DNA of 64,000 nt from Cupriavidus pauculus (GTDB lineage Bacteria; Pseudomonadota; Gammaproteobacteria; Burkholderiales; Burkholderiaceae): the NCBI RefSeq assembly GCF_003854935.1, contig NZ_CP033969.1, positions 310,001 to 374,000 of the forward strand, in the 5' to 3' direction. The translations under genes were made by a program, and so were the position numbers. Under the pieces are notes generated by a model. That model saw only the letters and a list, made by a program, of their open reading frames with translations, was not told the DNA's origin and did not search any database. The stretch's first letter is position 1. The number at the start of each line of letters is the position of its first letter. Below are positions 1 through 64,000 of the stretch, piece by piece.

Positions 1-184
1 GCTGTCGCTGGGCGACCTCGCCTTCCCGTCGCTCACGCCGGACTCGCGGCTGCGCGATGCGCTGGCCATCTTCTCGGAGCACGGCATCAACCGCATCCCG
101 CTGGTGCGCGACGCGGCCAGCCGCGAGCTGATGGGTACCGTGTCGAAGCAGCGCGTGCTGCAGGAAGCGTCCTGCCTGTTCTGA
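1..184 (+). CDS. C-terminal end of a CBS-domain protein (partial)
   Basis: The reading frame is open from base 2 to a TGA at 182-184 and gives the last 60 residues of a protein that begins outside the window. The segment DALAIFSEHGINRIPLVRD followed by LMGTVSKQRVLQ is the second half of a CBS domain, the adenosyl-ligand-binding regulatory module. A CBS domain at the very C-terminus fits a ClC-type chloride channel or another CBS-regulated membrane protein. The part that would decide between them is missing. CBS identity is fairly sure; the parent family is a guess. Confidence 0.7.
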   Translation, partial: LSLGDLAFPSLTPDSRLRDALAIFSEHGINRIPLVRDAASRELMGTVSKQRVLQEASCLF

Positions 185-366
185 TTCCGGCGCGGCCGAT
201 GTACGGTACACGCCACATTGACGCGCTGCGCCGTTCCCCAGCGCGCGGCGCAAACGGGTAAAATCGCGGGCTACCCTGCCTGCGCGATGGGCTGCAAGCG
301 TGATGGCGTCCGGCGCCGGCGGTATTCCAATAAAAGAGATCGCTGTTTTTCTTGTCGGGAGCTTTC

Positions 367-768
367 ATGTCCAAGCCATATTCGCGTGCGCCGCGCCTGG
401 CGTGCATCGCCGTGCTGCTGCTGTCCGCCATCCCTGCCCTGGCGCAGGAAGTTCAGACCACGGCCCCGCCGGTGCCAGGCCAGATGCCCGGCGCGCCGGT
501 GCGTGTGATCCCGGCGGATGCCCCGCTGGCGCGCATGGAACTGGCCCCGCCGTCGGCCACCGAGCCGATGCGTGCCAGGCTGGACGGCAAGACCGTCGGC
601 GTGGCGCCCGGCCTGCGGATCTTCAGCACCGACACCGTGCTGCTGAACGCCGGCGCGGTGGCGGGCAGGAAGCTCAATGTGCGATACAAGCTCGACCTCT
701 ACGGCCAGCTTCTGACCGCGTGGGTCCTGACCGACGCCGAGGTGAAGGCGTGGAAGGCCGCGCACTGA
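367..768 (+). CDS. Small exported protein of unknown function
   Basis: This gene encodes 133 residues. The N-terminus (basic SKPYSR, hydrophobic LACIAVLLLSAIPALA) is a clear Sec signal peptide with likely cleavage after Ala26, so the mature protein should be periplasmic. The ATG at 367 has a GGGAG ribosome site 5 bases upstream; an in-frame TTG at 352 lacks one and is not preferred. A proline- and alanine-rich spacer (about 28-60) precedes a compact domain of short beta-like stretches (RLDGKTVGVAPGLRIF, LNVRYKLDLYGQLLTAWVL) ending in a lysine- and tryptophan-rich tail. I do not recognise the family. It lies 63 bases before miaB and could be co-transcribed with it. A TAAAAT element at 259-264 may be the -10 of its promoter. 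Confidence 0.8.
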   Translation: MSKPYSRAPRLACIAVLLLSAIPALAQEVQTTAPPVPGQMPGAPVRVIPADAPLARMELAPPSATEPMRARLDGKTVGVAPGLRIFSTDTVLLNAGAVAGRKLNVRYKLDLYGQLLTAWVLTDAEVKAWKAAH

Positions 769-831
769 CCCCTTTTCGAATCGACCTGTCGTGCCCCCGA
801 TGCCCCCAGGTATAACACTGAGACCGGCACC

Positions 832-2184
832 ATGAAGAAGGTATTTGTCAAAACGTACGGCTGCCAGATGAACGAGTACGACTCGGACAAGATGGTGGAC
901 GTGCTGAACGCCACGCAGGGCATGGAGCCCACGGACAACGTCGAGGACGCCGACGTCATCCTGTTCAACACCTGCTCGATCCGCGAGAAGGCCCAGGAGA
1001 AGGTGTTCTCCGAACTGGGCCGCATGAAGGCCCTGAAGGCCGCCAAGCCCGGCCTGGTGATCGGCGTGGGCGGCTGCGTGGCCAGCCAGGAAGGCGCCGC
1101 CATCGTCTCGCGCGCGCCGTACGTCGATGTGGTGTTCGGCCCGCAGACGCTGCACCGGCTGCCCGACCTGATCCACCGCCGCCAGTCCACCGGCCTGTCG
1201 CAGGTCGACATCTCGTTCCCCGAAATCGAGAAGTTCGACCACCTGCCGCCGGCCCGCGTGGACGGGCCCAGCGCATTCGTGTCGATCATGGAAGGCTGCT
1301 CGAAGTACTGCAGCTACTGCGTGGTGCCCTACACGCGCGGCGAGGAAGTGTCGCGCCCGTTCGAGGACGTGCTGGCCGAGGTGGCCGGGCTGGCCGACCA
1401 GGGCGTGCGCGAGGTGACGCTGCTGGGCCAGAACGTGAACGCCTACCGCGGCACGATGGGCGGCACCAGCGAGATCGCGGACTTCGCGCTGCTGATCGAA
1501 TACGTGGCCGAGATTCCCGGCATCGAGCGCATCCGCTACACGACCAGCCACCCGAAGGAATTCACCTCGCGGCTGGTGGATCTGTACGCGCGCTGCGACA
1601 AGCTCGTGAACCACCTGCACCTGCCCGTGCAGCATGCGTCGGACCGCGTGCTGATGGCGATGAAGCGCGGCTACAGCGTGCTCGAATACAAGAGCATCAT
1701 CCGCCGCCTGCGCACGATCCGGCCCGACATGTCGATGTCGTCGGACTTCATCGTCGGCTTCCCCGGCGAGACCGATGCCGACTTCGACAAGCTGATGGCG
1801 ATGGTCCACGAGATCGGCTACGACACGTCGTTCTCGTTCATCTTCAGCCCCCGGCCCGGCACGCCCGCCGCCAACCTGCACGACGACACGCCGCACGACG
1901 TCAAGCTGCGCCGCCTGCAGGTGCTGCAGGCCGCCATCGAGGAAAACGTCGTGCGCATCAGCCAGGGCATGGTCGGCACGGTGCAGCGCATCCTCGTGGA
2001 AGGCCCCGCGCGCAAGGACCCCACCGAGCTCCACGGCCGCACCGAGAACAACCGGGTGGTCAACTTCGCGCTGCCGGGCGTGCCCCAGGCCCAGCGCGAC
2101 CGCCTGGTCGGCCAGATGGTCGACGTAAACATCACGCAGGCGTTCCCGCACTCGCTGCGCGGCGACATCGTCGTGCGCCAATAA
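832..2184 (+). CDS. miaB: tRNA-2-methylthio-N6-dimethylallyladenosine synthase MiaB
   Basis: Radical-SAM methylthiotransferase that converts i6A37 to ms2i6A37 in tRNAs reading UNN codons. At 450 residues it has normal length. The N-terminal UPF0004 domain carries the three auxiliary-cluster cysteines C11, C48 and C82. The radical-SAM motif CxxxCxxC is C156, C160 and C163 ([10 protein letters not shown]). A C-terminal TRAM domain (about 380-450) binds tRNA. A TATAAC element at 811-816 lies only about 15 bases before the ATG, so a transcript from it would have a very short leader. The gene starts the conserved run miaB-phoH-ybeY, with only 6 bases to phoH, which argues for one mRNA. Confidence 0.97.
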
Positions 2185-2190
2185 GCAACC

Positions 2191-3186
2191 ATGAAGATCC
2201 CTTCCGCGGAATTCGTCGCCCCCAAGGACGACAACACGCGCCTGCAGAACCTGTGCGGGCCGCTCGATGAAAACCTGCGCCAGATCGAACAGGCGCTCGA
2301 CGTGACGATCCAGCGCCGCGGCCATCGCATGACCGTGCGCGGCGAGCGCGCGCAGGACGCCGCGCTGGCGCTGGAGCGGTTCTACAACAATGCCCGGGTC
2401 GCGCTGTCGGTGGACGACGTGCAGCTCGGCCTGGTGGAATCGCGCCAGGTGTCGGCCCATGGCGCCTACCTGCCCGGCAACGGCGACGCGGGCCCGGAGA
2501 GCCCCGAGGACGATTCCCCGGTGCTGCACACGCGGCGCACGGGGCTGCAGGGCCGCACGGCCACGCAGCGCGAATACCTGCGCGCGATCCTGTCGCACGA
2601 CCTGACGCTCGGCATCGGCCCGGCCGGCACCGGCAAGACCTACCTGGCCGTGGCCTGCGCCGTGGACGCGCTGGAGCGCGACGTGGTCAAGCGGATCGTG
2701 TTGACCCGCCCGGCCGTGGAGGCGGGCGAGCGGCTGGGCTTCCTGCCCGGCGATCTGGCGCAGAAGGTGGACCCGTACCTGCGCCCGCTCTACGACGCGC
2801 TCTACGACCTGCTCGGCTTTGACCGCACGCAGAAGATGTTCGAGCGCCAGATGATCGAGATCGCCCCGCTGGCCTACATGCGCGGCCGCACGCTGAACCA
2901 CGCGTTCATCATCCTGGACGAGGCCCAGAACACCACGCCGGAGCAGATGAAGATGTTCCTTACGCGGATCGGCTTCGGCTCCAAGGCCGTGATCACCGGC
3001 GACACGACACAGATCGACCTGCCGCGCGGCCAGAAGAGCGGCCTGGTGGAATCGCAGCACGTGCTACGCGACGTGCGCGGCGTGGCCTTTACCCGATTCA
3101 CCAGCGTCGACGTGGTGCGCCATCCGCTGGTGGCGCGCATCGTCGAGGCCTACGACGAATATCACGCCCAGCACAAGGACGCCTGA
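2191..3186 (+). CDS. phoH: PhoH-like ATPase (YbeZ type)
   Basis: Cytoplasmic P-loop ATPase of the PhoH/YbeZ family, 331 residues. The Walker A motif GPAGTGKT is at 143-150 and the Walker B motif IILDEAQN at 240-247. The arrangement PhoH-YbeY-CorC-Lnt is widespread in proteobacteria, and in E. coli YbeZ interacts with YbeY, so a role in RNA or ribosome metabolism is likely. The N-terminal 110 residues resemble a KH-like nucleic-acid-binding region ([18 protein letters not shown]), followed by an acidic linker ([10 protein letters not shown]). Its stop lies 2 bases before the TTG start of ybeY, which suggests translational coupling. Confidence 0.95.
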
Positions 3187-3188
3187 AC

Positions 3189-3944
3189 TTGACCAAGAAG
3201 TCTCCCGCCACCCGCCCCTCCGACGCCACGCGCGTCGTCCTGTTCGACGCCGACGGCCGTGCCCGCAAGGCATCTGCCCACGCGCTGCGCCTGCAGCTTG
3301 CCGACGGCCGCAGCCTGACGCTGGACCTGTCGCAGGCCCACGACGGCGTGGTCGCGCTGCTGGCCGAGCACACCGACCCGCGCCAGCAGGCCGGCCTGCT
3401 GGTCCGGCCCGACAACGCCGACGCGCTGTCGGTGGCCGTCACCGCCACGCCGCTGGTCACCACCACCGGCACGCCCGCCACGCCGCCCGAGGTGGAACTG
3501 GACATCCAGTTCGGCGACGGCACGCGCCAGCGCGCCGGCGTACCCGGCCGCAAGCCGATCGAAAAGTGGGTGAAATCGGCGCTCTACGCCGACGCCGCGC
3601 TGACCGTCCGCTTCGTCGACGAGGAAGAAGGCCGCGCGCTGAACCGCACCTATCGCGGCAAGGACTACGCTACCAACGTGCTGACCTTCGCCTACGCGGA
3701 AACCGACGACGATCCGGTCACCGGCGACATCGTGCTGTGCTGCCCCGTCGTCGAGGCCGAGGCCCGCCAGCAGAAGAAGCCGCTGCAGGCCCACTACGCC
3801 CACCTGATCGTCCACGGCGTGCTCCACGCCCAGGGCTACGAGCACGAGGACGACGCCGAAGCCGAGGAAATGGAAGCCATCGAGACCGAGACGCTGCAGG
3901 CGCTGGGTTTCGACAACCCGTACGAACCGGTCCGGGAAATCTGA
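3189..3944 (+). CDS. ybeY: Endoribonuclease YbeY with long N-terminal extension
   Basis: Zinc-dependent single-strand endoribonuclease involved in 16S rRNA 3' maturation and ribosome quality control. The metal motif [11 protein letters not shown] (residues 209-219, ligands H209, H213, H219) matches the family H-x3-H-x5-H. The family is usually about 150-180 residues; this one is 251 because about 100 residues precede the recognisable domain, which begins near [11 protein letters not shown]. The start is a TTG two bases after the phoH stop, with AAGGA about 9 bases upstream. I see no better internal start before the domain. The extension includes a lysine- and arginine-rich start and a Thr/Pro-rich linker (about 88-100). 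Identity is certain; the start is moderately sure. Confidence 0.93.
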
Positions 3945-4132
3945 GGCAGGGCGGCGGGCTGGGGCCGAGGCGTCAGCCCTTGACCGCCTGGCGAGTTTCC
4001 TGAGAGCCGTCAGGTCCGCCGGTCGCACGGGCGGGCAAAGCGCCGCCCCCGCCACCCGTCATCCCCCCGTCACGGGGCTGCAAGCCTTTTAGTGTATGCT
4101 TCAGACGATCTCCACCACGCGCTCGCCGCGAC

Positions 4133-5020
4133 ATGAACGACCCCTATCCCAGTTCGAAGGCTGCCCACTTCAAGCAGCCGGATCGGCCCCGATCCCTTCT
4201 CGAACGCCTTTCGGATTTCATCTCTCCCGAGCCGGACACCCGCGCCGAACTTCTCGAAGTGCTGCAGGACGCGCATGAGCGCAACCTGATCGATGCCGAT
4301 TCGCTCTCGATGATCGAGGGCGTGTTCCAGGTGTCGGAGCTGACCGCGCGCGACATCATGGTGCCCCGGGCCCAGATGGACGCGGTCAACATCGCCGATG
4401 CGCCAGAAACGTTCATCCCGTTCATGCAGCAGACCGCGCACTCGCGGTTTCCGGTGTACGAGGGCAACCGCGACAACATCATCGGCATCCTGCTGGCCAA
4501 GGACCTGCTGCGGTACTACACCGACGCGGAGTTCGACCTGCGCGAAACGCTGCGGCCGGCCGTGTTCATCCCCGAGTCGAAGCGGCTGAACATCCTGCTG
4601 CGTGAATTCCGGATCAATCGCAACCATATTGCGATCGTCGTGGACGAGTACGGCGGCGTGGCCGGGCTGGTGACGATCGAGGACGTGCTGGAGCAGATCG
4701 TTGGCGACATCGAGGACGAGTTCGACCTCGACGAGGACCAGGACATGATCCTGCCGACCAGCGACGGCGCCTGGCGCGTGCGCGGGCTCACCGAGATCGA
4801 GCATTTCAACGAGGCATTCGGCACGGCGTTCTCGAACGAGGACGTCGATACCGTGGGCGGCCTGCTGACCAACCACGTGGGCCACGTGCCGCATCGTGGC
4901 GAAATCATCACATTGCCGCCGATCCGGTTCGAGGTGCTGCGGGCCGACGCGCGGCAGGTACACCTGCTGCAGGTGCGCCGGGAGGCCCCGGCAGAGACCG
5001 ACGGCGTGGCCGACGCATGA
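4133..5020 (+). CDS. corC: CorC/HlyC family CBS-domain protein
   Basis: The 295-residue protein has a pair of CBS domains (about 65-195: MVPRAQMDAVNIAD, SRFPVYEGNRDNIIGIL, AIVVDEYGGVAGLVTIEDVLEQIVGDIEDE) and a C-terminal CorC_HlyC transporter-associated domain (about 210-285). No membrane segment is present, so this is the soluble CorC form rather than the DUF21-containing type. CorC was linked to magnesium and cobalt resistance or efflux in enterobacteria. In this gene neighbourhood it accompanies ybeY and lnt throughout proteobacteria. It sits 188 bases after ybeY and overlaps lnt by 4 bases (ATGA), so it is translationally coupled to lnt. Confidence 0.94.
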   Translation: MNDPYPSSKAAHFKQPDRPRSLLERLSDFISPEPDTRAELLEVLQDAHERNLIDADSLSMIEGVFQVSELTARDIMVPRAQMDAVNIADAPETFIPFMQQTAHSRFPVYEGNRDNIIGILLAKDLLRYYTDAEFDLRETLRPAVFIPESKRLNILLREFRINRNHIAIVVDEYGGVAGLVTIEDVLEQIVGDIEDEFDLDEDQDMILPTSDGAWRVRGLTEIEHFNEAFGTAFSNEDVDTVGGLLTNHVGHVPHRGEIITLPPIRFEVLRADARQVHLLQVRREAPAETDGVADA

Positions 5021-6654
5021 AGCGCGCCGGCGCGCCCGACGCCGTGGGTACCCATCGCGCCGATCCGACGATCGGCAACCCTGCTTCCCCTTCTTCCATG
5101 CCTGCCGGCGCCCGGCCCGCCGTGGCCCGCGGCGCGCTGTCGCGCCTGCTGCTGGCCGCCGTGCTGGGCGTGGCGCATACCCAGGCGTTCGCCCCGCATG
5201 ACTGGTGGTGGCTGCAGATCCTGTCGCTGGCCGGGCTGGTGGCGCTGGTTGCCGATGCACCGCGCCCCCGCGCGGCGGCGGCGACGGCCTACGCGTTCGG
5301 CATGGGCTGGTTCCTGTCCGGCATCTGGTGGCTCTACATCAGCATGCACGTCTACGGCGAGATGCCGGCATGGATGGCCGCGCTGGCCGTGGTGCTGTTC
5401 GCCGGCTATCTGTCGATCTGGCCCGCGCTGGCGGCCGGCACCTGGCACTGGCTGACCCGGCGCGGCCGCGATGGCGTGCTGGCGGCGCTGGCGTTTGGCG
5501 CGGCGTGGGCGCTGTCGGAATGGCTGCGCGGCGTCGTGTTCACGGGCTTCCCGTGGCTCGGCAGCGGCTATCCGCACACCGATGGCCCGCTGGCGGGCTT
5601 CGCACCGGTGATCGGCGTCTATGGCATCGCATTCCTGGCCGCTTCGGCGGCGGCCCTGCTGGTGGCGGCCGTCCGGGCAGCGCTGCGGCGGTCGGCACCC
5701 GGCGCGACGCGCACGGTGGCGTGGGCGGCCGGGCTGGTCGTCGGGATGCTCGGCGGCGGCCTGACGCTGTCGCGCGTGGCTTATACGACGCCCATCGGCC
5801 AGCCGATCAGCGTCCGGCTGCTGCAGGGCAATGTGGCGCAGGACATCAAGTTCGAGCCGGTCGGCATCCAGCGCTCGCTGGAGCTGTACCGCGACATGAT
5901 CACCGCCGCGCCGGCCGACCTCGTGGTCACGCCGGAAACCGCGTTCCCGGTGATCCTGCAGGACCTGCCGCTGGACATCGCCAAGGCGGTCCGCACCTAT
6001 ATGGAGCAGACCGGCACGACCGTGGTATTTGGCGCGGCCGGCGCCGATTCGCCGGTGGATTTCACCAACAGCGTGTTCGCCATCGGCCCCGAGCAGCACG
6101 AGCTGTACCGCTACAACAAGCACCATCTGGTGCCGTTCGGCGAGTTCATCCCGTTCGGATTCCGCTGGTTCGTGGACATGATGAAGATGCCGCTCGGCGA
6201 CTTCCGGCGCGGCACGCTGGACCAGCCCGCCGTGCCGGTGCGCGGCATCCACGTGGCGCCCAACATCTGCTACGAGGATCTGTTCGGCGAGGAAATCGCC
6301 ACCACGCTGCGGCAACAGGCCACGCCGGCCAACCTGCTGGCGAACGTGACCAACCTGGCCTGGTTCGGCGACACGATCGCGCTGGACCAGCACCTGCAGA
6401 TCTCGCGCATGCGCGCGCTGGAAATGCGCAGGCCGATGCTGCGGGCGACCAATACGGGCATGACGGCCGTGGTGCGGCCGGACGGCACGGTCCAGGCGAG
6501 GTTGCCGACGTTCGAAGCGGGCACGCTTGCGGCCGACGTGCAGGGCATGCAAGGCCTGACGCCGTATATCCGCTGGGGCAACGTGCCGGCACTGGCCGGC
6601 AGCGTGCTGGTGCTGCTGCTGGCGCTGCGGGCGCAGCGCCGGCGCGGGGCCTAG
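5017..6654 (+). CDS. lnt: Apolipoprotein N-acyltransferase Lnt
   Basis: Inner-membrane enzyme that adds the third acyl chain to the N-terminal cysteine of lipoproteins. It has 545 residues. Several hydrophobic segments occupy about 40-250. The periplasmic nitrilase-fold domain follows, with catalytic triad E307 (VTPETAF), K368 (YNKHHLVPFGEF) and C418 (NICYEDLF). A final transmembrane helix near the C-terminus (GSVLVLLLALRAQRR) completes the usual topology. The ATG overlaps the corC stop. The first 30 residues are polar, so translation could instead start at the methionine at position 28 (base 5098). The TAG stop shares a CTAG with the stop of a short minus-strand reading frame. Confidence 0.97.
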   Translation: MKRAGAPDAVGTHRADPTIGNPASPSSMPAGARPAVARGALSRLLLAAVLGVAHTQAFAPHDWWWLQILSLAGLVALVADAPRPRAAAATAYAFGMGWFLSGIWWLYISMHVYGEMPAWMAALAVVLFAGYLSIWPALAAGTWHWLTRRGRDGVLAALAFGAAWALSEWLRGVVFTGFPWLGSGYPHTDGPLAGFAPVIGVYGIAFLAASAAALLVAAVRAALRRSAPGATRTVAWAAGLVVGMLGGGLTLSRVAYTTPIGQPISVRLLQGNVAQDIKFEPVGIQRSLELYRDMITAAPADLVVTPETAFPVILQDLPLDIAKAVRTYMEQTGTTVVFGAAGADSPVDFTNSVFAIGPEQHELYRYNKHHLVPFGEFIPFGFRWFVDMMKMPLGDFRRGTLDQPAVPVRGIHVAPNICYEDLFGEEIATTLRQQATPANLLANVTNLAWFGDTIALDQHLQISRMRALEMRRPMLRATNTGMTAVVRPDGTVQARLPTFEAGTLAADVQGMQGLTPYIRWGNVPALAGSVLVLLLALRAQRRRGA

Positions 6655-6743
6655 CCGACCAGCGAGGTAGCCATCGACACGGCGGCGGCGGCCGCCATCA
6701 CGGCGATGGCGACGAGGTAAGGTTTGCGAGAAAGCAGCGACAT
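6651..6743 (-). CDS. Putative 30-residue single-span membrane peptide
   Basis: A short minus-strand reading frame runs from ATG at 6743 to TAG at 6651. It encodes 30 residues: a basic start (SLLSRKPYL) followed by one hydrophobic, alanine-rich stretch (VAIAVMAAAAAVSMATSLVG) that could span a membrane once. The case for a real gene is the ribosome site AAGGGG placed 7 bases before the ATG and the positive-inside charge pattern. Its stop and the lnt stop share a CTAG, so the two genes are convergent. No family is recognised. Very small alanine-rich frames can arise by chance in GC-rich DNA, so confidence is moderate. Confidence 0.45.
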   Translation of the reverse strand: MSLLSRKPYLVAIAVMAAAAAVSMATSLVG

Positions 6744-7101
6744 GACCAATCCCCTTGAAGTTGTTGTTTCGAGCCCGTCCCGCCTGGCCCGCTGAAGCGT
6801 TGCGGGGCAGCCGGTCCGGCCTGGCAGTCATCTGGTTTGTATTGCGGTGACTGCGTGCGACCACTGTATACAAAAACGGTATCGGCAACTATCAGACGGT
6901 TCTGAATCCCCTGTCAGGATTTACCCGACCCGTTGCGCCCGCCCGACATGGCCGTCCCATGCACGATCCGTGCCGTCCGGCCTGCTTTTCCTGCCCCGGC
7001 CCGGCGGAACGGGGGCAAAAACCCGATAGAATCCAAGGTTTGGCAAACCCCGCGCGAGACGGTTCGCGCACTTGCCCGCCGGCTTTCCTTTTCGTATTCC
7101 T
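6744..7101. other. Intergenic region upstream of glyQ
   Basis: A gap of 358 bases lies between the short minus-strand frame and glyQ. On the plus strand a TAGAAT element at 7027-7032 could be the -10 of the glyQ operon, leaving a leader of about 60 bases; no convincing -35 is visible. On the minus strand TATACA at 6865-6870 could serve the short frame. I see no tRNA, repeat or riboswitch, and no T-box, which would not be expected in this group. Confidence 0.4.
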
Positions 7102-8051
<950 letters not shown>

Positions 8052-8055
<4 letters not shown>

Positions 8056-8669
8056 CGGCCCGCGTGCGCGGCGCCCTGGCGCTGGCCGCGTTCGCCCTGC
8101 CGGTGGCGCTGTCGCCCACCGGCGCCGTTGCCGCCGCCCGCGCCGTCCCCGCGCCCTCCCCGCAGGCCCTGTACCTGCCGGCGGAGCTGGCCAACATCTG
8201 CGAGGCCGACGCCCAGGCACTGCAGCAGGCCATCACGCGGCACTGGCGGCCGTCGCTGACGTCGATCGACCAGTGGACGCAGCTCGTGCGCTCGTTCTCG
8301 TGCGACCTCTCGGGCTCGCGCGACCTCGGCTGGCACCGCGTGCCGCTGCGCGCCTACGAGAGCGCCATCCGCTACCCGCTGCAGTGGGTGGAATGGGAAG
8401 AGCGCGCCGGCCGCTCGCGCCGCACCGTGCGCACCTACTACTCGGCCACCCAGCTCCCGGCGAAGATCGACTTCTGGGTGGGCGGGCGCATCGACGAGAT
8501 CCGCTACGACCGCCGCTCGCACCGCATCGACGCGCGCTTTCCGGCGGCCGGTGCGCGCGGCGCGTCCGGCGTGGCCGCGCAATGCGCCTACACCACGCTG
8601 CAATTCCGCCAGCAGAACGGCCTGTGGCTGCTGTCTGGCGTGGAACCCAATCTCGCGCCGCGCTGCTGA
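8052..8669 (+). CDS. Exported protein of unknown function between glyQ and glyS
   Basis: This gene encodes 205 residues. The N-terminus ([28 protein letters not shown]) is a signal peptide, so the product should be periplasmic or surface located. The mature part has two cysteines in the front half ([16 protein letters not shown]) and two near the end (AQCAYTT and the final Cys), consistent with disulfides, and many aromatic and arginine residues ([20 protein letters not shown]). The ATG overlaps the glyQ stop (ATGA) and glyS follows 30 bases later. It is therefore co-transcribed with both synthetase subunits, although its function cannot obviously be connected to aminoacylation. I do not recognise a domain. 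Confidence 0.85.
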
Positions 8670-8699
8670 CGCGCGCGCCCATACCTGTTGGATAGATTC

Positions 8700-10823
8700 A
8701 TGTCGCAACCCATGACCGATTCGCTGCTGATCGAACTGTTCACCGAAGAACTGCCGCCGAAGGCGCTGGCCCGCCTGGGCGACGCCTTCGCCCAGGGCCT
8801 GTTCGACGGCCTCGGCGCGCGGGACCTGCTCGAAGCCGGCGCCGCCGTGACGCCGTTTGCCACGCCGCGCCGCCTGGCCGCGCTGGTGACCGGCGTGCGC
8901 CGCACCGCGCCGGACCGCGAGCAGCGCGAAAAGGTGCTGCCGCTGACCGTGGCGCTGGACGCCAATGGCGCCCCCACCGCCCCGTTGGGCAAGAAGCTGG
9001 CCGCGCTGGCCAAGTCCGTCGGCGTGGCCGAGATCGACTGGCAGACGCTGGAGCGCGCATCCGACGGCAAGGCCGAGGCGTTCTTCTATCGCTATACCGC
9101 CAAGGGCGCGGTGCTGGCCGACGGCCTGCAGGCCGCGCTGGACGACACGCTGGGCAAGCTGCCCATCCCGAAGGTGATGAGCTACCAGCGCCCGGACGGC
9201 GAGACCGTGCATTTCGTGCGCCCGGCGCACAGCCTGATCGCGCTGTACGGTGCCGAAGTGGTGCCGGTGTCGGTGCTGGGCCTGCCGGCCGGTAACGTGA
9301 CGCAGGGCCACCGCTTCCTGTCGCAGGGCACGATCGAGATTCCGCACGCCGCCGAGTATGCCGGCCTGCTGGAATCGCGCGGCCGCGTGGTGGCCAGCTA
9401 TGCCGACCGCCGCGAGCGCATCCGCACCGCGCTGCTCAAGGAAGCGGGCGCCGACCAAGTGGTGATGCCCGATGCGCTGCTCGACGAGGTCAACTCGCTG
9501 GTCGAATGGCCCGTGGTCTACCCGTGCCACTTCGAGCAGGCGTTCCTGGCCGTGCCGCAGGAGTGCCTGATCCTGACGATGCAGACCAACCAGAAGTACT
9601 TTGCGCTGACCGACGCCGCCGGGCACCTGCGCAACCGCTTCCTGATCGTGTCGAACCTGGCCACCGACACGCCGGAGTCGATCATCTCGGGCAACGAGCG
9701 CGTGGTGCGCCCGCGCCTGGCCGATGCCAAGTTCTTCTTCGACCAGGACCGCAAGAAGTCGCTGGCGTCGCGCGTGCCGCAGCTGGCCAACGTGGTCTAC
9801 CACAACAAGATCGGCAGCCAGCTCGACCGCGTGCAGCGGCTGCAGCAGATTGCCGGCCACGTGGCCGACGCCATGAACGCCGCCGGGGCCAGCGTCGACA
9901 AGGCCGCCGCCATGCGCGGCGCCGAGCTGGCGAAGGCCGACCTGCTGACCGACATGGTTGGCGAGTTTCCCGAGCTGCAGGGCACGATGGGCACCTACTA
10001 CGCCCGCCACGACGACGAGGCCGAGGACGTGGCGCTGGCGTGCTCCGAACACTACCGCCCGCGCTTTGCCGGCGACGCGCTGCCCGCGGGCAACGTCAGC
10101 ACGGCCGTGGCGCTGGCCGACAAGCTCGAAACGCTGGTGGGCATCTGGGGCATCGGCCTGCAGCCGACCGGCGAGAAGGACCCGTTCGCGCTGCGCCGCC
10201 ACGCACTGGGCATCCTGCGCATGCTGATCGAAAAGCCGCTGGCGGTGCCGCTGGACACGCTGCTGGCGCTGACCGAGCAGGCGTTCGCGGGCATCGCCGC
10301 CGTCAAGCCGGCGCGCGACGCGATTGCCGACTTCCTCTATGACCGCGTGCGCGGCTACCTGAAGGACAAGGGCTACACCACGAACGAGGTGGAAGCCGTG
10401 GTCAGCCTGCGCCCGCAGTCGCTGCACGACGTGCTGGCCCGCATGGAGGCCGTGCGCACGTTTGCCGCGCTGCCCGAGGCCGAGGCGCTGGCCGCCGCCA
10501 ACAAGCGCATCACGAACATCCTGAAGAAGACCGACGAGGCGATCGGCTCCGTCGACACGGCGCTGTTCCAGGAGCCCGCCGAGGGCGCGCTGCACGCCGC
10601 CATCGAGCGCGTGCGCCCGGGCGTGGAAGCCGCGTTCGCCGGCGGCGATTTCACGGCCGCGCTGCGCGACCTGGCGCAACTGCGCGACGCCGTCGACCGC
10701 TTCTTCAACGACGTGATGGTGATGGCCGACGACGCGAAGCTGCGCGCCAACCGCCTGGCGCTGCTGGCCACGCTGCACGGCCTGGCCAACCGCGTGGCGG
10801 ACATTTCCAAGCTGGCGGCGTAA
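8700..10823 (+). CDS. glyS: Glycine--tRNA ligase beta subunit
   Basis: Beta chain of the heterotetrameric glycyl-tRNA synthetase, required for tRNA recognition. From the ATG at 8700 it has 707 residues, normal for the family. The N-terminal hallmark [17 protein letters not shown] is present, HD-domain-like motifs fill the middle, and a DALR-type anticodon-binding region lies at the C-terminus ([13 protein letters not shown]). A TTG 12 bases further upstream is in frame but unnecessary; a second ATG at 8712 is the other possible start. It follows the exported-protein gene by 30 bases and precedes gmhB by 30. Confidence 0.97.
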
Positions 10824-10853
10824 GCCGCGGCCGGCACGCATCGGAGAGCAGCC

Positions 10854-11444
10854 ATGCCACAGTCCCTGCCCAAGTTCGTGATCCTGGACCGCGACGGCGT
10901 GGTCAACCTGGACAGCGACCAGTTCATCAAGACGCCCGACGAATGGGTGCCGATCGCCGGCAGCCTGGAAGCCATCGCCATGCTGAACCAGGCCGGCTAC
11001 CGCGTGGTGATCGCCAGCAACCAGTCCGGCATCGGGCGGGGGCTGTTCGAGATGAGCGCGCTGAACGCGATGCACGAGAAGATGTACAAGGCGCTGGCCA
11101 ACCTTGGCGGCCGGGTGGAGGCGGTGTTCTTCTGCCCGCACACGGCGGCCGACAACTGCGACTGCCGCAAGCCGAAGTCCGGCCTGTACGAGCAGATTGG
11201 CGAGCGCTTTGGCATCGAACTGCGCCACGTGCCGACCGTCGGCGATTCGCTGCGCGACCTGGAAGCCGGCGTGGCCGTGGGCTGCGTGCCGCACCTGGTG
11301 CGCACCGGCAAGGGCCTGCGCACGCTGGAAAAGGGCGGCCTGCCGGCCGGCACCCGCGTGCACGACGACCTGGCGGCGTTTGCCCGCTGGCTGATCGCCG
11401 AAGGCACGCACAAGACCGTGGCGCACGCATCGCCCGCCCCCTGA
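10854..11444 (+). CDS. gmhB: D-glycero-beta-D-manno-heptose 1,7-bisphosphate 7-phosphatase
   Basis: HAD-superfamily phosphatase that removes the 7-phosphate of heptose bisphosphate on the way to ADP-heptose for the lipopolysaccharide core. At 196 residues it has family length. The nucleophile motif LDRDGVVN places D12 and D14. The zinc-loop ligands C94, H96, C102 and C104 (FFCPHTAADNCDC) separate GmhB and histidinol phosphatases from other HADs. The metal-binding GDSLRDLEAG follows. Histidinol-phosphatase activity is a less likely alternative given the neighbouring lipid gene plsC. GGAGAG before the ATG is a good ribosome site. Confidence 0.93.
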   Translation: MPQSLPKFVILDRDGVVNLDSDQFIKTPDEWVPIAGSLEAIAMLNQAGYRVVIASNQSGIGRGLFEMSALNAMHEKMYKALANLGGRVEAVFFCPHTAADNCDCRKPKSGLYEQIGERFGIELRHVPTVGDSLRDLEAGVAVGCVPHLVRTGKGLRTLEKGGLPAGTRVHDDLAAFARWLIAEGTHKTVAHASPAP

Positions 11445-11469
11445 CATCACGACCCATCGTCGCCCCCCG

Positions 11470-12231
11470 ATGACCTTTATCCGCTCCCTGCTGTTCGCGC
11501 TGTACCTGATCGTCCTGACGCCGCCCTACGCGTGCGCCTGCTTCATCGTCTTCCCGTTCATGAACGCGGAAAACCGCTTCCGCTTCGTGCGCGGCTGGCC
11601 GCGCCTGGTGATCGGCGCCGCGCGGCTGATCTGCGGCATCGACTACCGCATCGAGGGCATGGACAAGATGCTGGCGATGCTGGACAAGCCCGTGGTGCTG
11701 CTGTCCAAGCACCAGTCGGCCTGGGAAACGGTGGCCTACGTGGCGCTGATGCCCAAGCCGCTGTGCTTCGTGTTCAAGCGCGAGCTGCTGTTCGTGCCGT
11801 TCTTCGGCTGGGCGCTGGGCATGCTCAAGATGGTCCACATCAACCGCAAGGACGGCTCGCGCGCGTTTGCGTCGGCCGCCCGGCAGGGCCGCGAGCGGCT
11901 CAACGAGGGCGCCTGGATCATCATGTTCCCGGAGGGCACCCGCACGCCGTCCGGCATGGAGCATCCGCGCTACAAGAGCGGCGGCGCCCGGCTGGCCGTG
12001 GAAACCGGCGCGTGGGTGTTCCCGATGGCGGTCAATTCGGGCCGCCACTGGCCGCGCAACACATTCCTGAAGCATCCGGGCACCGTGACGATTTCGATCG
12101 GCGACGCGATCCCGTCGGCCAACAAGACGGCCGACCAGTTGAACCAGGAGGTGCAGGCCTGGATCGAGACCGAGATGCGCCGCATCGACCCGGAAAGCTA
12201 CCGCCGCGCCGGGAGCCAGGCCACCGCATGA
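11470..12231 (+). CDS. plsC: 1-acyl-sn-glycerol-3-phosphate acyltransferase
   Basis: Membrane-bound LPLAT-family acyltransferase that makes phosphatidic acid, 253 residues. An N-terminal hydrophobic helix (LLFALYLIVLTPPYACACFIVF) anchors it. Motif I reads KHQSAWET (H81, E86), i.e. HX4E instead of the textbook HX4D. Motif III FPEGTR is at 153-158. HX4E variants are, from memory, common in proteobacterial PlsC relatives, so activity is still expected. It ends in an ATGA overlap with the ygjP-like gene. Confidence 0.92.
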   Translation: MTFIRSLLFALYLIVLTPPYACACFIVFPFMNAENRFRFVRGWPRLVIGAARLICGIDYRIEGMDKMLAMLDKPVVLLSKHQSAWETVAYVALMPKPLCFVFKRELLFVPFFGWALGMLKMVHINRKDGSRAFASAARQGRERLNEGAWIIMFPEGTRTPSGMEHPRYKSGGARLAVETGAWVFPMAVNSGRHWPRNTFLKHPGTVTISIGDAIPSANKTADQLNQEVQAWIETEMRRIDPESYRRAGSQATA

Positions 12232-13109
12232 AGCTGCTGCGACCCACCGCCGACCCCGGCGCCCAGCTGGAACTGCCGCTGGCCGATGCCACGCCGCCAG
12301 CGGCCGCCGTGCCCCCGGTACCGGTGGATGGCCTGGCGCCTGCGCCCGACCAGGCCCCGCCGGCCGAGCCGTGGCCGCCCGCGCTGCCCAACGGCCGCCG
12401 GCTCCAGGTGGGGGAACGCACGCTGCACTATTCGCTCAAGCGCTCGTCGCGGCGGACCATTGGCTTCACCGTAGATGACCGCGGCCTGTCGATCACGGCG
12501 CCGCGCTGGGTGACGCAGGCCGACGTCGAGGCCGCCATCTTCGAGAAACAGCGCTGGATCTTCACCAAGCTAGGCGAATGGCGCCACCGCGAGACGCGGC
12601 GCGTGCTGCCGACCGTGCAGTGGCGCGACGGCGCCGAACTGCCGTTCCTGGGCCAGCCGCTGACGCTGCGGCTGGAATCGCCGGCCGGCGTGCTGATGTT
12701 CGACGCGGACACCCGCGTGCTGCACCTGGCCCTGCCCGCCCACGCCGACGAGCAGCAGGTCAAGGACCGCGTGCAGGGCTGGCTGCAGAACCAGGCGCGC
12801 CGGCTGCTGGCGCAGCGGCTGGACATCTACGCCGACAAGCTCGGCGTGCGCCATACCGGCTTTGCGCTGACGTCCGCCGCCACGCGGTGGGGTAGCTGCA
12901 CCGCCGACGGCAAGATCCGGCTGAACTGGCGGCTCATGCATTTTCCGCTGTCGATGATCGACTACGTGGCCGCGCACGAGCTGGCCCACCTCAAGGAGAT
13001 GAACCACGGCCCGCGCTTCTGGGAAACCGTGGCATCAATCTTCCCCGAGTTCCGCGACGCCCGCGCCCAACTGCGCGCGCATCCCCCCGAACTGCTGCCG
13101 ACGTTCTGA
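12228..13109 (+). CDS. YgjP-type (DUF45) zinc metallopeptidase
   Basis: SprT/YgjP-like metallohydrolase of 293 residues. The active site HELAH is at 250-254, with a third ligand at H260 (KEMNHGPRFW), preceded by the family motif SAATRWGSCTADGKIRLNWRL. The first 55 residues are a Pro/Ala-rich, probably disordered leader absent from shorter homologues. The start ATG overlaps the plsC stop. A long open frame continues upstream in the same phase through plsC, but that part is only the shadow of plsC and not a fusion. The physiological substrate of this family is unknown to me. Confidence 0.9.
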   Translation: MKLLRPTADPGAQLELPLADATPPAAAVPPVPVDGLAPAPDQAPPAEPWPPALPNGRRLQVGERTLHYSLKRSSRRTIGFTVDDRGLSITAPRWVTQADVEAAIFEKQRWIFTKLGEWRHRETRRVLPTVQWRDGAELPFLGQPLTLRLESPAGVLMFDADTRVLHLALPAHADEQQVKDRVQGWLQNQARRLLAQRLDIYADKLGVRHTGFALTSAATRWGSCTADGKIRLNWRLMHFPLSMIDYVAAHELAHLKEMNHGPRFWETVASIFPEFRDARAQLRAHPPELLPTF

Positions 13110-13163
13110 GGCGGGGCGCCCTGCCCCGCCCACCCCTTCCAGCCCTTCCAGCCCTTCCGCCCC
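13110..13163. terminator. Hairpin and short tandem repeat between convergent genes
   Basis: A perfect 8-bp stem (13110-13117 with 13123-13130, sequence GGCGGGGC) lies directly after the ygjP-like stop. It is followed by about three 9-base units of the type CTTCCAGCC (about 13136-13160), running up to the autotransporter stop. The hairpin may act as a terminator for both convergent genes, but no U tract follows it. Confidence 0.45.
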
Positions 13164-15941
13164 TCACCACGCATACCGCGCGCCCAGCCGCAGCGCGTAC
13201 TGCCGGTAGCCCTGGCTGCCCCACTGCCCGCCCACGTTGCCCCAGCTGGTCCAGCCGCGCCCCATCCGGGCGGCCAGGCCGAGCTTGACCTCGTAGCGGT
13301 CGCGCGGGAACAGCTGCCCGAGCACTGTGTCACTGAACCCGATCGACGTACTCGCGCGGTCGTGCCACCAGTTCAGCGTGGCATACGGCTGCAGCCGGCC
13401 GCCATCGTCGCGCTCCAGCGTGCGGAAGACCCGCATGCCAAGCCGCGTCACCACGCCCTTGGTATCGCCGCCCGTCACCTGCGTGCCGCCCGGTTCGTTC
13501 ACGCTGACGCCGCGATGGCGCACCCACACCGCCTGGGCCTGCGGCTCCACGCGCCATGGCGTGGCGCCCAGCGGCAGCGCCCAGCCCGCTTCGACCGACG
13601 CATTCCACGCCTGGCTGCGGTAGTCCACCTTCGGCAGCTGGTCGCCCCGGACGTTGCTGTCGAACCACGCGTACTGGAACCACGTGTCGACGTACGGGCC
13701 CAGGTCCGTCGTCGCCTGGCCGAACCACGTGGCATAGAGGCCCACGCCGTAGCCGTTCACCTCGCCCTTGGCCCGCGCGCTGTTGCCGGCGGCAAGGCCG
13801 TCGGTCTGCACGTGTCCGTAGCCCAGCATGGCGCCCAGGTGCAGGCGGTCCGCCGCGCCGAACAACGACCCGCGCGCGATGTCGCCGCCGCCCTGCAGCA
13901 CGACGGTATCGGCCCGCGCGCTGTAGTCGTGGCCCCGGCTGCCGCTCTCGCCGGTCTTGCCGGCCAGCCTGAGCCAGGCGGCCGGCGCGCCCGAGAACTG
14001 CAACTGCCCCATGCGGTCGTGCAGGCTGTGCTGGAACAGCGTGGCGGCGGCGTGTTCGTTGGCGATGTAGGCCGGCACTTCGGGCCGGTAGAGCGGCCGT
14101 GGCGGATCGGGCGGCGCGGGGGGCGACGGCGGGATCGGCGGGACGGGCGGATCGGGTGGCGTGGGCGGGTCCGGCATCTGCTGCGAGCGCAGGTACCAGT
14201 TGCCGTCGTCGGGCTGCCGCACGCCGCCACGATAGAGCCGGTATTCGTAGGGGCCGGCCACCGCGCGCCCGGCCAGCGCGAACGTGCCGGCCGGCGCGCT
14301 GCCGCCGCCGGTCACTTCCACGACGCGGATGCCTTCGCTGGTCAGCGCCCCGGCGCCGCCGGCGTTGACCACGCGCAGCGCCGTGGCGCCGCTGGCCGTG
14401 CCGCCATTCACCACCAGCCGGTTCGCGGGCGAGCCGTCGCCGCCCAGTGCGGCCGACAGCACCAGCGTGCCGCCGCTGCCGGCGTAGTCGCGCACGGTCA
14501 GCGTCGGGAAGATGCCGTCGACCGGCGGGGTGAACGCCACGGTGCTGTCGACGTTGTCCAGCCGGGTCAGCCGCGAGTGGCCGGTCACCCACCATGTGGA
14601 GCGGTCGCGCAGCGTGACATTCGACGTGGTGGGCAGCACCCCCTCGATGCCATCGATCAGGATGGCCGTGCCACGTAGCGTGGACCGGCTGGCCGTCACG
14701 TCGGCGCGCGTCTCGAACTGCCGGTCGCCCTCCACATCGAGCCAGATCTGCGCGCCCGAGACCGTGGCGTCCGTCAGCGTGATCACGCCATTGCCGCCGC
14801 TGACCGTGAGGGCCGGGCCCAGCAGCGTGCTCAGCCGCGTGTTGGACAGCGTGACGGTCTGCATGGTGGGCGCGTTGATGCCCAGCGCCACCACGCCGAC
14901 GCCATAGAGCCCCGTGGCTTCGATCGCGCCGTTGGACAGCGTGAACGTGCTGCCGTCGCGCACGCGGATGCCGTAGGCGTAGAGGCCGCTCACGGTGACC
15001 GTGGTGCCGTCGGCGTCGACGCGGCTGCCCGGGCCGAGCACCGAGATGCCGTCGGCCACCGCCGCGGTCGCCGCCACGCTGCCGCCCACCAGCCGCGCGC
15101 TGGCGCCGTCCAGCACTTCCACCGCGCTGGCAATCCGGCCCAGCGACTGCACGGTGGTGTTTTCCGTGGTCACGCTGGCCCCGACGCCCGAGGCAAACAG
15201 CCCGTACGAGCGATCGTTCTCGGACAACACGTCGACGTTGCGCAAATGGACGTTGCCGGGCGACAGCACCGCCACGCCCGGCGCTTCGCGGCCCGTGGTG
15301 CGGATGCTCGCCCGGCCCGCCTGTCCATCGACCAGGACCGAGCCGAGCGTGCCGGTCTGGACCACGCCCGGCGCGGCCAGCCCCGTGGTGGTGATGGCGC
15401 TGGCGCCGAGCAGTTCGACGCGCCCGGACGAGACGGCGATGCCGGCCGCGTCCTGGCCCTGCGTCGCCAGCACCGAATCGCGCAACTGCACAAGGCCGCC
15501 GTCGGTGGCCAGCGCCGCGTGGGCGCTGGCGCCGGTGGTGGTGATGGCGGCCTGGCCCGACACCACGGCACCCGTGCCCGACGCATGCACGCCGCGCGCA
15601 TCGGCGCCCGACAAGCTCAGCGTGCTGCCGGGCGCGTCGAGGCGGATGGCGCCGCCCGCGCTGGCATATGCGCCCGTCGCGCCGTCGCCGCCGGCGCGCA
15701 GCGTCACCGGGGCCGTGGTCGTGATGCTGCCGTTGTTGACCGCCTGGAATACCAGCGCGTTGGCCGTGGCGCCGGTGTCGAATGTTCCGCCGGCGACGGT
15801 GCCGTCGCAGCCATCCGCGACATACGACGTGGCGCCGGACGCCGGGGGCGGACAAGCCGCCGCGTGCGCTTCGCCGGCGGCGCAGACTGCGAGCATGCAG
15901 ATTCGCGCCTTGAAGGCGCTGCGTCGGAAACATCGCGTCAT
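13164..15941 (-). CDS. Type V autotransporter with pertactin-like passenger
   Basis: A 925-residue self-secreting outer-membrane protein. Residues 1-27 are a signal peptide ending AGEAHA. The passenger (about 28-585) is rich in Gly, Thr, Ser and Val and is built from repeating beta-strand turns (LRDSVLATQGQDAAG, VELLGASAITTTGLAAPG, and similar), as expected for a beta-helix. A proline-rich linker PDPPTPPDPPVPP (about 588-615) is typical of the pertactin family. The C-terminal 275 residues form a 12-strand barrel domain ending in LRLGARYAW, the aromatic terminal signature read by the Bam complex. GGAGAG precedes the ATG. Adhesion is plausible but not shown; the passenger has no protease motif I can see. 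Confidence 0.9.
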   Translation of the reverse strand: MTRCFRRSAFKARICMLAVCAAGEAHAAACPPPASGATSYVADGCDGTVAGGTFDTGATANALVFQAVNNGSITTTAPVTLRAGGDGATGAYASAGGAIRLDAPGSTLSLSGADARGVHASGTGAVVSGQAAITTTGASAHAALATDGGLVQLRDSVLATQGQDAAGIAVSSGRVELLGASAITTTGLAAPGVVQTGTLGSVLVDGQAGRASIRTTGREAPGVAVLSPGNVHLRNVDVLSENDRSYGLFASGVGASVTTENTTVQSLGRIASAVEVLDGASARLVGGSVAATAAVADGISVLGPGSRVDADGTTVTVSGLYAYGIRVRDGSTFTLSNGAIEATGLYGVGVVALGINAPTMQTVTLSNTRLSTLLGPALTVSGGNGVITLTDATVSGAQIWLDVEGDRQFETRADVTASRSTLRGTAILIDGIEGVLPTTSNVTLRDRSTWWVTGHSRLTRLDNVDSTVAFTPPVDGIFPTLTVRDYAGSGGTLVLSAALGGDGSPANRLVVNGGTASGATALRVVNAGGAGALTSEGIRVVEVTGGGSAPAGTFALAGRAVAGPYEYRLYRGGVRQPDDGNWYLRSQQMPDPPTPPDPPVPPIPPSPPAPPDPPRPLYRPEVPAYIANEHAAATLFQHSLHDRMGQLQFSGAPAAWLRLAGKTGESGSRGHDYSARADTVVLQGGGDIARGSLFGAADRLHLGAMLGYGHVQTDGLAAGNSARAKGEVNGYGVGLYATWFGQATTDLGPYVDTWFQYAWFDSNVRGDQLPKVDYRSQAWNASVEAGWALPLGATPWRVEPQAQAVWVRHRGVSVNEPGGTQVTGGDTKGVVTRLGMRVFRTLERDDGGRLQPYATLNWWHDRASTSIGFSDTVLGQLFPRDRYEVKLGLAARMGRGWTSWGNVGGQWGSQGYRQYALRLGARYAW

Positions 15942-16182
15942 ACAGTGTCTCTCCTGTCAGGGAAAGTCGCTGCCGCGATCTTCGGCGCTGCCGCGCCGTC
16001 AAGACGGCGTAGGCGACCCCGCACATGCGGTGCAGGTAGCTTCACTGTAGCAACTTGCCGGCCCCGGCCCCCGGCGTGGCGTCCTGAAATTTGTCGCAAG
16101 GGGAATTTAGCGTCCTCGGCGGATGTCGGCCGACGGGACTAAAATGGCGGATTCCGCAGCCATAACAACCCAAGGCCCCCCT

Positions 16183-16590
16183 ATGCGACTCCTTCACACC
16201 ATGCTGCGCGTTGGCGACTACCAGCGCTCGATCGACTTCTACACGCGCGTGCTGGGCATGCAGCTGCTGCGCGAGAGCGACAATCCCGAGTACAAGTACC
16301 GCCTGGCCTTTGTCGGCTACGGCCCCGAGAGCGAGACCGCGGTGCTGGAGCTGACCTACAACTACGGCGTGGATCAGTACGACCTGGGCACGGCCTACGG
16401 CCATATTGCGCTGGAGACCCCGAACGCCGCCGAGGCGTGCGAGCGTATCCGCGCCGCCGGCGGCAAGGTCACGCGCGAGGCCGGCCCGGTCAAGGGCGGC
16501 ACCACCGTGATCGCGTTTGTGGAAGACCCGGACGGCTACAAGATCGAGCTGATCGAGCGCAATTCCACGCGCGACGCGGCGCGCCCGTAA
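16183..16590 (+). CDS. gloA: Lactoylglutathione lyase (glyoxalase I)
   Basis: Converts the methylglyoxal-glutathione hemithioacetal to S-lactoylglutathione. The 135-residue protein aligns with E. coli GloA without gaps at the metal ligands: H5, E56, H74 and E122. The ATG at 16183 gives the family start [10 protein letters not shown]; an in-frame ATG 60 bases upstream would add a polar, non-family tail. A TAAAAT element at 16140-16145 may be the -10. It is followed 20 bases later by an EamA-family transporter gene. Confidence 0.97.
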
Positions 16591-16610
16591 GCGGCGTACG
16601 CCACGCCGCG

Positions 16611-17516
16611 ATGGGTACACAAACGATAACAAGGCGCCCGCTGGACAGCACGGCCATCGGCCTGATGGTGCTGCTGTGCGCCGCATGGGGACTCCAGCAG
16701 GTGGTGATCAAGGTCACCGCCCCCTTGATGGGCGCCGTGCTGCAGGCCGGCGTCCGCTCCGCCATCGCCGCGCTGCTGGTCTTTGCGTTTGCCGCCTGGC
16801 GCGGCACCCCGCTCTGGGAACGCGACGGCACGCTGCGCGCGGGCATCGGCGCCGGGCTGCTGTTCGGCGCCGAGTTCTTCTGCATCTTCGTCGGGCTGGG
16901 ACACACCACCGCGTCGCGCATGGCGGTGTTCCTGTACACCGCGCCGATCTTCACGGCGCTGGGCCTGCACCTGTTCGTCGCCGGCGAGCACCTGCAGCGC
17001 GCCCAGTGGGCCGGCGTGGTGCTGGCCTTCGTCGGCATGGTGCTGGCATTTGCCGATGGCATCGTCTCGCCGTCGGCGCAGGGCGGCACGCTGTTCGGCG
17101 ACGCGCTGGGCGTGCTGGCCGGCGCGCTCTGGGCCGCCACGACGATCCTCGTGCGCGGCAGCAAGCTGTCCCACGCGCCGGCCAGCAAGACGCTGCTGTA
17201 CCAGCTGGCGGTGTCGGCGGTGCTGCTGCTGGCGATGGCGCTGGCGGCCGGACAGGTCCACCGCGTGGAAGTCACCGGCTTCGTGGTGGCCAGCCTGTTC
17301 TACCAGTCGGTGCTGATCGCCTTTGCCAGCTACCTGATCTGGTTCTGGCTGCTGCGCCAGTACCTGGCGTCGCGGCTGTCGGTCTTCTCGTTCCTGACGC
17401 CGCTGTTCGGCGTGGCATTCGGCGTGCTGCTGATGCACGACCAGGTCGCCCTGCGCTTCGCCGTGGCGGCGGTGCTGGTGCTGGCGGGAATCGTGCTGGT
17501 GAACCGGCGGGGCTGA
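16611..17516 (+). CDS. EamA-family (DMT superfamily) transporter
   Basis: Inner-membrane permease of 301 residues with ten predicted helices made of two EamA repeats (about 14-145 and 158-300). The sequences LMVLLCAAWGLQQVVIKV and VSAVLLLAMALAAGQ are typical of the drug/metabolite transporter superfamily. The ATG at 16611 follows the gloA stop by 20 bases, suggesting co-transcription. The substrate cannot be read from sequence; relatives export amino acids or other metabolites. Confidence 0.88.
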   Translation: MGTQTITRRPLDSTAIGLMVLLCAAWGLQQVVIKVTAPLMGAVLQAGVRSAIAALLVFAFAAWRGTPLWERDGTLRAGIGAGLLFGAEFFCIFVGLGHTTASRMAVFLYTAPIFTALGLHLFVAGEHLQRAQWAGVVLAFVGMVLAFADGIVSPSAQGGTLFGDALGVLAGALWAATTILVRGSKLSHAPASKTLLYQLAVSAVLLLAMALAAGQVHRVEVTGFVVASLFYQSVLIAFASYLIWFWLLRQYLASRLSVFSFLTPLFGVAFGVLLMHDQVALRFAVAAVLVLAGIVLVNRRG

Positions 17517-17534
17517 CGCCCGCGGCTGGGAGGG

Positions 17535-17570
17535 GGCTGGCCGGCCCCTCCGCCAGGCGGCGGAGGGACG
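17535..17570. terminator. Inverted repeats between convergent EamA and trpS genes
   Basis: A perfect stem CCCTCCGCC (17546-17554) pairs with GGCGGAGGG (17559-17567) across the loop AGGC. A second, overlapping repeat (GAGGGG and CCCCTC, about 17529-17550) could form instead. The position between convergent genes fits a two-way terminator, but there is no clear U run. Confidence 0.5.
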
Positions 17571-17583
17571 GTAACGGACGGGT

Positions 17584-18612
17584 TTAGCGCGGGAACGAGA
17601 ACATGCCCAGCGCGCCACGCACTTCGTCCAGCGTCTGCTGGGTCAGTTCGCGGCTGACCTCGGTACCCTTGCGCAGGATGTCGAACACGTAGCCCGGGTC
17701 CTTCGCCAGCGCCTCGCGGCGCTCGCGGATCGGGCGCAGCATTTCCTGCAGGATGCCTTCCACCCGGCGCTTGAGCACCATGTCGCCCAGGCCGCCGCGC
17801 TGGTAGTGATCCTTGAGCGCCTGCACTTCCTCGACGTTGGGATCGAACGCATCCAGGTACGTGAACACGACGTTGCCCTCCACCTGGCCGGGGTCCGACA
17901 CTTTCAGGTGGTTCGGGTCGGTGTACATCTTGTGCACGGCCTCGCGGATCTGGTCCGGCGACGCCCCCAGCGGGATGGCGTTGCCCTGCGACTTGCTCAT
18001 CTTCGCCTTGCCATCGACGCCCGGCAGGCGGCCGTGCTTGGGAATCAGCGCGGCGGCCTCGGGCAGCACGTCGCGGCCCACCTGGTGGTTGATGCGGCGC
18101 ACGATCTCGTTGGTCTGCTCGATCAGCGGCGCCTGGTCCTCGCCCACCGGCACCAGCACGGCCTTGAAGCCGGTGATGTCGGCGGCCTGCGACGCCGGGT
18201 AGCACAGGAAGCCGGCCGGGATGTCACGGCCAAAGCCGCGCGCCTGGATCTCTTCCTTGATCGTCGGGTTGCGCTCCAGGCGCGACACCGTGACGAAGTT
18301 CAGGTACATCAGCGTCAGCTCGGCCAGCGCCGGCAGGTGCGACTGCACCGTGATCGTGGTCTTGGCCGGGTCGATGCCGACGGCCAGGTAGTCCAGCGCC
18401 ACTTCCAGCACGTTGCGGCGCACCTTGTCCGGATCGTGGGCGTTGTCGGTCATCGCCTGCGTGTCGGCCAGCAGCACGTACTGGCGATGCGTTTCCTGCA
18501 GGGCCACGCGGCTCTTTAGGGAGCCCACGTAGTGGCCCAGGTGCAGCGGGCCGGTCGGGCGGTCGCCGGTCAGGATGACGGGACGCGGGTCGGTCTTGGT
18601 CGGTTCGGTCAT
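17584..18612 (-). CDS. trpS: Tryptophan--tRNA ligase
   Basis: Class I aminoacyl-tRNA synthetase, 342 residues. The HIGH-type motif PLHLGHYVG is at about 22-30 and KMSKS at 204-208. The start [21 protein letters not shown] fits the family. This is the compact TrpS form; some betaproteobacterial enzymes, as I recall, carry an extra C-terminal region, absent here. It is transcribed convergently with the EamA gene and follows rsmA by 63 bases on the same strand. Confidence 0.97.
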
Positions 18613-18675
18613 GAGCGTCGCGAAAGCTTCGGGAATGTTCGGGGGTTCTGGGAATGCTGTGGGCGGCGGCCGGCC

Positions 18676-19518
18676 TCAGGCCACGCCGCGGGCGGGCGGC
18701 GCCGCGCCCTTGCCGACGATGCGCGCCAGCTCGACGTACTCGGCCACCGGCACTTCCTCGGCGCGGCGGCCCAGGTCGAAGCCGAGCGCGTCGAAGTCGA
18801 CCTGGTCACGCAGGAACGACAGCGTGTTGCGCAGCACCTTGCGGCGCTGCGAGAACGCCGCCGTCACCACGTCGCCAAGCACTTCGGGGTCGCAGGCCGG
18901 GTACGGCGATTGCAGCGCGCCGTCCTCGCCGCGCGGCCACGGGATCATGCGCACCACGGCCGAATCGACCTTGGGCGGCGGGTTGAACGACGCGGGCGGC
19001 ACGTCGAGCACGTGTTCCATGTGGTAGCGCACCTGCAGCATGATCGACAGCCGGCCAAACACCTTGCTGCCGGGCTCGGCCACCATGCGCTCGACCACCT
19101 CCTTCTGCAGCATGAAGTGCTGGTCGCGCACCACATCGGCAAAATCCATCAGGTGGAACAGCAGCGGGCTGGAGATGTTGTACGGCAGGTTGCCGACGAT
19201 GCGCAGCGCGCGGCCGGCCTGCTTGAGCTGCCCGAAATCGAATGCCAGCGCGTCGCCGGCATGGACGGTCAGGCGGTCGGTGTAGCGGTTGCGCAGGCGC
19301 TCGACGAGGTCGCGGTCGAGTTCCACCACCTGCATGGCGGGCAGGCGTTCGAGCAGCGGGTTGGTCAGCGCGCCCAGGCCCGGGCCGATCTCGACGACGA
19401 CGTCGTCCGGCTGCGGGTCGATCGCGTTGACGATGCCGTAGATGATGCCGTCGTCGACCAGGAAGTTCTGCCCGAATCGTTTGCGGGCCACATGGCCCTG
19501 GTGCACGTTTGAACGCAT
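18676..19518 (-). CDS. rsmA: 16S rRNA adenine(1518/1519) dimethyltransferase RsmA (KsgA)
   Basis: Dimethylates the two adjacent adenines in helix 45 of 16S rRNA, a late 30S assembly checkpoint. It has 280 residues. The N-terminal signature [10 protein letters not shown], the SAM-binding [12 protein letters not shown] (42-52) and the catalytic NLPYN (110-114) are all present. It lies 3 bases after pdxA, in the conserved order lptD-surA-pdxA-rsmA. Confidence 0.97.
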
Positions 19519-19521
19519 AGG

Positions 19522-20586
19522 TCAGTGGCGGCCGTTGGCGGACGCGCCGTTGCCGTGGCGTCCGCTGGCGTGGCCAGCCATCAAAGTGGCGCACCGGATG
19601 GCCTCGATCATGCTGCCGTGCTCGGCCCGGCCGCTGCCGGCCAGGTCGAGCGCGGTGCCGTGGTCCACCGATGTGCGGATAAAGGGCAGGCCCAGCGTGA
19701 CATTGACGCCGTGGCCGAAGGTGCCGTACTTGAGCGGCGCCAGTCCCTGGTCATGGTACATCGCCAGCACGCAGTCGGCATCGCGCAGGTGGCGCGGCTG
19801 GAACAGCGTGTCGGCGGGATAGGGGCCGCGCGCGTCGATGCCGGCGTCGACGGCCAGCGCCAGCGCGGGCGAGATGATGTCGATTTCCTCGCGGCCCATG
19901 TGGCCGGACTCGCCGGCATGCGGGTTGAGGCCGGTCACCAGGATGCGCGGCCGCGCGATGCCGAAGTGGCGCCGCAGGTCGTGGTCGACGATGGTCAGCG
20001 TTTCCAGCAGCATCGGCACGGCCAGCGCGTCGGGCACCGCGCGCAGCGGCAAGTGCGTGGTGGCCAGCGCCACGCGCAGCATCGCGTTGTCATGCGCGGG
20101 CTGCGGGCCGGCCAGCATCATCACCACGCGCGGCACGGCGGCCCGCTCGGCCAGGTATTCGGTATGGCCCGTGAACGGCACGCCGGCGTCGTTGATCGTG
20201 CTCTTCTGCACCGGCGCGGTGACCATGGCGGCATAGCGGCCATCGCGTAGCCCGTCGATGGCGGCATCGAGCAGCGCCAGCACGTAGCGGCCGTTGCGCG
20301 CGTCGAGCTGGCCGGGCGCGCAGGGCACGCCCAGCGCGACGTCTTCCACCACCACCTGGCCGTCGGCGATGCGCCGCTGCCACGCGTGCGCCACACCCAG
20401 CGCCTGGGCACGCTGCGCCAGCAGGCGCGCGTCCCCGATCACATGGAACCGGTAGTGCCCCTGCCCCATGCCGTTGCCGGTGCCCACGAGCTGCAGCAGG
20501 GCACCGATCGTGATGTCGGGGCCGATGCCGGCGGGTTCGCCGGTCGTGATGGCTAGCGCGAGGGGAGCGGGTGCAGGGTCGGGCAT
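19522..20586 (-). CDS. pdxA: 4-hydroxythreonine-4-phosphate dehydrogenase PdxA
   Basis: NAD-dependent enzyme of the DXP-dependent pyridoxal phosphate pathway, 354 residues. It begins with [12 protein letters not shown], the family N-terminus, and has the metal-ligand regions [17 protein letters not shown] and [11 protein letters not shown]. The C-terminal 20 residues are Gly/His-rich. It starts 18 bases after surA and runs directly into rsmA. Confidence 0.96.
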
Positions 20587-20604
20587 GGCAGGCTGGCCGG
20601 CGCG

Positions 20605-22080
20605 TCAGCGCTGGCGGTTGATCCGGTATTCCACGTAGGCCGCGCTGCGGAGCTGGCGCACCCAGTCATCATAGGCGGCGCGCAGCTTCTGCTCGCGGAC
20701 TTCCTGGCGGGCGAAGTCGCGCTGCTTCTCGGCCGATACCTCGGTCTCGCGGCGGTTTTCCACCTGGATCAGGTGCACGCCGAACTGCGTGACCACGGGC
20801 TCGGAGATCTCGCCCGGACGCAGGCGGTTCATGGCCTGCTCGAACTCGGGCACCAGTTCGCCCGGCGACACCCAGCCCAGTTCGCCGCCCTGCTGGGACG
20901 AGCCGTCCTGCGAGTAGCGCCGCGCCGCATCGGCGAAATCGGTGCCGTGGGTCAGGCGGTCGCGCAGCGTGGTCATCTGCCGGCGGGCTTCGGCCTCGGG
21001 CATGTTCGGGCCGGTGCGGATCAGGATGTGACGCACCTGCGTCTGCGTGATGCGGTCGCTGGCGGCCTGCTGGGCCGGCGCGCCGGTGCGCTTGGCGGCC
21101 AGCTTCAGCACGTGAAAGCCGTTGGCCGATTCCACCACGTCCGGCACCACGCCGCCCGGCTGCAGGTCGACGATGGCGTTGGCGAACAGCGCCGGCAGGC
21201 GGCCAATTTCGCGGAAGCCGATCGCGCCGCCCTGCGCCGCCTCGGGCGCGTCGGAATTCGACCGCGCCAGCTCGGCAAAGTCGGCACCGCCCTGCGCCTG
21301 CTTGAGCAGGCCCTGGGCCTTGGCCTTCAACTGGGCCTTCTGGGCTTCGGAGGCGTCCTCGGGCACGCGCACCAGGATCTGCTGCACGTTGTACTCGGTG
21401 GGCCCCGTGGCCGCCGACTGCCCGCTGCGGGCGGCCAGGTAGTTGTCGATCTCGCCGTCGTAGACCTGCACCTTCGAATCGACCTCGCGCTCGCGCAGGC
21501 GGATCACCTGCACCTGCTTGCGCAGTTCGTCGCGGTACTTGGACCACGTCATGCCGCTGGCTTCCACGCGGCGGCGCAGCTCGGTGGCGGACATCTTGTT
21601 CTGCTGCGCGACCGATTCGATCGCGCGGTCCACTTCCTGGTCGGTCACCTTGATGCCGGCGTCCTGGGCGGCCTGCGTCTGCACGCGGTCCATCACCAGC
21701 CGCTCCAGCACCTCGCCCAGCAGGTCGGGCCGCTCGGGCACCGGACGGTTGGACGCGCGGAGCTGGCTCTCGACCTCGTCGGCCCGGTCAAGCAGCTCGC
21801 GCCGCGTGATCACGCTGTTGTTGACGATGGCCACCACCTCGTCCACCAGCTGCGAGCGCTTCTGCGCCGGCTGCGGCACGCCGAGCTGTGGCTGGCTCGG
21901 CGCCACCGTGGACGACGACGGCGACCCGCCCGGCATGAAGATGCCCTGCGTGCGGCCGCTGGACCCCGGGGCGCGGAGCTGCGCGGCGGCCGGTGCGGCC
22001 AGCGTGACCAGCACCGCGGAGAGCAGCAGTTGCTGCCACGAGTTCAGGCGGAACATTACCGAAAAAGCTTGACGTTTCAT
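20605..22080 (-). CDS. surA: Periplasmic chaperone and peptidyl-prolyl isomerase SurA
   Basis: Chaperone delivering unfolded outer-membrane proteins, including LptD, to the Bam complex; 491 residues. A signal peptide ends near Ala33 (VTLAAPAAA). The SurA N-domain spans about 76-200, and the two parvulin domains about 230-330 (VQQILVRVP, GGAIGFREIGRLP) and 348-444 (VRHILIRTG, GGELGWVSPGELVPEFE). A 40-residue Gln/Pro/Ser-rich linker follows the signal peptide. It starts 9 bases after the lptD stop, so the chaperone and its main client are co-expressed. Confidence 0.97.
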   Translation of the reverse strand: MKRQAFSVMFRLNSWQQLLLSAVLVTLAAPAAAQLRAPGSSGRTQGIFMPGGSPSSSTVAPSQPQLGVPQPAQKRSQLVDEVVAIVNNSVITRRELLDRADEVESQLRASNRPVPERPDLLGEVLERLVMDRVQTQAAQDAGIKVTDQEVDRAIESVAQQNKMSATELRRRVEASGMTWSKYRDELRKQVQVIRLREREVDSKVQVYDGEIDNYLAARSGQSAATGPTEYNVQQILVRVPEDASEAQKAQLKAKAQGLLKQAQGGADFAELARSNSDAPEAAQGGAIGFREIGRLPALFANAIVDLQPGGVVPDVVESANGFHVLKLAAKRTGAPAQQAASDRITQTQVRHILIRTGPNMPEAEARRQMTTLRDRLTHGTDFADAARRYSQDGSSQQGGELGWVSPGELVPEFEQAMNRLRPGEISEPVVTQFGVHLIQVENRRETEVSAEKQRDFARQEVREQKLRAAYDDWVRQLRSAAYVEYRINRQR

Positions 22081-22089
22081 CTTGGTCCG

Positions 22090-24570
22090 TCATTCATAGT
22101 GATCGTACGGGGACGTGGGCACCGGCCGCGCGGTCACGGGCTCGTAGCCCGGCACGTTCAGGCGCAGCATGTCCAGCGGATTCGAGCCAACCTTCGACAG
22201 GCCGCGGAATTCCACCTGCAGGAACACCCGTCCGGTATAGCCGTTGGTCGTGTTGCGGAAGCGCTGGTAGACGAAGCGGCCCACCCAGCAGTCCGCCGCG
22301 TATTCGAAGCCGGCCAGCGCGTCCACAAGCTGGCTGGCCGACTGGTCGTACGCCACGCGGCCGATACCGTAGACGCGCTGCGTGATCGGCCACTGGCCCG
22401 AGACCTCGAACTGGTCGATGGCCGTGTTGTCGGTGACCGACGTCGGACGGCGGTAGCGATAGCCCATGTTGAGCAGCTTGCGCGAGTCCGGCCGCCACTG
22501 GAACGCCACGTTCGAGTAGTTGACGCGGTTTTCGTCGGGATTCCACTGGATGCCCGCGTCCAGGTAGTAGCCGCGGAAAAGCTGGATCGTCGTGGCCGCC
22601 AGCAGATCGGAATACGACGGCTTGGTGTCGTTCAGCGTGCCGCTGATCTGCACGCGCTGGCCGGTGAAGTCCACGCGCTGCGCGATCGTGCCGCGGAAGC
22701 GCTCCACGCCGGTCTCGGACTCGATCAGGCGCGTGGTCAGGCCCGCGGTCAGCTTGTTGTTGTCGGCAATCCGGTCCGCGCCGCTGAACGGGTTTTCCGT
22801 GAAGATCTGGCCGTAGCTGAAGTCGGACTGCGCCGTATCGAACAGCGGGAACTGGCTCTGGTCGCGGAACGGCGTGTAGACGTAGAACAGGCGCGGCTCC
22901 AGCGTCTGCGTGTAGTTCACGCCGAACAGCCGGCTGATGCCGGGCGCCTCGCGCTCGAAGGTCATGCCCGAGTCCAGGCTGACCGTCGGGATCGTGCGGC
23001 TCAGCGTGTTGGGCGCCCCGGCCGTGTTCGTGCCGGCGTCCATGTTGTACTGGGCCGCGTTGAAGATGACCTTCGGCGTCACATACCAGCCCGGCCGGAT
23101 GATCGGGTAGCTGATGGTCGGCTGGAAGTACGCGCGGTTGCCTTCCGGCTGCTGGAACCCCGTGGACGTCAGCGGGATCTTGAAGCGCGTGTAGTCGGTG
23201 TCGATGGCGATGTCGAAGCCGCCTACGTCGTACTTCGTGTACTTCGCATTGAGCTGCGGCTCGCGCTCGTACGAGGGCTCGCTGGGCCGCAGCGTCTGGA
23301 ATTTCAGGACCTGCGCCAGGAACGTGAAGTCGCCCCAGTTGTAGGTCACCCCGCCCTGCTGCGTGTACTGGCGCAGCGTGGACTGCGAGACGCTGCGCGT
23401 CAGGTCGTCCGGATACTGGTCGTCCGACACCTTGCTGACGTTGGCAAACGCCGTCATGCCGGGGATGATCCGCTGCGTGTGCTGGATCGAGTAGGCCCAG
23501 CGGTCGCGGTCGGCCTTCTTGTCGTCGGGCAGGATTTCCGCCCGGATGCGGCCGCTGTAGCCGTCGCCCAGGTACCGGTAGTCGCCGCCGAGCTGCAGGC
23601 CGCGCGACGACAGGATGCGCGGGAACAGCGTCAGGTCGCGGTTCGGTGCCAGGTTGAAGTAGTACGGCACCGTGATATCGGCGCCGGACTTGGAACTGTA
23701 GCCAAACAGCGGCGGCAGCACGCCGCTGCGGCGCTCGCTGTTCAGCGGGAACGAGAACGCCGGCGCGCCGGCCACGGGCACGCCGAAGAAGTGCAGCACG
23801 CCGCCATAGGCGACGCCCACTTCGCGGTCGCTGTCCAGGTCGAGCTTGCGGGCGCTGAAGTACCAGTCCGCGTTGTCGGGCGAGCAGGTCGTGTAGGTGG
23901 CCTTCTTGAGCGTGCTGCGGTCGGGATCGATGAAATCCATCCGCTCCGCGCTGCCCGAGCCGCCGGTCTGCTGGAAATAGTAGTCCGGCGACAGCATGTA
24001 GCCTTCGTTGGCCTGCACGCGCAGCTTGGCCTCGGGGCCCACCGCCAGCGTGCCGCTCTTGGACATCCGCACATTGCCCGTGGCATGGGCCTCGTCGGTG
24101 TCCTGGTCATAGGTCAGCTTGTCGCCCTTGACCACGCCGCCGTCGCGGCGCAGTTCGGCGTTGCCTTCCAGTTCGACGCCCTTCTCGTTGTAGCCCGTCA
24201 TGCGGTCGCCCGACACGTAGGCCGGCGCATTCGGGTTCGACGGCGTCGACGCGGGCGCCACGCCCAGCGTGTTGCTGCTGGCGGTACCTGGCCGGCGCGG
24301 CGGCTCGGTCAGGCTTGGTACCAGTTCGCCCGCCTCGGGCGGCGGGGGCGGAGGCTCGACCACCTCGGTGACGACGGGCTCCACCATCTCGATGTTGGGA
24401 ATCGCCGACGCGCCGCCGTACTGGGCGTGCGCGTTGACCGAGAGGCCGGCCATGGCCAGCACGAGCGGCCGCAAGGCCGAGGCATGCGCAAGGGCGCGCC
24501 GGGGCTGGCCCTGGCGCGCAGGCGGTCGGGTGGCCGTTGTATGCGGCGATCGTCGTTGTTGTTCGGTCAT
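22090..24570 (-). CDS. lptD: LPS-assembly protein LptD
   Basis: Outer-membrane barrel that inserts lipopolysaccharide in the outer leaflet, 826 residues. The N-terminus has a long basic lead (1-35) before the hydrophobic core LVLAMAGLSVNAHA (cleavage near 49). A Pro/Glu-rich segment (VVEPPPPPPEAGELVP, about 70-92) follows. The OstA/LptA jellyroll occupies about 118-225 and the barrel the rest. I see only two cysteines, C229 and C761, one fewer pair than the four of E. coli LptD. The ATG at 24570 gives the signal peptide; the open frame continues upstream to 26574 but only as the shadow of the opposite-strand genes. Confidence 0.96.
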   Translation of the reverse strand: MTEQQRRSPHTTATRPPARQGQPRRALAHASALRPLVLAMAGLSVNAHAQYGGASAIPNIEMVEPVVTEVVEPPPPPPEAGELVPSLTEPPRRPGTASSNTLGVAPASTPSNPNAPAYVSGDRMTGYNEKGVELEGNAELRRDGGVVKGDKLTYDQDTDEAHATGNVRMSKSGTLAVGPEAKLRVQANEGYMLSPDYYFQQTGGSGSAERMDFIDPDRSTLKKATYTTCSPDNADWYFSARKLDLDSDREVGVAYGGVLHFFGVPVAGAPAFSFPLNSERRSGVLPPLFGYSSKSGADITVPYYFNLAPNRDLTLFPRILSSRGLQLGGDYRYLGDGYSGRIRAEILPDDKKADRDRWAYSIQHTQRIIPGMTAFANVSKVSDDQYPDDLTRSVSQSTLRQYTQQGGVTYNWGDFTFLAQVLKFQTLRPSEPSYEREPQLNAKYTKYDVGGFDIAIDTDYTRFKIPLTSTGFQQPEGNRAYFQPTISYPIIRPGWYVTPKVIFNAAQYNMDAGTNTAGAPNTLSRTIPTVSLDSGMTFEREAPGISRLFGVNYTQTLEPRLFYVYTPFRDQSQFPLFDTAQSDFSYGQIFTENPFSGADRIADNNKLTAGLTTRLIESETGVERFRGTIAQRVDFTGQRVQISGTLNDTKPSYSDLLAATTIQLFRGYYLDAGIQWNPDENRVNYSNVAFQWRPDSRKLLNMGYRYRRPTSVTDNTAIDQFEVSGQWPITQRVYGIGRVAYDQSASQLVDALAGFEYAADCWVGRFVYQRFRNTTNGYTGRVFLQVEFRGLSKVGSNPLDMLRLNVPGYEPVTARPVPTSPYDHYE

Positions 24571-24750
24571 GCAAACGGTTGTCGGTCGGCTCGGCGGCGG
24601 GCGCGGCGCGGGACGCCGCATGGCGGCTCCCAACGGCCCCCAGCCCAATGCCAGAGCGGGCTGCGGGGCGACAAAGGCCCCTCCCGGGGGCCACCCGGCG
24701 CCCGGGTCTGGTCGGGTATTATACGGGGCATCGTATTCTCCCTTTCCGGC
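24571..24750. promoter_or_regulatory. Divergent promoter region lptD / amgK
   Basis: The 180 bases between two divergent gene starts should hold promoters for both. For amgK a TATTAT element at 24717-24722 lies about 28 bases before its ATG. I do not see a convincing -35 or an operator, and there is no additional gene. Confidence 0.4.
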
Positions 24751-25809
24751 ATGGCAGCACTCAATGACGACCCGGGCCACGACCCGCGTATCGAACAACT
24801 GAAATCGTGGGTAGCCGGGCTCGGCGCGGCGTGGTCGATCGACCCGTCTTCCTGCGCGCCGGCTTCGGCCGACGCCAGCTTCCGCCGCTACTTCCGCGTG
24901 CGCACCGGCCATCCGGCCCATCCGACCGCCATCGTGATGGACGCCCCGCCCGCGCACGAGGACTGCCGCCCGTTCATCCACGTGGCCCGGCTGTTCGGCG
25001 ATGCCGGCGTGACGGTGCCCACCGTGCTGGCGCAGGACCTCGACCAGGGGTTCCTGCTGCTGGCCGACCTGGGCAGCCAGACCTACCTGTCGCGCCTGGA
25101 CGAGGCCTCCGCCCGCCCGCTGTACGAGGACGCCGCCGCCGCGCTGGTCCGCATCCAGCTCGCCACGCGCCCCGGCGAGCTGCCGGCCTACGACCGCGCG
25201 TTGCTGCAGCGCGAGCTGGACCTTTTCCCGCAGTGGTACGTGGCCCGCCATCTCGGCGCCACGCTGGACGACCGCCAGCAGGCCGACCTGCGCGAAGTCT
25301 TCGACACCATCCTGGCCAACAACCTGGCCCAGCCCCAGGTCTACGTTCACCGCGACTATCACTCGCGCAACCTGATGGTCCTGCCCGAAGGCGCCAGCGT
25401 GGGTGCCAACCCCGGCATCCTGGACTTCCAGGACGCCGTGATCGGGCCGATCACCTACGACGCCGTGTCGCTGTGGCGCGACGCCTATATCGAGTGGGAA
25501 GAAGAGCAGCAGCTCGACTGGCTGATCCGCTACTGGGAACGCGCCCGCAAGGCCGGCCTGCCCGTGGCGGCCGATTTTGGCGATTTCTACCTCGATTTCG
25601 AGTGGATGGGCCTGCAACGCCACCTGAAGGTGCTTGGCATCTTCGCGCGGCTGTACCACCGCGACGGCAAGGACGGCTACCTGGCCAACCTGCCGCTGGT
25701 GCTCAAGTACACGCGCAGCGTGGCCGGCCGTTACTCCGAAATGCGCAAGCTGGTGCGGCTGCTGGACGCGCTGGAAGGCACCGAGCGCCCCACCGGCCTG
25801 ACGTTCTGA
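24751..25809 (+). CDS. amgK: N-acetylmuramate / N-acetylglucosamine kinase AmgK
   Basis: Aminoglycoside-phosphotransferase-fold sugar kinase that makes MurNAc-alpha-1-phosphate for the MurU-dependent recycling route bypassing fosfomycin-sensitive synthesis. It has 352 residues. The APH catalytic loop HRDYHSRN is at 200-207 (H200, D202, N207) and the metal-binding DFQD at 225-228. The assignment rests on divergence from lptD and on the murU gene further downstream, an arrangement known from Pseudomonas. Here two azl genes are inserted between them. A generic phosphotransferase is the alternative. Confidence 0.88.
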   Translation: MAALNDDPGHDPRIEQLKSWVAGLGAAWSIDPSSCAPASADASFRRYFRVRTGHPAHPTAIVMDAPPAHEDCRPFIHVARLFGDAGVTVPTVLAQDLDQGFLLLADLGSQTYLSRLDEASARPLYEDAAAALVRIQLATRPGELPAYDRALLQRELDLFPQWYVARHLGATLDDRQQADLREVFDTILANNLAQPQVYVHRDYHSRNLMVLPEGASVGANPGILDFQDAVIGPITYDAVSLWRDAYIEWEEEQQLDWLIRYWERARKAGLPVAADFGDFYLDFEWMGLQRHLKVLGIFARLYHRDGKDGYLANLPLVLKYTRSVAGRYSEMRKLVRLLDALEGTERPTGLTF

Positions 25810-25812
25810 ACC

Positions 25813-26583
25813 GTGCCGACGCCCCCTGACGCCGCCGCAGACCCCGCCATCACCCGCCGTGGCGAGTGGTGGGCCGGCGTGCGCGCGCTGGCGCCGATGC
25901 TGCTCGGCGTGGTGCCGTTCGGCCTGATCTATGGCGTGCTGGCGGTCAACGCCGGCATGCCGGCCTGGCTGGCCTGCGCGATGAGCGCCATCGTTTTCGG
26001 CGGCGCGTCGCAGATGATCCTGACCCAGCTCTGGTCGGCCGGCACGCCGGCGCTGGTCATCGCGTTCACCGTGGCGATGGTCAACCTGCGGCACGCGCTC
26101 TATTCGGCCACGATCGCGCCGTCGCTGGCGCCGCTGCCGCGCCGCTGGAAGGCGCTGGTGGCCTACCTGCTGACCGACGAGGCCTTCGCCGCCATGACGC
26201 GCCGGCTGGGCGATACCGGCCCCCGCGCGCGCTATCGCCACTGGTTCTACTTCGGCGCCGGCGTCTCGCTCTGGACGAGCTGGCAGGTGTCGACGCTGGC
26301 CGGCGTGCTGGTGGGCGCCCAGGTGCCGCGCGACTGGCCGCTCGACTTCTTCCTGCCGCTGACGTTCATCGCGATCATCGTGCCCAACCTCAAGCATCGC
26401 GCCCACGTGGCCGCCGCGCTGGTGGCCACGGCGCTGGCCGTGGTGTGCTACGCCATGCCGCACAAGCTCGGGATCATGGTGGCGGCGCTGGGCGGCATCG
26501 CGGCGGGCATGCTGCTGCTGCGGGGGCACCCCCGTGGCGGCCAGCGCGCGCCCCGCGCCGACGGCAAGGAGCACGCGGCATGA
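25813..26583 (+). CDS. AzlC-type branched-chain amino acid exporter, large subunit
   Basis: Integral membrane protein of 256 residues. The family signature LGVVPFGLIYGVLAV, then GGASQMILTQLW and NLRHALYSATIAPSL, identify AzlC (LIV-E family). With AzlD it exports branched-chain amino acids in characterised cases. The likely start is the GTG at 25813, three bases after the amgK stop. It overlaps azlD by four bases (ATGA). Substrate here is inferred from the family only. Confidence 0.88.
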   Translation: MPTPPDAAADPAITRRGEWWAGVRALAPMLLGVVPFGLIYGVLAVNAGMPAWLACAMSAIVFGGASQMILTQLWSAGTPALVIAFTVAMVNLRHALYSATIAPSLAPLPRRWKALVAYLLTDEAFAAMTRRLGDTGPRARYRHWFYFGAGVSLWTSWQVSTLAGVLVGAQVPRDWPLDFFLPLTFIAIIVPNLKHRAHVAAALVATALAVVCYAMPHKLGIMVAALGGIAAGMLLLRGHPRGGQRAPRADGKEHAA

Positions 26584-26903
26584 GTTCGCTGACCTTGCTC
26601 TGGGTGTTCCTGGGCGCGGGCCTGGCCACCTACCTGATCCGCCTGTCGTTCATCGCCGTCGAAGGCCGCGTGCACCTGCCGCCGTGGTTCCGCACGGCGT
26701 TGCAGTTCGTGCCGGCCGCGATGCTGTCCGCGCTGATCGCGCCGGACCTGCTGATGCGCGACGGCGCGGTGTACCTGAGCCCCTACAACGCGCGGCTGGT
26801 GGCCGGCCTGGTCGCCATCGTGATCGCCGCGCGCACGCGCAGCGTCGGCTGGACCATTGCCGGCGGCATGGCCACGCTGATCGCCCTGGAGTGCCTGCTT
26901 TGA
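26580..26903 (+). CDS. AzlD-type branched-chain amino acid exporter, small subunit
   Basis: A 107-residue membrane protein with about four helices and the AzlD signature LTLLWVFLGAGLATYLIRLSF. It forms the partner of AzlC. It starts inside the azlC stop (ATGA at 26580) and its own TGA overlaps the TTG start of murU, so the three genes form a translationally linked chain. Confidence 0.87.
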   Translation: MSSLTLLWVFLGAGLATYLIRLSFIAVEGRVHLPPWFRTALQFVPAAMLSALIAPDLLMRDGAVYLSPYNARLVAGLVAIVIAARTRSVGWTIAGGMATLIALECLL

Positions 26904-27610
26904 AAGCGATGATATTTGCCGCCGGGCGCGGCGACCGCATGCGCCCGCTGACCGACACCACGCCCAAGCCGCTGCTGGCCGTGGGCGGCAAGCCGCTGAT
27001 CGTCTGGCAGATCGAGGCGCTGGCCCGCGCCGGGCTGTCCGATATCGTCATCAACCATGCCTGGCTGGGCGACCGGCTCGAAGCGGCGCTGGGCGACGGC
27101 CGCCAGTTTGGCGTGCGCCTGCACTGGTCGGCGGAAGGCACGGCGCTGGAGACGGCGGGCGGCATCGCGCAGGCGCTGCCGCTGCTGACCGCCGGCGCGG
27201 GCGACGACGTCTTCCTGGCCGTATCCGGCGACATCTTCTGCGATTTCGATTACGCGTCGCTGCTGCCGCGCGCGCGCAGGATGGCCGGCGCGGCGCGGCC
27301 GCAGATGCACCTCGTGATGGTGCCGAATCCCGACTTCCATCCGCGCGGCGACTTCGTGCTCGGCGACGACGGCCGGCTGCACCTGCCCGACGCCAGCCAG
27401 CCGGGCCAGGCGCTGACGTTCGGCAACATCGGCCTCTACGACACGCGGCTGTTCCGCGACATCGCGCCGGGGCAGAAGGTGGCCATGTCGCCGTACTACC
27501 GCGCTGCGATCGGGGCCGGCACCGCCACCGGCGAGCGCTTCGACGGCCGCTGGGAAAACGTCGGCACGCCGGCCCAGCTGGACGCGCTGGACCGCGCCCT
27601 GCGGGCCTGA
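26900..27610 (+). CDS. murU: N-acetylmuramate-1-phosphate uridylyltransferase MurU
   Basis: Nucleotidyltransferase that turns MurNAc-1-phosphate from AmgK into UDP-MurNAc. It has 236 residues. The start TTG (26900) overlaps the azlD stop (TTGA) and gives the family N-terminus KAMIFAAGRGDRMRPLTDTTPKPL; an ATG three codons later is possible but would cut into the first strand. The sugar-nucleotide core includes GGKPLIVWQIEALARAG and the Mg-binding SGDIFCDFDY. A mannose-1-phosphate or glucose-1-phosphate uridylyltransferase activity is the alternative; the amgK context favours MurU. Confidence 0.9.
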   Translation: MKAMIFAAGRGDRMRPLTDTTPKPLLAVGGKPLIVWQIEALARAGLSDIVINHAWLGDRLEAALGDGRQFGVRLHWSAEGTALETAGGIAQALPLLTAGAGDDVFLAVSGDIFCDFDYASLLPRARRMAGAARPQMHLVMVPNPDFHPRGDFVLGDDGRLHLPDASQPGQALTFGNIGLYDTRLFRDIAPGQKVAMSPYYRAAIGAGTATGERFDGRWENVGTPAQLDALDRALRA

Positions 27611-27727
27611 CGCCCGCGCCCGCCGCCCCGCCAAGCGGCCTACTGGGCGCCCGTTGCGGCGCATGGCGTGCCCGCACCGCCGGCCGGCGGGTTTAGAATC
27701 GGCACATTCCCCTCACCGGCCTGCCTC

Positions 27728-29125
27728 ATGTCCGCACCCGATTCCGCTCTCCTTGGCGCGTGCCGCGACCGCCGTGCCCGCGTGCTGCAACAGTTGCGCG
27801 CCACCGGCGGTGGCGTGGCGATCGTGCCCACCGCGCCGGAAGCCATGCGCAACCGCGATAGCGACTACCCATACCGGCACGACAGCTATTTCTATTACCT
27901 GACCGGCTTCACCGAACCCGAGGCCGTGCTGGTGCTCGTGGCCGGCGCGCCGGGCGAAGACGGCGACCGCAGCATCCTGTTCTGCCGCCCCAGGCACGAG
28001 GAACGCGAGATCTGGGACGGCTTCCGCTTCGGCCCCGAAGGCGCCCGCGCGACGTTCGGCTTCGACGAGGCCCATTCGGTCGAGGACATCGACAAGCTGC
28101 TGCCCCCGCTGCTGGCCAACCGCGCCCAGCTGGCCTACCCGCTGGCCGCCACCGCCACCATCGACGCCGACGTGCGCCGCTGGATCGATGGCGTGCGCAT
28201 GCAGGGCCGCGCCGGGGTCTCGTCGCCGTCGGTGGCCATGGACGTGCGCACGCTGCTCGACGAAATGCGGCTGTTCAAGGATGCCGGCGAGCTGGCGACG
28301 ATGCGCCGCGCGGCCGAGATCTCGGCGCAGGCCCACGTGCGCGCCATGCGCGCGTCGCGCGCCGGGCTGCGCGAGTACCACCTGGAAGCCGAGCTGCTGT
28401 ACGAATTCCGCCGCCATGGCGCCCAGAGCGTGGCCTACAACTCGATCGTGGCCGGCGGCGCCAATGCCTGCGTGCTGCACTACCGCGCCGGCCCCGGCGA
28501 ACTGCGCGACGGCGACCTGTGCCTGATCGACGCCGGCTGCGAGCTGGACGGCTATGCATCTGACATCACGCGCACGTTCCCGGTCTCGGGCCGCTTCTCG
28601 CCGGCCCAGCGCGAGCTGTACGACCTGGTGCTGGCCGCGCAGGAAGCCGCCATCGCCGAGACCCGCGCCGGCGTGCCGTACAACGTGCCGCACGACGCCG
28701 CGGTGAAGGTGCTGGCGCAGGGCATGCTCGACACGGGCCTGCTGGACCGCAACAAGGAAGGCACGCTCGACGACGTGCTGGCCAGCGGCAGCTACCGCCG
28801 CTTCTACATGCACCGCACCGGCCACTGGCTTGGCATGGACGTGCACGACGTGGGCGAATACCGCGTGCCCGGCCCGCTGCCGGCCGGCCACGAGGGCGAG
28901 CGCCCGTGGCGGCCGCTGGAACCCGGCATGGTGCTGACGATCGAGCCGGGCATCTACGTGCGGCCGGCCGAGGACGTGCCCGAGCGCTACTGGCATATCG
29001 GCATCCGCATCGAGGATGACGCCGTGGTGCGCGCGGGCGAATGCGAACTGATCACGCGCGGCGTGCCTGTGAAGGCCGACGAGATCGAGGCACTGATGCG
29101 CGGCAACGGAGGAGCGGCGCGATGA
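27728..29125 (+). CDS. pepP: Xaa-Pro aminopeptidase PepP
   Basis: Creatinase-fold M24B metalloaminopeptidase that removes N-terminal residues before proline, 465 residues. The N-terminal AMP_N domain (about 1-145) is followed by the catalytic domain with metal ligands in DAGCELDGYASDITRTF, HRTGHWLGMDVHD, TIEPGIYV and IRIEDDAVV. The ATG at 27728 is preferred over one 60 bases upstream because the added residues are not family-like. A TAGAAT element at 27694-27699 may be its -10. It overlaps the next gene by 4 bases. Confidence 0.95.
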   Translation: MSAPDSALLGACRDRRARVLQQLRATGGGVAIVPTAPEAMRNRDSDYPYRHDSYFYYLTGFTEPEAVLVLVAGAPGEDGDRSILFCRPRHEEREIWDGFRFGPEGARATFGFDEAHSVEDIDKLLPPLLANRAQLAYPLAATATIDADVRRWIDGVRMQGRAGVSSPSVAMDVRTLLDEMRLFKDAGELATMRRAAEISAQAHVRAMRASRAGLREYHLEAELLYEFRRHGAQSVAYNSIVAGGANACVLHYRAGPGELRDGDLCLIDAGCELDGYASDITRTFPVSGRFSPAQRELYDLVLAAQEAAIAETRAGVPYNVPHDAAVKVLAQGMLDTGLLDRNKEGTLDDVLASGSYRRFYMHRTGHWLGMDVHDVGEYRVPGPLPAGHEGERPWRPLEPGMVLTIEPGIYVRPAEDVPERYWHIGIRIEDDAVVRAGECELITRGVPVKADEIEALMRGNGGAAR

Positions 29126-29595
29126 AGGCGTTGTTGAGCAAGCTGTTTGGCGTGGGCGTACCGAAGCACCGGAGCACGGTGCATCCCGTGGATCCGAACC
29201 AGCCGTTCGTGGTGAATCTCCATGACGACCGCCTGGTCGTGCATCGCCCGGACGGCCAGCGCGAAGAACTGGCGTGGGACGCGCTGGAGCGCGTGGTGGT
29301 GCGGGTGTCCGACCGCGCACCGTGGACCGGCACGCCGTGGCTGATCCTGGCCGGCGACGCGCAGAGCCAGCAGGGCTGCGTGGTGCCGATGACCGCCGCC
29401 AACCACGACGCGCTGCTGCGGCGCCTGCAGGCGCTGCCGGGCTTCCACCAGCAGAAGCTCGACAACGCGATGCGCGACGCGGCCGCGGGCAAGGCCCGCA
29501 CCGATGCAAACCTCTGGAAGCGCGGCGAAGCCCCGGCGGCCAACGCCGCCCCGGCGCACGAGGAGCCCGACCATGACACAGCCGGCCAACGCTGA
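29122..29595 (+). CDS. Conserved-looking cytoplasmic protein between pepP and ubiH
   Basis: A 157-residue protein with no signal peptide. After an N-terminal KALLSKLFGVGVPKH, it has a beta-rich section (PFVVNLHDDRLVVHRPDGQREELAWDALERVVVRV) resembling a small PH-like or sugar-binding fold, then a helical section and a Pro/Ala/Glu tail. I do not recognise a named family. Its ATG overlaps the pepP stop, and its end overlaps the ubiH start by 23 bases, so it is firmly inside the pepP-ubiH operon. Confidence 0.82.
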   Translation: MKALLSKLFGVGVPKHRSTVHPVDPNQPFVVNLHDDRLVVHRPDGQREELAWDALERVVVRVSDRAPWTGTPWLILAGDAQSQQGCVVPMTAANHDALLRRLQALPGFHQQKLDNAMRDAAAGKARTDANLWKRGEAPAANAAPAHEEPDHDTAGQR

Positions 29596-30862
29596 CACCC
29601 TCGGTACCCTGGGCACCCCTGGCACCGGCCACGGCGAGCCGCACGACGTGGCCATCGTCGGCGGCGGCCCGGTGGGGCTGGCGCTGGCCTGCCAGTTGCT
29701 GCGCACCACGCCATGGCGCATCGTGCTGATCGATGCCGCCACGCCGGCCCGCGCCGCGCGCGACCCGCGCGCCATCGCGCTGTCGCACGGCAGCCGCCAG
29801 TTGCTGGAGCAGATTGGCGCGTGGCCCGTGCCGGCGCAGCCGATCGAGCACATCCACGTGTCGCAGCGCGGCCGCTTTGGCCATGTGAAGCTTCATCACG
29901 ACGACTACGGCGTGCCCGCGCTGGGCCACGTGGTCAAGTACGGCGACCTGTGCCTGGCGCTGGAACGCGCGCTGGCGCGGGCGGCCGACGCGGCGCCCGG
30001 CCGGCTGGAACGCGCGTTCGAGACCCGCATCGACGATCTCGACCAGGGCAGCGGCGACGATGCGCGCGCACGCCAGCCCGGCGCCGTGGTCCGGCTGACC
30101 GGCGTGTCGCACGCCGACCATGAGGGCCTGCCCGTGGCCTTTGCGGCCCGCATCGCCGTGCAGGCCGAAGGCGGGCTGTTCCACCAGCAGGCGCAGCGCC
30201 TGTCGCGCGGCACCGATCCGGCGCGCCGCCGCGACTACGGCCAGACGGCGATCATCGGCCACGTCACCTGCACGCAACCGCTGCCGGGCTGGGCCTGGGA
30301 ACGGTTCACCGACGAGGGGCCGCTGGCGCTGCTGCCGCACGAGGACCATGGTGTCACCGGCTACGCGCTGGTCTGGTGCTGCGCCCCGGAGCAGGCGCAG
30401 CGGCGGCTGGCACTGCCGGACGACCTGTTTGCCGATGAACTGGGCCGCGCCTTCGGCACGCGCATGGGCCGCTTCACGCTGGTGGGCAAGCGCCACGCGT
30501 TTCCGCTGGGCCTGAACGCGGCACCGGTCACGGTGCAGCACCGGGTGGTGGCCGTCGGCAATGCGGCGCAGACGCTACATCCGGTGGCCGGCCAGGGCCT
30601 GAACCTGGGCCTGCGCGACGCCTTCGCGCTGGCCGATTCCCTGCGCGCCGGCTGCACGCCGCAGGCGTTGCACGCCTTTGCGGGCCGCCACCGCCTGGAC
30701 CGCGCGATGACGATCGGCATCACCGACCTGCTGCCACGCGTGTTTGGCGTGGGCGGGCCGCTGGCGGCCCATGCGCGCGGCGCGTCGCTGGCCGCGCTGG
30801 CCTGCGTGGCGCCGCTCAAGCACGCGCTGGCGCGGCAGATGATGTTCGGCGCCCGGCGCTAG
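29573..30862 (+). CDS. ubiH: UbiH-type FAD monooxygenase of ubiquinone synthesis
   Basis: Flavoprotein hydroxylase, 429 residues, acting on the ubiquinone ring (C6 position for UbiH). The FAD-binding DVAIVGGGPVGLALA is at 25-39. A second FAD motif, GNAAQTLHPVAGQGLNLG (about 329-346), has the Asn in place of Asp that also marks E. coli UbiH. The pepP-ubiH pairing is also found in E. coli. The first 24 residues are Gly/Thr-rich and probably flexible. Other UbiH/UbiF/Coq6 relatives cannot be excluded. Confidence 0.88.
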   Translation: MTQPANADTLGTLGTPGTGHGEPHDVAIVGGGPVGLALACQLLRTTPWRIVLIDAATPARAARDPRAIALSHGSRQLLEQIGAWPVPAQPIEHIHVSQRGRFGHVKLHHDDYGVPALGHVVKYGDLCLALERALARAADAAPGRLERAFETRIDDLDQGSGDDARARQPGAVVRLTGVSHADHEGLPVAFAARIAVQAEGGLFHQQAQRLSRGTDPARRRDYGQTAIIGHVTCTQPLPGWAWERFTDEGPLALLPHEDHGVTGYALVWCCAPEQAQRRLALPDDLFADELGRAFGTRMGRFTLVGKRHAFPLGLNAAPVTVQHRVVAVGNAAQTLHPVAGQGLNLGLRDAFALADSLRAGCTPQALHAFAGRHRLDRAMTIGITDLLPRVFGVGGPLAAHARGASLAALACVAPLKHALARQMMFGARR

Positions 30863-30914
30863 CCGGCCGGATCAAGGTGCCGGGGCGTGCCGCCGCCCCC
30901 GCTCCATGATATTT

Positions 30915-30954
30915 GCTCATTTATTGGGCAACCGTACCGGTTTGGCGGTAAAAT
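30915..30954 (+). promoter_or_regulatory. dusB-fis promoter with a Fis-binding-site match
   Basis: A TAAAAT -10 candidate lies at 30949-30954, about 95 bases before the dusB start. Just upstream, 30915-30929 reads GCTCATTTATTGGGC. It matches the E. coli Fis consensus GNTYAAWWWTTRANC at 13 of 15 positions and overlaps where the -35 should be. In E. coli Fis represses its own dusB-fis promoter, so this site would fit autoregulation. The -10 assignment is by eye only. Confidence 0.5.
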
Positions 30955-31048
30955 CCCGGCCTCGCATACGACCCCCCGGCGCCGTTTGCCGGATTGCCGG
31001 CACCAGCCGGGCTTTCCTTTTTCGCTTCTTTCGCAACGCGCCGCCACC

Positions 31049-32116
31049 GTGCAGATCGGTCCCCACACGCTCCGCAACAACCTCTTTGTCGCCCCGATGG
31101 CCGGGGTGACGGACCGCCCGTTCCGGCAGCTCTGCAAGCAGCTCGGCGCCGGCTACGCAGTGTCCGAGATGGTCGCGTCGAACGCCCAGCTGTGGAAAAG
31201 CGAAAAGACCATGCGGCGTGCCAATCACACGGGCGAGGTCGAGCCGATCTCGGTGCAGATTGCCGGCGCCGAGCCGTCGATGATGGCCGAGGCGGCGCGC
31301 TACAACGTCGACCGTGGCGCGCAGATCATCGACATCAACATGGGCTGCCCGGCCAAGAAGGTCTGCAACGTGGCGGCCGGGTCGGCGCTGCTGCAGAACG
31401 AACCGCTCGTGGTGCGGATCGTCGAGGCCGTGGTGGGCGCCGTGGGCGACCGCGTGCCCGTGACGCTGAAGATCCGCACCGGCTGGGACCGCGAGCACAA
31501 GAACGCGCTGCGCGTGGCGCGCATGGCCCAGGACGCCGGCATCAGCATGCTGACGATCCACGGCCGCACCCGCGCCGACCTGTACCACGGCGAGGCCGAG
31601 TACGAGACCATTGCCGCGGTCAAGGCGGCGCTGCGCATCCCCGTGGTGGCCAACGGCGACATCACGTCGCCGCAGAAGGCGCGCCACGTGCTGCAGGTGA
31701 CCGGCGCCGACGCCATCATGATCGGCCGCGCCGCCCAGGGGCGCCCGTGGCTGTTCCGCGAGATCGAGCACTTCCTGAAGACGGGCGAGCTGCTGCCGTC
31801 GCCCGAGGTGGCCGAGATCCGCGCGATCATGAACCACCACCTGGCCGACCACTACGCGTTCTACGGCGAGTTCACCGGCGTGCGCACCGCGCGCAAGCAC
31901 ATCGCCTGGTACACGCGTGGGCTCAAGGGCGCGAACCTGTTCCGCCACCGGATGAACACGCTGGAAACCACGGACGCGCAGCTTGAGGCCGTGAATGCGT
32001 TCTTCGACGAGCAGGCGGCCATCTCGGACCGCCTGGTCTACGTCGACGACGCCGCCGCGCCGGACGCACAAGACAACATCGACAACAACAAGAAACGGGA
32101 ACTGCTTGCCGCATGA
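31049..32116 (+). CDS. dusB: tRNA-dihydrouridine synthase DusB
   Basis: FMN-dependent reductase that forms dihydrouridine in the tRNA D-loop, 355 residues. The start is a GTG giving QIGPHTLRNNLFVAPMAGVTD, the family N-terminus. The catalytic cysteine is C100 in NMGCPAKKVCN. The flavin-phosphate motif VANGDITSPQKA follows, with a short Asp/Asn/Lys-rich tail. Its stop overlaps the fis ATG (ATGA), the classic dusB-fis operon. Confidence 0.96.
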   Translation: MQIGPHTLRNNLFVAPMAGVTDRPFRQLCKQLGAGYAVSEMVASNAQLWKSEKTMRRANHTGEVEPISVQIAGAEPSMMAEAARYNVDRGAQIIDINMGCPAKKVCNVAAGSALLQNEPLVVRIVEAVVGAVGDRVPVTLKIRTGWDREHKNALRVARMAQDAGISMLTIHGRTRADLYHGEAEYETIAAVKAALRIPVVANGDITSPQKARHVLQVTGADAIMIGRAAQGRPWLFREIEHFLKTGELLPSPEVAEIRAIMNHHLADHYAFYGEFTGVRTARKHIAWYTRGLKGANLFRHRMNTLETTDAQLEAVNAFFDEQAAISDRLVYVDDAAAPDAQDNIDNNKKRELLAA

Positions 32117-32346
32117 GCCGCAACGCCATCGACCAATGTATCCGGGACAGCCTGGATACCTACTTTCGCGACCTGGACGGCGAAGTGCCGTCCAACATGT
32201 ACAACATGGTGCTGGAGGCCGTGGAGCGGCCGCTGCTGGAAGCCGTGATGGTGCGCGCCGAGCGCAACCAGTCGCTGGCGGCCGCGTACCTGGGCATCAA
32301 CCGCAACACCCTTCGCAAGAAGCTGCAGCAACACGGATTACTTTGA
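32113..32346 (+). CDS. fis: DNA-binding protein Fis
   Basis: Nucleoid-associated, growth-phase-dependent DNA-bending protein, 77 residues, shorter than the 98-residue E. coli protein because the N-terminal beta-hairpin is reduced. The C-terminal helix-turn-helix [22 protein letters not shown] is intact. It is translationally coupled to dusB and followed 16 bases later by purH. Confidence 0.94.
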
Positions 32347-32362
32347 CGCGTTCCCCCAAGCC

Positions 32363-33937
32363 ATGATCAAGCAAGCACTCCTTTCCGTCTCCGACAAGAC
32401 CGGCATCGTCGACTTCGCGCGCGAACTGAACGCGCTCGGCGTGACGCTGCTTTCCACCGGCGGCACCGCCAAACTGCTGGCCGACGCCGGGCTGCCGGTC
32501 ACGGAAGTGGCCGACTACACCGGCTTTCCCGAAATGCTGGACGGCCGCGTCAAGACGCTGCACCCGAAGGTGCACGGCGGCATCCTGGCCCGCCGCGACC
32601 TGCCCGAGCACATGGCCGCGCTGGCCGAGCACAAGATCCCGACGATCGACCTGCTGGTGGTCAACCTGTACCCGTTCCAGCAGACCGTGGCCAAGGACGA
32701 CTGCACGCTGCCCGACGCCATCGAGAACATCGACATCGGCGGCCCCACCATGCTGCGCTCGGCCGCCAAGAACCACCGCGACGTGACCGTGATCGTCGAT
32801 CCGGCCGACTACGCCGTGGTGCTGGACGAAATGCGCGCCAACGGCAACGCCGTGGGCTACGACACGAACTTCCGCCTGGCGACCAAGGTCTTCGCGCACA
32901 CGGCCCAGTACGACGGCGCAATCACCAACTACCTGACCAGCCTGGGCAGCGACAAGTCGCACCAGGGCCGCAGCAGCTACCCGCAGACGCTGAACCTGGC
33001 CTTCGAGAAGGTGCAGGAAATGCGCTACGGCGAGAACCCGCACCAGTCGGCCGCGTTCTACCGCGACCTGAAGGCCGTGGACGGCGCGCTGGCCAACTAC
33101 GTGCAGCTGCAGGGCAAGGAACTGTCGTACAACAACATCGCCGACGCCGATGCGGCCTGGGAGTGCGTGAAGTCGTTCGAGGCGGCAGCCGGCGCGGCCT
33201 GCGTGATCATCAAGCACGCCAACCCGTGCGGCGTGGCGGTGGGCGCCAACGCGCTGGAAGCGTACGAAAAGGCGTTCAAGACCGACTCGACCTCGGCCTT
33301 CGGCGGCATCATCGCGTTCAACGTCGAGCTGGACGAGGCGGCCGCCCAGGCCGTGGCGAAGCAGTTTGTCGAAGTGCTGATTGCCCCGTCGTTCAGCACC
33401 GCCGCGCGCAACGTGTTCGCGGCCAAGCAGAACGTGCGCCTGCTGGAGATTCCGCTGGGCGGCGGCGTGAACCAGTTCGACCTGAAGCGCGTGGGCGGCG
33501 GCCTGCTGGTGCAGGGCCCGGACGCGCGCAACGTGCAGCCGTCCGAGCTGCGCGTGGTGACGCGCCGCCACCCAACGCCCAAGGAAATGGACGACCTGAT
33601 GTTCGCGTGGCGCGTGGCCAAGTTCGTCAAGTCGAACGCCATCGTGTTCTGCGGCAACGGCATGACGCTGGGCGTGGGCGCCGGCCAGATGAGCCGCGTG
33701 GATTCGGCCCGCATCGCCAGCATCAAGGCCCAGAACGCCGGGCTGTCGCTGGCCGGCTCGGCCGTGGCGTCGGACGCGTTCTTCCCGTTCCGTGACGGCC
33801 TGGACGTGGTGGTGGACGCCGGCGCCACGGTCGTGATCCAGCCGGGCGGCTCGATGCGCGACGACGAGGTGATTGCCGCGGCCGACGAGCGCGGCATCGC
33901 CATGGTGCTGACGGGAACGCGGCACTTCCGGCATTAA
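32363..33937 (+). CDS. purH: Bifunctional AICAR transformylase / IMP cyclohydrolase PurH
   Basis: Catalyses the last two steps of IMP synthesis; 524 residues. The N-terminal MGS-like IMP cyclohydrolase domain (about 1-145) starts [21 protein letters not shown]. The AICAR transformylase domain includes the KHANPCG motif and the C-terminal [18 protein letters not shown]. It is located directly after fis and 18 bases before ruvC. Confidence 0.98.
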
Positions 33938-33955
33938 GCCGGCGCCCGCCGCTTC

Positions 33956-34501
33956 ATGCGCATCCTCGGCATCGACCCCGGCCTGCGGACCACCGGCTTT
34001 GGCGTGCTGGAAAAGCACGGCAGCAAGCTGGCGTACGTGGCGTCGGGCACCATCCGCAGCAATGGCGACGAAAGCCTGCCGCAGCGGCTGAAGACGCTCT
34101 ACGACGGCATTGCCGAGGTGGCGCGCACCTACGCGCCCGACTGCGCGGCCATCGAGAAGGTGTTCGTCAACGTCAACCCGCAGTCCACGCTGATGCTGGG
34201 GCAGGCGCGCGGCGCCGCCATCTGCGGCCTGGTGGGCCAGGGGCTGACGGTGCACGAGTACACCGCGCTGCAGCTCAAGGTGGCCGTGGTCGGCTACGGC
34301 CGGGCCAACAAGGAACAGGTGCAGGAGATGGTGATGCGGCTGCTGTCGCTGTCCGGCCGCCCCAGTTCCGACGCGGCCGACGCGCTGGGCGTGGCGATCT
34401 GCCACGCCAACGGCGGCGACACGCTCGGCACGCTCGCCGGCATGGCGCCGGACCTGGCCCGCAAGGGGCTGCGCGTCCGGCGTGGCCGCCTGATCGGCTG
34501 A
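33956..34501 (+). CDS. ruvC: Holliday junction resolvase RuvC
   Basis: Dimeric RNase H-fold endonuclease that cuts four-way junctions, 181 residues. The four acidic catalytic residues are D7 (ILGIDPGL), E67 (AAIEKVF), D139 and D142 ([15 protein letters not shown]). It sits apart from ruvA and ruvB, separated by the glpQ gene, but on the same strand. Confidence 0.97.
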
Positions 34502-34609
34502 TCGGCTGATCGGCCAATGCGCTTCGGCGGACCGCCCGTCCGCCGCCCTCTCCTCCCCCGCCCGGCTCGCTTAGAATTTGCGTTCGAGATCCCGCCAGGA
34601 ACGCCCCCG

Positions 34610-35776
34610 ATGCCGCACGCCCTTGCTCGCCGTCTTTCCCTTGCCGCCGCCACTGCCACGCTGATCGCGGGCTGCGCCACGCCGCCGCGCGCGCCGGTGG
34701 CTCCGGCGCCGCCGGCCGCGCAGGCCCCGGCGCCGGCCGCGACGGCCCGCCCGCCGGCCCCGCCCGCGCTGGTCATCGGCCACCGGGGCGCCAGCGCGCT
34801 GCGGCCCGAGCACACGCTGGCGTCGTACCAGAAGGCCATCGACGACGGCGCCGACATCATCGAGCCCGACCTGGTGGCCACGCGCGACGGCGTACTCGTG
34901 GCGCGGCACGAGAACAACATCACCGGCACCACCAACGTAGCCGAGGTGCCCGAGTTTGCGGGCCGGCGCCGCATCAAGGTCATCGACGGCGAACGTATCG
35001 ACGGCTGGTTCACCGAGGACTTCACGCTGGCCGAGCTGAAGACGCTGCGCGCCCGCGAGCGCATTCCGAACCTGCGGCCCTACAACGCCAAGCTGAACGA
35101 CCAGTTCGAGATTCCCACGCTCGACGAGATCCTGAAGCTGGCCGAACAGGCGTCGGCCCGGCGCGGCAGCCGCGTCGGCATCTATCCCGAACTGAAGCAC
35201 CCGAGCTACTTCCGCGGCATCGGCCTGCCGCTGGAGGAAAAGCTGGCCGCCGCGCTGCAGCACAGCAGCTACGCCCGCACCGCGCCCGTCTACGTGCAGT
35301 CGTTCGAGGTAGGCCCGCTGCGCACGATGAAGCGGCTGCTGGGCGCGTCGATGCCCAACGTGCGGATCGTGCAGTTGCTGGGCAGCGCCCAGGGCCGCCC
35401 CGCCGACTGGCGCCTGGCCGGCGACAGCCGCACCTATGCGTCGATGCTGACCCCGCTGGGCCTGCGCGAGGTGGCCACCTACGCCAACGGCATCGGCCCC
35501 GAGAAAAGCCTGGTGATCCCGCGCGACCATGCCGGCGGCCTGGGCGCGCCCACGGCGCTGGTGGCCAACGCCCACGCGGCCGGGCTGACCGTCCATCCGT
35601 ACACGTTCCGCCCCGAAAACAGCTTCCTGCCCCGGCCGCTGCGCGCGCCGGGCGGCGACGCCACGCGCAGCCCGGACGGCATGGTGCGCGAGGTGCAGGC
35701 GTTCATCGCGGCCGGCGTGGATGGCTTCTTCACCGACGACCCGGCGCTGGGCCGCCGCGCGGTGGACGGGCGCTGA
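34610..35776 (+). CDS. glpQ: Glycerophosphodiester phosphodiesterase lipoprotein
   Basis: Hydrolyses glycerophosphodiesters to glycerol-3-phosphate; 388 residues. The N-terminus is a lipoprotein signal (ATLIAGC, lipidated Cys22) followed by a Pro/Ala linker (about 25-55). The GDPD catalytic [16 protein letters not shown] and the metal-binding [13 protein letters not shown] and PELKHPSYF are present, with FFTDDP near the end. A periplasmic-facing location is expected. A TAGAAT element at 34572-34577 may be its own -10. It interrupts the ruvC-ruvAB order. Confidence 0.93.
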
Positions 35777-35849
35777 CCGGGCCATTGCGGCGCCCTGCGT
35801 TGCACGCGGCCGCGCTACACTGGCGCGCAATTCATCCTTCGCACCCATC

Positions 35850-36428
35850 ATGATCGGACGCATCGCCGGCACCCTGCTCGAAAAGAACCCTCCGCACCTG
35901 CTCGTGGACTGCCACGGCGTGGGCTACGAGATCGCTGTGCCGATGAGCACGTTCTACAACCTGCCGGCCGTGGGCCATCCCGTGACGCTGCTCACGCAGC
36001 AGATCGTCCGCGAGGACGCCCACCTGCTGTTCGGCTTCGGCACCGCCACCGAGCGCAACACGTTCCGCGAGCTGATCAAGATCACCGGCATCGGCGCGCG
36101 GATGGCGCTGGCGGTGCTGTCCGGGCTGTCCGTGGCGGAACTGGCGCAGGCCGTGACGATGCAGGAAGCGGGCCGGCTGACCAAGATCCCCGGCATCGGC
36201 AAGAAAACGGCCGAGCGGCTACTGCTGGAGCTGAAGGGCAAGCTGGGCGCCGAGCTGGGCCACGCGCCGGGCACCACACCGGCGCCGGACAGCGCCGACA
36301 TCCTGAACGCGCTGCTGGCGCTGGGCTACTCCGAGAAGGAAGCCACGCTGGCCATCAAGCAGGTGCCGGCCGGCACCGGCGTGTCCGAGGGCATCAAGCT
36401 GGCGCTCAAGGCGCTGTCGAAGGGCTAG
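35850..36428 (+). CDS. ruvA: Holliday junction DNA helicase subunit RuvA
   Basis: Tetrameric junction-binding protein that loads RuvB; 192 residues. The N-terminal OB fold begins [24 protein letters not shown]. Two helix-hairpin-helix motifs follow ([16 protein letters not shown] and [16 protein letters not shown]), and the flexible linker leads to a C-terminal RuvB-binding domain ([15 protein letters not shown]). ruvB follows after 49 bases. Confidence 0.97.
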
Positions 36429-36477
36429 GACGCGGCCCATGGCGGGTAGAATGGAGCCATCCCGCCTGTGACCCGCC

Positions 36478-37545
36478 ATGATAGAAACCGACAAGCTGAC
36501 TGGTGACCGCCCGCCCGAGCGCGTCATCGCCGCCACGCCCGCCTCCACCCAGGAGGAAGCCTTCGAACGCGCGCTGCGGCCCAAGCTGCTGGACGAGTAC
36601 GTGGGCCAGGAAAAGGTGCGCGGCCAGCTCGACATCTTCATGCACGCGGCCCGCAAGCGCCGCGAGGCACTGGACCACGTGCTGCTGTTCGGCCCGCCTG
36701 GCCTGGGCAAGACCACGCTGGCGCACATCATCGCGCGCGAGATGGGCGTGAACCTGCGCCAGACGTCCGGCCCGGTGCTGGAACGGCCCGGCGACCTGGC
36801 CGCGCTGCTGACCAACCTCGAAGCCAACGACGTCCTGTTCATCGACGAGATCCACCGGCTGTCGCCCGTGGTCGAGGAAATCCTGTACCCGGCGCTGGAG
36901 GACTACCAGATCGACATCATGATCGGCGAAGGCCCGGCGGCCCGCTCGGTCAAGCTGGACCTGCAGCCGTTCACGCTGGTGGGGGCCACCACGCGCGCCG
37001 GCATGCTGACCAACCCGCTGCGCGACCGGTTCGGCATCGTGGCGCGGCTGGAGTTCTACACGCCCGACGAACTGGCGCGCATCGTGGCGCGGTCTGCGCA
37101 CCTGCTCAACGCGGCCATCGACCCGGCCGGCGCGCTGGAGATTGCCCGCCGGGCGCGCGGCACGCCCCGGATTGTCAACCGGCTGCTGCGCCGCGTGCGC
37201 GACTACGCCGAGGTCAAGGGCGACGGCACCATCACGCGCGATCTGGCCGACAAGGCGCTGGCGATGCTGGACGTCGACACGGTCGGCTTCGACTTGATGG
37301 ACCGCAAGCTGCTGGAGGCCGTGCTGCACAAGTTCGACGGCGGCCCGGTGGGCGTGGACAACCTGGCGGCCGCCATTGGCGAGGCGCGCGACACGATCGA
37401 GGACGTGCTGGAGCCGTATTTGATCCAGCAGGGTTACCTGCAGCGCACCCCGCGCGGGCGCGTGGCCACGGCCGCCGCGTATCGCCATTTCGGCCTGGCC
37501 ACGCCCCGGTCGGACGCCGGCGGCGACATGTTCGACGCCCCCTAG
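36478..37545 (+). CDS. ruvB: Holliday junction branch-migration ATPase RuvB
   Basis: Hexameric AAA+ motor driving branch migration, 355 residues. Walker A GPPGLGKT is at 72-79 and Walker B FIDEIHR at 121-127. Sensor and arginine-finger regions are present ([18 protein letters not shown]), and a C-terminal winged-helix domain ends the protein. A TAGAAT element at 36447-36452 before its ATG may give ruvB its own promoter in addition to ruvA read-through. Confidence 0.97.
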
Positions 37546-37683
37546 CCCGCCATCGCGGGCCGTCAATTAAACGTTTTCTCAGGGCCTGCAAATTTTTTCG
37601 AAGTGGATTGCCCGCCTATGGCGGGTTGTCCACAATGGCTGCATCCTTTTTACAAAACGCGCCTACGCGCCTTAAGGACTGCC
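37546..37683. repeat. Short palindromes after ruvB
   Basis: The gap contains GCCCGC/GCGGGC (37545-37550 with 37555-37560) and CCCGCC/GGCGGG (37611-37616 with 37620-37625). These two small palindromes share the core CCCGC. Either could terminate the ruvB transcript, though neither is followed by a U run. No gene is seen in the gap. Confidence 0.35.
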
Positions 37684-38274
37684 ATGAAACTGCGAGCCAG
37701 AACCGCCCTTTCCGCCGCCGCCTGCCTGATGTTCGCCTGGGCCGGCGCCGCCCATGCGCAAAAGCCGTCGACGCCCGCGCCGATCGGCGTGGCCGAGGAG
37801 GCCGTGGTCAGCGGCAAGGTGGTCGACATCGACGCCTCGACCAACGCGGTGCTGGTGCAGGGCCCGCGCGGCAACCTGGTGGAGATCGTGGCCGGCGACG
37901 AGGCCAAGAACATCGGCAACGTCCGGAAGGGCGACATCGTCACGCTGACGCGCGGCGCCGCCATCGTGGCCGCGCTGGAGCCGATCGGCAGCAAGGACAC
38001 GGCGCTGATGGAACAGGTGGAGCGCGTGTCGCGCGCGCCCGAGGGCGGCAAGCCCGGCGTGATGCGCGAGATCACCACGACCATCACCGCGCAGATCACC
38101 AACGTCGACACGGCCCGCCGCACGGTCACGTTCCGCGGCCCGCGCGAGACGCTGCGCACCGTCAAGGTCCAGGACCCGAACATCGACCTGGCATCGATCA
38201 AGAAGGGCCAGATGGCCAAGTTCGTAATCAAGGAAGTGGTGGCGATCACGGTCAAGGCGCCGGCCGCCGGCTGA
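37684..38274 (+). CDS. Exported protein with two repeated beta domains
   Basis: This gene encodes 196 residues. A signal peptide ends AHA near residue 23 (SAAACLMFAWAGAAHA). The mature part contains two similar units. The first (about 40-95) reads GKVVDIDASTNAVLVQGPRGNLVEIV, then VRKGDIVTLT. The second (about 135-190) reads AQITNVDTARRTVTFRGPRETLRTVKV, then IKKGQMAKFVI. Such a repeated, all-beta pattern resembles small OB-like or DUF5666-type folds. The function is unknown. It lies 50 bases before the SYLF-domain lipoprotein gene, so the two may be co-expressed in the periplasm. Confidence 0.85.
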   Translation: MKLRARTALSAAACLMFAWAGAAHAQKPSTPAPIGVAEEAVVSGKVVDIDASTNAVLVQGPRGNLVEIVAGDEAKNIGNVRKGDIVTLTRGAAIVAALEPIGSKDTALMEQVERVSRAPEGGKPGVMREITTTITAQITNVDTARRTVTFRGPRETLRTVKVQDPNIDLASIKKGQMAKFVIKEVVAITVKAPAAG

Positions 38275-38324
38275 GCCGCCTCCCCCCCTCCCTCTGACGC
38301 AGCACCTATTCCAGGAGACGACAA

Positions 38325-38912
38325 ATGGATCGACGTCAGTTCGTGACCCGCGTGGCCGGGTCGGGCCTGCTGGTGGCCACGGCCGCCTTTGCGGCCGGCT
38401 GCACGACCACCGGCACCGGCGCCGGCACCGATGCGGCGGCCAAGCGCAAGGAAATCGACGCCGGCGCGGACGGCGCGCTGAACCGGCTCTATGCGTCGGT
38501 GAAGAACGCCCAGGAGCTGGGCAACCGCGCGCAGGGCATCCTGATCTTCCCGCGCGTGCTGTCCGGCGGGCTGGTGGTGGGCGGCGAGTACGGCGACGGC
38601 GCGCTGCGCAGCAAGGGCGCCACGCAGGGCTACTACCGGACCATTGCCGGGTCGATCGGCCTGACCGCCGGCGGCCAGTCGCGCTCGGTCATCATCATGT
38701 TCATGACGCCCGACGCGTACAACAAGTTCGTGCAGTCCAAGGGCTGGACCGTGGGCGCCGACGCCAGCGTGGCGCTGGCCAAGGTGGGCGCCAACGGCAT
38801 GGTCGACACGGTCACGGCCCAGCAGCCGGTGATCGCCTTCGTGCAAACCAACGCCGGCCTGATGGTCGATGTGTCGCTGAACGGCGCCAAGATCAGCAAG
38901 CTGGACCTGTAG
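38325..38912 (+). CDS. SYLF/YSC84-domain lipoprotein
   Basis: A 195-residue protein with a twin-arginine-like N-terminus (DRRQFVTRV) and a lipobox (TAAFAAGC), so it may be Tat-exported and lipidated. The remaining sequence fits the YSC84/SYLF lipid-binding fold (AQGILIFPRVLSGGLVVGGEYGDGAL, SVIIMFMTPDAYNKFV). In eukaryotes this fold binds phosphoinositides; the bacterial role is not established. GGAGACGAC before the ATG is a good ribosome site, and a strong terminator follows the gene. Confidence 0.85.
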   Translation: MDRRQFVTRVAGSGLLVATAAFAAGCTTTGTGAGTDAAAKRKEIDAGADGALNRLYASVKNAQELGNRAQGILIFPRVLSGGLVVGGEYGDGALRSKGATQGYYRTIAGSIGLTAGGQSRSVIIMFMTPDAYNKFVQSKGWTVGADASVALAKVGANGMVDTVTAQQPVIAFVQTNAGLMVDVSLNGAKISKLDL

Positions 38913-38957
38913 CGGTTCGATGGTGCCGCCCCGCCGCCGGGGTGGCAGATGGACGAT

Positions 38958-38987
38958 GCCCGGCTCCGGCCGGGCTTTTTTTCGTCC
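38958..38987 (+). terminator. Rho-independent terminator after the SYLF gene
   Basis: The stem GCCCGG (38958-38963) pairs with CCGGGC (38970-38975) across a 6-base loop and is followed by a run of seven T residues (38976-38982). It ends the plus-strand transcript of the two exported-protein genes. Confidence 0.85.
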
Positions 38988-39053
38988 GTGCGACGCATCC
39001 GCCGCGCCGCTGGCATAATCGCCCGAAACCTGTCCCCGCCCCCGGATCTCCCC

Positions 39054-39788
39054 ATGCCCGACCCGCTTGCCGCCCCCGCCCCCTCCGGCCACACCGGGCG
39101 CGTCTATCGCTACTACGACCTCGTGATGGTGGCGTTCGTCACGGTGCTGCTGTGCTCGAACCTGATCGGCGCGGCCAAGGCGGCGCAGGTGACGCTGCCG
39201 GTCATCGGCCCGGTCACCTTCGGCGCCGGGGTGCTGTTCTTCCCGGTCTCGTACATCTTTGGCGACGTGCTGACCGAGGTCTACGGCTACGGCCGCGACC
39301 GCCGCGTGGTGTGGGCCGGCTTTGCGGCGCTGGCGTTTGCCACGTTCATGGCCTTCGTGGTGCTGCGCATGCCGGTGGCGCCTTTCATGCACGACTACCA
39401 GAAGAGCCTGGAAGACGTGTTCGGCAACACCTGGCGAATCGCGCTGGGATCGCTGATCGCGTTCTGCTGTGGCAGTTTCGCCAACAGCTACACGCTGGCC
39501 AAGATGAAGCTGTGGACTGGCGGGCGCTGGCTGTGGACGCGCACGATCGGCTCGACGCTGGCCGGGGAGCTGGTCGATTCGTCGCTGTTCTACGTGATTG
39601 CGTTCTACGGGATCTGGCCGCTGGAAAAGGTCATCCAGGTAGCCATCGCACAGTACGTGCTGAAGACCGGCTGGGAGGTCGTGATGACCCCGGTCACCTA
39701 CAAGGTGGTGGCGTTCCTGAAGCGTGCCGAGAACGAGGACTGGTACGACCGCGACACGAACTTCACGCCGTTCCGGCTGCGCGTCTGA
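39054..39788 (+). CDS. Queuosine-precursor transporter (YhhQ/VUT family)
   Basis: Inner-membrane protein of 244 residues with about six helices. The family motifs VLLCSNLIGAAKAA, FPVSYIFGDVLTEVYGYGR and the C-terminal MTPVTYKVVAFLKRAENEDWYD identify the YhhQ / vitamin-uptake (ECF-like) group. Members import the preQ0/preQ1 precursors of queuosine in tested cases. The start at 39054 gives the first helix directly; upstream in-frame codons belong to the terminator region. A CATAAT element at 39014-39019 is a possible -10. Confidence 0.88.
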   Translation: MPDPLAAPAPSGHTGRVYRYYDLVMVAFVTVLLCSNLIGAAKAAQVTLPVIGPVTFGAGVLFFPVSYIFGDVLTEVYGYGRDRRVVWAGFAALAFATFMAFVVLRMPVAPFMHDYQKSLEDVFGNTWRIALGSLIAFCCGSFANSYTLAKMKLWTGGRWLWTRTIGSTLAGELVDSSLFYVIAFYGIWPLEKVIQVAIAQYVLKTGWEVVMTPVTYKVVAFLKRAENEDWYDRDTNFTPFRLRV

Positions 39789-39803
39789 GGGCCGGGCCGG
39801 AGT

Positions 39804-40478
39804 TCAAGGAACCCGGCGGTCGACCTCGTCGAGCGTCAGCGCTTCCAGGTGGCTGACATCGCCCCATTGCAGCAGCGTCAGGTTGGCGCTGTCGCAGCGC
39901 AGCCGGTTGACGCTGGCGTTGAGCAGTTCATGCGTGCGCGGCGCCTCCAGCGTCATGCCGGTGGCTTCGCGATACAGGCAGTCGAGCACGCCGCCGTGGG
40001 CCACCAGCGCGATCCGCTCGCCCGGATGGCGGCGCGACAGCGACAGCGCCACCTCCACCGCCCGCTCGTGGAATTCGCGCAGCGACTCGCCGCCGGGCGG
40101 CGCGTAGTCGGGCACGCGGGCCTGCCAGCGCGCGAAATCCTCGGGACGCTTTTCCGCCACCTCGGCATAGGTCATGCCTTCCAGGTCGCCATAGCAGCGC
40201 TCGCGCAGCCGCGGCTCGGCGCGCACCGTCAGACCCAGCGCCTGGGCCAGCGGCGTCGCCGTTTCGCGGGCACGGCCCAGGTCGCTGGTGTACACCGCGT
40301 CGATCGGCTCGCCAGTCAGCGCCTCGGCCAGCGCGCGGGCCTGCGCCCGGCCCGTGTCGTTGAGCGGGATGTCGATCTGGCCCTGGAGCCGCCGTTCGCG
40401 GTTCCAGGCCGTCTCGCCATGGCGGATCACGATCAGGTGGGTGTAGGCCAGCGACTGCGGGCCGGAGCTTTGCAACAT
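39804..40478 (-). CDS. Histidine phosphatase (phosphoglycerate-mutase-like)
   Basis: A 224-residue branch-1 histidine phosphatase. The catalytic VIRHGETAWNRERR (H20) and a second histidine in ALVAHGGVLDC are intact, as are the substrate arginine regions (SDLGRARETA) and RLRERCYGDLEG. Family members annotated GpmB or CobC are phosphatases acting on small phosphoesters; the substrate here is unclear. It is the last gene of a minus-strand run with the PEBP, dtd and tyrS genes. Confidence 0.9.
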   Translation of the reverse strand: MLQSSGPQSLAYTHLIVIRHGETAWNRERRLQGQIDIPLNDTGRAQARALAEALTGEPIDAVYTSDLGRARETATPLAQALGLTVRAEPRLRERCYGDLEGMTYAEVAEKRPEDFARWQARVPDYAPPGGESLREFHERAVEVALSLSRRHPGERIALVAHGGVLDCLYREATGMTLEAPRTHELLNASVNRLRCDSANLTLLQWGDVSHLEALTLDEVDRRVP

Positions 40479-40523
40479 GCCGGTTCCTTGGGGGCGACGG
40501 ATTCGGTTCGGGCGCCAGCTTGC

Positions 40524-41183
40524 CTACTGGCCCGCCTGCTGCAGGAGCCGGGGGTTGAGCGTGTAGGTGCCGGTGTAGCTGGCTTCGGCCAGCACGTGGC
40601 CTTCGATCGCGCGGCGCACATCGGCCCCGGTGAAATGGCCTTCCACGGGTACGCGGTCGATATCCAGCGCGTACACCGTGAAGATGTAGCGGTGCGGGAT
40701 GGCATCGTTCCACGGCGGGCACGGGCCGTCATAGCCGAAGTAGTGGCCCTTCATGTCCTCGTCGCCGGCAAACCAGCCCGTGTAGTCGTTCACGCCATGG
40801 CGCAGGCCGCCCGCGGTGGCCGTGCCCACCAGCGCCTCGGGGCCGGGCTTGCCGCGCGCGATCACGCCGTCACTGTGCGTCGCGGCCGAGATCGTGTTCA
40901 GGCCGGGCGGAATGTCGATCAGCACCCAATGGAAGAAGTCCACGCGCGGCAGCGACGCCGGCACCTCGCGGCCTTCCTGGTTCACGTCGTCGCCCCGGCT
41001 CGGGACGTCGGGATCGTGCGCCAGCAGCACGAACGACCGCGTGCCGGCCGGCACGTCGTCCCAGTGCAGGTCCGGGTTGCGGTTGGCCGACAGCGTGACA
41101 TGGGCCGCGGCATCCGGCACGCAGAACGCGAACTCGCCGGGGATCGGCGCGTTGTCCGCAAAGGCGTTGCTCCACAGTTTCAT
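40524..41183 (-). CDS. YbhB/YbcL-type phosphatidylethanolamine-binding-like protein
   Basis: A 219-residue PEBP-fold protein. The anion-pocket segments LHWDDVPAGTRSFVLLAHDPDVPSR, FFHWVLIDIPPG and GYDGPCPPWNDAIPHRYIFTVYAL are characteristic. No signal peptide is present, so it is cytoplasmic like E. coli YbhB. A GGAG ribosome site precedes the ATG. The biological ligand is not known. It lies 33 bases after dtd. Confidence 0.9.
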   Translation of the reverse strand: MKLWSNAFADNAPIPGEFAFCVPDAAAHVTLSANRNPDLHWDDVPAGTRSFVLLAHDPDVPSRGDDVNQEGREVPASLPRVDFFHWVLIDIPPGLNTISAATHSDGVIARGKPGPEALVGTATAGGLRHGVNDYTGWFAGDEDMKGHYFGYDGPCPPWNDAIPHRYIFTVYALDIDRVPVEGHFTGADVRRAIEGHVLAEASYTGTYTLNPRLLQQAGQ

Positions 41184-41216
41184 GGCAATCTCCTTCGATA
41201 TGTCAGGCGGCGCCCG

Positions 41217-41687
41217 TCAGGCCGTGCCGGCCGGCGGCACGCGCAGCCAGAACGTGACGGGACCATCGTTGGTGAGGCTGACCTGCATCATGGCGCCGAA
41301 TTCTCCGGTCTGGACCGTCGGATGCGCGGCGCGGGCGCGGGCCACGAAGTGATCATAGAGCCGGCGGCCGTCCTCGGGCGACGCCGCCGGGGTAAAGCTG
41401 GGGCGCGTGCCGCTGTTGGTATCGGCCGCGAGCGTGAACTGGGACACCACGAGCAGCCCGCCCGCCGTGCCGTTGCCGTCGATGTTCTGCACCGGCAGGT
41501 TCATCCGGCCCTCGGCATCGGCAAACACGCGGTACGACAGCAGCTTGGCCAGCAACCGCTCGGCCTGGGCCTCGGTGTCGCCGCGCTCGGCGCAGACCAG
41601 CGCCAGCAGGCCGGCGCCGATCTCGCCGGTGGTCCGGCCGCCGACGGTCACGCGGGCCTGCGATACGCGCTGGATCAGGGCGATCAT
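41217..41687 (-). CDS. dtd: D-aminoacyl-tRNA deacylase
   Basis: Removes D-amino acids (and glycine on tRNA-Ala) mistakenly charged to tRNA; 156 residues. The two conserved motifs SQFTLAAD and the C-terminal NDGPVTFWL, which forms the chiral-proofreading pocket with a cis Gly-Pro, are present. It lies directly after tyrS (7 bases), a sensible pairing since TyrRS is a known source of D-Tyr-tRNA. Confidence 0.96.
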
Positions 41688-41694
41688 CGCGGGC

Positions 41695-42936
41695 TCAGGC
41701 CAGCGTCACGCGCGCAAAGCGGCGCTTGCCCACCTGGACCACGTAGGTGCCGGCGGCGATCTTCACCGCCTTGTCGCTGACGGTCTCGCCATCGATCTTC
41801 ACGCCGCCCTGCTCGATGTTGCGGTTGGCTTCCGACGTCGACGGCACCAGATTGGCCTGCTTGAGCAGTTGCGCGATGCCCAGCGGCGCGCCGGCCAGGC
41901 TGACCGCCGGGATGTCGTCGGGAATGCCGCCGCGGGCGCGGTGGTTGAACGCCTCCAGCGCCGCCTCGGCATCGGCCTGGCTGTGGAAGCGCGCCACAAT
42001 CTCCTGCGCCAGCGCCACCTTGCAGTCGCGCGGGTTGCGGCCCATCGCGATCTCCTGTTTCATCAGGTCGATCTCGCTCATCGGCCGGAACGACAGCAGC
42101 GTGAAGTACTGCCACATCAGGTCGTCCGAGATGCTCATCAGCTTGCCGAACATGTCGTTCGGGGCCTCGGTCACGCCGATGTAGTTGTGCTTGGACTTCG
42201 ACATCTTCTCGACGCCGTCCAGGCCCACCAGCAGCGGCATGGTCAGGATGCACTGCGACTCCTGGCCGTATTCCTTCTGCAGCTCGCGCCCCACCAGCAG
42301 GTTGAACTTCTGGTCGGTGCCGCCCAGCTCCAGGTCGGACTCCAGCGCGACCGAATCGTAGCCCTGCATGAGCGGATAAAGGAACTCATGGACCGAAATG
42401 GGAATCCCAGACCGGAACCGCTTGGTGAAGTCGTCGCGCTCCATCATGCGGGCCACGGTGTACTTTGCGGCAAGCTGGATCATGCCGCGCGCGCCGAGCG
42501 GATCGCACCACTCGCTGTTGTAGCGGATCTCGGTGCGGGCCGGGTCCAGCACCAGGCTGGCCTGCCGGTAGTAGGTCTGGGCGTTGGCCTCGATCTGCTC
42601 GCGGGTCAGCGGCGGGCGCGTGCTGTTGCGGCCCGACGGATCGCCGATCGTCGACGTGAAATCGCCGATCAGGAAGATCACCTGGTGACCCAGGTCCTGC
42701 AACTGGCGCAGCTTGTTGAGCACGACCGTGTGGCCGAGGTGGATGTCGGGCGCGGTCGGGTCCAGGCCCAGCTTGATGCGCAGCGGCACGCCGGTGGCCT
42801 CGCTGCGCGCGAGCTTCTGGAGCCACTCGGATTCGACCAGAAGCTCGTCGCAGCCGCGCTTGGTGATCTCCAGTGCGCGCATCACCGACGGCGTAAGTGG
42901 ATATTGGGGCGCGGCGGCCGAGGACACTTCACTCAT
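41695..42936 (-). CDS. tyrS: Tyrosine--tRNA ligase
   Basis: Class I synthetase of 413 residues. The HIGH-like HLGH is at 66-69 ([11 protein letters not shown]), the KMSKS motif is in [13 protein letters not shown], and a C-terminal S4 RNA-binding domain (about 345-405) is visible. The form is the TyrZ-like one, judged by [17 protein letters not shown]-type sequence. It is divergent from the M23 peptidase gene and followed by dtd. Confidence 0.97.
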
Positions 42937-42991
42937 GACGTAAGTCTTTGAAATCTATAAAGAAATTGCGACGGACGGCCAGCATTGTTCT

Positions 42992-42999
42992 GGTATAAT
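42992..42999 (+). promoter_or_regulatory. Extended -10 promoter of the M23 peptidase gene
   Basis: TGGTATAAT (42991-42999) carries a TGn extension directly before a perfect TATAAT, the pattern of a promoter that can work without a good -35. None is evident at the right spacing. The leader to the ATG at 43153 would be about 145 bases. Confidence 0.6.
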
Positions 43000-43152
43000 C
43001 CGCGCTTCGTGCCTGACGGACCCGATCCGTCGGCCGGCCGCCAAGCAGGCGGCACACAGACAACGCCCGCACCGCACCTCGGGGGAGGAAGGCAGACGAG
43101 ACATATCGTCGCGGCAGCGGCCTGGCAATACCGAAAGCTTGAATTCTACGTG

Positions 43153-44547
43153 ATGTGGTCTAGTCTCCGCGAAGTTTTCGCGCGTGAGCTGGTGGTCCTT
43201 GTCGACCCTACGAATCCCCAGCATGCGCGCCGCCGCAAGCAGTTGACCGTTGCCGTCGGCACGGTCTTCACGCTCGGCATGGCGGCCGCGATGGGCGTTG
43301 CCCCCCGCAACGCCTTCGACGATCCGCTCGCCCCGCGCGTGCAGCAGCCCCTGCGCATGCCCGACGTCAGCGAGCAGCTTGCCCAGTTGACCGAAGCCGA
43401 TGGCGGCAGCGTCTACGTGCGCCAGGAGCGCATGCAGCGCGGCGACACCATCGCCACGCTGCTGCGCCGGCTTGGCGTCGAGGACCCGGACGCCCAGGCG
43501 TTCATCCTCAAGAATCCCACCGCCCGCGGGCTGTTCAGCCTGAACCCGGGCCAGACCGTGCAGGCCGAGATCGACGACAGCAACCTGCTGGTGTCGCTGC
43601 AGGCCAACCTGGGCGGCGACGCCACGGCGTCGCGCGAACTGGTGATCGAGCGCGTGGCGCCAAAGAAGGACGGCGGCGACTACACGTACAAGGCGCGCAT
43701 CGCGTCGGTCGACAACGACGTGCACTACGAGATGGCGTCGGGCGCGATCGACGCCGCCGGCTTCTTCAAGTCAATGGACGCCGCTAACGTGCCCGACGAG
43801 GTGGTCAGCCAGATGATCTCGATCTTCTCGGGCGTGATCGACTTCCACCATGACATCGCCCGCGGCGACCGCTTCCGCATCGTCTACGAGGCCGGCTTCC
43901 GCGACGGCGCATTCGTGCGCAACGGGCGCGTGGTGGCCATCGAGCTGATCAACCGCAACACGCTGTACCAGGCGCTCTGGTATTCGCCCGAGGACGGCGA
44001 GCCCGGCGCGTACTACACGTTCGATGGCCGCAGCATGAAACGGCCGTTCCTGCGGTCGCCGGTCGAGTATTCGCGGATGTCATCGGGCTTTGGCGGCCGC
44101 GACCATCCGCTGCACCACCAGTGGGCCCAGCACAAGGGCGTGGACTTTGCCGCGCCGCAGGGCACCAAGGTCTTTGCCACCGGCGATGCCACCGTGGAGT
44201 TCGTCGGCCAGCAGAACGGCTACGGCAACATCATCGTGCTGCAGCACGCGGGCGGCTATTCCACGTACTACGCCCACCTGTCCGGCTTTGCAGGCATCCG
44301 CGAGGGCCAGCACGTGAACCAGGGCCAGGTGATTGGCTATGTGGGTTCGACGGGCTGGGCGACCGGGCCGCACCTGCACTACGAATTCCGCTACAACGAC
44401 GTGCCGCAGAACCCGCTGACCACGACGCTGATGGAAGCGCCGACGCTGACCGGCAAGTCGCGCGCGGAATTCCTTTCCTACACGAGCGCCATGCTGAGCC
44501 GCATCAACATGCTGCGCACCTACAACGTCCTGACCGCCAGCAACTGA
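43153..44547 (+). CDS. M23-family murein endopeptidase-like protein
   Basis: A 464-residue envelope protein. One N-terminal membrane segment (about 31-50, LTVAVGTVFTLGMAAAMGVA) anchors it. A LysM/OapA-like region follows (MQRGDTIATLLRRLG, about 95-110). The C-terminal peptidase has H327 and D331 (HKGVDF) and H407-x-H409 (HLHYEF), the zinc and catalytic residues of active M23 enzymes. A role in cutting peptidoglycan cross-links is expected, like MepM. The ATG at 43153 is preferred; upstream codons in the same frame are not family-like. anmK follows after 3 bases. Confidence 0.92.
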   Translation: MWSSLREVFARELVVLVDPTNPQHARRRKQLTVAVGTVFTLGMAAAMGVAPRNAFDDPLAPRVQQPLRMPDVSEQLAQLTEADGGSVYVRQERMQRGDTIATLLRRLGVEDPDAQAFILKNPTARGLFSLNPGQTVQAEIDDSNLLVSLQANLGGDATASRELVIERVAPKKDGGDYTYKARIASVDNDVHYEMASGAIDAAGFFKSMDAANVPDEVVSQMISIFSGVIDFHHDIARGDRFRIVYEAGFRDGAFVRNGRVVAIELINRNTLYQALWYSPEDGEPGAYYTFDGRSMKRPFLRSPVEYSRMSSGFGGRDHPLHHQWAQHKGVDFAAPQGTKVFATGDATVEFVGQQNGYGNIIVLQHAGGYSTYYAHLSGFAGIREGQHVNQGQVIGYVGSTGWATGPHLHYEFRYNDVPQNPLTTTLMEAPTLTGKSRAEFLSYTSAMLSRINMLRTYNVLTASN

Positions 44548-44550
44548 TCC

Positions 44551-45684
44551 ATGTCCGTCTCGTCCAGCGAGTGTTATGTCGGCCTGATGTCGGGCACCAG
44601 CATGGACGGGGCGGATGGCGTGCTCGTCGACTTCTCGGGGCCGCAGCCGGTGGTGCTGGCGGCGGCCCACACCCCCTTTCCCGATAACCTGCGCGCCGCG
44701 TTCGGCGCGCTCCAGCAGCCTGGCGAGGATGAGATCCACCGCGAGGCCGTGGCCGCCAACGCGCTGGCGCGCGTCTATGCCGACTGCGTGGCCGAACTGC
44801 TGAAGGTGGCGGGCCGCGATCCGGCCGAGGTGGCCGCCATCGGCGCGCACGGGCAGACGATCCGGCACCGGCCCGGCCTGTACGACGGCATCGGCTACAC
44901 GCGGCAGTCGCAGCATCCGGCGCTGCTGGCCGAGCTGACCGATATCGACGTGGTGGCGGATTTCCGCAGCCGCGACATCGCCGCGGGCGGCCAGGGCGCG
45001 CCGCTGGTGCCGGCCGTGCACGCCGCGCTGTTCGGCGCCCGCGACGAAACGCGCGTGATCTGCAATATCGGCGGTATCTCCAATATCAGCATCCTGCCGG
45101 CGGCCAGCACAGGCCGGCCGGTGACGGGCTTTGACTGCGGCCCGGGCAATGCGCTGCTCGATGCGTGGATCCATCGACATCGCGGCGTGGCCTTCGACGA
45201 TGGCGGTGCCTGGGGCGCGAGCGGCCAGGTGCATGCCGAGTTGTTGGCCCGGCTGCTGGCCGAGCCCTACTTCCGCGCGCCGCCGCCCAAGAGCACCGGG
45301 CGGGACCTGTTTCATCCGGGCTGGCTACAGGACGTGCTCGATGGCCTGCCCACGCCGCCCGATCCGGCCGACGTCCAGGCGACGCTGGCCACGCTGACGG
45401 CTACGGCCATCGCGCGCGACGTCCAGTCGCACGCCCCGAACGCGCACCGGCTGATCGTCTGCGGCGGCGGCGCGCGCAACGCGCACGTGATGGCGATGCT
45501 GGGGCAGTTGCTGCCCGGCGTGACCGTCCAGACCACCGACGACTTCGGCGTGCCGGTCTCTCAGGTGGAGGCGCTGGCCTTTGCCTGGCTGGCGCGGCAA
45601 TGCGTGCGCCGCGCGCCGGGCAACGTGCCGACCGTCACGGGCGCGGCCGGGCCGCGTGTGCTGGGGGCGGTCTACCCGCGCTGA
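44551..45684 (+). CDS. anmK: Anhydro-N-acetylmuramic acid kinase
   Basis: Phosphorylates and opens 1,6-anhydroMurNAc released from peptidoglycan turnover, giving MurNAc-6-phosphate. It has 377 residues. The phosphate loop [12 protein letters not shown] (about 11-22) and [12 protein letters not shown] are intact. It is co-transcribed with the M23 peptidase, pairing a wall-cutting enzyme with a recycling kinase. AmgK and MurU, further along the pathway, are also in this window. Confidence 0.96.
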
Positions 45685-45703
45685 AACCATCGGCCCGCGG
45701 CAA

Positions 45704-45735
45704 TAAAAAAAGCGCACCGGGTGGTGCGCTTTTTT
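45704..45735. terminator. Bidirectional terminator between anmK and erpA
   Basis: The stem AGCGCACC (45711-45718) pairs with GGTGCGCT (45723-45730). It has A7 on the left and T6 on the right, so it can terminate both anmK (plus) and erpA (minus). Confidence 0.92.
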
Positions 45736-45759
45736 CTGGCAAGGCCGTAGGGCCAGGCG

Positions 45760-46128
45760 TCAGACCGAGAACGACGAGCCGCAACCGCAGGTGGTCGAGG
45801 CATTCGGGTTCTTGATCACGAACTGGGCGCCGTTGATGTCTTCCTTGTAGTCGATCTCGGCGCCAACCAGGTACTGGTAGCTCATCGAGTCGATCAGCAG
45901 GGTGACGCCGTTCTTGACCATCGTGGTGTCGTCTTCGTTGACGTCTTCATCGAACGTGAAGCCATACTGGAAGCCGGAGCAACCGCCGCCCTGCACGAAC
46001 ACGCGCAGCTTCAGTTCGGCATTGCCCTCTTCCTCGATCAGTTGCTTGACCTTGTCGGCCGCGCTGTCGGTAAAGACGAACGGTGCCGGCACGTCCTCGG
46101 TAACGGGTGCCTCTGCGACTGCGTTCAT
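45760..46128 (-). CDS. erpA: Iron-sulfur cluster insertion protein ErpA
   Basis: A-type carrier that delivers iron-sulfur clusters to apoproteins, notably in isoprenoid synthesis; 122 residues. The three cluster cysteines are C50 ([11 protein letters not shown]), C114 and C116 (CGCG). An extra 10-residue acidic N-terminus precedes the domain. A TAGAAT element (minus strand, 46162-46157) lies 29 bases before the ATG and is its probable -10. Confidence 0.96.
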
Positions 46129-46225
46129 GGGGATTCTCCTGGTTAGATACGCCCGTATTCTAAGCGCTACTCACAAATCGTGCCGAAACCCTTTGTTTTC
46201 AAGGGGCTCTGGACGTTTTCGCCAC

Positions 46226-46702
46226 TCAGGCCGGCACCTTGGCATCGGCCGGGGCCTTGTCGCCATCGTCGGCCGGCTCGGCCGTGGCAGCGGGTTCTTC
46301 GTTGACCTCGGCAGGCGGCATATGGTTCGGCAAGGCCTTGATCTCGCCCTGGACCAATGGCACCAGGCGGCCTTCGACGATGGCGCCTTGATGCATCTCC
46401 AGTGCCGCATAGCGCACCTCGCCATAGACGCGCGCGTTGGCCTGCAGCTCCAGCAGCTCGGCGGCATGCACCGGCCCGGTCACGGTGCCGTTCAGGATCA
46501 GATGGTCGACGCGGACTTCCCCCTCGACCACGCCCTTCTCGCTGATCACGAGCATGCTGGGCTTGCCGTCCGCCGCCAGTACGTTGCCGCGAACACGGCC
46601 GTCGAGCCGCAAGCCCCCGGAAAAGGTCACATCGCCCTCGATCGCGGCGTCCTGGCCTACCAGCGTATCGATGGACAAACCCTTCTTCTTCGAAAACAGC
46701 AT
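46226..46702 (-). CDS. Bactofilin family protein
   Basis: Self-assembling cytoskeletal protein of 158 residues. The DUF583 core of short beta-helix repeats is clear (IDTLVGQDAAIEGDVTFSGGLRLDGRVRGNVLA, VVEGEVRVDHLILNGTVTGPV), with a basic start (LFSKKKG) that may touch the membrane and a charged C-terminal tail rich in Glu, Ala and Pro. Bactofilins organise cell-wall enzymes, sometimes through M23 peptidases; one such peptidase is encoded nearby, but no direct link is shown. The ATG at 46702 is preferred over one 72 bases upstream, which adds a non-family lead. Confidence 0.9.
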   Translation of the reverse strand: MLFSKKKGLSIDTLVGQDAAIEGDVTFSGGLRLDGRVRGNVLAADGKPSMLVISEKGVVEGEVRVDHLILNGTVTGPVHAAELLELQANARVYGEVRYAALEMHQGAIVEGRLVPLVQGEIKALPNHMPPAEVNEEPAATAEPADDGDKAPADAKVPA

Positions 46703-46904
46703 GTTCAACCCCCCTCGTGTCGCAGACCCGGCCGCAGCGTCCGGTATGTCGTCCCCTGGCGGCAACCGCGCCAAATGGTCGCCAGCGATCGTCTATTCCT
46801 GTGTTCTGCAGGCCCGTGATTGTATCGCCACGCGATCCCCACGCTGATGAAAAGTGTAAGAAATGGCAAGCATGTGCCAAACCGTGATGGCGCCCGCGCA
46901 ACGG

Positions 46905-46940
46905 ACGAAAAAAACCGCACGACGAAGCGTGCGGTTTTCT
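46905..46940 (-). terminator. Terminator of the rplM-rpsI operon
   Basis: The stem AAACCGCACG (46912-46921) pairs with CGTGCGGTTT (46928-46937). On the minus strand it is followed by a run of U residues, ending the transcript 44 bases after the rpsI stop. Confidence 0.9.
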
Positions 46941-46983
46941 GGGTGCCGGATCCGCCCGAAGGCCGGACCCTGCAGGAAGCGGA

Positions 46984-47376
46984 TTAACGCTTCGAGAATT
47001 GCTTGCGGCGGCGTGCCTTGTGCAGACCAACCTTCTTACGCTCGACTTCACGGGCGTCACGGGTGACGTAGCCAGCCTTCGACAGGGCCGACTTCAGCGT
47101 GGCATCGTAGTCGATCAGGGCGCGCGTGATGCCGTGGCGCACGGCACCGGCCTGGCCGGTTTCGCCACCGCCGGTCACGTTGACCTTGATGTCGAACGTT
47201 TCGGCGTGAGCGGTCAGCTCCAGCGGCTGGCGCACGATCATCAGCGAGGTTTCGCGAGCGAAGTACTCGTTGATGGGCTTGCCGTTGACGACGATCTCGC
47301 CCTTGCCCGACTTGATGAAGACACGAGCCACAGCGCTCTTGCGGCGGCCAGTACCGTAATTCCAGTTACCGATCAT
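46984..47376 (-). CDS. rpsI: Small ribosomal subunit protein uS9
   Basis: 30S protein of 130 residues with the family start [17 protein letters not shown] and the conserved C-terminal tail RRRKQFSKR that reaches the P-site tRNA. It follows rplM by 12 bases. Confidence 0.99.
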
Positions 47377-47388
47377 GGATTGGCCCCC

Positions 47389-47817
47389 TTAGATTTCCAG
47401 CACCTTGGGCTGCTGTGCGCCATGCGGATGCTCGCCTTCGGCATAAACCTTCAGCTTCTTGATCATCGCGTAGCCCAGCGGACCCTTCGGCAGCATGCCC
47501 TTAACAGCCTTTTCCAGGGCACGGCCCGGGAAGCGCTGCTGCATCTTGCCAAAAGTGGTTTCGTAGATACCGCCCGGGTAGCCCGAATGGCGGTAGTACT
47601 TCTTGTCCTGTTCCTTGGTACCCGTCACGCGCAGCTTGGCTGCATTGACGATGATGATGAAATCACCGGTGTCGACGTGAGGAGTGAATTCCGGCTTGTG
47701 CTTGCCGCGCAGTCGGCGTGCCACTTCGCTGGCAACACGGCCGAGGACCTTGTCCGTCGCGTCAATCACGTACCAGTCGCGCTTTACCTCTGCAGGCTTG
47801 GCGGAAAAGGTCTTCAT
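47389..47817 (-). CDS. rplM: Large ribosomal subunit protein uL13
   Basis: 50S protein of 142 residues starting [19 protein letters not shown]. The ATG at 47817 has AGGA nearby (TTCAGGAAAAATC). Upstream in-frame codons are leader sequence. It is first in the two-gene rplM-rpsI operon with its own promoter and terminator. Confidence 0.99.
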
Positions 47818-47996
47818 GATTTTTCCTGAATTTTGAAAACTGCCCGAGATGACGGTCGCCGTTTTAGCGTCCTGTCGAACGGCCGGCCCTTTGGACCTGA
47901 CCTTCCTGCTTGTATCTGCAGGCTCTCCCTGAATCTCTTCCGGGGGCAATGACCGGAAAGCCGACGATTATACTGTCCGCGGCGCCGATCGCACAA
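47818..47996 (-). promoter_or_regulatory. rplM promoter and leader
   Basis: On the minus strand TATAAT (47972-47967) is preceded at an 18-base spacing by TTGTGC (47996-47991). The resulting leader is about 140 bases, long enough for structure. L13 autoregulates its own operon in E. coli; a similar element could be here, but I cannot identify one. Confidence 0.6.
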
Positions 47997-48088
47997 GCAA
48001 AGATGTGGCTTTTCGTCAAGATGGCGGCCGGACGCCCGGGAAGCGCCGCCAGCGCCACAGCGGGCGCTGTGGCGGGCCTTGCAATCGG

Positions 48089-48262
48089 CGAAAAAAAACC
48101 CAAGTCGGTTTGGACTTGGGTTTGAATCCACCAAAGGAGGAGGGTGGAGGAGACACCGGGCGATCGACGGGGCCGGTCATGGCGGGCGGTGCGAGGGGCG
48201 ATGGGGTCTGAAACCGGCTTCGCTTTCGCACTCTGGCGCGCTCTCGTGCGCCGTCGTTCGAT
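48089..48262 (-). ncRNA. Candidate small RNA with anti-Shine-Dalgarno hairpin loop
   Basis: A minus-strand transcript of about 170 bases is bounded by a sigma-70-type promoter and a strong terminator, with no plausible gene inside. By eye it forms several hairpins: GGCGC/GCGCC (48235-48239 with 48248-48252), GTGCGA/TCGCAC (48189-48194 with 48226-48231), ACCGG/CCGGT (48155-48159 with 48173-48177), TCCACC/GGTGGA (48127-48132 with 48143-48148) and the terminator. The loop of the fourth hairpin reads CUCCUCCUUU on the RNA strand. It contains CCUCCUUU, identical to the anti-SD end of 16S rRNA. It could therefore pair with ribosome-binding sites of mRNAs. It does not resemble 6S RNA or tRNA. No homology search was possible. 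Confidence 0.6.
48093..48122 (-). terminator. Terminator of the candidate small RNA
   Basis: The stem AACCCAAGTC (48097-48106) pairs with GACTTGGGTT (48113-48122). On the minus strand it is followed by about eight U residues, a strong rho-independent signal with no annotated coding gene upstream of it on that strand. Confidence 0.9.
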
Positions 48263-48269
48263 GGAATGG

Positions 48270-48297
48270 ATTATACATACGGGTCCGGTGGATGCAA
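48270..48297 (-). promoter_or_regulatory. Promoter of the candidate small RNA
   Basis: On the minus strand TTGCAT (48297-48292) and TATAAT (48275-48270) are 16 bases apart, a near-consensus sigma-70 promoter. Initiation would be at about 48262. Two copies of GYGAAATGRC (48311-48320 and 48331-48340), exactly 20 bases apart, lie just upstream. Confidence 0.7.
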
Positions 48298-48397
48298 GAA
48301 AATTTGCAGTGTGAAATGGCATATCATTATGCGAAATGACGAATCCAGCGCAGACGAATACCATAAATCCATATAAATCAAAAACTTAAGTGCAAAC

Positions 48398-48426
48398 TTG
48401 ACGTGCTGCGCGGATGCCACACTAGA
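48398..48426 (+). promoter_or_regulatory. Possible promoter of the OsmC-family gene
   Basis: TTGACG (48398-48403) and ACTAGA (48421-48426) are separated by 17 bases, giving a leader of about 130 bases before the ATG at 48563. The surrounding 48290-48400 is unusually AT-rich for this genome. Confidence 0.45.
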
Positions 48427-48562
48427 GGAAACCTTCAGAATCTTAGGGGTAATCCCGTAGCCGGGACGGCCATCGCGATTGGCCTATACTCGCGGAAAGC
48501 AAGCTGCGCCAGCGCGCTGGCGTGAGCGAAAAGAACCAAACAGGAACCGAGGAACGAAAAAA

Positions 48563-48985
48563 ATGGAATGCAAAGTGACATGGTCGGGTCCGGAGGGCAT
48601 GAGCTTCATCGCCCAGACCGGCAGCGGGCACCTTGTGGCGATGGATGGCGCTCCGGACGGCGGCGGCAACAACCTGGCGCCGCGCCCGATGGAAATGGTG
48701 CTGCTTGGCACCGGCGGCTGCACGGCCTATGACGTGGTGCTGATCCTCAAGCGCGGGCGGCAGGACATCCGGGGCTGCTCGGTCAAGCTGGAGGCCGAGC
48801 GCGCCGACACCGATCCGAAGGTGTTCACCAGGATCAACTTCCACTTCACGGTGACGGGCAAGAATCTCGATCCGGCCAAGGTGGAACGCGCCATCGAGCT
48901 GTCGCACGAGAAATACTGCTCGGCGTCGATCATGCTGGCCAAGACGGCCGAGATCACGCACACGACGGAGATCGTCGAGGGCTGA
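48563..48985 (+). CDS. OsmC-family peroxiredoxin-like protein
   Basis: A 140-residue member of the OsmC/Ohr superfamily, closest in form to the YhfA type. The two reactive cysteines are C53 (GTGGCTAYD) and C119 (HEKYCSAS). The family includes thiol peroxidases active on organic hydroperoxides, though YhfA-like members are poorly defined. GAGGA about 9 bases before the ATG is the ribosome site. It shares a terminator with rnpB. Confidence 0.9.
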   Translation: MECKVTWSGPEGMSFIAQTGSGHLVAMDGAPDGGGNNLAPRPMEMVLLGTGGCTAYDVVLILKRGRQDIRGCSVKLEAERADTDPKVFTRINFHFTVTGKNLDPAKVERAIELSHEKYCSASIMLAKTAEITHTTEIVEG

Positions 48986-49010
48986 ACCCCGACGCACGCC
49001 GCCAAAAGAA

Positions 49011-49036
49011 AAACGCCCGGCCAGTGCCGGGCGTTT
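49011..49036. terminator. Bidirectional terminator between osmC-like gene and rnpB
   Basis: The stem AAACGCCCGGC (49011-49021) pairs with GCCGGGCGTTT (49026-49036) across CAGT, with A-rich sequence on the left. It serves the OsmC-family gene on the plus strand and the RNase P RNA on the minus strand. Confidence 0.9.
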
Positions 49037-49047
49037 CCATATCCGAA

Positions 49048-49398
49048 GAAGCAAAGACAGGCCGATAAGCCGGATTCTGTGCACACCGCGCACCCTTGCG
49101 GGCTGGCGGCGCGTGACAACCATTCCTCTAGGCCGCCCGTTACCGGACGGCTCCAGCTCCCTACCCGCAGACTCGGCGGGCCGCTTCATCGTCTGCCTAT
49201 TTGGGATTGCTCCAGGTGGAGGTTACCGCGTTTCACCCTTCCCGCCGACCGAAGCCGGCGGCAAGACTCGTCTCTGTGGCCCTATTCCGCACGTTGCCGT
49301 GGATGGCTGTTAGCCAACACCCTGCCCTGTGGAGTCCGGACTTTCCTCCCCTTGCCCCTTGCGAGACAAGCAGCGATTGTCTGGCCTGCTTTGCGGGC
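49048..49398 (-). ncRNA. rnpB: RNase P RNA component (class A)
   Basis: Catalytic RNA that matures tRNA 5' ends. Read on the minus strand it contains the universal core GAGGAAAGTCCGGACTCC, then CAGGGTG, the GAAACGCGGTAACCTCCACC region, AGCAATCCCAAATAGGC, and the 3' part ATCCGGCTTATCGGCCTGTC. The P1 helix is complete: GCAAAG-CAGGCC at the 5' end (near 49394) pairs with GGCCTG-T-CTTTGC at the 3' end (near 49051). Length is about 350 bases, as in E. coli. Ends are placed from P1 and the terminator and may be off by a few bases. Confidence 0.97.
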
Positions 49399-49401
49399 CG
49401 C

Positions 49402-49430
49402 AGTCTAACACCGATGGCCGGTCCGGTCAG
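49402..49430 (-). promoter_or_regulatory. rnpB promoter
   Basis: On the minus strand CTGACC (49430-49425) and TAGACT (49407-49402) are 17 bases apart. Initiation would fall at about 49395, exactly where the P1 helix starts. The -35 overlaps the stop codon of the upstream DUF3025 gene. Confidence 0.65.
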
Positions 49431-50203
49431 CCCGCAGCGGCGCCGCGGCGTCCGGGGCGGAACACGGCGGTGTCGTCGTAGAAGCCAGGCGCGGCGTTTT
49501 CGTCGCACCAGCCGGGGATGCCCATGACCGGCAGCGGCCAGAAGCTGCGGCCGCCGGCCAGCCCGCCCGCGCCTGCCGCGGCGGCCAGCGTGTCGGCCAG
49601 ACGGCCGTCCAGGGCTTCGGGCGCGATGCCTGGCGCCGCGCGCACCCACCACGCATGGCCCGTCACGGACTTGTACGGCTGCACGAGCTTTTCGAGCAGC
49701 GCATGACCGAACGGGATGGCCGTGCACTGGTCGTGCCACGCGTCGCGGCGGGCGACGAACAACTCGCGCCACGCAAACCCGCGCAGGGCGTCGGCCAGCG
49801 GCGGCACCTCGGAGATGAAGATCACGGCGTTTTCGTCGAACAGCGTTGCGGCATCGCGCACGCCGCCGCGCACCTGCCCTACCCCGTCGCGGGCGATGGC
49901 CTCGGCCTGCAGCCGGTTCAGCAGCCGCTTGGTCTGCGGAAAGTGCAACCAGATCAACCCGTTGAAGGCATCGTGCAGGTTGTCGCGCGTGGGCACCTGG
50001 CCGGTGGCGGCAATGTGCGATTCATAGGCGACGCCCGCCGGCAGGTCGGCCTGCGGCACGAACCGCAGCGGCAGGCCGCTGGCGTTGCGCAGCGACCCGG
50101 CGCGGGCATTGAGCGCCTGGCGCAGGTCGCCGCCGGTGAAGACCGGGGCCGACGCCGCGAACGGCCGGAACCACGGCCGCGTCCAGTCGATGTCGGCCAG
50201 CAA
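49427..50203 (-). CDS. DUF3025 protein
   Basis: A 258-residue cytoplasmic protein of the DUF3025 family, mostly known from beta- and gammaproteobacteria. Recognisable segments include DIDWTRPWFRPF, LRFVPQADLPAGVAYESHIAATGQVPTRDNLHDAFNGLIW and FPQTKRLLN. Its function is unknown. The start is a TTG at 50203, four bases after the pyrC stop, so it is probably co-translated with pyrC. The 3' end holds the rnpB promoter. Confidence 0.88.
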   Translation of the reverse strand: MLADIDWTRPWFRPFAASAPVFTGGDLRQALNARAGSLRNASGLPLRFVPQADLPAGVAYESHIAATGQVPTRDNLHDAFNGLIWLHFPQTKRLLNRLQAEAIARDGVGQVRGGVRDAATLFDENAVIFISEVPPLADALRGFAWRELFVARRDAWHDQCTAIPFGHALLEKLVQPYKSVTGHAWWVRAAPGIAPEALDGRLADTLAAAAGAGGLAGGRSFWPLPVMGIPGWCDENAAPGFYDDTAVFRPGRRGAAAG

Positions 50204-50207
50204 CGCC

Positions 50208-51242
50208 TTAGCTGGCCTTCCAGCGCAGCGTTTCGCCGGCGCGCAGCGGCACCAGCGTGGTATCGCCGTACGGCAGCTCGGCCGGCAGTTGCCAGTCCTC
50301 GCGCGTCAGCGTCAGCGTGCCGGTGTTGCGCGGCAGGCCGTAGAAAGCCGGGCCGTTGAAGCTGGCAAACGCTTCGAGCTTGTCCAGTGCGCCGGCGGTA
50401 TCGAAGGCCTCGGCGTACAGCTCCATCGCGTGCAGCGCCGTGTAGCAGCCGGCACATCCGCAGGCGTGCTCCTTCAGGCCGCGGGCATGCGGCGCGCTGT
50501 CGGTGCCCAGGAAGAACCTCGCGCTGCCCGACGTGGCCGCCTTGACCAGCGCATCGCGGTGCACTTCGCGCTTGAGCACTGGCAGGCAGTAGTAATGGGG
50601 CCGGATGCCGCCCGTGAAGATCGCGTTGCGGTTGTACAGCAGGTGGTGCGCGGTGATCGTGGCGCCGATCGGGCCTTCGGCCTCGGCCACGTACTGGGCC
50701 GCGTCGCGCGTGGTGATGTGTTCGAACACCACCTTGAGCTCCGGAAAATCACGGCGCAGCGGCTGCATCACGCGCTCGATGAACACGGCTTCGCGGTCGA
50801 AGATGTCGATGTCGCCGTCCGTCACCTCGCCGTGCACCAGCAGCGGTAGGCCCTCGCGCTGCATCGCCTCCAGCGTGGCGGCGCAGCGGCGGATGTCGGT
50901 CACGCCCGCGTCGCTGTTCGTCGTGGCGCCGGCCGGGTACAGCTTCACCGCGTGGATGAAGCCGCTGGCCTTGGCCGCGACGATTTCCTCGGGCGGCAGG
51001 TTGTCGGTCAGGTACAGCGTCATCAGCGGCTCGAACGCCATGCCGGCGGGCAGCGCGGCCAGGATGCGGTCGCGGTAGGCGCTGGCCAGGGCCACCGTGG
51101 TCACGGGCGGCTTCAGGTTCGGCATGATGATCGCCCGCGCGAACTGGCGCGCGGTATCGGGCAGCACCGCCGACAGCGCGGCGCCGTCGCGCACGTGCAG
51201 GTGCCAGTCGTCGGGACGGGTAATCGTTAGCTTCTGGGTCAT
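50208..51242 (-). CDS. pyrC: Dihydroorotase (class II)
   Basis: Zinc amidohydrolase of pyrimidine synthesis, 344 residues. Metal ligands are H14 and H16 ([10 protein letters not shown]), carboxylated K100 ([13 protein letters not shown]), H136, H174 and D247 (GTDSAPH). The start at 51242 gives [15 protein letters not shown]; a start four codons earlier is not needed. It is placed 15 bases after the glycerate kinase stop, apparently in the same operon. Confidence 0.97.
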
Positions 51243-51257
51243 GGGGACACACACTAC

Positions 51258-52556
51258 TTAGAGAATCAGGATGGCGCGGTAATCGTTGACGTTGGTGCGC
51301 GTGGGGCCGGTCACCACGAGGTCGCCGATGGCATCGAAGAAGCCCCAGGCGTCGTGGGCGTCGAGCAGGTGCCGGGCGGACACGCTGGCCGCTTCGGCCC
51401 GCGCCAGCGAATCGGGCGCCAGCAGCGCGCCGGCGTTGTCTTCCGAGCCGTCGATGCCGTCCGTATCGGCCGCGATGGCGTGGATGTCGGCCGCGCCGCC
51501 CAGCTCGATCCCCAGCGACAGCAGGAATTCCGAACAGCGCCCGCCGCGCGCCTGCTGCGCGCCGCCGCTGGGCAATGTGACGGTGCATTCACCCCCGGAG
51601 ATCAGCACCACCGGCGCGGAGAACGGCGCATTGTACTGGCGAATCTCGCGCACCAGCGCCGCGTACACGCGCGCCACTTCCTGCGCCTCGCCGGTCACGG
51701 TGTCGCCCAGCACCACGGGCTGGATGCCCTGGCGGCGGAACAGCGCGGCGGCCGCCTCCAGGCTGCCGTGGGCCGTGGCGATCATGCGGTTGTCGACGCG
51801 GGCGAACAGGGGATCGCCCGGTTTTGGCGTTTCGGCGATCTCGCCGCGCGCGCCGCGTTCAAGGTGCGACTGGACGCTGGCCGGCACCGTCGCGCCATAG
51901 CGCTTGAGGATCGCCAGCGCATCGGCATAGGTGCTGGGGTCCGGCACGGTGGGGCCCGAGGCGATGGCGCTGGGGTCGTCGCCGGCCACGTCGGAGACGA
52001 TCAGCGTGGTCACCGGCGCCCGGCTGGCCTGCGCGAGCCGCCCGCCCTGGATGCGCGAGACATGCTTGCGCACGATGTTCATGTCGGTGATCGGCGCGCC
52101 GCAGCGCAGCAGTTCGCGCGTGGTGGCCTTCAGGTCGGCCATCGGAATGCCTTCGGCCGGCAGCGACAGCAGGCTCGACCCGCCGCCCGATACCAGCACG
52201 ATGAGCCGGTCGTCGGGGCCCAGCGACTGCACCTGGGCCAGGATATCGGCGGCGGCCTGTTCGCCGGCCTCGTCGGGCACCGGGTGGCCGGCCTCGATCA
52301 CGCGGATGTGCTGCGTCGGCAGGCCGTGCGCGTAGCGCGTGACGACCACGCCTTCGAGCGTGGCCTTGCCTTCGTAGGCGCGCTCGACGGCCAGCGCCAT
52401 CGACGCGGCCGCCTTGCCGGCGCCCACCACCAGCGTGCGCCCGCCCGCGTGGGGCGGCGGCAGGTGGCCGGCGACGATTTCCAGCGGGTCCGCGGCGGCC
52501 ACGGCGGCGCGAAAGCTTTCGAGCAGCAAGGTGCGGGGGCAGCCCTGGAATGTCAT
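51258..52556 (-). CDS. Glycerate 2-kinase, MOFRL/TtuD family
   Basis: A 432-residue enzyme with the DUF4147 N-domain (VVGAGKAAASMALAVE, VSGGGSSLLSLPAEG) and a C-terminal MOFRL domain (AADTDGIDGSEDNAGAL). Related proteins phosphorylate D-glycerate to 2-phosphoglycerate; older annotation of the group is hydroxypyruvate reductase TtuD. The ATG overlaps the dehydrogenase stop by 4 bases. The pair fits tartrate use: dehydrogenase to glycerate, then the kinase into glycolysis. Confidence 0.88.
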   Translation of the reverse strand: MTFQGCPRTLLLESFRAAVAAADPLEIVAGHLPPPHAGGRTLVVGAGKAAASMALAVERAYEGKATLEGVVVTRYAHGLPTQHIRVIEAGHPVPDEAGEQAAADILAQVQSLGPDDRLIVLVSGGGSSLLSLPAEGIPMADLKATTRELLRCGAPITDMNIVRKHVSRIQGGRLAQASRAPVTTLIVSDVAGDDPSAIASGPTVPDPSTYADALAILKRYGATVPASVQSHLERGARGEIAETPKPGDPLFARVDNRMIATAHGSLEAAAALFRRQGIQPVVLGDTVTGEAQEVARVYAALVREIRQYNAPFSAPVVLISGGECTVTLPSGGAQQARGGRCSEFLLSLGIELGGAADIHAIAADTDGIDGSEDNAGALLAPDSLARAEAASVSARHLLDAHDAWGFFDAIGDLVVTGPTRTNVNDYRAILIL

Positions 52557-53626
52557 AGCGCCTCCGCGATGGCCTGGCCCAGGTCGGCCGTGGACGCCGT
52601 GCCGCCAATGTCGCGCGTCAGCGGCGCGTGGCCCGGGCCGGCGGCCAGCACCTGCTCGATGGCCTGCAGCACGGCCGCGCCGGCATCGGCATGGCCCAGG
52701 TGCTCCAGCATCATCGCGCCGCACCAGATCTGGCCGATCGGGTTGGCAATGCCCTTGCCCGCGATGTCGGGCGCCGAGCCGTGCACCGGCTCGAACAGGC
52801 TCGGGTACACGCGGTCCGGGTTGATGTTGCCCGACGGCGCCACGCCGATCGTGCCCGTGCAGGCCGGGCCCAGGTCTGACAGGATGTCGCCGAACAGGTT
52901 GCTGGCCACCACCACGTCGAACCAGTCCGGATGCTGCACGAAGTGGGCGGTCAGGATGTCGATGTGGTACTTGTCCACCTTCAGGCCGGGATAGTTGGCC
53001 GCCATGGCCTCCACGCGCTCGTCCCAGTACGGCATCGTGATCGAGATGCCGTTGGACTTGGTGGCCGACGTGAGATGCTGCTTCGGCCGTTTCCGGGCCA
53101 GTTCGAACGCGAACTTGAGGATGCGGTCCACGCCGTGCCGGCTCATCACGGTCTCCTGCACCACAATTTCGCGCTCGGTGTTCGGAAACATCCGCCCGCC
53201 GATGCTGGAATACTCGCCCTCGGTGTTCTCGCGCACCACGTAGAAGTCGATGTCGCCGGGCTTGCGGTCGGCCAGCGGGCTCTTGATGCCGGGCATCAGC
53301 CGCACGGGCCGCAGGTTCACGTACTGGTCGAACGACCGCCGGAACTGCAGCAGCGAGCCCCACAGCGACACGTGGTCGGGCATCTTCTGCGGCCAGCCCA
53401 CCGCGCCAAAGTAGATCGCGTCGTACTTGACCAGCGTGTCGAACCAGTCGTCCGGCAGCATCTTGCCGTGGCGCTCGAAGTAGGCGTAGCTGGAAAAGTC
53501 GAAATGGTCCCACTGGAAGTCGACGCCAAAGCGGCGCGCGGCGGCGTCCATGACGCGGATGCCTTCCGGCATCACTTCCGTTCCAATTCCGTCTCCGGGA
53601 ATGACAGCGATCTTGTATTGACTCAT
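52553..53626 (-). CDS. ttuC: Tartrate / D-malate dehydrogenase (decarboxylating)
   Basis: A 357-residue member of the isocitrate/isopropylmalate dehydrogenase family in its TtuC/DmlA subgroup. Typical sequence includes YKIAVIPGDGIGTEVMPEGIRVMD, DFYVVRENTEGEYSSIGGR, and the NAD region FEPVHGSAPDIAGKGIANPIG. It oxidises tartrate or D-malate with NAD; which is the main substrate cannot be told from sequence. Glycerate kinase is translationally coupled. Confidence 0.88.
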   Translation of the reverse strand: MSQYKIAVIPGDGIGTEVMPEGIRVMDAAARRFGVDFQWDHFDFSSYAYFERHGKMLPDDWFDTLVKYDAIYFGAVGWPQKMPDHVSLWGSLLQFRRSFDQYVNLRPVRLMPGIKSPLADRKPGDIDFYVVRENTEGEYSSIGGRMFPNTEREIVVQETVMSRHGVDRILKFAFELARKRPKQHLTSATKSNGISITMPYWDERVEAMAANYPGLKVDKYHIDILTAHFVQHPDWFDVVVASNLFGDILSDLGPACTGTIGVAPSGNINPDRVYPSLFEPVHGSAPDIAGKGIANPIGQIWCGAMMLEHLGHADAGAAVLQAIEQVLAAGPGHAPLTRDIGGTASTADLGQAIAEAL

Positions 53627-53745
53627 GGCTGGGAAGGGGCGAGGTGGCGGGGCGCGGCACCCGGCTTGGCAGCACCGGGCACGCGCAGGATAATGTCTGC
53701 ATTCTATTGCAAAGCGGCAGCCCCCTGCCGCACGGTGCCCTTGCC

Positions 53746-54576
53746 ATGTGCCAGCTTCTAGGCATGAACTGCGCCACGCCCACCGACGTGACGTTTTCCT
53801 TTACCGGCTTTGCCGCCCGCGGCGGCGTCACGGACCATCACGCCGACGGTTTCGGCGTGGCGTTCTTCGAGGACAAGGCCTGCCGGCTGTTCATCGACAA
53901 CCAGTCGGCCGGCACCTCGCCCGTGGCCGACCTGATCAAGCGCTACCCGATCAAGTCGAAAAACGTCATCTCGCACATCAGAAAGGCCACCCAGGGCACG
54001 GTGCTGCTGGAGAACTGCCACCCGTTCATGCGCGAGCTGTGGGGCCGGCACTGGATCTTCGCCCACAACGGCGACCTGCACGGGTTCACGCCGTTCCTGT
54101 CCGGCGTCTACCAGCCGGTGGGCGATACCGACAGCGAACTGGCGTTCTGCACGCTGATGCAGGGCCTGCGCAAGCGCTTTCCGGGCTCGCAGCCGCCGCT
54201 GAACGAGCTGGGCCACGCGCTGGCGGACATCACGCGGGACATCACGCTGCACGGCGTTTTCAACTTTTTGCTATGTAATGGACAGGCGCTGTTTGCGCAC
54301 TGCTCGACACGGCTGTACTACATCGTGCGGCAGTGGCCGTTTTCGAAGGCGCACCTGATCGACGCGGACCTGTCGATCGATTTCGCGCAGGTCACCACGC
54401 CCGACGACCGCGTGGCCGTCATCGCCACCGCCCCGCTGACCGACAACGAGACCTGGACGCAGTTCGCGCCCGGCGAGCTGATCATGTTCGAGGCCGGGCG
54501 GCCGACCATGACGTGGACCGTGCCCATTCCGCCCGAAGTCCAGGCGAAGAATGCGGCGAATACGGCCTGTACCTGA
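53746..54576 (+). CDS. Class II glutamine amidotransferase (YafJ-like)
   Basis: A 276-residue stand-alone Ntn-type glutaminase domain. The N-terminus MCQLLGMNC gives the nucleophile Cys2 after methionine removal, which fixes the start at 53746. FAHNGDLHG and SHIRKATQG are the glutamine-site motifs. The target of the ammonia and the reaction are unknown; YafJ-type proteins have no settled role. A GATAAT element at 53689-53694 could be its -10. The 119-base gap to ttuC is divergent. Confidence 0.9.
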   Translation: MCQLLGMNCATPTDVTFSFTGFAARGGVTDHHADGFGVAFFEDKACRLFIDNQSAGTSPVADLIKRYPIKSKNVISHIRKATQGTVLLENCHPFMRELWGRHWIFAHNGDLHGFTPFLSGVYQPVGDTDSELAFCTLMQGLRKRFPGSQPPLNELGHALADITRDITLHGVFNFLLCNGQALFAHCSTRLYYIVRQWPFSKAHLIDADLSIDFAQVTTPDDRVAVIATAPLTDNETWTQFAPGELIMFEAGRPTMTWTVPIPPEVQAKNAANTACT

Positions 54577-54590
54577 GGGTTGGGGAAGCT

Positions 54591-54615
54591 CCCTCTCCCG
54601 CACGGCGGGAGAGGG
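54591..54615. repeat. Perfect 11-bp inverted repeat
   Basis: CCCTCTCCCGC (54591-54601) pairs with GCGGGAGAGGG (54605-54615) across ACG. This looks like a dispersed palindromic element of the kind seen in related genomes. It may also act as a two-way terminator between the convergent amidotransferase and gltL genes, though it lacks a U run. Confidence 0.6.
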
Positions 54616-54630
54616 AAGCCAGGCACCGGC

Positions 54631-55361
<731 letters not shown>

Positions 55362-55365
<4 letters not shown>

Positions 55366-56045
55366 ACGGCCACCTTTTTCTGATAACGCTTGACCAGCAG
55401 TGAAGCGGAGAAACAAATGAGGAAGTACACCAGGCCCGCGAACAGCAGCATCTCCACGATGCGGCCGTCACGCTCGCCAATGCCGTAGGCCTGGCCGAAG
55501 AAGTCCGCCAGCGCGCTCACGTACACCAGCGACGTGTCCTGGAACAGGATGATCCCCTGCGTCAGCAGCAGCGGCACCATGTTGCGGAACGCCTGCGGCA
55601 GGATCACCAGCCGCATGGTCTGGCCATAGGTCATGCCCAGCGCCTGCGCGGCGAACATCTGCCCGCGCGACACGCTCTGGATACCGGCGCGGATGATTTC
55701 CGAGTAGTACGCGGCCTCGAACAGCGAGAACGCGATCAGCGCGGACGTCATGCGCAGGTCGGACGCGGCCGACAGGTTGAACACCTTCTGCAGCAGCTGC
55801 GGGATGATCAGGAAGAACCACAGCAGCACCATCACCAGCGGGATGGACCGGAAGACCGTCACGTACGCCTGGGCGAACCAGTTCAGCGGCCGGAACGACG
55901 ACAGGCGCATCATCGCCAGGATCGTGCCCCACACGATACCCACGATCACGGCCGTGACCGTGATCTTGAGCGACACCGCCATGCCCTCGCCGAGCACGTG
56001 GATGGTCGACGCATTGATCGAGCTGAAATCGAATTCGTATGCCAT
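55362..56045 (-). CDS. gltK: Glutamate/aspartate ABC transporter permease GltK
   Basis: Inner-membrane permease of 227 residues with about five helices and the EAA-type loop ([24 protein letters not shown]). It pairs with GltJ. It starts 11 bases after gltJ and overlaps gltL by four. Confidence 0.95.
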
Positions 56046-56056
56046 GTTCCAGCTCC

Positions 56057-56785
56057 TTACTTGCTGCCGATGAAGCCCGGCACGCGGGTGCGGCGTTCCA
56101 CCCAGCGCATCAGCAGCATCACCGTCACGTTGATGGCGGCGTACAGCAGCGTCACCGCGATGAACGACTCATACGGCCGCGCCGTGTAGTCCACGAGCTG
56201 GCGGCCCTGCGCGGCCAGTTCCAGCAGGCCGATCGTCGACGCCACGGCCGAGTTCTTGAAGATGTTCAGGAATTCGGACGTGAGCGGCGGCACGATGACG
56301 CGGAACGCCATCGGCAGCAGCACGTGGCGGTACGTCTGGGCCAGCGTGAAACCCATGGCCAGCCCGGCGTTCTTCTGGCCGCGCGGCAGCGAATTGATAC
56401 CCGAGCGCACCTGTTCGCAGACCCGGGCGGCGGTAAACGTGCCCAGGCACAGCATGGCGGCCAGGAACTGCTGGGTGAACGGGTTCATCTGCTTGATCGC
56501 CTCGCCGCCCGGCAGCAGCTCGGGGCCCACGAAGTACCAGATGAAAAGCTGCACCAGCAGCGGAATGTTCCGGAAGATCTCGACGTAGGTGGCCGCGAAA
56601 CCCGACAGCCACTTGTTCGGCACGGTGCGCAGCACGCCCAGCACGGAGCCGATGATCAGGGCGATGACCCACGACGACAGGCCCAGCGCGATCGTGACCT
56701 TGAGACCGGAGATCATCCAGTCCAGGTACGTCTCGTTGGAGGCGGCCTGCTCGAGGAACACTCCCCAGTGAAAGATGTAATCCAT
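56057..56785 (-). CDS. gltJ: Glutamate/aspartate ABC transporter permease GltJ
   Basis: Second permease subunit, 242 residues, with the EAA loop [23 protein letters not shown]. It is separated from gltI by a terminator-like hairpin, so it should be made at a lower level than the binding protein. Confidence 0.95.
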
Positions 56786-56796
56786 AGTGCGTCCTC

Positions 56797-56829
56797 AAAA
56801 AGAAACGGAAGGACTGCTCCTTCCGTTTC
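56797..56829 (-). terminator. Attenuator-like hairpin between gltI and gltJ
   Basis: The 12-bp stem GAAACGGAAGGA (56802-56813) pairs with TCCTTCCGTTTC (56818-56829) across CTGC. On the minus strand it is followed by UUUUU (56801-56797). It lies 21 bases after the gltI stop and upstream of gltJ, and should end most, not all, transcripts. Confidence 0.8.
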
Positions 56830-56850
56830 GCACTGCTCCGATCGTGCAGA

Positions 56851-57750
56851 TCAGTCGAGTGCCTTGTCGTTCGGGTTCTTGAAGAGCGCCTTCATGTCTT
56901 CGGACAGCGGGAAGTCCAGGTTCAGGCCCTTCGGCGGGACCGGCTGCTGGAACCACTTCGTGTACATGGCGTTGATCGAGCCATCCTTCATCAGGCCGGT
57001 GATGACCTGGTCGGACAGCTTCTTGAACGGCGCGTCGTCCTTGCGGATCATGCAGCCATACGACTCACGCGACTGCGGCTTGCCCACGACGATCCAGTCG
57101 TTCGGGTTCTTGGCCTTGGCACGCTCGCCGTAGAGCAGCGCGTCGTCCATCATGAACGCCACGGCACGGCCCGATTCCAGCGTCAGGAACGACTGGCCAT
57201 GGTCCTTGGTGCTGATGATGTTCATGCCCAGCTTCTGGTCGTCGTTCATCTTGCGCAGCAGGCGCTCGGACGTCGTACCGGCCGTGGTGACCACGTTCTT
57301 GCCCTTCAGGTCGGCCCAGTCCTTGATGCCGCCGTCCTTCTTCACCATGATGCGCGTGCCGATGATGAAGATGCTGGTGGTGAACGATGCCTGCTTCTGG
57401 CGTTCGAGGTTGTTCGTCGTCGAGCCGCACTCGATATCGATCGTGCCGTTCTGCAGCAGCGTGATGCGGTTCTGCGAGGTGATCGGGATTTCCTTGACCT
57501 GCAGGTTCGGCAGCTTGAGCTGGTCCTTGATGGCTTCCACGATCTTCATGTTGATATCGTAGGAATAGCCCACCTGGCGCACGCCGCCCAGGTTGTAGTT
57601 GAACGGAATCGAAGAGTCCCGCACACCCAGCGTGATGACACCCGTATCCTTGATCTTCTGCAGCGTACCCGTCAGCGGCTCGGCTGCCTGCGCGCTCGCG
57701 CACAGCATGCCTGCCGCAATCATCAGGCCAGCCAACTTGGCAACATTCAT
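56851..57750 (-). CDS. gltI: Glutamate/aspartate-binding periplasmic protein GltI
   Basis: Family-3 solute-binding protein of 299 residues. A signal peptide ends SAQAAE near residue 22. Ligand-site segments include TLGVRDSSIPFNYN, GYSYDINMKIVEAI, GSTTNNLERQ and VVTTAGTTSERLL. AAGGAG six bases before the ATG is an excellent ribosome site. It leads the gltIJKL operon and has its own promoter. Confidence 0.95.
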   Translation of the reverse strand: MNVAKLAGLMIAAGMLCASAQAAEPLTGTLQKIKDTGVITLGVRDSSIPFNYNLGGVRQVGYSYDINMKIVEAIKDQLKLPNLQVKEIPITSQNRITLLQNGTIDIECGSTTNNLERQKQASFTTSIFIIGTRIMVKKDGGIKDWADLKGKNVVTTAGTTSERLLRKMNDDQKLGMNIISTKDHGQSFLTLESGRAVAFMMDDALLYGERAKAKNPNDWIVVGKPQSRESYGCMIRKDDAPFKKLSDQVITGLMKDGSINAMYTKWFQQPVPPKGLNLDFPLSEDMKALFKNPNDKALD

Positions 57751-57780
57751 AACATCTCCTTGACCATGAAGAGAAAGGCG

Positions 57781-57840
57781 GGACTGTATCAGACAGTCCT
57801 GCCGGCGAAACAGTATTGCTTAGCAATTGACCCAAGACAA
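57781..57840 (-). promoter_or_regulatory. gltI promoter with two dyads
   Basis: On the minus strand TTGTCT (57840-57835) and AATACT (57817-57812) are 17 bases apart. A perfect palindrome ATTGCT-T-AGCAAT (57815-57827) covers the -10 edge and the spacer, a repressor-like position. A second dyad GGACTGT/ACAGTCC (57781-57787 with 57793-57799) sits just past the expected start, in the leader. Confidence 0.6.
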
Positions 57841-58060
57841 CGGGTTTTTCCCCTAAGTGGTGCCATTGCGGGCATGGTTTCGCGGCGATGCGCCAAAATG
57901 AGACACATCTGCAAACGCCCGCTTGCCAGTTGCGCCAAACCCCCGCCCAATAAAAAAGCGGCAGCCGGAAAATCGGCCGCCGCTTTTCAGTGGATGCTGA
58001 GAACCGGAGGATTTGCTGCATTGCAGCGGCGCCAACCCTCCGGCATCAGACCCGCCTGCA
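57841..58060. terminator. Region between gltI promoter and gdhA, with the gdhA terminator
   Basis: The 220-base stretch has no gene. Its main feature is a bidirectional hairpin at 57957-57985: GCGGCAGCCG pairs imperfectly with CGGCCGCCGC, flanked by A6 (57952-57957) and T4. On the minus strand it ends the gdhA transcript about 75 bases after its stop. Confidence 0.8.
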
Positions 58061-59368
58061 TCAGGGGTACAGACCGCGCATCTCGCGCGCCTGCAGGATC
58101 CGCGAGCACGCCACGATGAACGCGGCCGTCCGCAGCGTGACCTTGTTGTCCTGGGCAACCTGCCAGATCGCCCGGAAGGCTTCTTGCATAATCCGTACCA
58201 GGCGCTCGTTGATCTCCTCCTCGGTCCAGAAGAAGCTGGAGAAATCCTGCACCCATTCGAAGTAGGACACGGTCACGCCGCCGGCGTTGGCGATCACGTC
58301 CGGGCAGACCAGGATGTTGCGCTCGCGCAGTATGTCGTCGGCCTGCGGGGTGGTCGGGCCGTTGGCGCCCTCGATCACCAGCCGGGCCGTGATCTTCGGC
58401 GCGTTCTCGGCCGTGATCTGGCCTTCCAGCGCGGCCGGGATCAGGATGTCGCAGTCCACTTCCCAGAACTGATCGCCGCGCAGCACCTCGGCCTGGAAGC
58501 CGTCGATGGTGCCACTGTGGGACGCGTATTCCATCATGGCCGGCACGTCCAGGCCGGCCGGGTTGTACAGCGTGGTGCGGTGGTCCTGCACGGCCACCAC
58601 GCGGGCGCCGGCCTCGTGGAACAGCTTGGCGGCCACGGCGCCGACGTTGCCGAAGCCCTGCACGGCCACGCGCGCGCCCTTGATGTCCAGCCCCAGGTTG
58701 CGGGCCGCTTCCGAGCCCACGACGAACACGCCGCGGCCGGTGGCCTCGTGGCGGCCCAGCGAGCCGCCCAGCGAGATCGGCTTGCCGGTCACCACGCCGG
58801 TGGCCGTGCTGCCCGAGTTCATCGAGTAGGTGTCCATCATCCAGGCCATGACCTGCGCATTGGTGTTGACGTCGGGCGCCGGGATGTCCTTGCTGGGCCC
58901 GATGATGATGTTGATTTCACTGGTGTAGCGGCGCGTCAGCCGTTCCAGTTCGCCCTGCGACAGCGTGCGCGGATCCACGCGGATGCCGCCCTTGGCGCCG
59001 CCGTACGGCACGTTCACGGCCGCGTTCTTGACCGACATCCACGCCGACAGCGCCATCACCTCGGACAGCGTCACGTCCTGGTGAAAGCGCACGCCGCCCT
59101 TGCCCGGGCCGCGCGACAGGTTGTGCTGCACCCGGTAGCCCTCGAAGTGGGCGATGGTGCCGTTGTCCATCTCGATCGGTACGTCGACGATCAGCGCGCG
59201 CTTGGGGCGCTTCAGCGTTTCCACCCAGCGTGCCAGCGAGCCCAGGTAGGGCGTGACACGGTCGACTTGCTGCAGGTAGATGCCCCACGGGCCGAGGTGG
59301 TCGGCGTTCAGGTACGAAGGCAGGGCGTGAGCATTGGAGACGTTTTGCGTCGGTGCTGCGGAAGACAT
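58061..59368 (-). CDS. gdhA: Glutamate dehydrogenase
   Basis: Interconverts glutamate and 2-oxoglutarate plus ammonia; 435 residues. Substrate and catalytic lysines lie in [10 protein letters not shown] (K90) and PYGGAKGG (K126), and the dinucleotide fold in VQGFGNVG. Coenzyme preference cannot be given with confidence. The ATG at 59368 is preferred over one 33 bases upstream. With gltIJKL beside it, it would use imported glutamate. Confidence 0.95.
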
Positions 59369-59500
59369 CGTTGGGTTCCGAGTGAAGGTGACACGCAGCA
59401 TATCGGCGCCCCCCTGCCGAAATCCAATGCCGATTGGTCATCCGCCCCGGCGCCATTATGCAAGGCACGCATAACGTTGCACCGGCCCCTCCAGCCCGGC

Positions 59501-60469
59501 TCAGCCGCCCGCCGACCCCGTTGACGGCGCAACCAGCGTCGCCCAGATCTTGTCCACCAGCTGGCGCTTGCGGCGCAGCGGCCCGGCGCGCCGGTCGCCG
59601 CCGTTCTCGGCCGGCCGCTCGCGGTAGAGCCGGATCTCCATGTCGATCGACTGGGGCAGCCCGCGCGCGGCCTCGGCGCGCACCAGCCGCCCGGCCGCCA
59701 CGTCCTCGCGCACGGTGCTCTCGGGCAGGAACGCCATGCCGTGCCCGGCCAGCGCCATGACCTTGAGCGCCTCGGCCATATCGGTCTCGTAGCATTTGTC
59801 CAGCTTGAGCGTATCGGCCGACTCGGCCAGCAGCATGTCCACCATGCGGCCCAGGAACGCATTGGGCGTATAGCTCAGGAACGGCACCGGCTTCTTGTCG
59901 GTGCCGGGCAGCCGGAACAGCGGCCGGCCGCCGGCGTCGGGCACGCTGTACGGCGACAGCCGCTCGGTGCCCAGCACCAGCATGTCGTAATGGGCCGGAT
60001 CGAGCTGGATGGCCTGGCGCGGATGGTGATAGACCATGACGAGGTCGCAGCCGCCTTCCACCAGCATCAGCACGGCGTCGTGCACGTTGAGCGCCCGCAG
60101 CCGGCACGGCAGCGTGCCGAGCTGGCTTTCCACGCCCTTGAGCCATTCGGGGAAGAACGTCAGCGACAGCGTGTGCGGCACGGCAAATTCCAGCACCTGG
60201 GCGTTGGCCGACCGCTGCCCGCGCATCAGCGCACGGGTCTCGCTGACCTGCGCCAGCATCGCCAGCGCCTGCTCGTAGAACACCTTCCCGGCGGCCGTCA
60301 GGCTGGTGGGATAGCTGGACCGGTCGATCAGCTCGGTGCCCACCCACGCCTCCAGCGACTGGATGCGGCGCGAGAACGCCGGCTGCGTGACGTGCCGCAG
60401 CTCGGCCGAGCGCGAGAAGCTGTGCGTCTCGGCCAGGCTGACAAAGTCTTCAAGCCATTTGATTTCCAT
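59501..60469 (-). CDS. LysR-family transcriptional regulator
   Basis: A 322-residue LTTR. The N-terminal winged helix MEIKWLEDFVSLAETHSFSR and VTQPAFSRRIQSLEAWVG is standard, followed by a periplasmic-binding-like effector domain. The start at 60469 gives the family N-terminus. It lies upstream of gdhA on the same strand (132 bases) and divergent from the cysteine dioxygenase gene; either could be its target. Confidence 0.93.
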   Translation of the reverse strand: MEIKWLEDFVSLAETHSFSRSAELRHVTQPAFSRRIQSLEAWVGTELIDRSSYPTSLTAAGKVFYEQALAMLAQVSETRALMRGQRSANAQVLEFAVPHTLSLTFFPEWLKGVESQLGTLPCRLRALNVHDAVLMLVEGGCDLVMVYHHPRQAIQLDPAHYDMLVLGTERLSPYSVPDAGGRPLFRLPGTDKKPVPFLSYTPNAFLGRMVDMLLAESADTLKLDKCYETDMAEALKVMALAGHGMAFLPESTVREDVAAGRLVRAEAARGLPQSIDMEIRLYRERPAENGGDRRAGPLRRKRQLVDKIWATLVAPSTGSAGG

Positions 60470-60649
60470 GGCGCGGATTATCGCCCGCCCGGCGCCGGAA
60501 GGCGTGTCGGGCAATAATTTTCCGGTTCTCGCCCAGAATGGAGAATGGGATTACCATTCCACCGTCTTTCCCACCATATCTTGCAGGTTTCTGCTCTTAG
60601 CGGACTTTTAACATGGATGCCATTGCGATCCCCCCACAATCAGCGCGCC
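60470..60649. promoter_or_regulatory. Divergent regulator / dioxygenase intergenic region
   Basis: The 180-base gap holds a perfect dyad GAATGG-GATTA-CCATTC (60543-60548 with 60554-60559). It is a good candidate operator for the LysR protein or for the Lrp-type regulator encoded after cdo. I see no strong -35/-10 pair. Confidence 0.4.
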
Positions 60650-61219
60650 ATGCCAGCCACGTCCGTCCCGGCCAACCTGTCCGACCTGCCGTTCCCGCCC
60701 GTCCCGCCCTCCCCGTTCGCCCGGCTGGCCGCCGGCATGGAGGCGACGCTGGCCCAGAGCGCGCGCATGGTGGCTGCCCACGTGGCGGCCGGCATGGACG
60801 ATATCGACACGCTGCTGGCCGCCCTGCCGCCCGGCGCGCTGGACGGCAGCCCCGACCACTACACGCGCCACCTGGTGCACGCCGACCCCTTCGAGCGGTT
60901 CTCCATCATGGTGCTGGTCTGGCGCCCCGGCCAGCACAGCCCCGTGCATGGCCATCGCACATGGTGTGCGTACCGCGTGCTGCGCGGCACGCTGTCCGAG
61001 CGCCACTACCGGTGGAATCCGGCCAGCCGCACGGCCGAGCAGACCGGCGCCGTGCCGCGCGCCGTGGGCGACACGTTCAGCGTGCCGGCCGGCCTGCGCC
61101 ATATCCACGCGCTCGGCAACGACGGCGACACGGTGGCCGTGTCGCTGCACATCTACGGCGTGGAGCAGGATCGCATCGCCACCGGCGTGAACCTGCTAGT
61201 GGATACCATCGTCAGCTAG
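60650..61219 (+). CDS. Cysteine dioxygenase
   Basis: Cupin iron enzyme that oxidises cysteine to cysteine sulfinate; 189 residues from the ATG at 60650. The iron triad is H100 and H102 (PVHGHRTW) with H151 (or H153) in GLRHIHALG. Y169 is the conserved active-site tyrosine. YTRHLVH contains Arg73 at the place that marks cysteine-specific (Arg-type) enzymes; mercaptopropionate dioxygenases have Gln. No good ribosome site is visible, and an in-frame ATG at 60617 is the other possible start. Confidence 0.85.
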   Translation: MPATSVPANLSDLPFPPVPPSPFARLAAGMEATLAQSARMVAAHVAAGMDDIDTLLAALPPGALDGSPDHYTRHLVHADPFERFSIMVLVWRPGQHSPVHGHRTWCAYRVLRGTLSERHYRWNPASRTAEQTGAVPRAVGDTFSVPAGLRHIHALGNDGDTVAVSLHIYGVEQDRIATGVNLLVDTIVS

Positions 61220-61273
61220 CACCGGCCGCGCGGGGACGGCCGGCGCCGGCCGACCTACCCCTTCGAGACGCCC

Positions 61274-61732
61274 ATGGACCGCTATGACCGCCAGATCCTG
61301 AACATCCTGCAGGAGGATGCCGCCGTGCCCGTCGCCGAGATCGGCGAGCGCGTGGGGCTGACTTCCACGCCGTGCTGGCGCCGCGTGCAGAAGCTGGAGG
61401 CGTCCGGCATCATCCGCAAGCGCGTGGCGCTGCTGGACGCCGCCCGGCTGAACGTGGGTGTCACGGTCTTCGTGTCGATCCGCACCAGCCAGCACAACGT
61501 GAAGTGGCTGAAGGCGTTCCACGACCTCGTGGCCTCGATTCCCGAAGTCACCGAGTTCTACCGCATGGCCGGCGATACCGACTACCTGCTGCGCGTGGTG
61601 GTGCCCGACATCGCCGCCTACGACGCGGTCTACAAGAAGCTGATCCAGGGCGCCGAGCTGGCCGACGTGAGTTCCAGCTTTGCGATGGAGCAGATCAAGT
61701 ACACCACCGCGCTGCCGCTCGACTACGCCTGA
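61274..61732 (+). CDS. Lrp/AsnC-family regulator
   Basis: A 152-residue regulator with an N-terminal helix-turn-helix (LNILQEDAAVPVAEIGERVGLTSTPCWRRVQKLEASGII) and the RAM ligand-binding domain (VTEFYRMAGDTDYLLRVVV). It lies 54 bases after the cysteine dioxygenase gene on the same strand, so it may control amino acid or cysteine use. Confidence 0.93.
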   Translation: MDRYDRQILNILQEDAAVPVAEIGERVGLTSTPCWRRVQKLEASGIIRKRVALLDAARLNVGVTVFVSIRTSQHNVKWLKAFHDLVASIPEVTEFYRMAGDTDYLLRVVVPDIAAYDAVYKKLIQGAELADVSSSFAMEQIKYTTALPLDYA

Positions 61733-61748
61733 GCCCGGCGCCGCCCGG

Positions 61749-62528
61749 TCAGCCGCGGTGCGCCCAGCCGGTCATGCGCTTTTCCACCACGGCGAACAGC
61801 TCGTACATGCCCATCGCCATGACAGCGATGACGACCAGCCCGGCAAACGCCAGCGGCATCTTCATCGCCGAGCCGGCCGACACCAGCAGGTAGCCGATGC
61901 CCTCGTTGGCCGCGTTCATCTCCGACACCGTCGTGCCGACGAAGGCCAGCGTGATGGCCACCTTCAGCGACGCGAAGAAGAACGGCATCGCGCGCGGCAG
62001 GCCCACCTTGAGCAGCACGTCGCGCCGCCGCGCACCCAGCACCCGCAGCACGTCTTCCAGTTCCGGCTCCAGCGTGGCCAGCCCGGTGGCGATGTTCACC
62101 ATGATCGGGAAGAACGAGATCAGGAACGCGGTGAGGATGGCCGGGCCGGCGCCCAGGCCGCACCAGACCACCAGGATCGGCACGAACGCCGCCTTGGGCA
62201 GCGCGTTGAACGCGGTCATCAGCGGATAGGTGGCGGCATAGGCCAGCCGCGACGATCCCATCAGCATGCCCAGCACCACGCCCACCACGATGGCCAGGCC
62301 GAAGCCGACCATCGTGGTCCAGAACGTGCGCCAGGCGTGGCCGGCGATCACGCCGCCGTATTCCGCCAGCGAGGCGACGATGGCCGACGGGCTCGGCAGG
62401 ATGAAGTCCGACACGTCGAACACCAGGCAGGCGCCCTGCCACAGCAGCAGGCAGGCGCCAAGAAGAATCCAGGGGGCGACGCGCTGGACGCGCTTCGACT
62501 GGGCAGCGGACATGGTTGCCATGATCAT
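61749..62528 (-). CDS. ABC transporter permease (SsuC/TauC/NMT1-type)
   Basis: Inner-membrane permease of 259 residues with six helices. The EAA motif reads LRVLGARRRDVLLKVGLPRAMPFFFASLKV. The ATG at 62528 overlaps the ATPase stop (ATGA). It belongs to the family that imports nitrate, sulfonates, taurine or thiamine precursors. Confidence 0.92.
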   Translation of the reverse strand: MIMATMSAAQSKRVQRVAPWILLGACLLLWQGACLVFDVSDFILPSPSAIVASLAEYGGVIAGHAWRTFWTTMVGFGLAIVVGVVLGMLMGSSRLAYAATYPLMTAFNALPKAAFVPILVVWCGLGAGPAILTAFLISFFPIMVNIATGLATLEPELEDVLRVLGARRRDVLLKVGLPRAMPFFFASLKVAITLAFVGTTVSEMNAANEGIGYLLVSAGSAMKMPLAFAGLVVIAVMAMGMYELFAVVEKRMTGWAHRG

Positions 62529-63376
62529 GATTGCCTGACGTGGCCGATTTTCTCGCGCAGCAGGTGCACGCGTTCGGCAAAGGGTTCGGTATAGGTGATG
62601 TCCAGCGGGCGCGGGCGCGGCAGGTCGATCTCCTTGCGCAACAGGATGCGGCCCGGCCGGGCGCTCATCACGTAGACGGTGTCCGCCAGGAAGACCGCCT
62701 CGCGCAGGTCGTGCGTGACCAGGATCACGTTGAAGCGCTGCGCCTGCCAGAGGTCGCGCAGCACGCACCAGAGCTCCTCGCGCGTGAAGGCGTCCAGCGC
62801 GCCGAACGGCTCGTCCAGCAGCAGCATGCGCGGCTGGTGGATCAGCGCCCGGCAGATCGACGCCCGCTGCTGCATGCCGCCAGAGAGCTGCCACGGGTAC
62901 TTGTCCTCGTAGCCGGCCAGCCCCACGGTCTTCAGCAGCGCGCGCGCCCGTTCCTCGTACTCGGCCCGCCGCCGGCGCATCGTCGACCGGTACGGCTCGA
63001 CGATCTCCAGCGGCAGCATCACGTTGGCCAGCGTCGTGCGCCACGGCAGCAGCGTGGGCGCCTGGAACGCCATGCCTACCTGCTTGAGCGGCCCGGTCAC
63101 GCGCTCGCCGTCGATGGTCACCACGCCGCGCGTGGCCGGGCGCAGGCCGGTGGCCAGCTTCATGAACGTAGACTTGCCGCAGCCGGACGGGCCGACGATG
63201 GCGATGAACTCGCCCGGCGCCGCCTGCAGCGAGATATCCTCGACCGCGAATTCGCCCCGGCGCGCCAGGTCGTCGTCGTAGGCCAGCCAGACGCGGTTGA
63301 AGTCGACGAACGGCTTGCCGCCGGCGTCGGTGCCCGCGCCGCCTGCCGCGGGCATCTGTGCCTGCCTTGCCATCAT
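62525..63376 (-). CDS. ABC transporter ATP-binding protein (SsuB/TauB-type)
   Basis: ATPase subunit of 283 residues. Walker A GPSGCGKS is at 62-69, the signature LSGGMQQ at 164-170 and Walker B MLLLDEP at 184-190. The start at 63376 overlaps the stop of the binding-protein gene. A 20-residue Gly/Ala-rich lead precedes the domain. Confidence 0.94.
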   Translation of the reverse strand: MMARQAQMPAAGGAGTDAGGKPFVDFNRVWLAYDDDLARRGEFAVEDISLQAAPGEFIAIVGPSGCGKSTFMKLATGLRPATRGVVTIDGERVTGPLKQVGMAFQAPTLLPWRTTLANVMLPLEIVEPYRSTMRRRRAEYEERARALLKTVGLAGYEDKYPWQLSGGMQQRASICRALIHQPRMLLLDEPFGALDAFTREELWCVLRDLWQAQRFNVILVTHDLREAVFLADTVYVMSARPGRILLRKEIDLPRPRPLDITYTEPFAERVHLLREKIGHVRQS

Positions 63377-64000
63377 CGCAGCACGTCCAGTTCTGCGGCC
63401 GACGGCAGGTAGGCGTCGGTCCACACGGCATCGGCGTCGATGCGGCCCTTGGTGCCGAACGCGTCGGCCACCTGCGACGCCATCAGCGACAGGCGCGGCT
63501 TGCTGACGCGGCCAAACCCTTCGGCCTTTGCATCGGGCGACTTGACCACGCTGTCCAGCGCGATCTTCAGCCGGCGCACCTCCAGCTTCTCGTCGATGAT
63601 GCCGTCGCGCGCCTTCACGGCCTTGATGCCCTCTTCCGGCCGCGCGATGACGTCGCGCGCTGACTTGGCAAACGCGCGCAGGAACGCCTTGACGGCCTCG
63701 GGATGGGCCTTGAGGAACTGCTCGGACGCGATGATGGCGTTGCCGTAGAGCTTCACGCCGTACTGCGGGTACGGCAGCACGACGATGTCCTCGTCCTTCA
63801 CGCCGCGCGCGTTCAGGTTCAGGATCGACGTGAACGAGAAGCCGGTGATGGCGTCAAGGTCGCCGCGCGCCAGCATCGTCTCGCGCAGCGTCGGGTCCAT
63901 CGCCTGCCAGTTGAACGACGCGGCCTGCAGGCCGTTGGCCTTGGCGAAGATCGGGAACGCGCGGCGGCCGGCGTCGAACACCGGCGCGCCCAGCTTCTTG
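63373..64000 (-). CDS. NMT1/THI5-like substrate-binding protein (partial)
   Basis: The last 209 residues of an ABC solute-binding protein that continues beyond the window edge. DLDAITGFSFTSILNLNARGVK and AIIASEQFLKAHPEAVKAFLRAFAKS are typical of the NMT1/SsuA/ThiY group. With the overlapping ATPase and permease genes it forms a complete importer. The missing N-terminus prevents a call on signal peptide or substrate. Confidence 0.9.
   Translation of the reverse strand, partial: KKLGAPVFDAGRRAFPIFAKANGLQAASFNWQAMDPTLRETMLARGDLDAITGFSFTSILNLNARGVKDEDIVVLPYPQYGVKLYGNAIIASEQFLKAHPEAVKAFLRAFAKSARDVIARPEEGIKAVKARDGIIDEKLEVRRLKIALDSVVKSPDAKAEGFGRVSKPRLSLMASQVADAFGTKGRIDADAVWTDAYLPSAAELDVLR

What the first reader, a model, noticed from the sequence alone, without database searches (positions are those of the whole stretch)
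48089..48297. Candidate small RNA whose hairpin loop copies the 16S rRNA anti-Shine-Dalgarno end
An orphan promoter (TTGCAT-16-TATAAT, minus strand) and an orphan strong terminator frame about 170 bases with no plausible gene. Just before the terminator, TCCACC/GGTGGA forms a stem presenting the loop CUCCUCCUUU. CCUCCUUU is the same as the 3' end of 16S rRNA, so the loop could bind ribosome sites on many mRNAs or compete with the ribosome. CU-rich and anti-SD loops are known in some bacterial regulatory RNAs. Whether this one is new I cannot say.
Basis: partly seen in the sequence, partly recalled or inferred. Interest (0 to 1): 0.8.

Follow-up and report, generated by a model that had tools for sequence, protein, structure and literature searches.

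The report
Ribosome-site-binding small RNA, probably plastic-store controlled
The stretch encodes a small regulatory RNA of a known betaproteobacterial family that blocks ribosome sites on selected messages, and comparison of relatives suggests that the family is switched on when the cell fills its PHB (bioplastic) carbon store.

Summary
Window 48091-48155(-) is Rfam RF02278, Betaproteobacteria toxic sRNA (68.4 bits, cut-off 50), and the positional ortholog of Burkholderia ncS27 (osmC / sRNA / rplM; the B. aenigmatica copy is 92 nt, ncS27's published length). Core, -35 TTGC and TATAAT are identical in 30 of 30 Cupriavidus loci read. Besides the loop, a second anti-RBS site before the stem, GUCUCCUC, is kept in 97 of 108 order-wide hits; the loop's CUCCUCC in 44.

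Apparently unreported: promoters of this family carry the box of PhaR, the PHB-granule-sensing repressor. An exact box lies upstream of 38 of 78 sRNA loci in genomes with phaR and 0 of 30 without. In rplM-linked loci all 25 exact boxes overlap a -35. A weaker, RF02278-like element lies in the 3'UTR of the phasin gene phaP1 in 25 of 29 Cupriavidus loci.

At the window promoter the box has 3 mismatches, so PhaR control of this copy is uncertain; an exact box stands at its paralog C2:1061253 and at its own phaP1. Nothing was tested at the bench.

The parts
48091..48155 (-). RF02278 sRNA core: the predicted processed short form (about 65 nt), two hairpins and U-run
   Evidence: Rfam cmscan 68.4 bits against cut-off 50; own covariance model, built with this sequence among its 24, 69.6 bits
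48091..48262 (-). predicted primary transcript (about 172 nt), like the long form S17L (190 nt) of Bordetella
   Evidence: TATAAT 48275-48270 in 30 of 30 genus loci read; start placed by analogy with S17L; inferred, not mapped
48156..48262 (-). 5' leader, a structured domain removed on processing (inferred)
   Evidence: consensus fold over 30 Cupriavidus loci; 2 leader pairs with changes on both sides
48146..48155 (-). Site 1, UGUCUCCUCC, anti-RBS contact (its first part single-stranded, its last three letters in stem 1)
   Evidence: GUCUCCUC in 97 of 108 order-wide hits; kept in the four own paralogs
48127..48148 (-). stem-loop 1 with loop CUCCUCCUUU (Site 2)
   Evidence: 98.7% of 239 cells paired over 40 distinct rplM-linked sequences, stem nearly invariant
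48091..48123 (-). intrinsic terminator hairpin and U-run
   Evidence: 2 terminator pairs with compensatory changes in the genus
48270..48297 (-). promoter TTGCAT-16-TATAAT; in relatives a PhaR box overlaps the -35 (3 mismatches here)
   Evidence: TTGC and TATAAT invariant in 30 of 30; exact box in 4 of 30 genus loci and in 25 of 42 rplM-linked named loci
48302..48317 (-). conserved palindrome-like element ATTTCACACTGCAAAT just upstream of the -35; candidate degenerate second operator
   Evidence: aligned block conserved in the genus with a variable centre; loose pattern YGCRNYGCA at 1 mismatch here, at 0 mismatches somewhere in the scanned stretch of 24 of 30 genus loci, no control made
47389..47817 (-). 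rplM (ribosomal protein L13), conserved downstream neighbour
   Evidence: Pfam PF00572; 42 of 80 named rplM loci have the sRNA upstream on the same strand
48563..48985 (+). OsmC-family gene, conserved divergent neighbour
   Evidence: Pfam PF02566; a similar divergent frame, judged by eye, in 8 of 8 named loci listed

Best explanation
It is a trans-acting regulatory sRNA, the Cupriavidus ortholog of ncS27 in Rfam family RF02278. A sigma-70 type promoter makes a precursor of about 172 nt, which RNase E probably trims before GUCUCC to a stable double-hairpin RNA of about 65 nt. With Hfq, its 5' UGUCUCCUCC and its loop pair with purine-rich ribosome-binding sites that match beyond GGAGG, and so lower translation of a set of carbon-uptake and catabolism mRNAs.

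Across the order many promoters of this family are, in genomes that have phaR, probably operated by PhaR. PhaR would sit on a box overlapping the -35 and leave it when PHB granules form; the sRNAs would then slow further carbon uptake while the store fills. In Cupriavidus and two other (unnamed) genera the phasin mRNA itself carries an RF02278-like element in its 3'UTR.

Shown here: family membership, positional orthology, conservation, the box statistics and the 3'UTR element. Taken from published work on relatives: processing, Hfq, target repression. Inferred: that all this acts in this organism, and PhaR occupancy anywhere. For this exact promoter PhaR control is uncertain (about 0.4).
For: Rfam 68.4 bits. 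Order osmC / sRNA / rplM and the 92-nt Burkholderia form (PMC4603805 table). Genus conservation.

Published relatives: ncS27 over-expression slows growth and silencing speeds it; its level is higher in biofilm, stationary phase, starvation and glucose medium (PMC5688073). S17 is processed by RNase E, has lower levels without Hfq and represses BP2158 (PMC11722255).

PhaR: exact TGCRNYGCASMA within 170 nt upstream of 38 of 78 loci (32 of 47 genomes) with phaR against 0 of 30 (0 of 22) without, Fisher 1.7e-7 and 2.4e-8; shuffles give 0.2 of 78. By family 14 of 21 against 0 of 12. In the 42 rplM-linked loci the box density is 68 times higher in those 170 nt (25 of 6,678 positions) than elsewhere (14 of 255,456), and all 25 boxes lie 16-17 bp before a -10 within 2 mismatches of TATAAT.

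Own phaP1 has one exact box and one that fits the looser TGCRNYGCANMA in its promoter, and an RF02278-like element in its 3'UTR.

Targets: GGAGGAGACA within 9 nt of ATG occurs 6 times in this genome, 0 times for the pattern read backwards. The frames are three TctC receptors, one MFS transporter, one AMP-binding/acetyl-CoA-synthetase-like enzyme and one tannase-family protein.
Against: No transcript was measured in this organism. At this locus the PhaR consensus is missed by 3 mismatches, and 23 of 30 genus loci miss it by 2 or more. 23 of 78 sRNA loci in phaR genomes lack a box even at 1 mismatch. With the looser R. eutropha motif at 3 mismatches 8 of 30 loci without phaR also match, 5.0 being expected. 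PhaR-less genomes cluster in few families, so the contrast is partly one of ancestry; no tree was built. For 11 of the 22 PhaR-less genomes the lack is read from their absence among the 102 listed matches, since the list of misses was cut. Of nine phaP1 3'UTR copies given to Rfam seven matched, at 30.7-38.3 bits, below the cut-off of 50, and two not at all. Only six targets were predicted, and the match could partly reflect an RBS style: of 65 listed GGAGGAG sites near ATG 14 continue with AC; in this 64-kb window GGAGACA near ATG occurs 0 times (0.67 by chance).
Confidence: 0.8

Rival explanations
1. A general anti-Shine-Dalgarno competitor or toxin: the loop copies the 16S 3' end and blocks translation broadly.
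For: The family is called toxic because clones inhibit E. coli (stated in PMC4603805 and PMC7011215; the original paper was not held). Over-expressed ncS27 slows growth.
Against: The CUCCUCC loop is not kept in the other copies of this genome. S17S did not impair exponential E. coli growth. Effects are substrate-selective (PMC10987360), and 70 of the genes raised without S17 have matches to its sites.
Confidence: 0.1
2. A cis leader or attenuator of the rplM-rpsI operon, with the hairpin and terminator deciding read-through.
For: Same strand upstream of rplM in 42 of 80 named loci.
Against: The distance to rplM varies from 204 to 994 nt. In Burkholderia aenigmatica an opposite-strand open frame of 102 aa lies between (its being a gene is inferred). 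Own paralogs lie elsewhere. ncS27 is listed as a discrete 92-nt RNA.
Confidence: 0.04
3. The box over the -35 belongs to another regulator with a PhaR-like palindrome, or is an extended -35 without a regulator.
For: In most of this genus the box is degenerate while an upstream palindrome-like element stays conserved. Many promoters of PhaR-less genomes keep TTGC at the -35, and a few even TTGCACAA.
Against: Full boxes occur only where phaR is present; the single one-mismatch case without it is in a genome 85% complete. Boxes of the form TGCRNYGCANMA stand at the phaP1 promoter of all 29 genus loci scored. The published PhaR consensus fits (PMC6201568, PMC12849132).
Confidence: 0.2
4. A small coding gene rather than an sRNA.
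For: S17L holds a possible 32-aa frame; several frames cross the site.
Against: The ATG frame in the leader reads through the terminator (my reading). Conservation is highest in the hairpin block.
Confidence: 0.02

Closest known systems
Rfam RF02278 Betaproteobacteria toxic sRNA; ncS03/ncS05/ncS27/ncS62 of Burkholderia cenocepacia (double-hairpin RNAs)
   Same: Covariance score above cut-off; two hairpins; CU-rich Site 1 and loop; same osmC-rplM position as ncS27 (inferred through Burkholderia aenigmatica).
   Different: The Cupriavidus precursor is predicted at about 172 nt instead of 92; PhaR is not named as regulator in the passages read.
Bordetella pertussis S17 (S17L 190 nt to S17S 67 nt)
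   Same: TTGCAT -35, long precursor, GU/GU processing site (window: GGU/GUCUCC), anti-RBS sites.
   Different: Lies next to coq7, not rplM; its level depends on BvgA in that species. The S17 letters are not printed in the text, so identity was not tested.
Sinorhizobium meliloti MmgR
   Same: An sRNA whose promoter is bound by PhaR/AniA and that tunes PHB (PMC12542648, PMC8401924, PMC9049629; passages).
   Different: Alphaproteobacterial alpha-r8 family; not compared by sequence here.
NmsRb, anti-hemB and ncS16 sRNAs
   Same: Weak Rfam matches at this site, with CU-rich stretches.
   Different: All far below their cut-offs (21.4-25 bits against 48-52).

Membership tests
RF02278 Betaproteobacteria toxic sRNA | covariance score at or above the curated cut-off (50 bits) | tested here: met
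   68.4 bits
RF02278 Betaproteobacteria toxic sRNA | two hairpins, the second an intrinsic terminator | tested here: met
RF02278 Betaproteobacteria toxic sRNA | CU-rich anti-RBS sequence | tested here: met
   Site 1 and loop
RF02278 Betaproteobacteria toxic sRNA | expressed as a discrete short RNA, toxic when cloned in E. coli | not testable with these tools
   published for relatives only
ncS27 ortholog group | position between osmC (divergent) and rplM (downstream, same strand) | tested here: met
   B. cenocepacia J2315 itself was not fetched, Burkholderia aenigmatica served as proxy
Bordetella S17 | 27-nt core said to be 100% conserved in many Betaproteobacteria | not tested
   its letters are not in the text read
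PhaR regulon | box TGCRNYGCASMA at the promoter of this locus | tested here: not met
   best match 3 mismatches in the window; exact in 4 of 30 genus loci
PhaR regulon | box at promoters of the sRNA family in phaR-bearing genomes | tested here: met
   38 of 78 exact, 55 of 78 at up to 1 mismatch, against 0 and 1 of 30 without phaR; 23 of 78 have none
PhaR regulon | PhaR binding and derepression by PHB | not testable with these tools
   needs gel shift and a phaR deletion
RF02278, for the phaP1 3'UTR element | covariance score at or above 50 bits | tested here: not met
   7 of 9 copies given matched at 30.7-38.3 bits, L290 and L291 not at E up to 0.05; called RF02278-like only
L13 or other ribosomal protein leader | Rfam leader match at cut-off | tested here: not met
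   only RNase P and RF02278 reach cut-off in the window

The most novel reading that the evidence does not exclude
The RF02278 anti-RBS sRNAs are the post-transcriptional arm of the PHB-sensing PhaR regulon in Betaproteobacteria. When granules titrate PhaR, operators over the -35 release these sRNAs, and in Cupriavidus and two other genera the phasin mRNA releases a further one from its 3'UTR. Together they shut down carbon-uptake mRNAs while the store fills. The window copy is an ortholog whose operator is decaying while a second palindrome upstream persists.
Probability: 0.65. Interest if true: 0.78.

Novelty: new member of a known kind. Interest (0 to 1): 0.58.

Why it matters
What controls the accumulation of the double-hairpin RNAs was left open ('yet unknown', PMC5688073). 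The S17 authors postulate an unidentified repression of its promoter in one growth mode. A 2021 review says that the role of riboregulation of PHB in Cupriavidus necator 'remains undeciphered' (PMC8401924). A PhaR operator on these promoters and an sRNA-like element in the phaP1 3'UTR would bear on all three with one circuit, in a main model of bioplastic production, and can be tested by a few Northern blots and gel shifts.

Tried and rejected
General anti-SD toxin, rplM attenuator and small peptide: see rivals. The consensus promoter scan missed the promoter; conservation was used instead. Stem-1 covariation among rplM-linked copies is uninformative because four of six pairs never vary. The covariance model built here kept only stem 1 (6 pairs). 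For target specificity, 65 rows GGAGGAG-N3-12-ATG were listed, a few of them double listings of one site (25 for the pattern read backwards); by my count 14 continue with AC, 6 of these with ACA. This is suggestive only. Locus L040 has a Site-1-like start without the rest; the model did not report it and it is not counted. Rows set aside: L288 (phasin start cut off), and Site-1 matches more than 250 nt after the phasin stop in L308 (second match), L328 and L339, judged by eye to lie in the next gene; L232 is cut by a contig end and was scored on a shorter stretch. Kimelman 2012 and the MmgR paper were not held. The ncS27 paper of 2019 was seen only as cited in others. Fig. S3 of PMC5688073, the 'common upstream motif', could not be read (no supplement look-ups), so its authors may have printed the same motif without naming PhaR.

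Full report
Observation. Rfam names the element: RF02278, Betaproteobacteria toxic sRNA, 68.4 bits, cut-off 50. The genome has five places at E up to 0.001, two over the cut-off. The genus is Cupriavidus: genus-mate G108 has a contig of 619,389 bases, as does Cupriavidus gilardii. In the family, 138 of 151 genomes searched have a match and 134 one over the cut-off; none of the 14 control genomes does.

Conservation. Of 61 genus genomes searched, 59 matched the intergenic stretch and the best 30 were held as loci. All 30 contain TGTCTCCTCCACC[C/T]TCCTCCTTTGGTGGATTC; TTGC of the -35 and TATAAT are invariant. Mean identity to the window is 0.996 for 48155-48123, 0.869 for the terminator, 0.761 for 48275-48156 (leader, with the -10), 0.688 for 48303-48276 and 0.582 for the stretch upstream of the promoter. 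The leader folds into a shared domain; 4 of 39 consensus pairs, two of them in the leader, show changes on both sides.

Orthology. A scan with RplM kept the best 80 loci with titles. A model built here finds the sRNA in 42 of the 80, each time upstream on the same strand, with its start 204-994 nt before rplM. Some loci hold little sequence upstream of rplM, so 42 is a lower bound. In Burkholderia aenigmatica the RNA from the -10 plus 7 to the last T is 92 nt, an osmC-like frame is divergent and a 102-aa opposite-strand frame lies before rplM. This matches ncS27 (92 nt, BCAL3348a, ncS27, BCAL3349 as -> <- ->; PMC4603805 table).

Mode of action from relatives. Passages and a section of PMC5688073: double-hairpin RNAs, CU-rich stretches opposite RBSs, 55-80% of predicted interactions near gene starts, slower growth on over-expression of ncS27, higher levels in biofilm, stationary phase, starvation and glucose medium. 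Passages and sections of PMC11722255: S17L to S17S by RNase E, association with Hfq, repression of BP2158. Herbaspirillum has four members (PMC7011215, passages). The window has the same GU/GU junction, GGU/GUCUCC. Across 108 order-wide hits GUCUCCUC is kept in 97; in the loop region CUCCUCC is found in 44 and the shorter CUCC in 96. In this genome the four other copies keep GUCUCCUC but not the CUCCUCC loop. I read Site 1 as the common seed and the loop as the more variable contact. Six frames of the genome start just after a ten-base match to Site 1: three TctC receptors, an MFS transporter, an AMP-binding/acetyl-CoA-synthetase-like enzyme and a tannase-family protein; the pattern read backwards gave none.

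The operator. Reading the named promoters showed CTTGC-N3-GCACAA over the -35 in many. This fits the published PhaR consensus: TGCRNYGCASMA (PMC6201568, abstract and passages) and YTKNTGCRNYGCANMAR (PMC12849132, passages). PF07879 (PhaR) occurs in 102 of 150 order genomes, and RF02278 at E up to 1e-6 in 69 of 150 drawn the same way. All 108 hits were scored over 170 nt upstream. Exact boxes: 38 of 78 in phaR genomes, 0 of 30 in the others; up to 1 mismatch 55 of 78 against 1 of 30, that one in a genome 85% complete; shuffles 0.2 and 5.8 of 78. By family 14 of 21 against 0 of 12, four families standing on both sides (Fisher 1.6e-4). With the looser R. eutropha motif at 3 mismatches the contrast is weaker, 60 of 78 against 8 of 30, with 19.1 and 5.0 expected from shuffles. 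In the 42 rplM-linked loci 25 are exact and 35 within one mismatch. All 25 exact boxes overlap a TTG of a -35 placed 16-17 bp before a -10 within 2 mismatches of TATAAT, and the box density is 68 times that of the rest of the loci.

Against it at this locus. The window promoter misses the box by 3 mismatches. In the genus 4 of 30 are exact, 3 have one mismatch, 23 two or more. A palindrome-like element with a variable centre, just upstream of the -35, is conserved in the genus and may be a second, degenerate operator. The own paralog L002 has an exact box, on the other strand of the palindrome, over its -35.

The phasin link. Own phaP1 (PF09361) has one exact box and one of the looser form TGCRNYGCANMA in its promoter, and the fifth RF02278 place of the genome (37.7 bits) lies 135 nt after its stop. 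Of 60 genus genomes with a phasin match 30 loci were held and 29 scored: TGTCTCCTC in 23, CGTCTCCTC in 2 more, degenerate or absent in 4. Outside the genus 40 of the 54 listed phasin places were read over some 210-420 nt after the stop: genus g24 5 of 5, g10 2 of 4, the other 31 none near the stop. Of nine phaP1 copies given to Rfam seven matched RF02278, at 30.7-38.3 bits, below the cut-off, and two did not match.

Print. Nine searches listed no paper that I could see to link RF02278 to PhaR; word finds gave no PhaR, PHB or phasin in PMC5688073 or PMC11722255. The library lacks most subscription journals and supplements were not available, so this is not proof. The precedent is MmgR, an sRNA promoter bound by PhaR in Sinorhizobium.

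Verdict. The window feature is a member of a known family and most likely works as an anti-RBS sRNA (0.8). The new claim, control of the family by PhaR and a sister element in the phasin mRNA, stands at 0.65 and deserves a bench test.

Noticed in passing
window 49049-49392 (-): RNase P class A RNA gene next to the osmC-like gene (242.1 bits).
   Followed up: no
L005 1501-1574 (G000:C2:3065092-3065165): RF02278-like element in the 3'UTR of phaP1, seen again in 25 of 29 genus loci and in the unnamed genera g24 (5 of 5) and g10 (2 of 4).
   Followed up: yes
L003 1501-1564, L004 1501-1570: Two further own copies (46.0 and 38.2 bits) start shortly after the end of an open frame on the same strand, so they may be 3'UTR-derived sRNAs; the frame before L004 looks like a permease (by eye, not tested).
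   Followed up: partly
L041-L068 upstream of the sRNA; window about 48302-48335: A second palindrome-like element (ATTTCATATTATGAAAT / ATTTCGCAATGCAAAT type) further upstream in Burkholderiaceae promoters, regulator unknown.
   Followed up: no
G203 (L208, L210, L211, L216, L225, L235, L242, L245): One genome has 8 copies at E up to 1e-6, two of them 378 bases apart in tandem.
   Followed up: no
PhaR-less genomes, e.g. L182, L187, L215, L233: Their sRNA promoters share TATTAGATAAT in the -10 region after a TTGC, without a full PhaR box; the same -10 stretch also occurs in a few phaR-bearing genomes (L254, L261, L263).
   Followed up: partly
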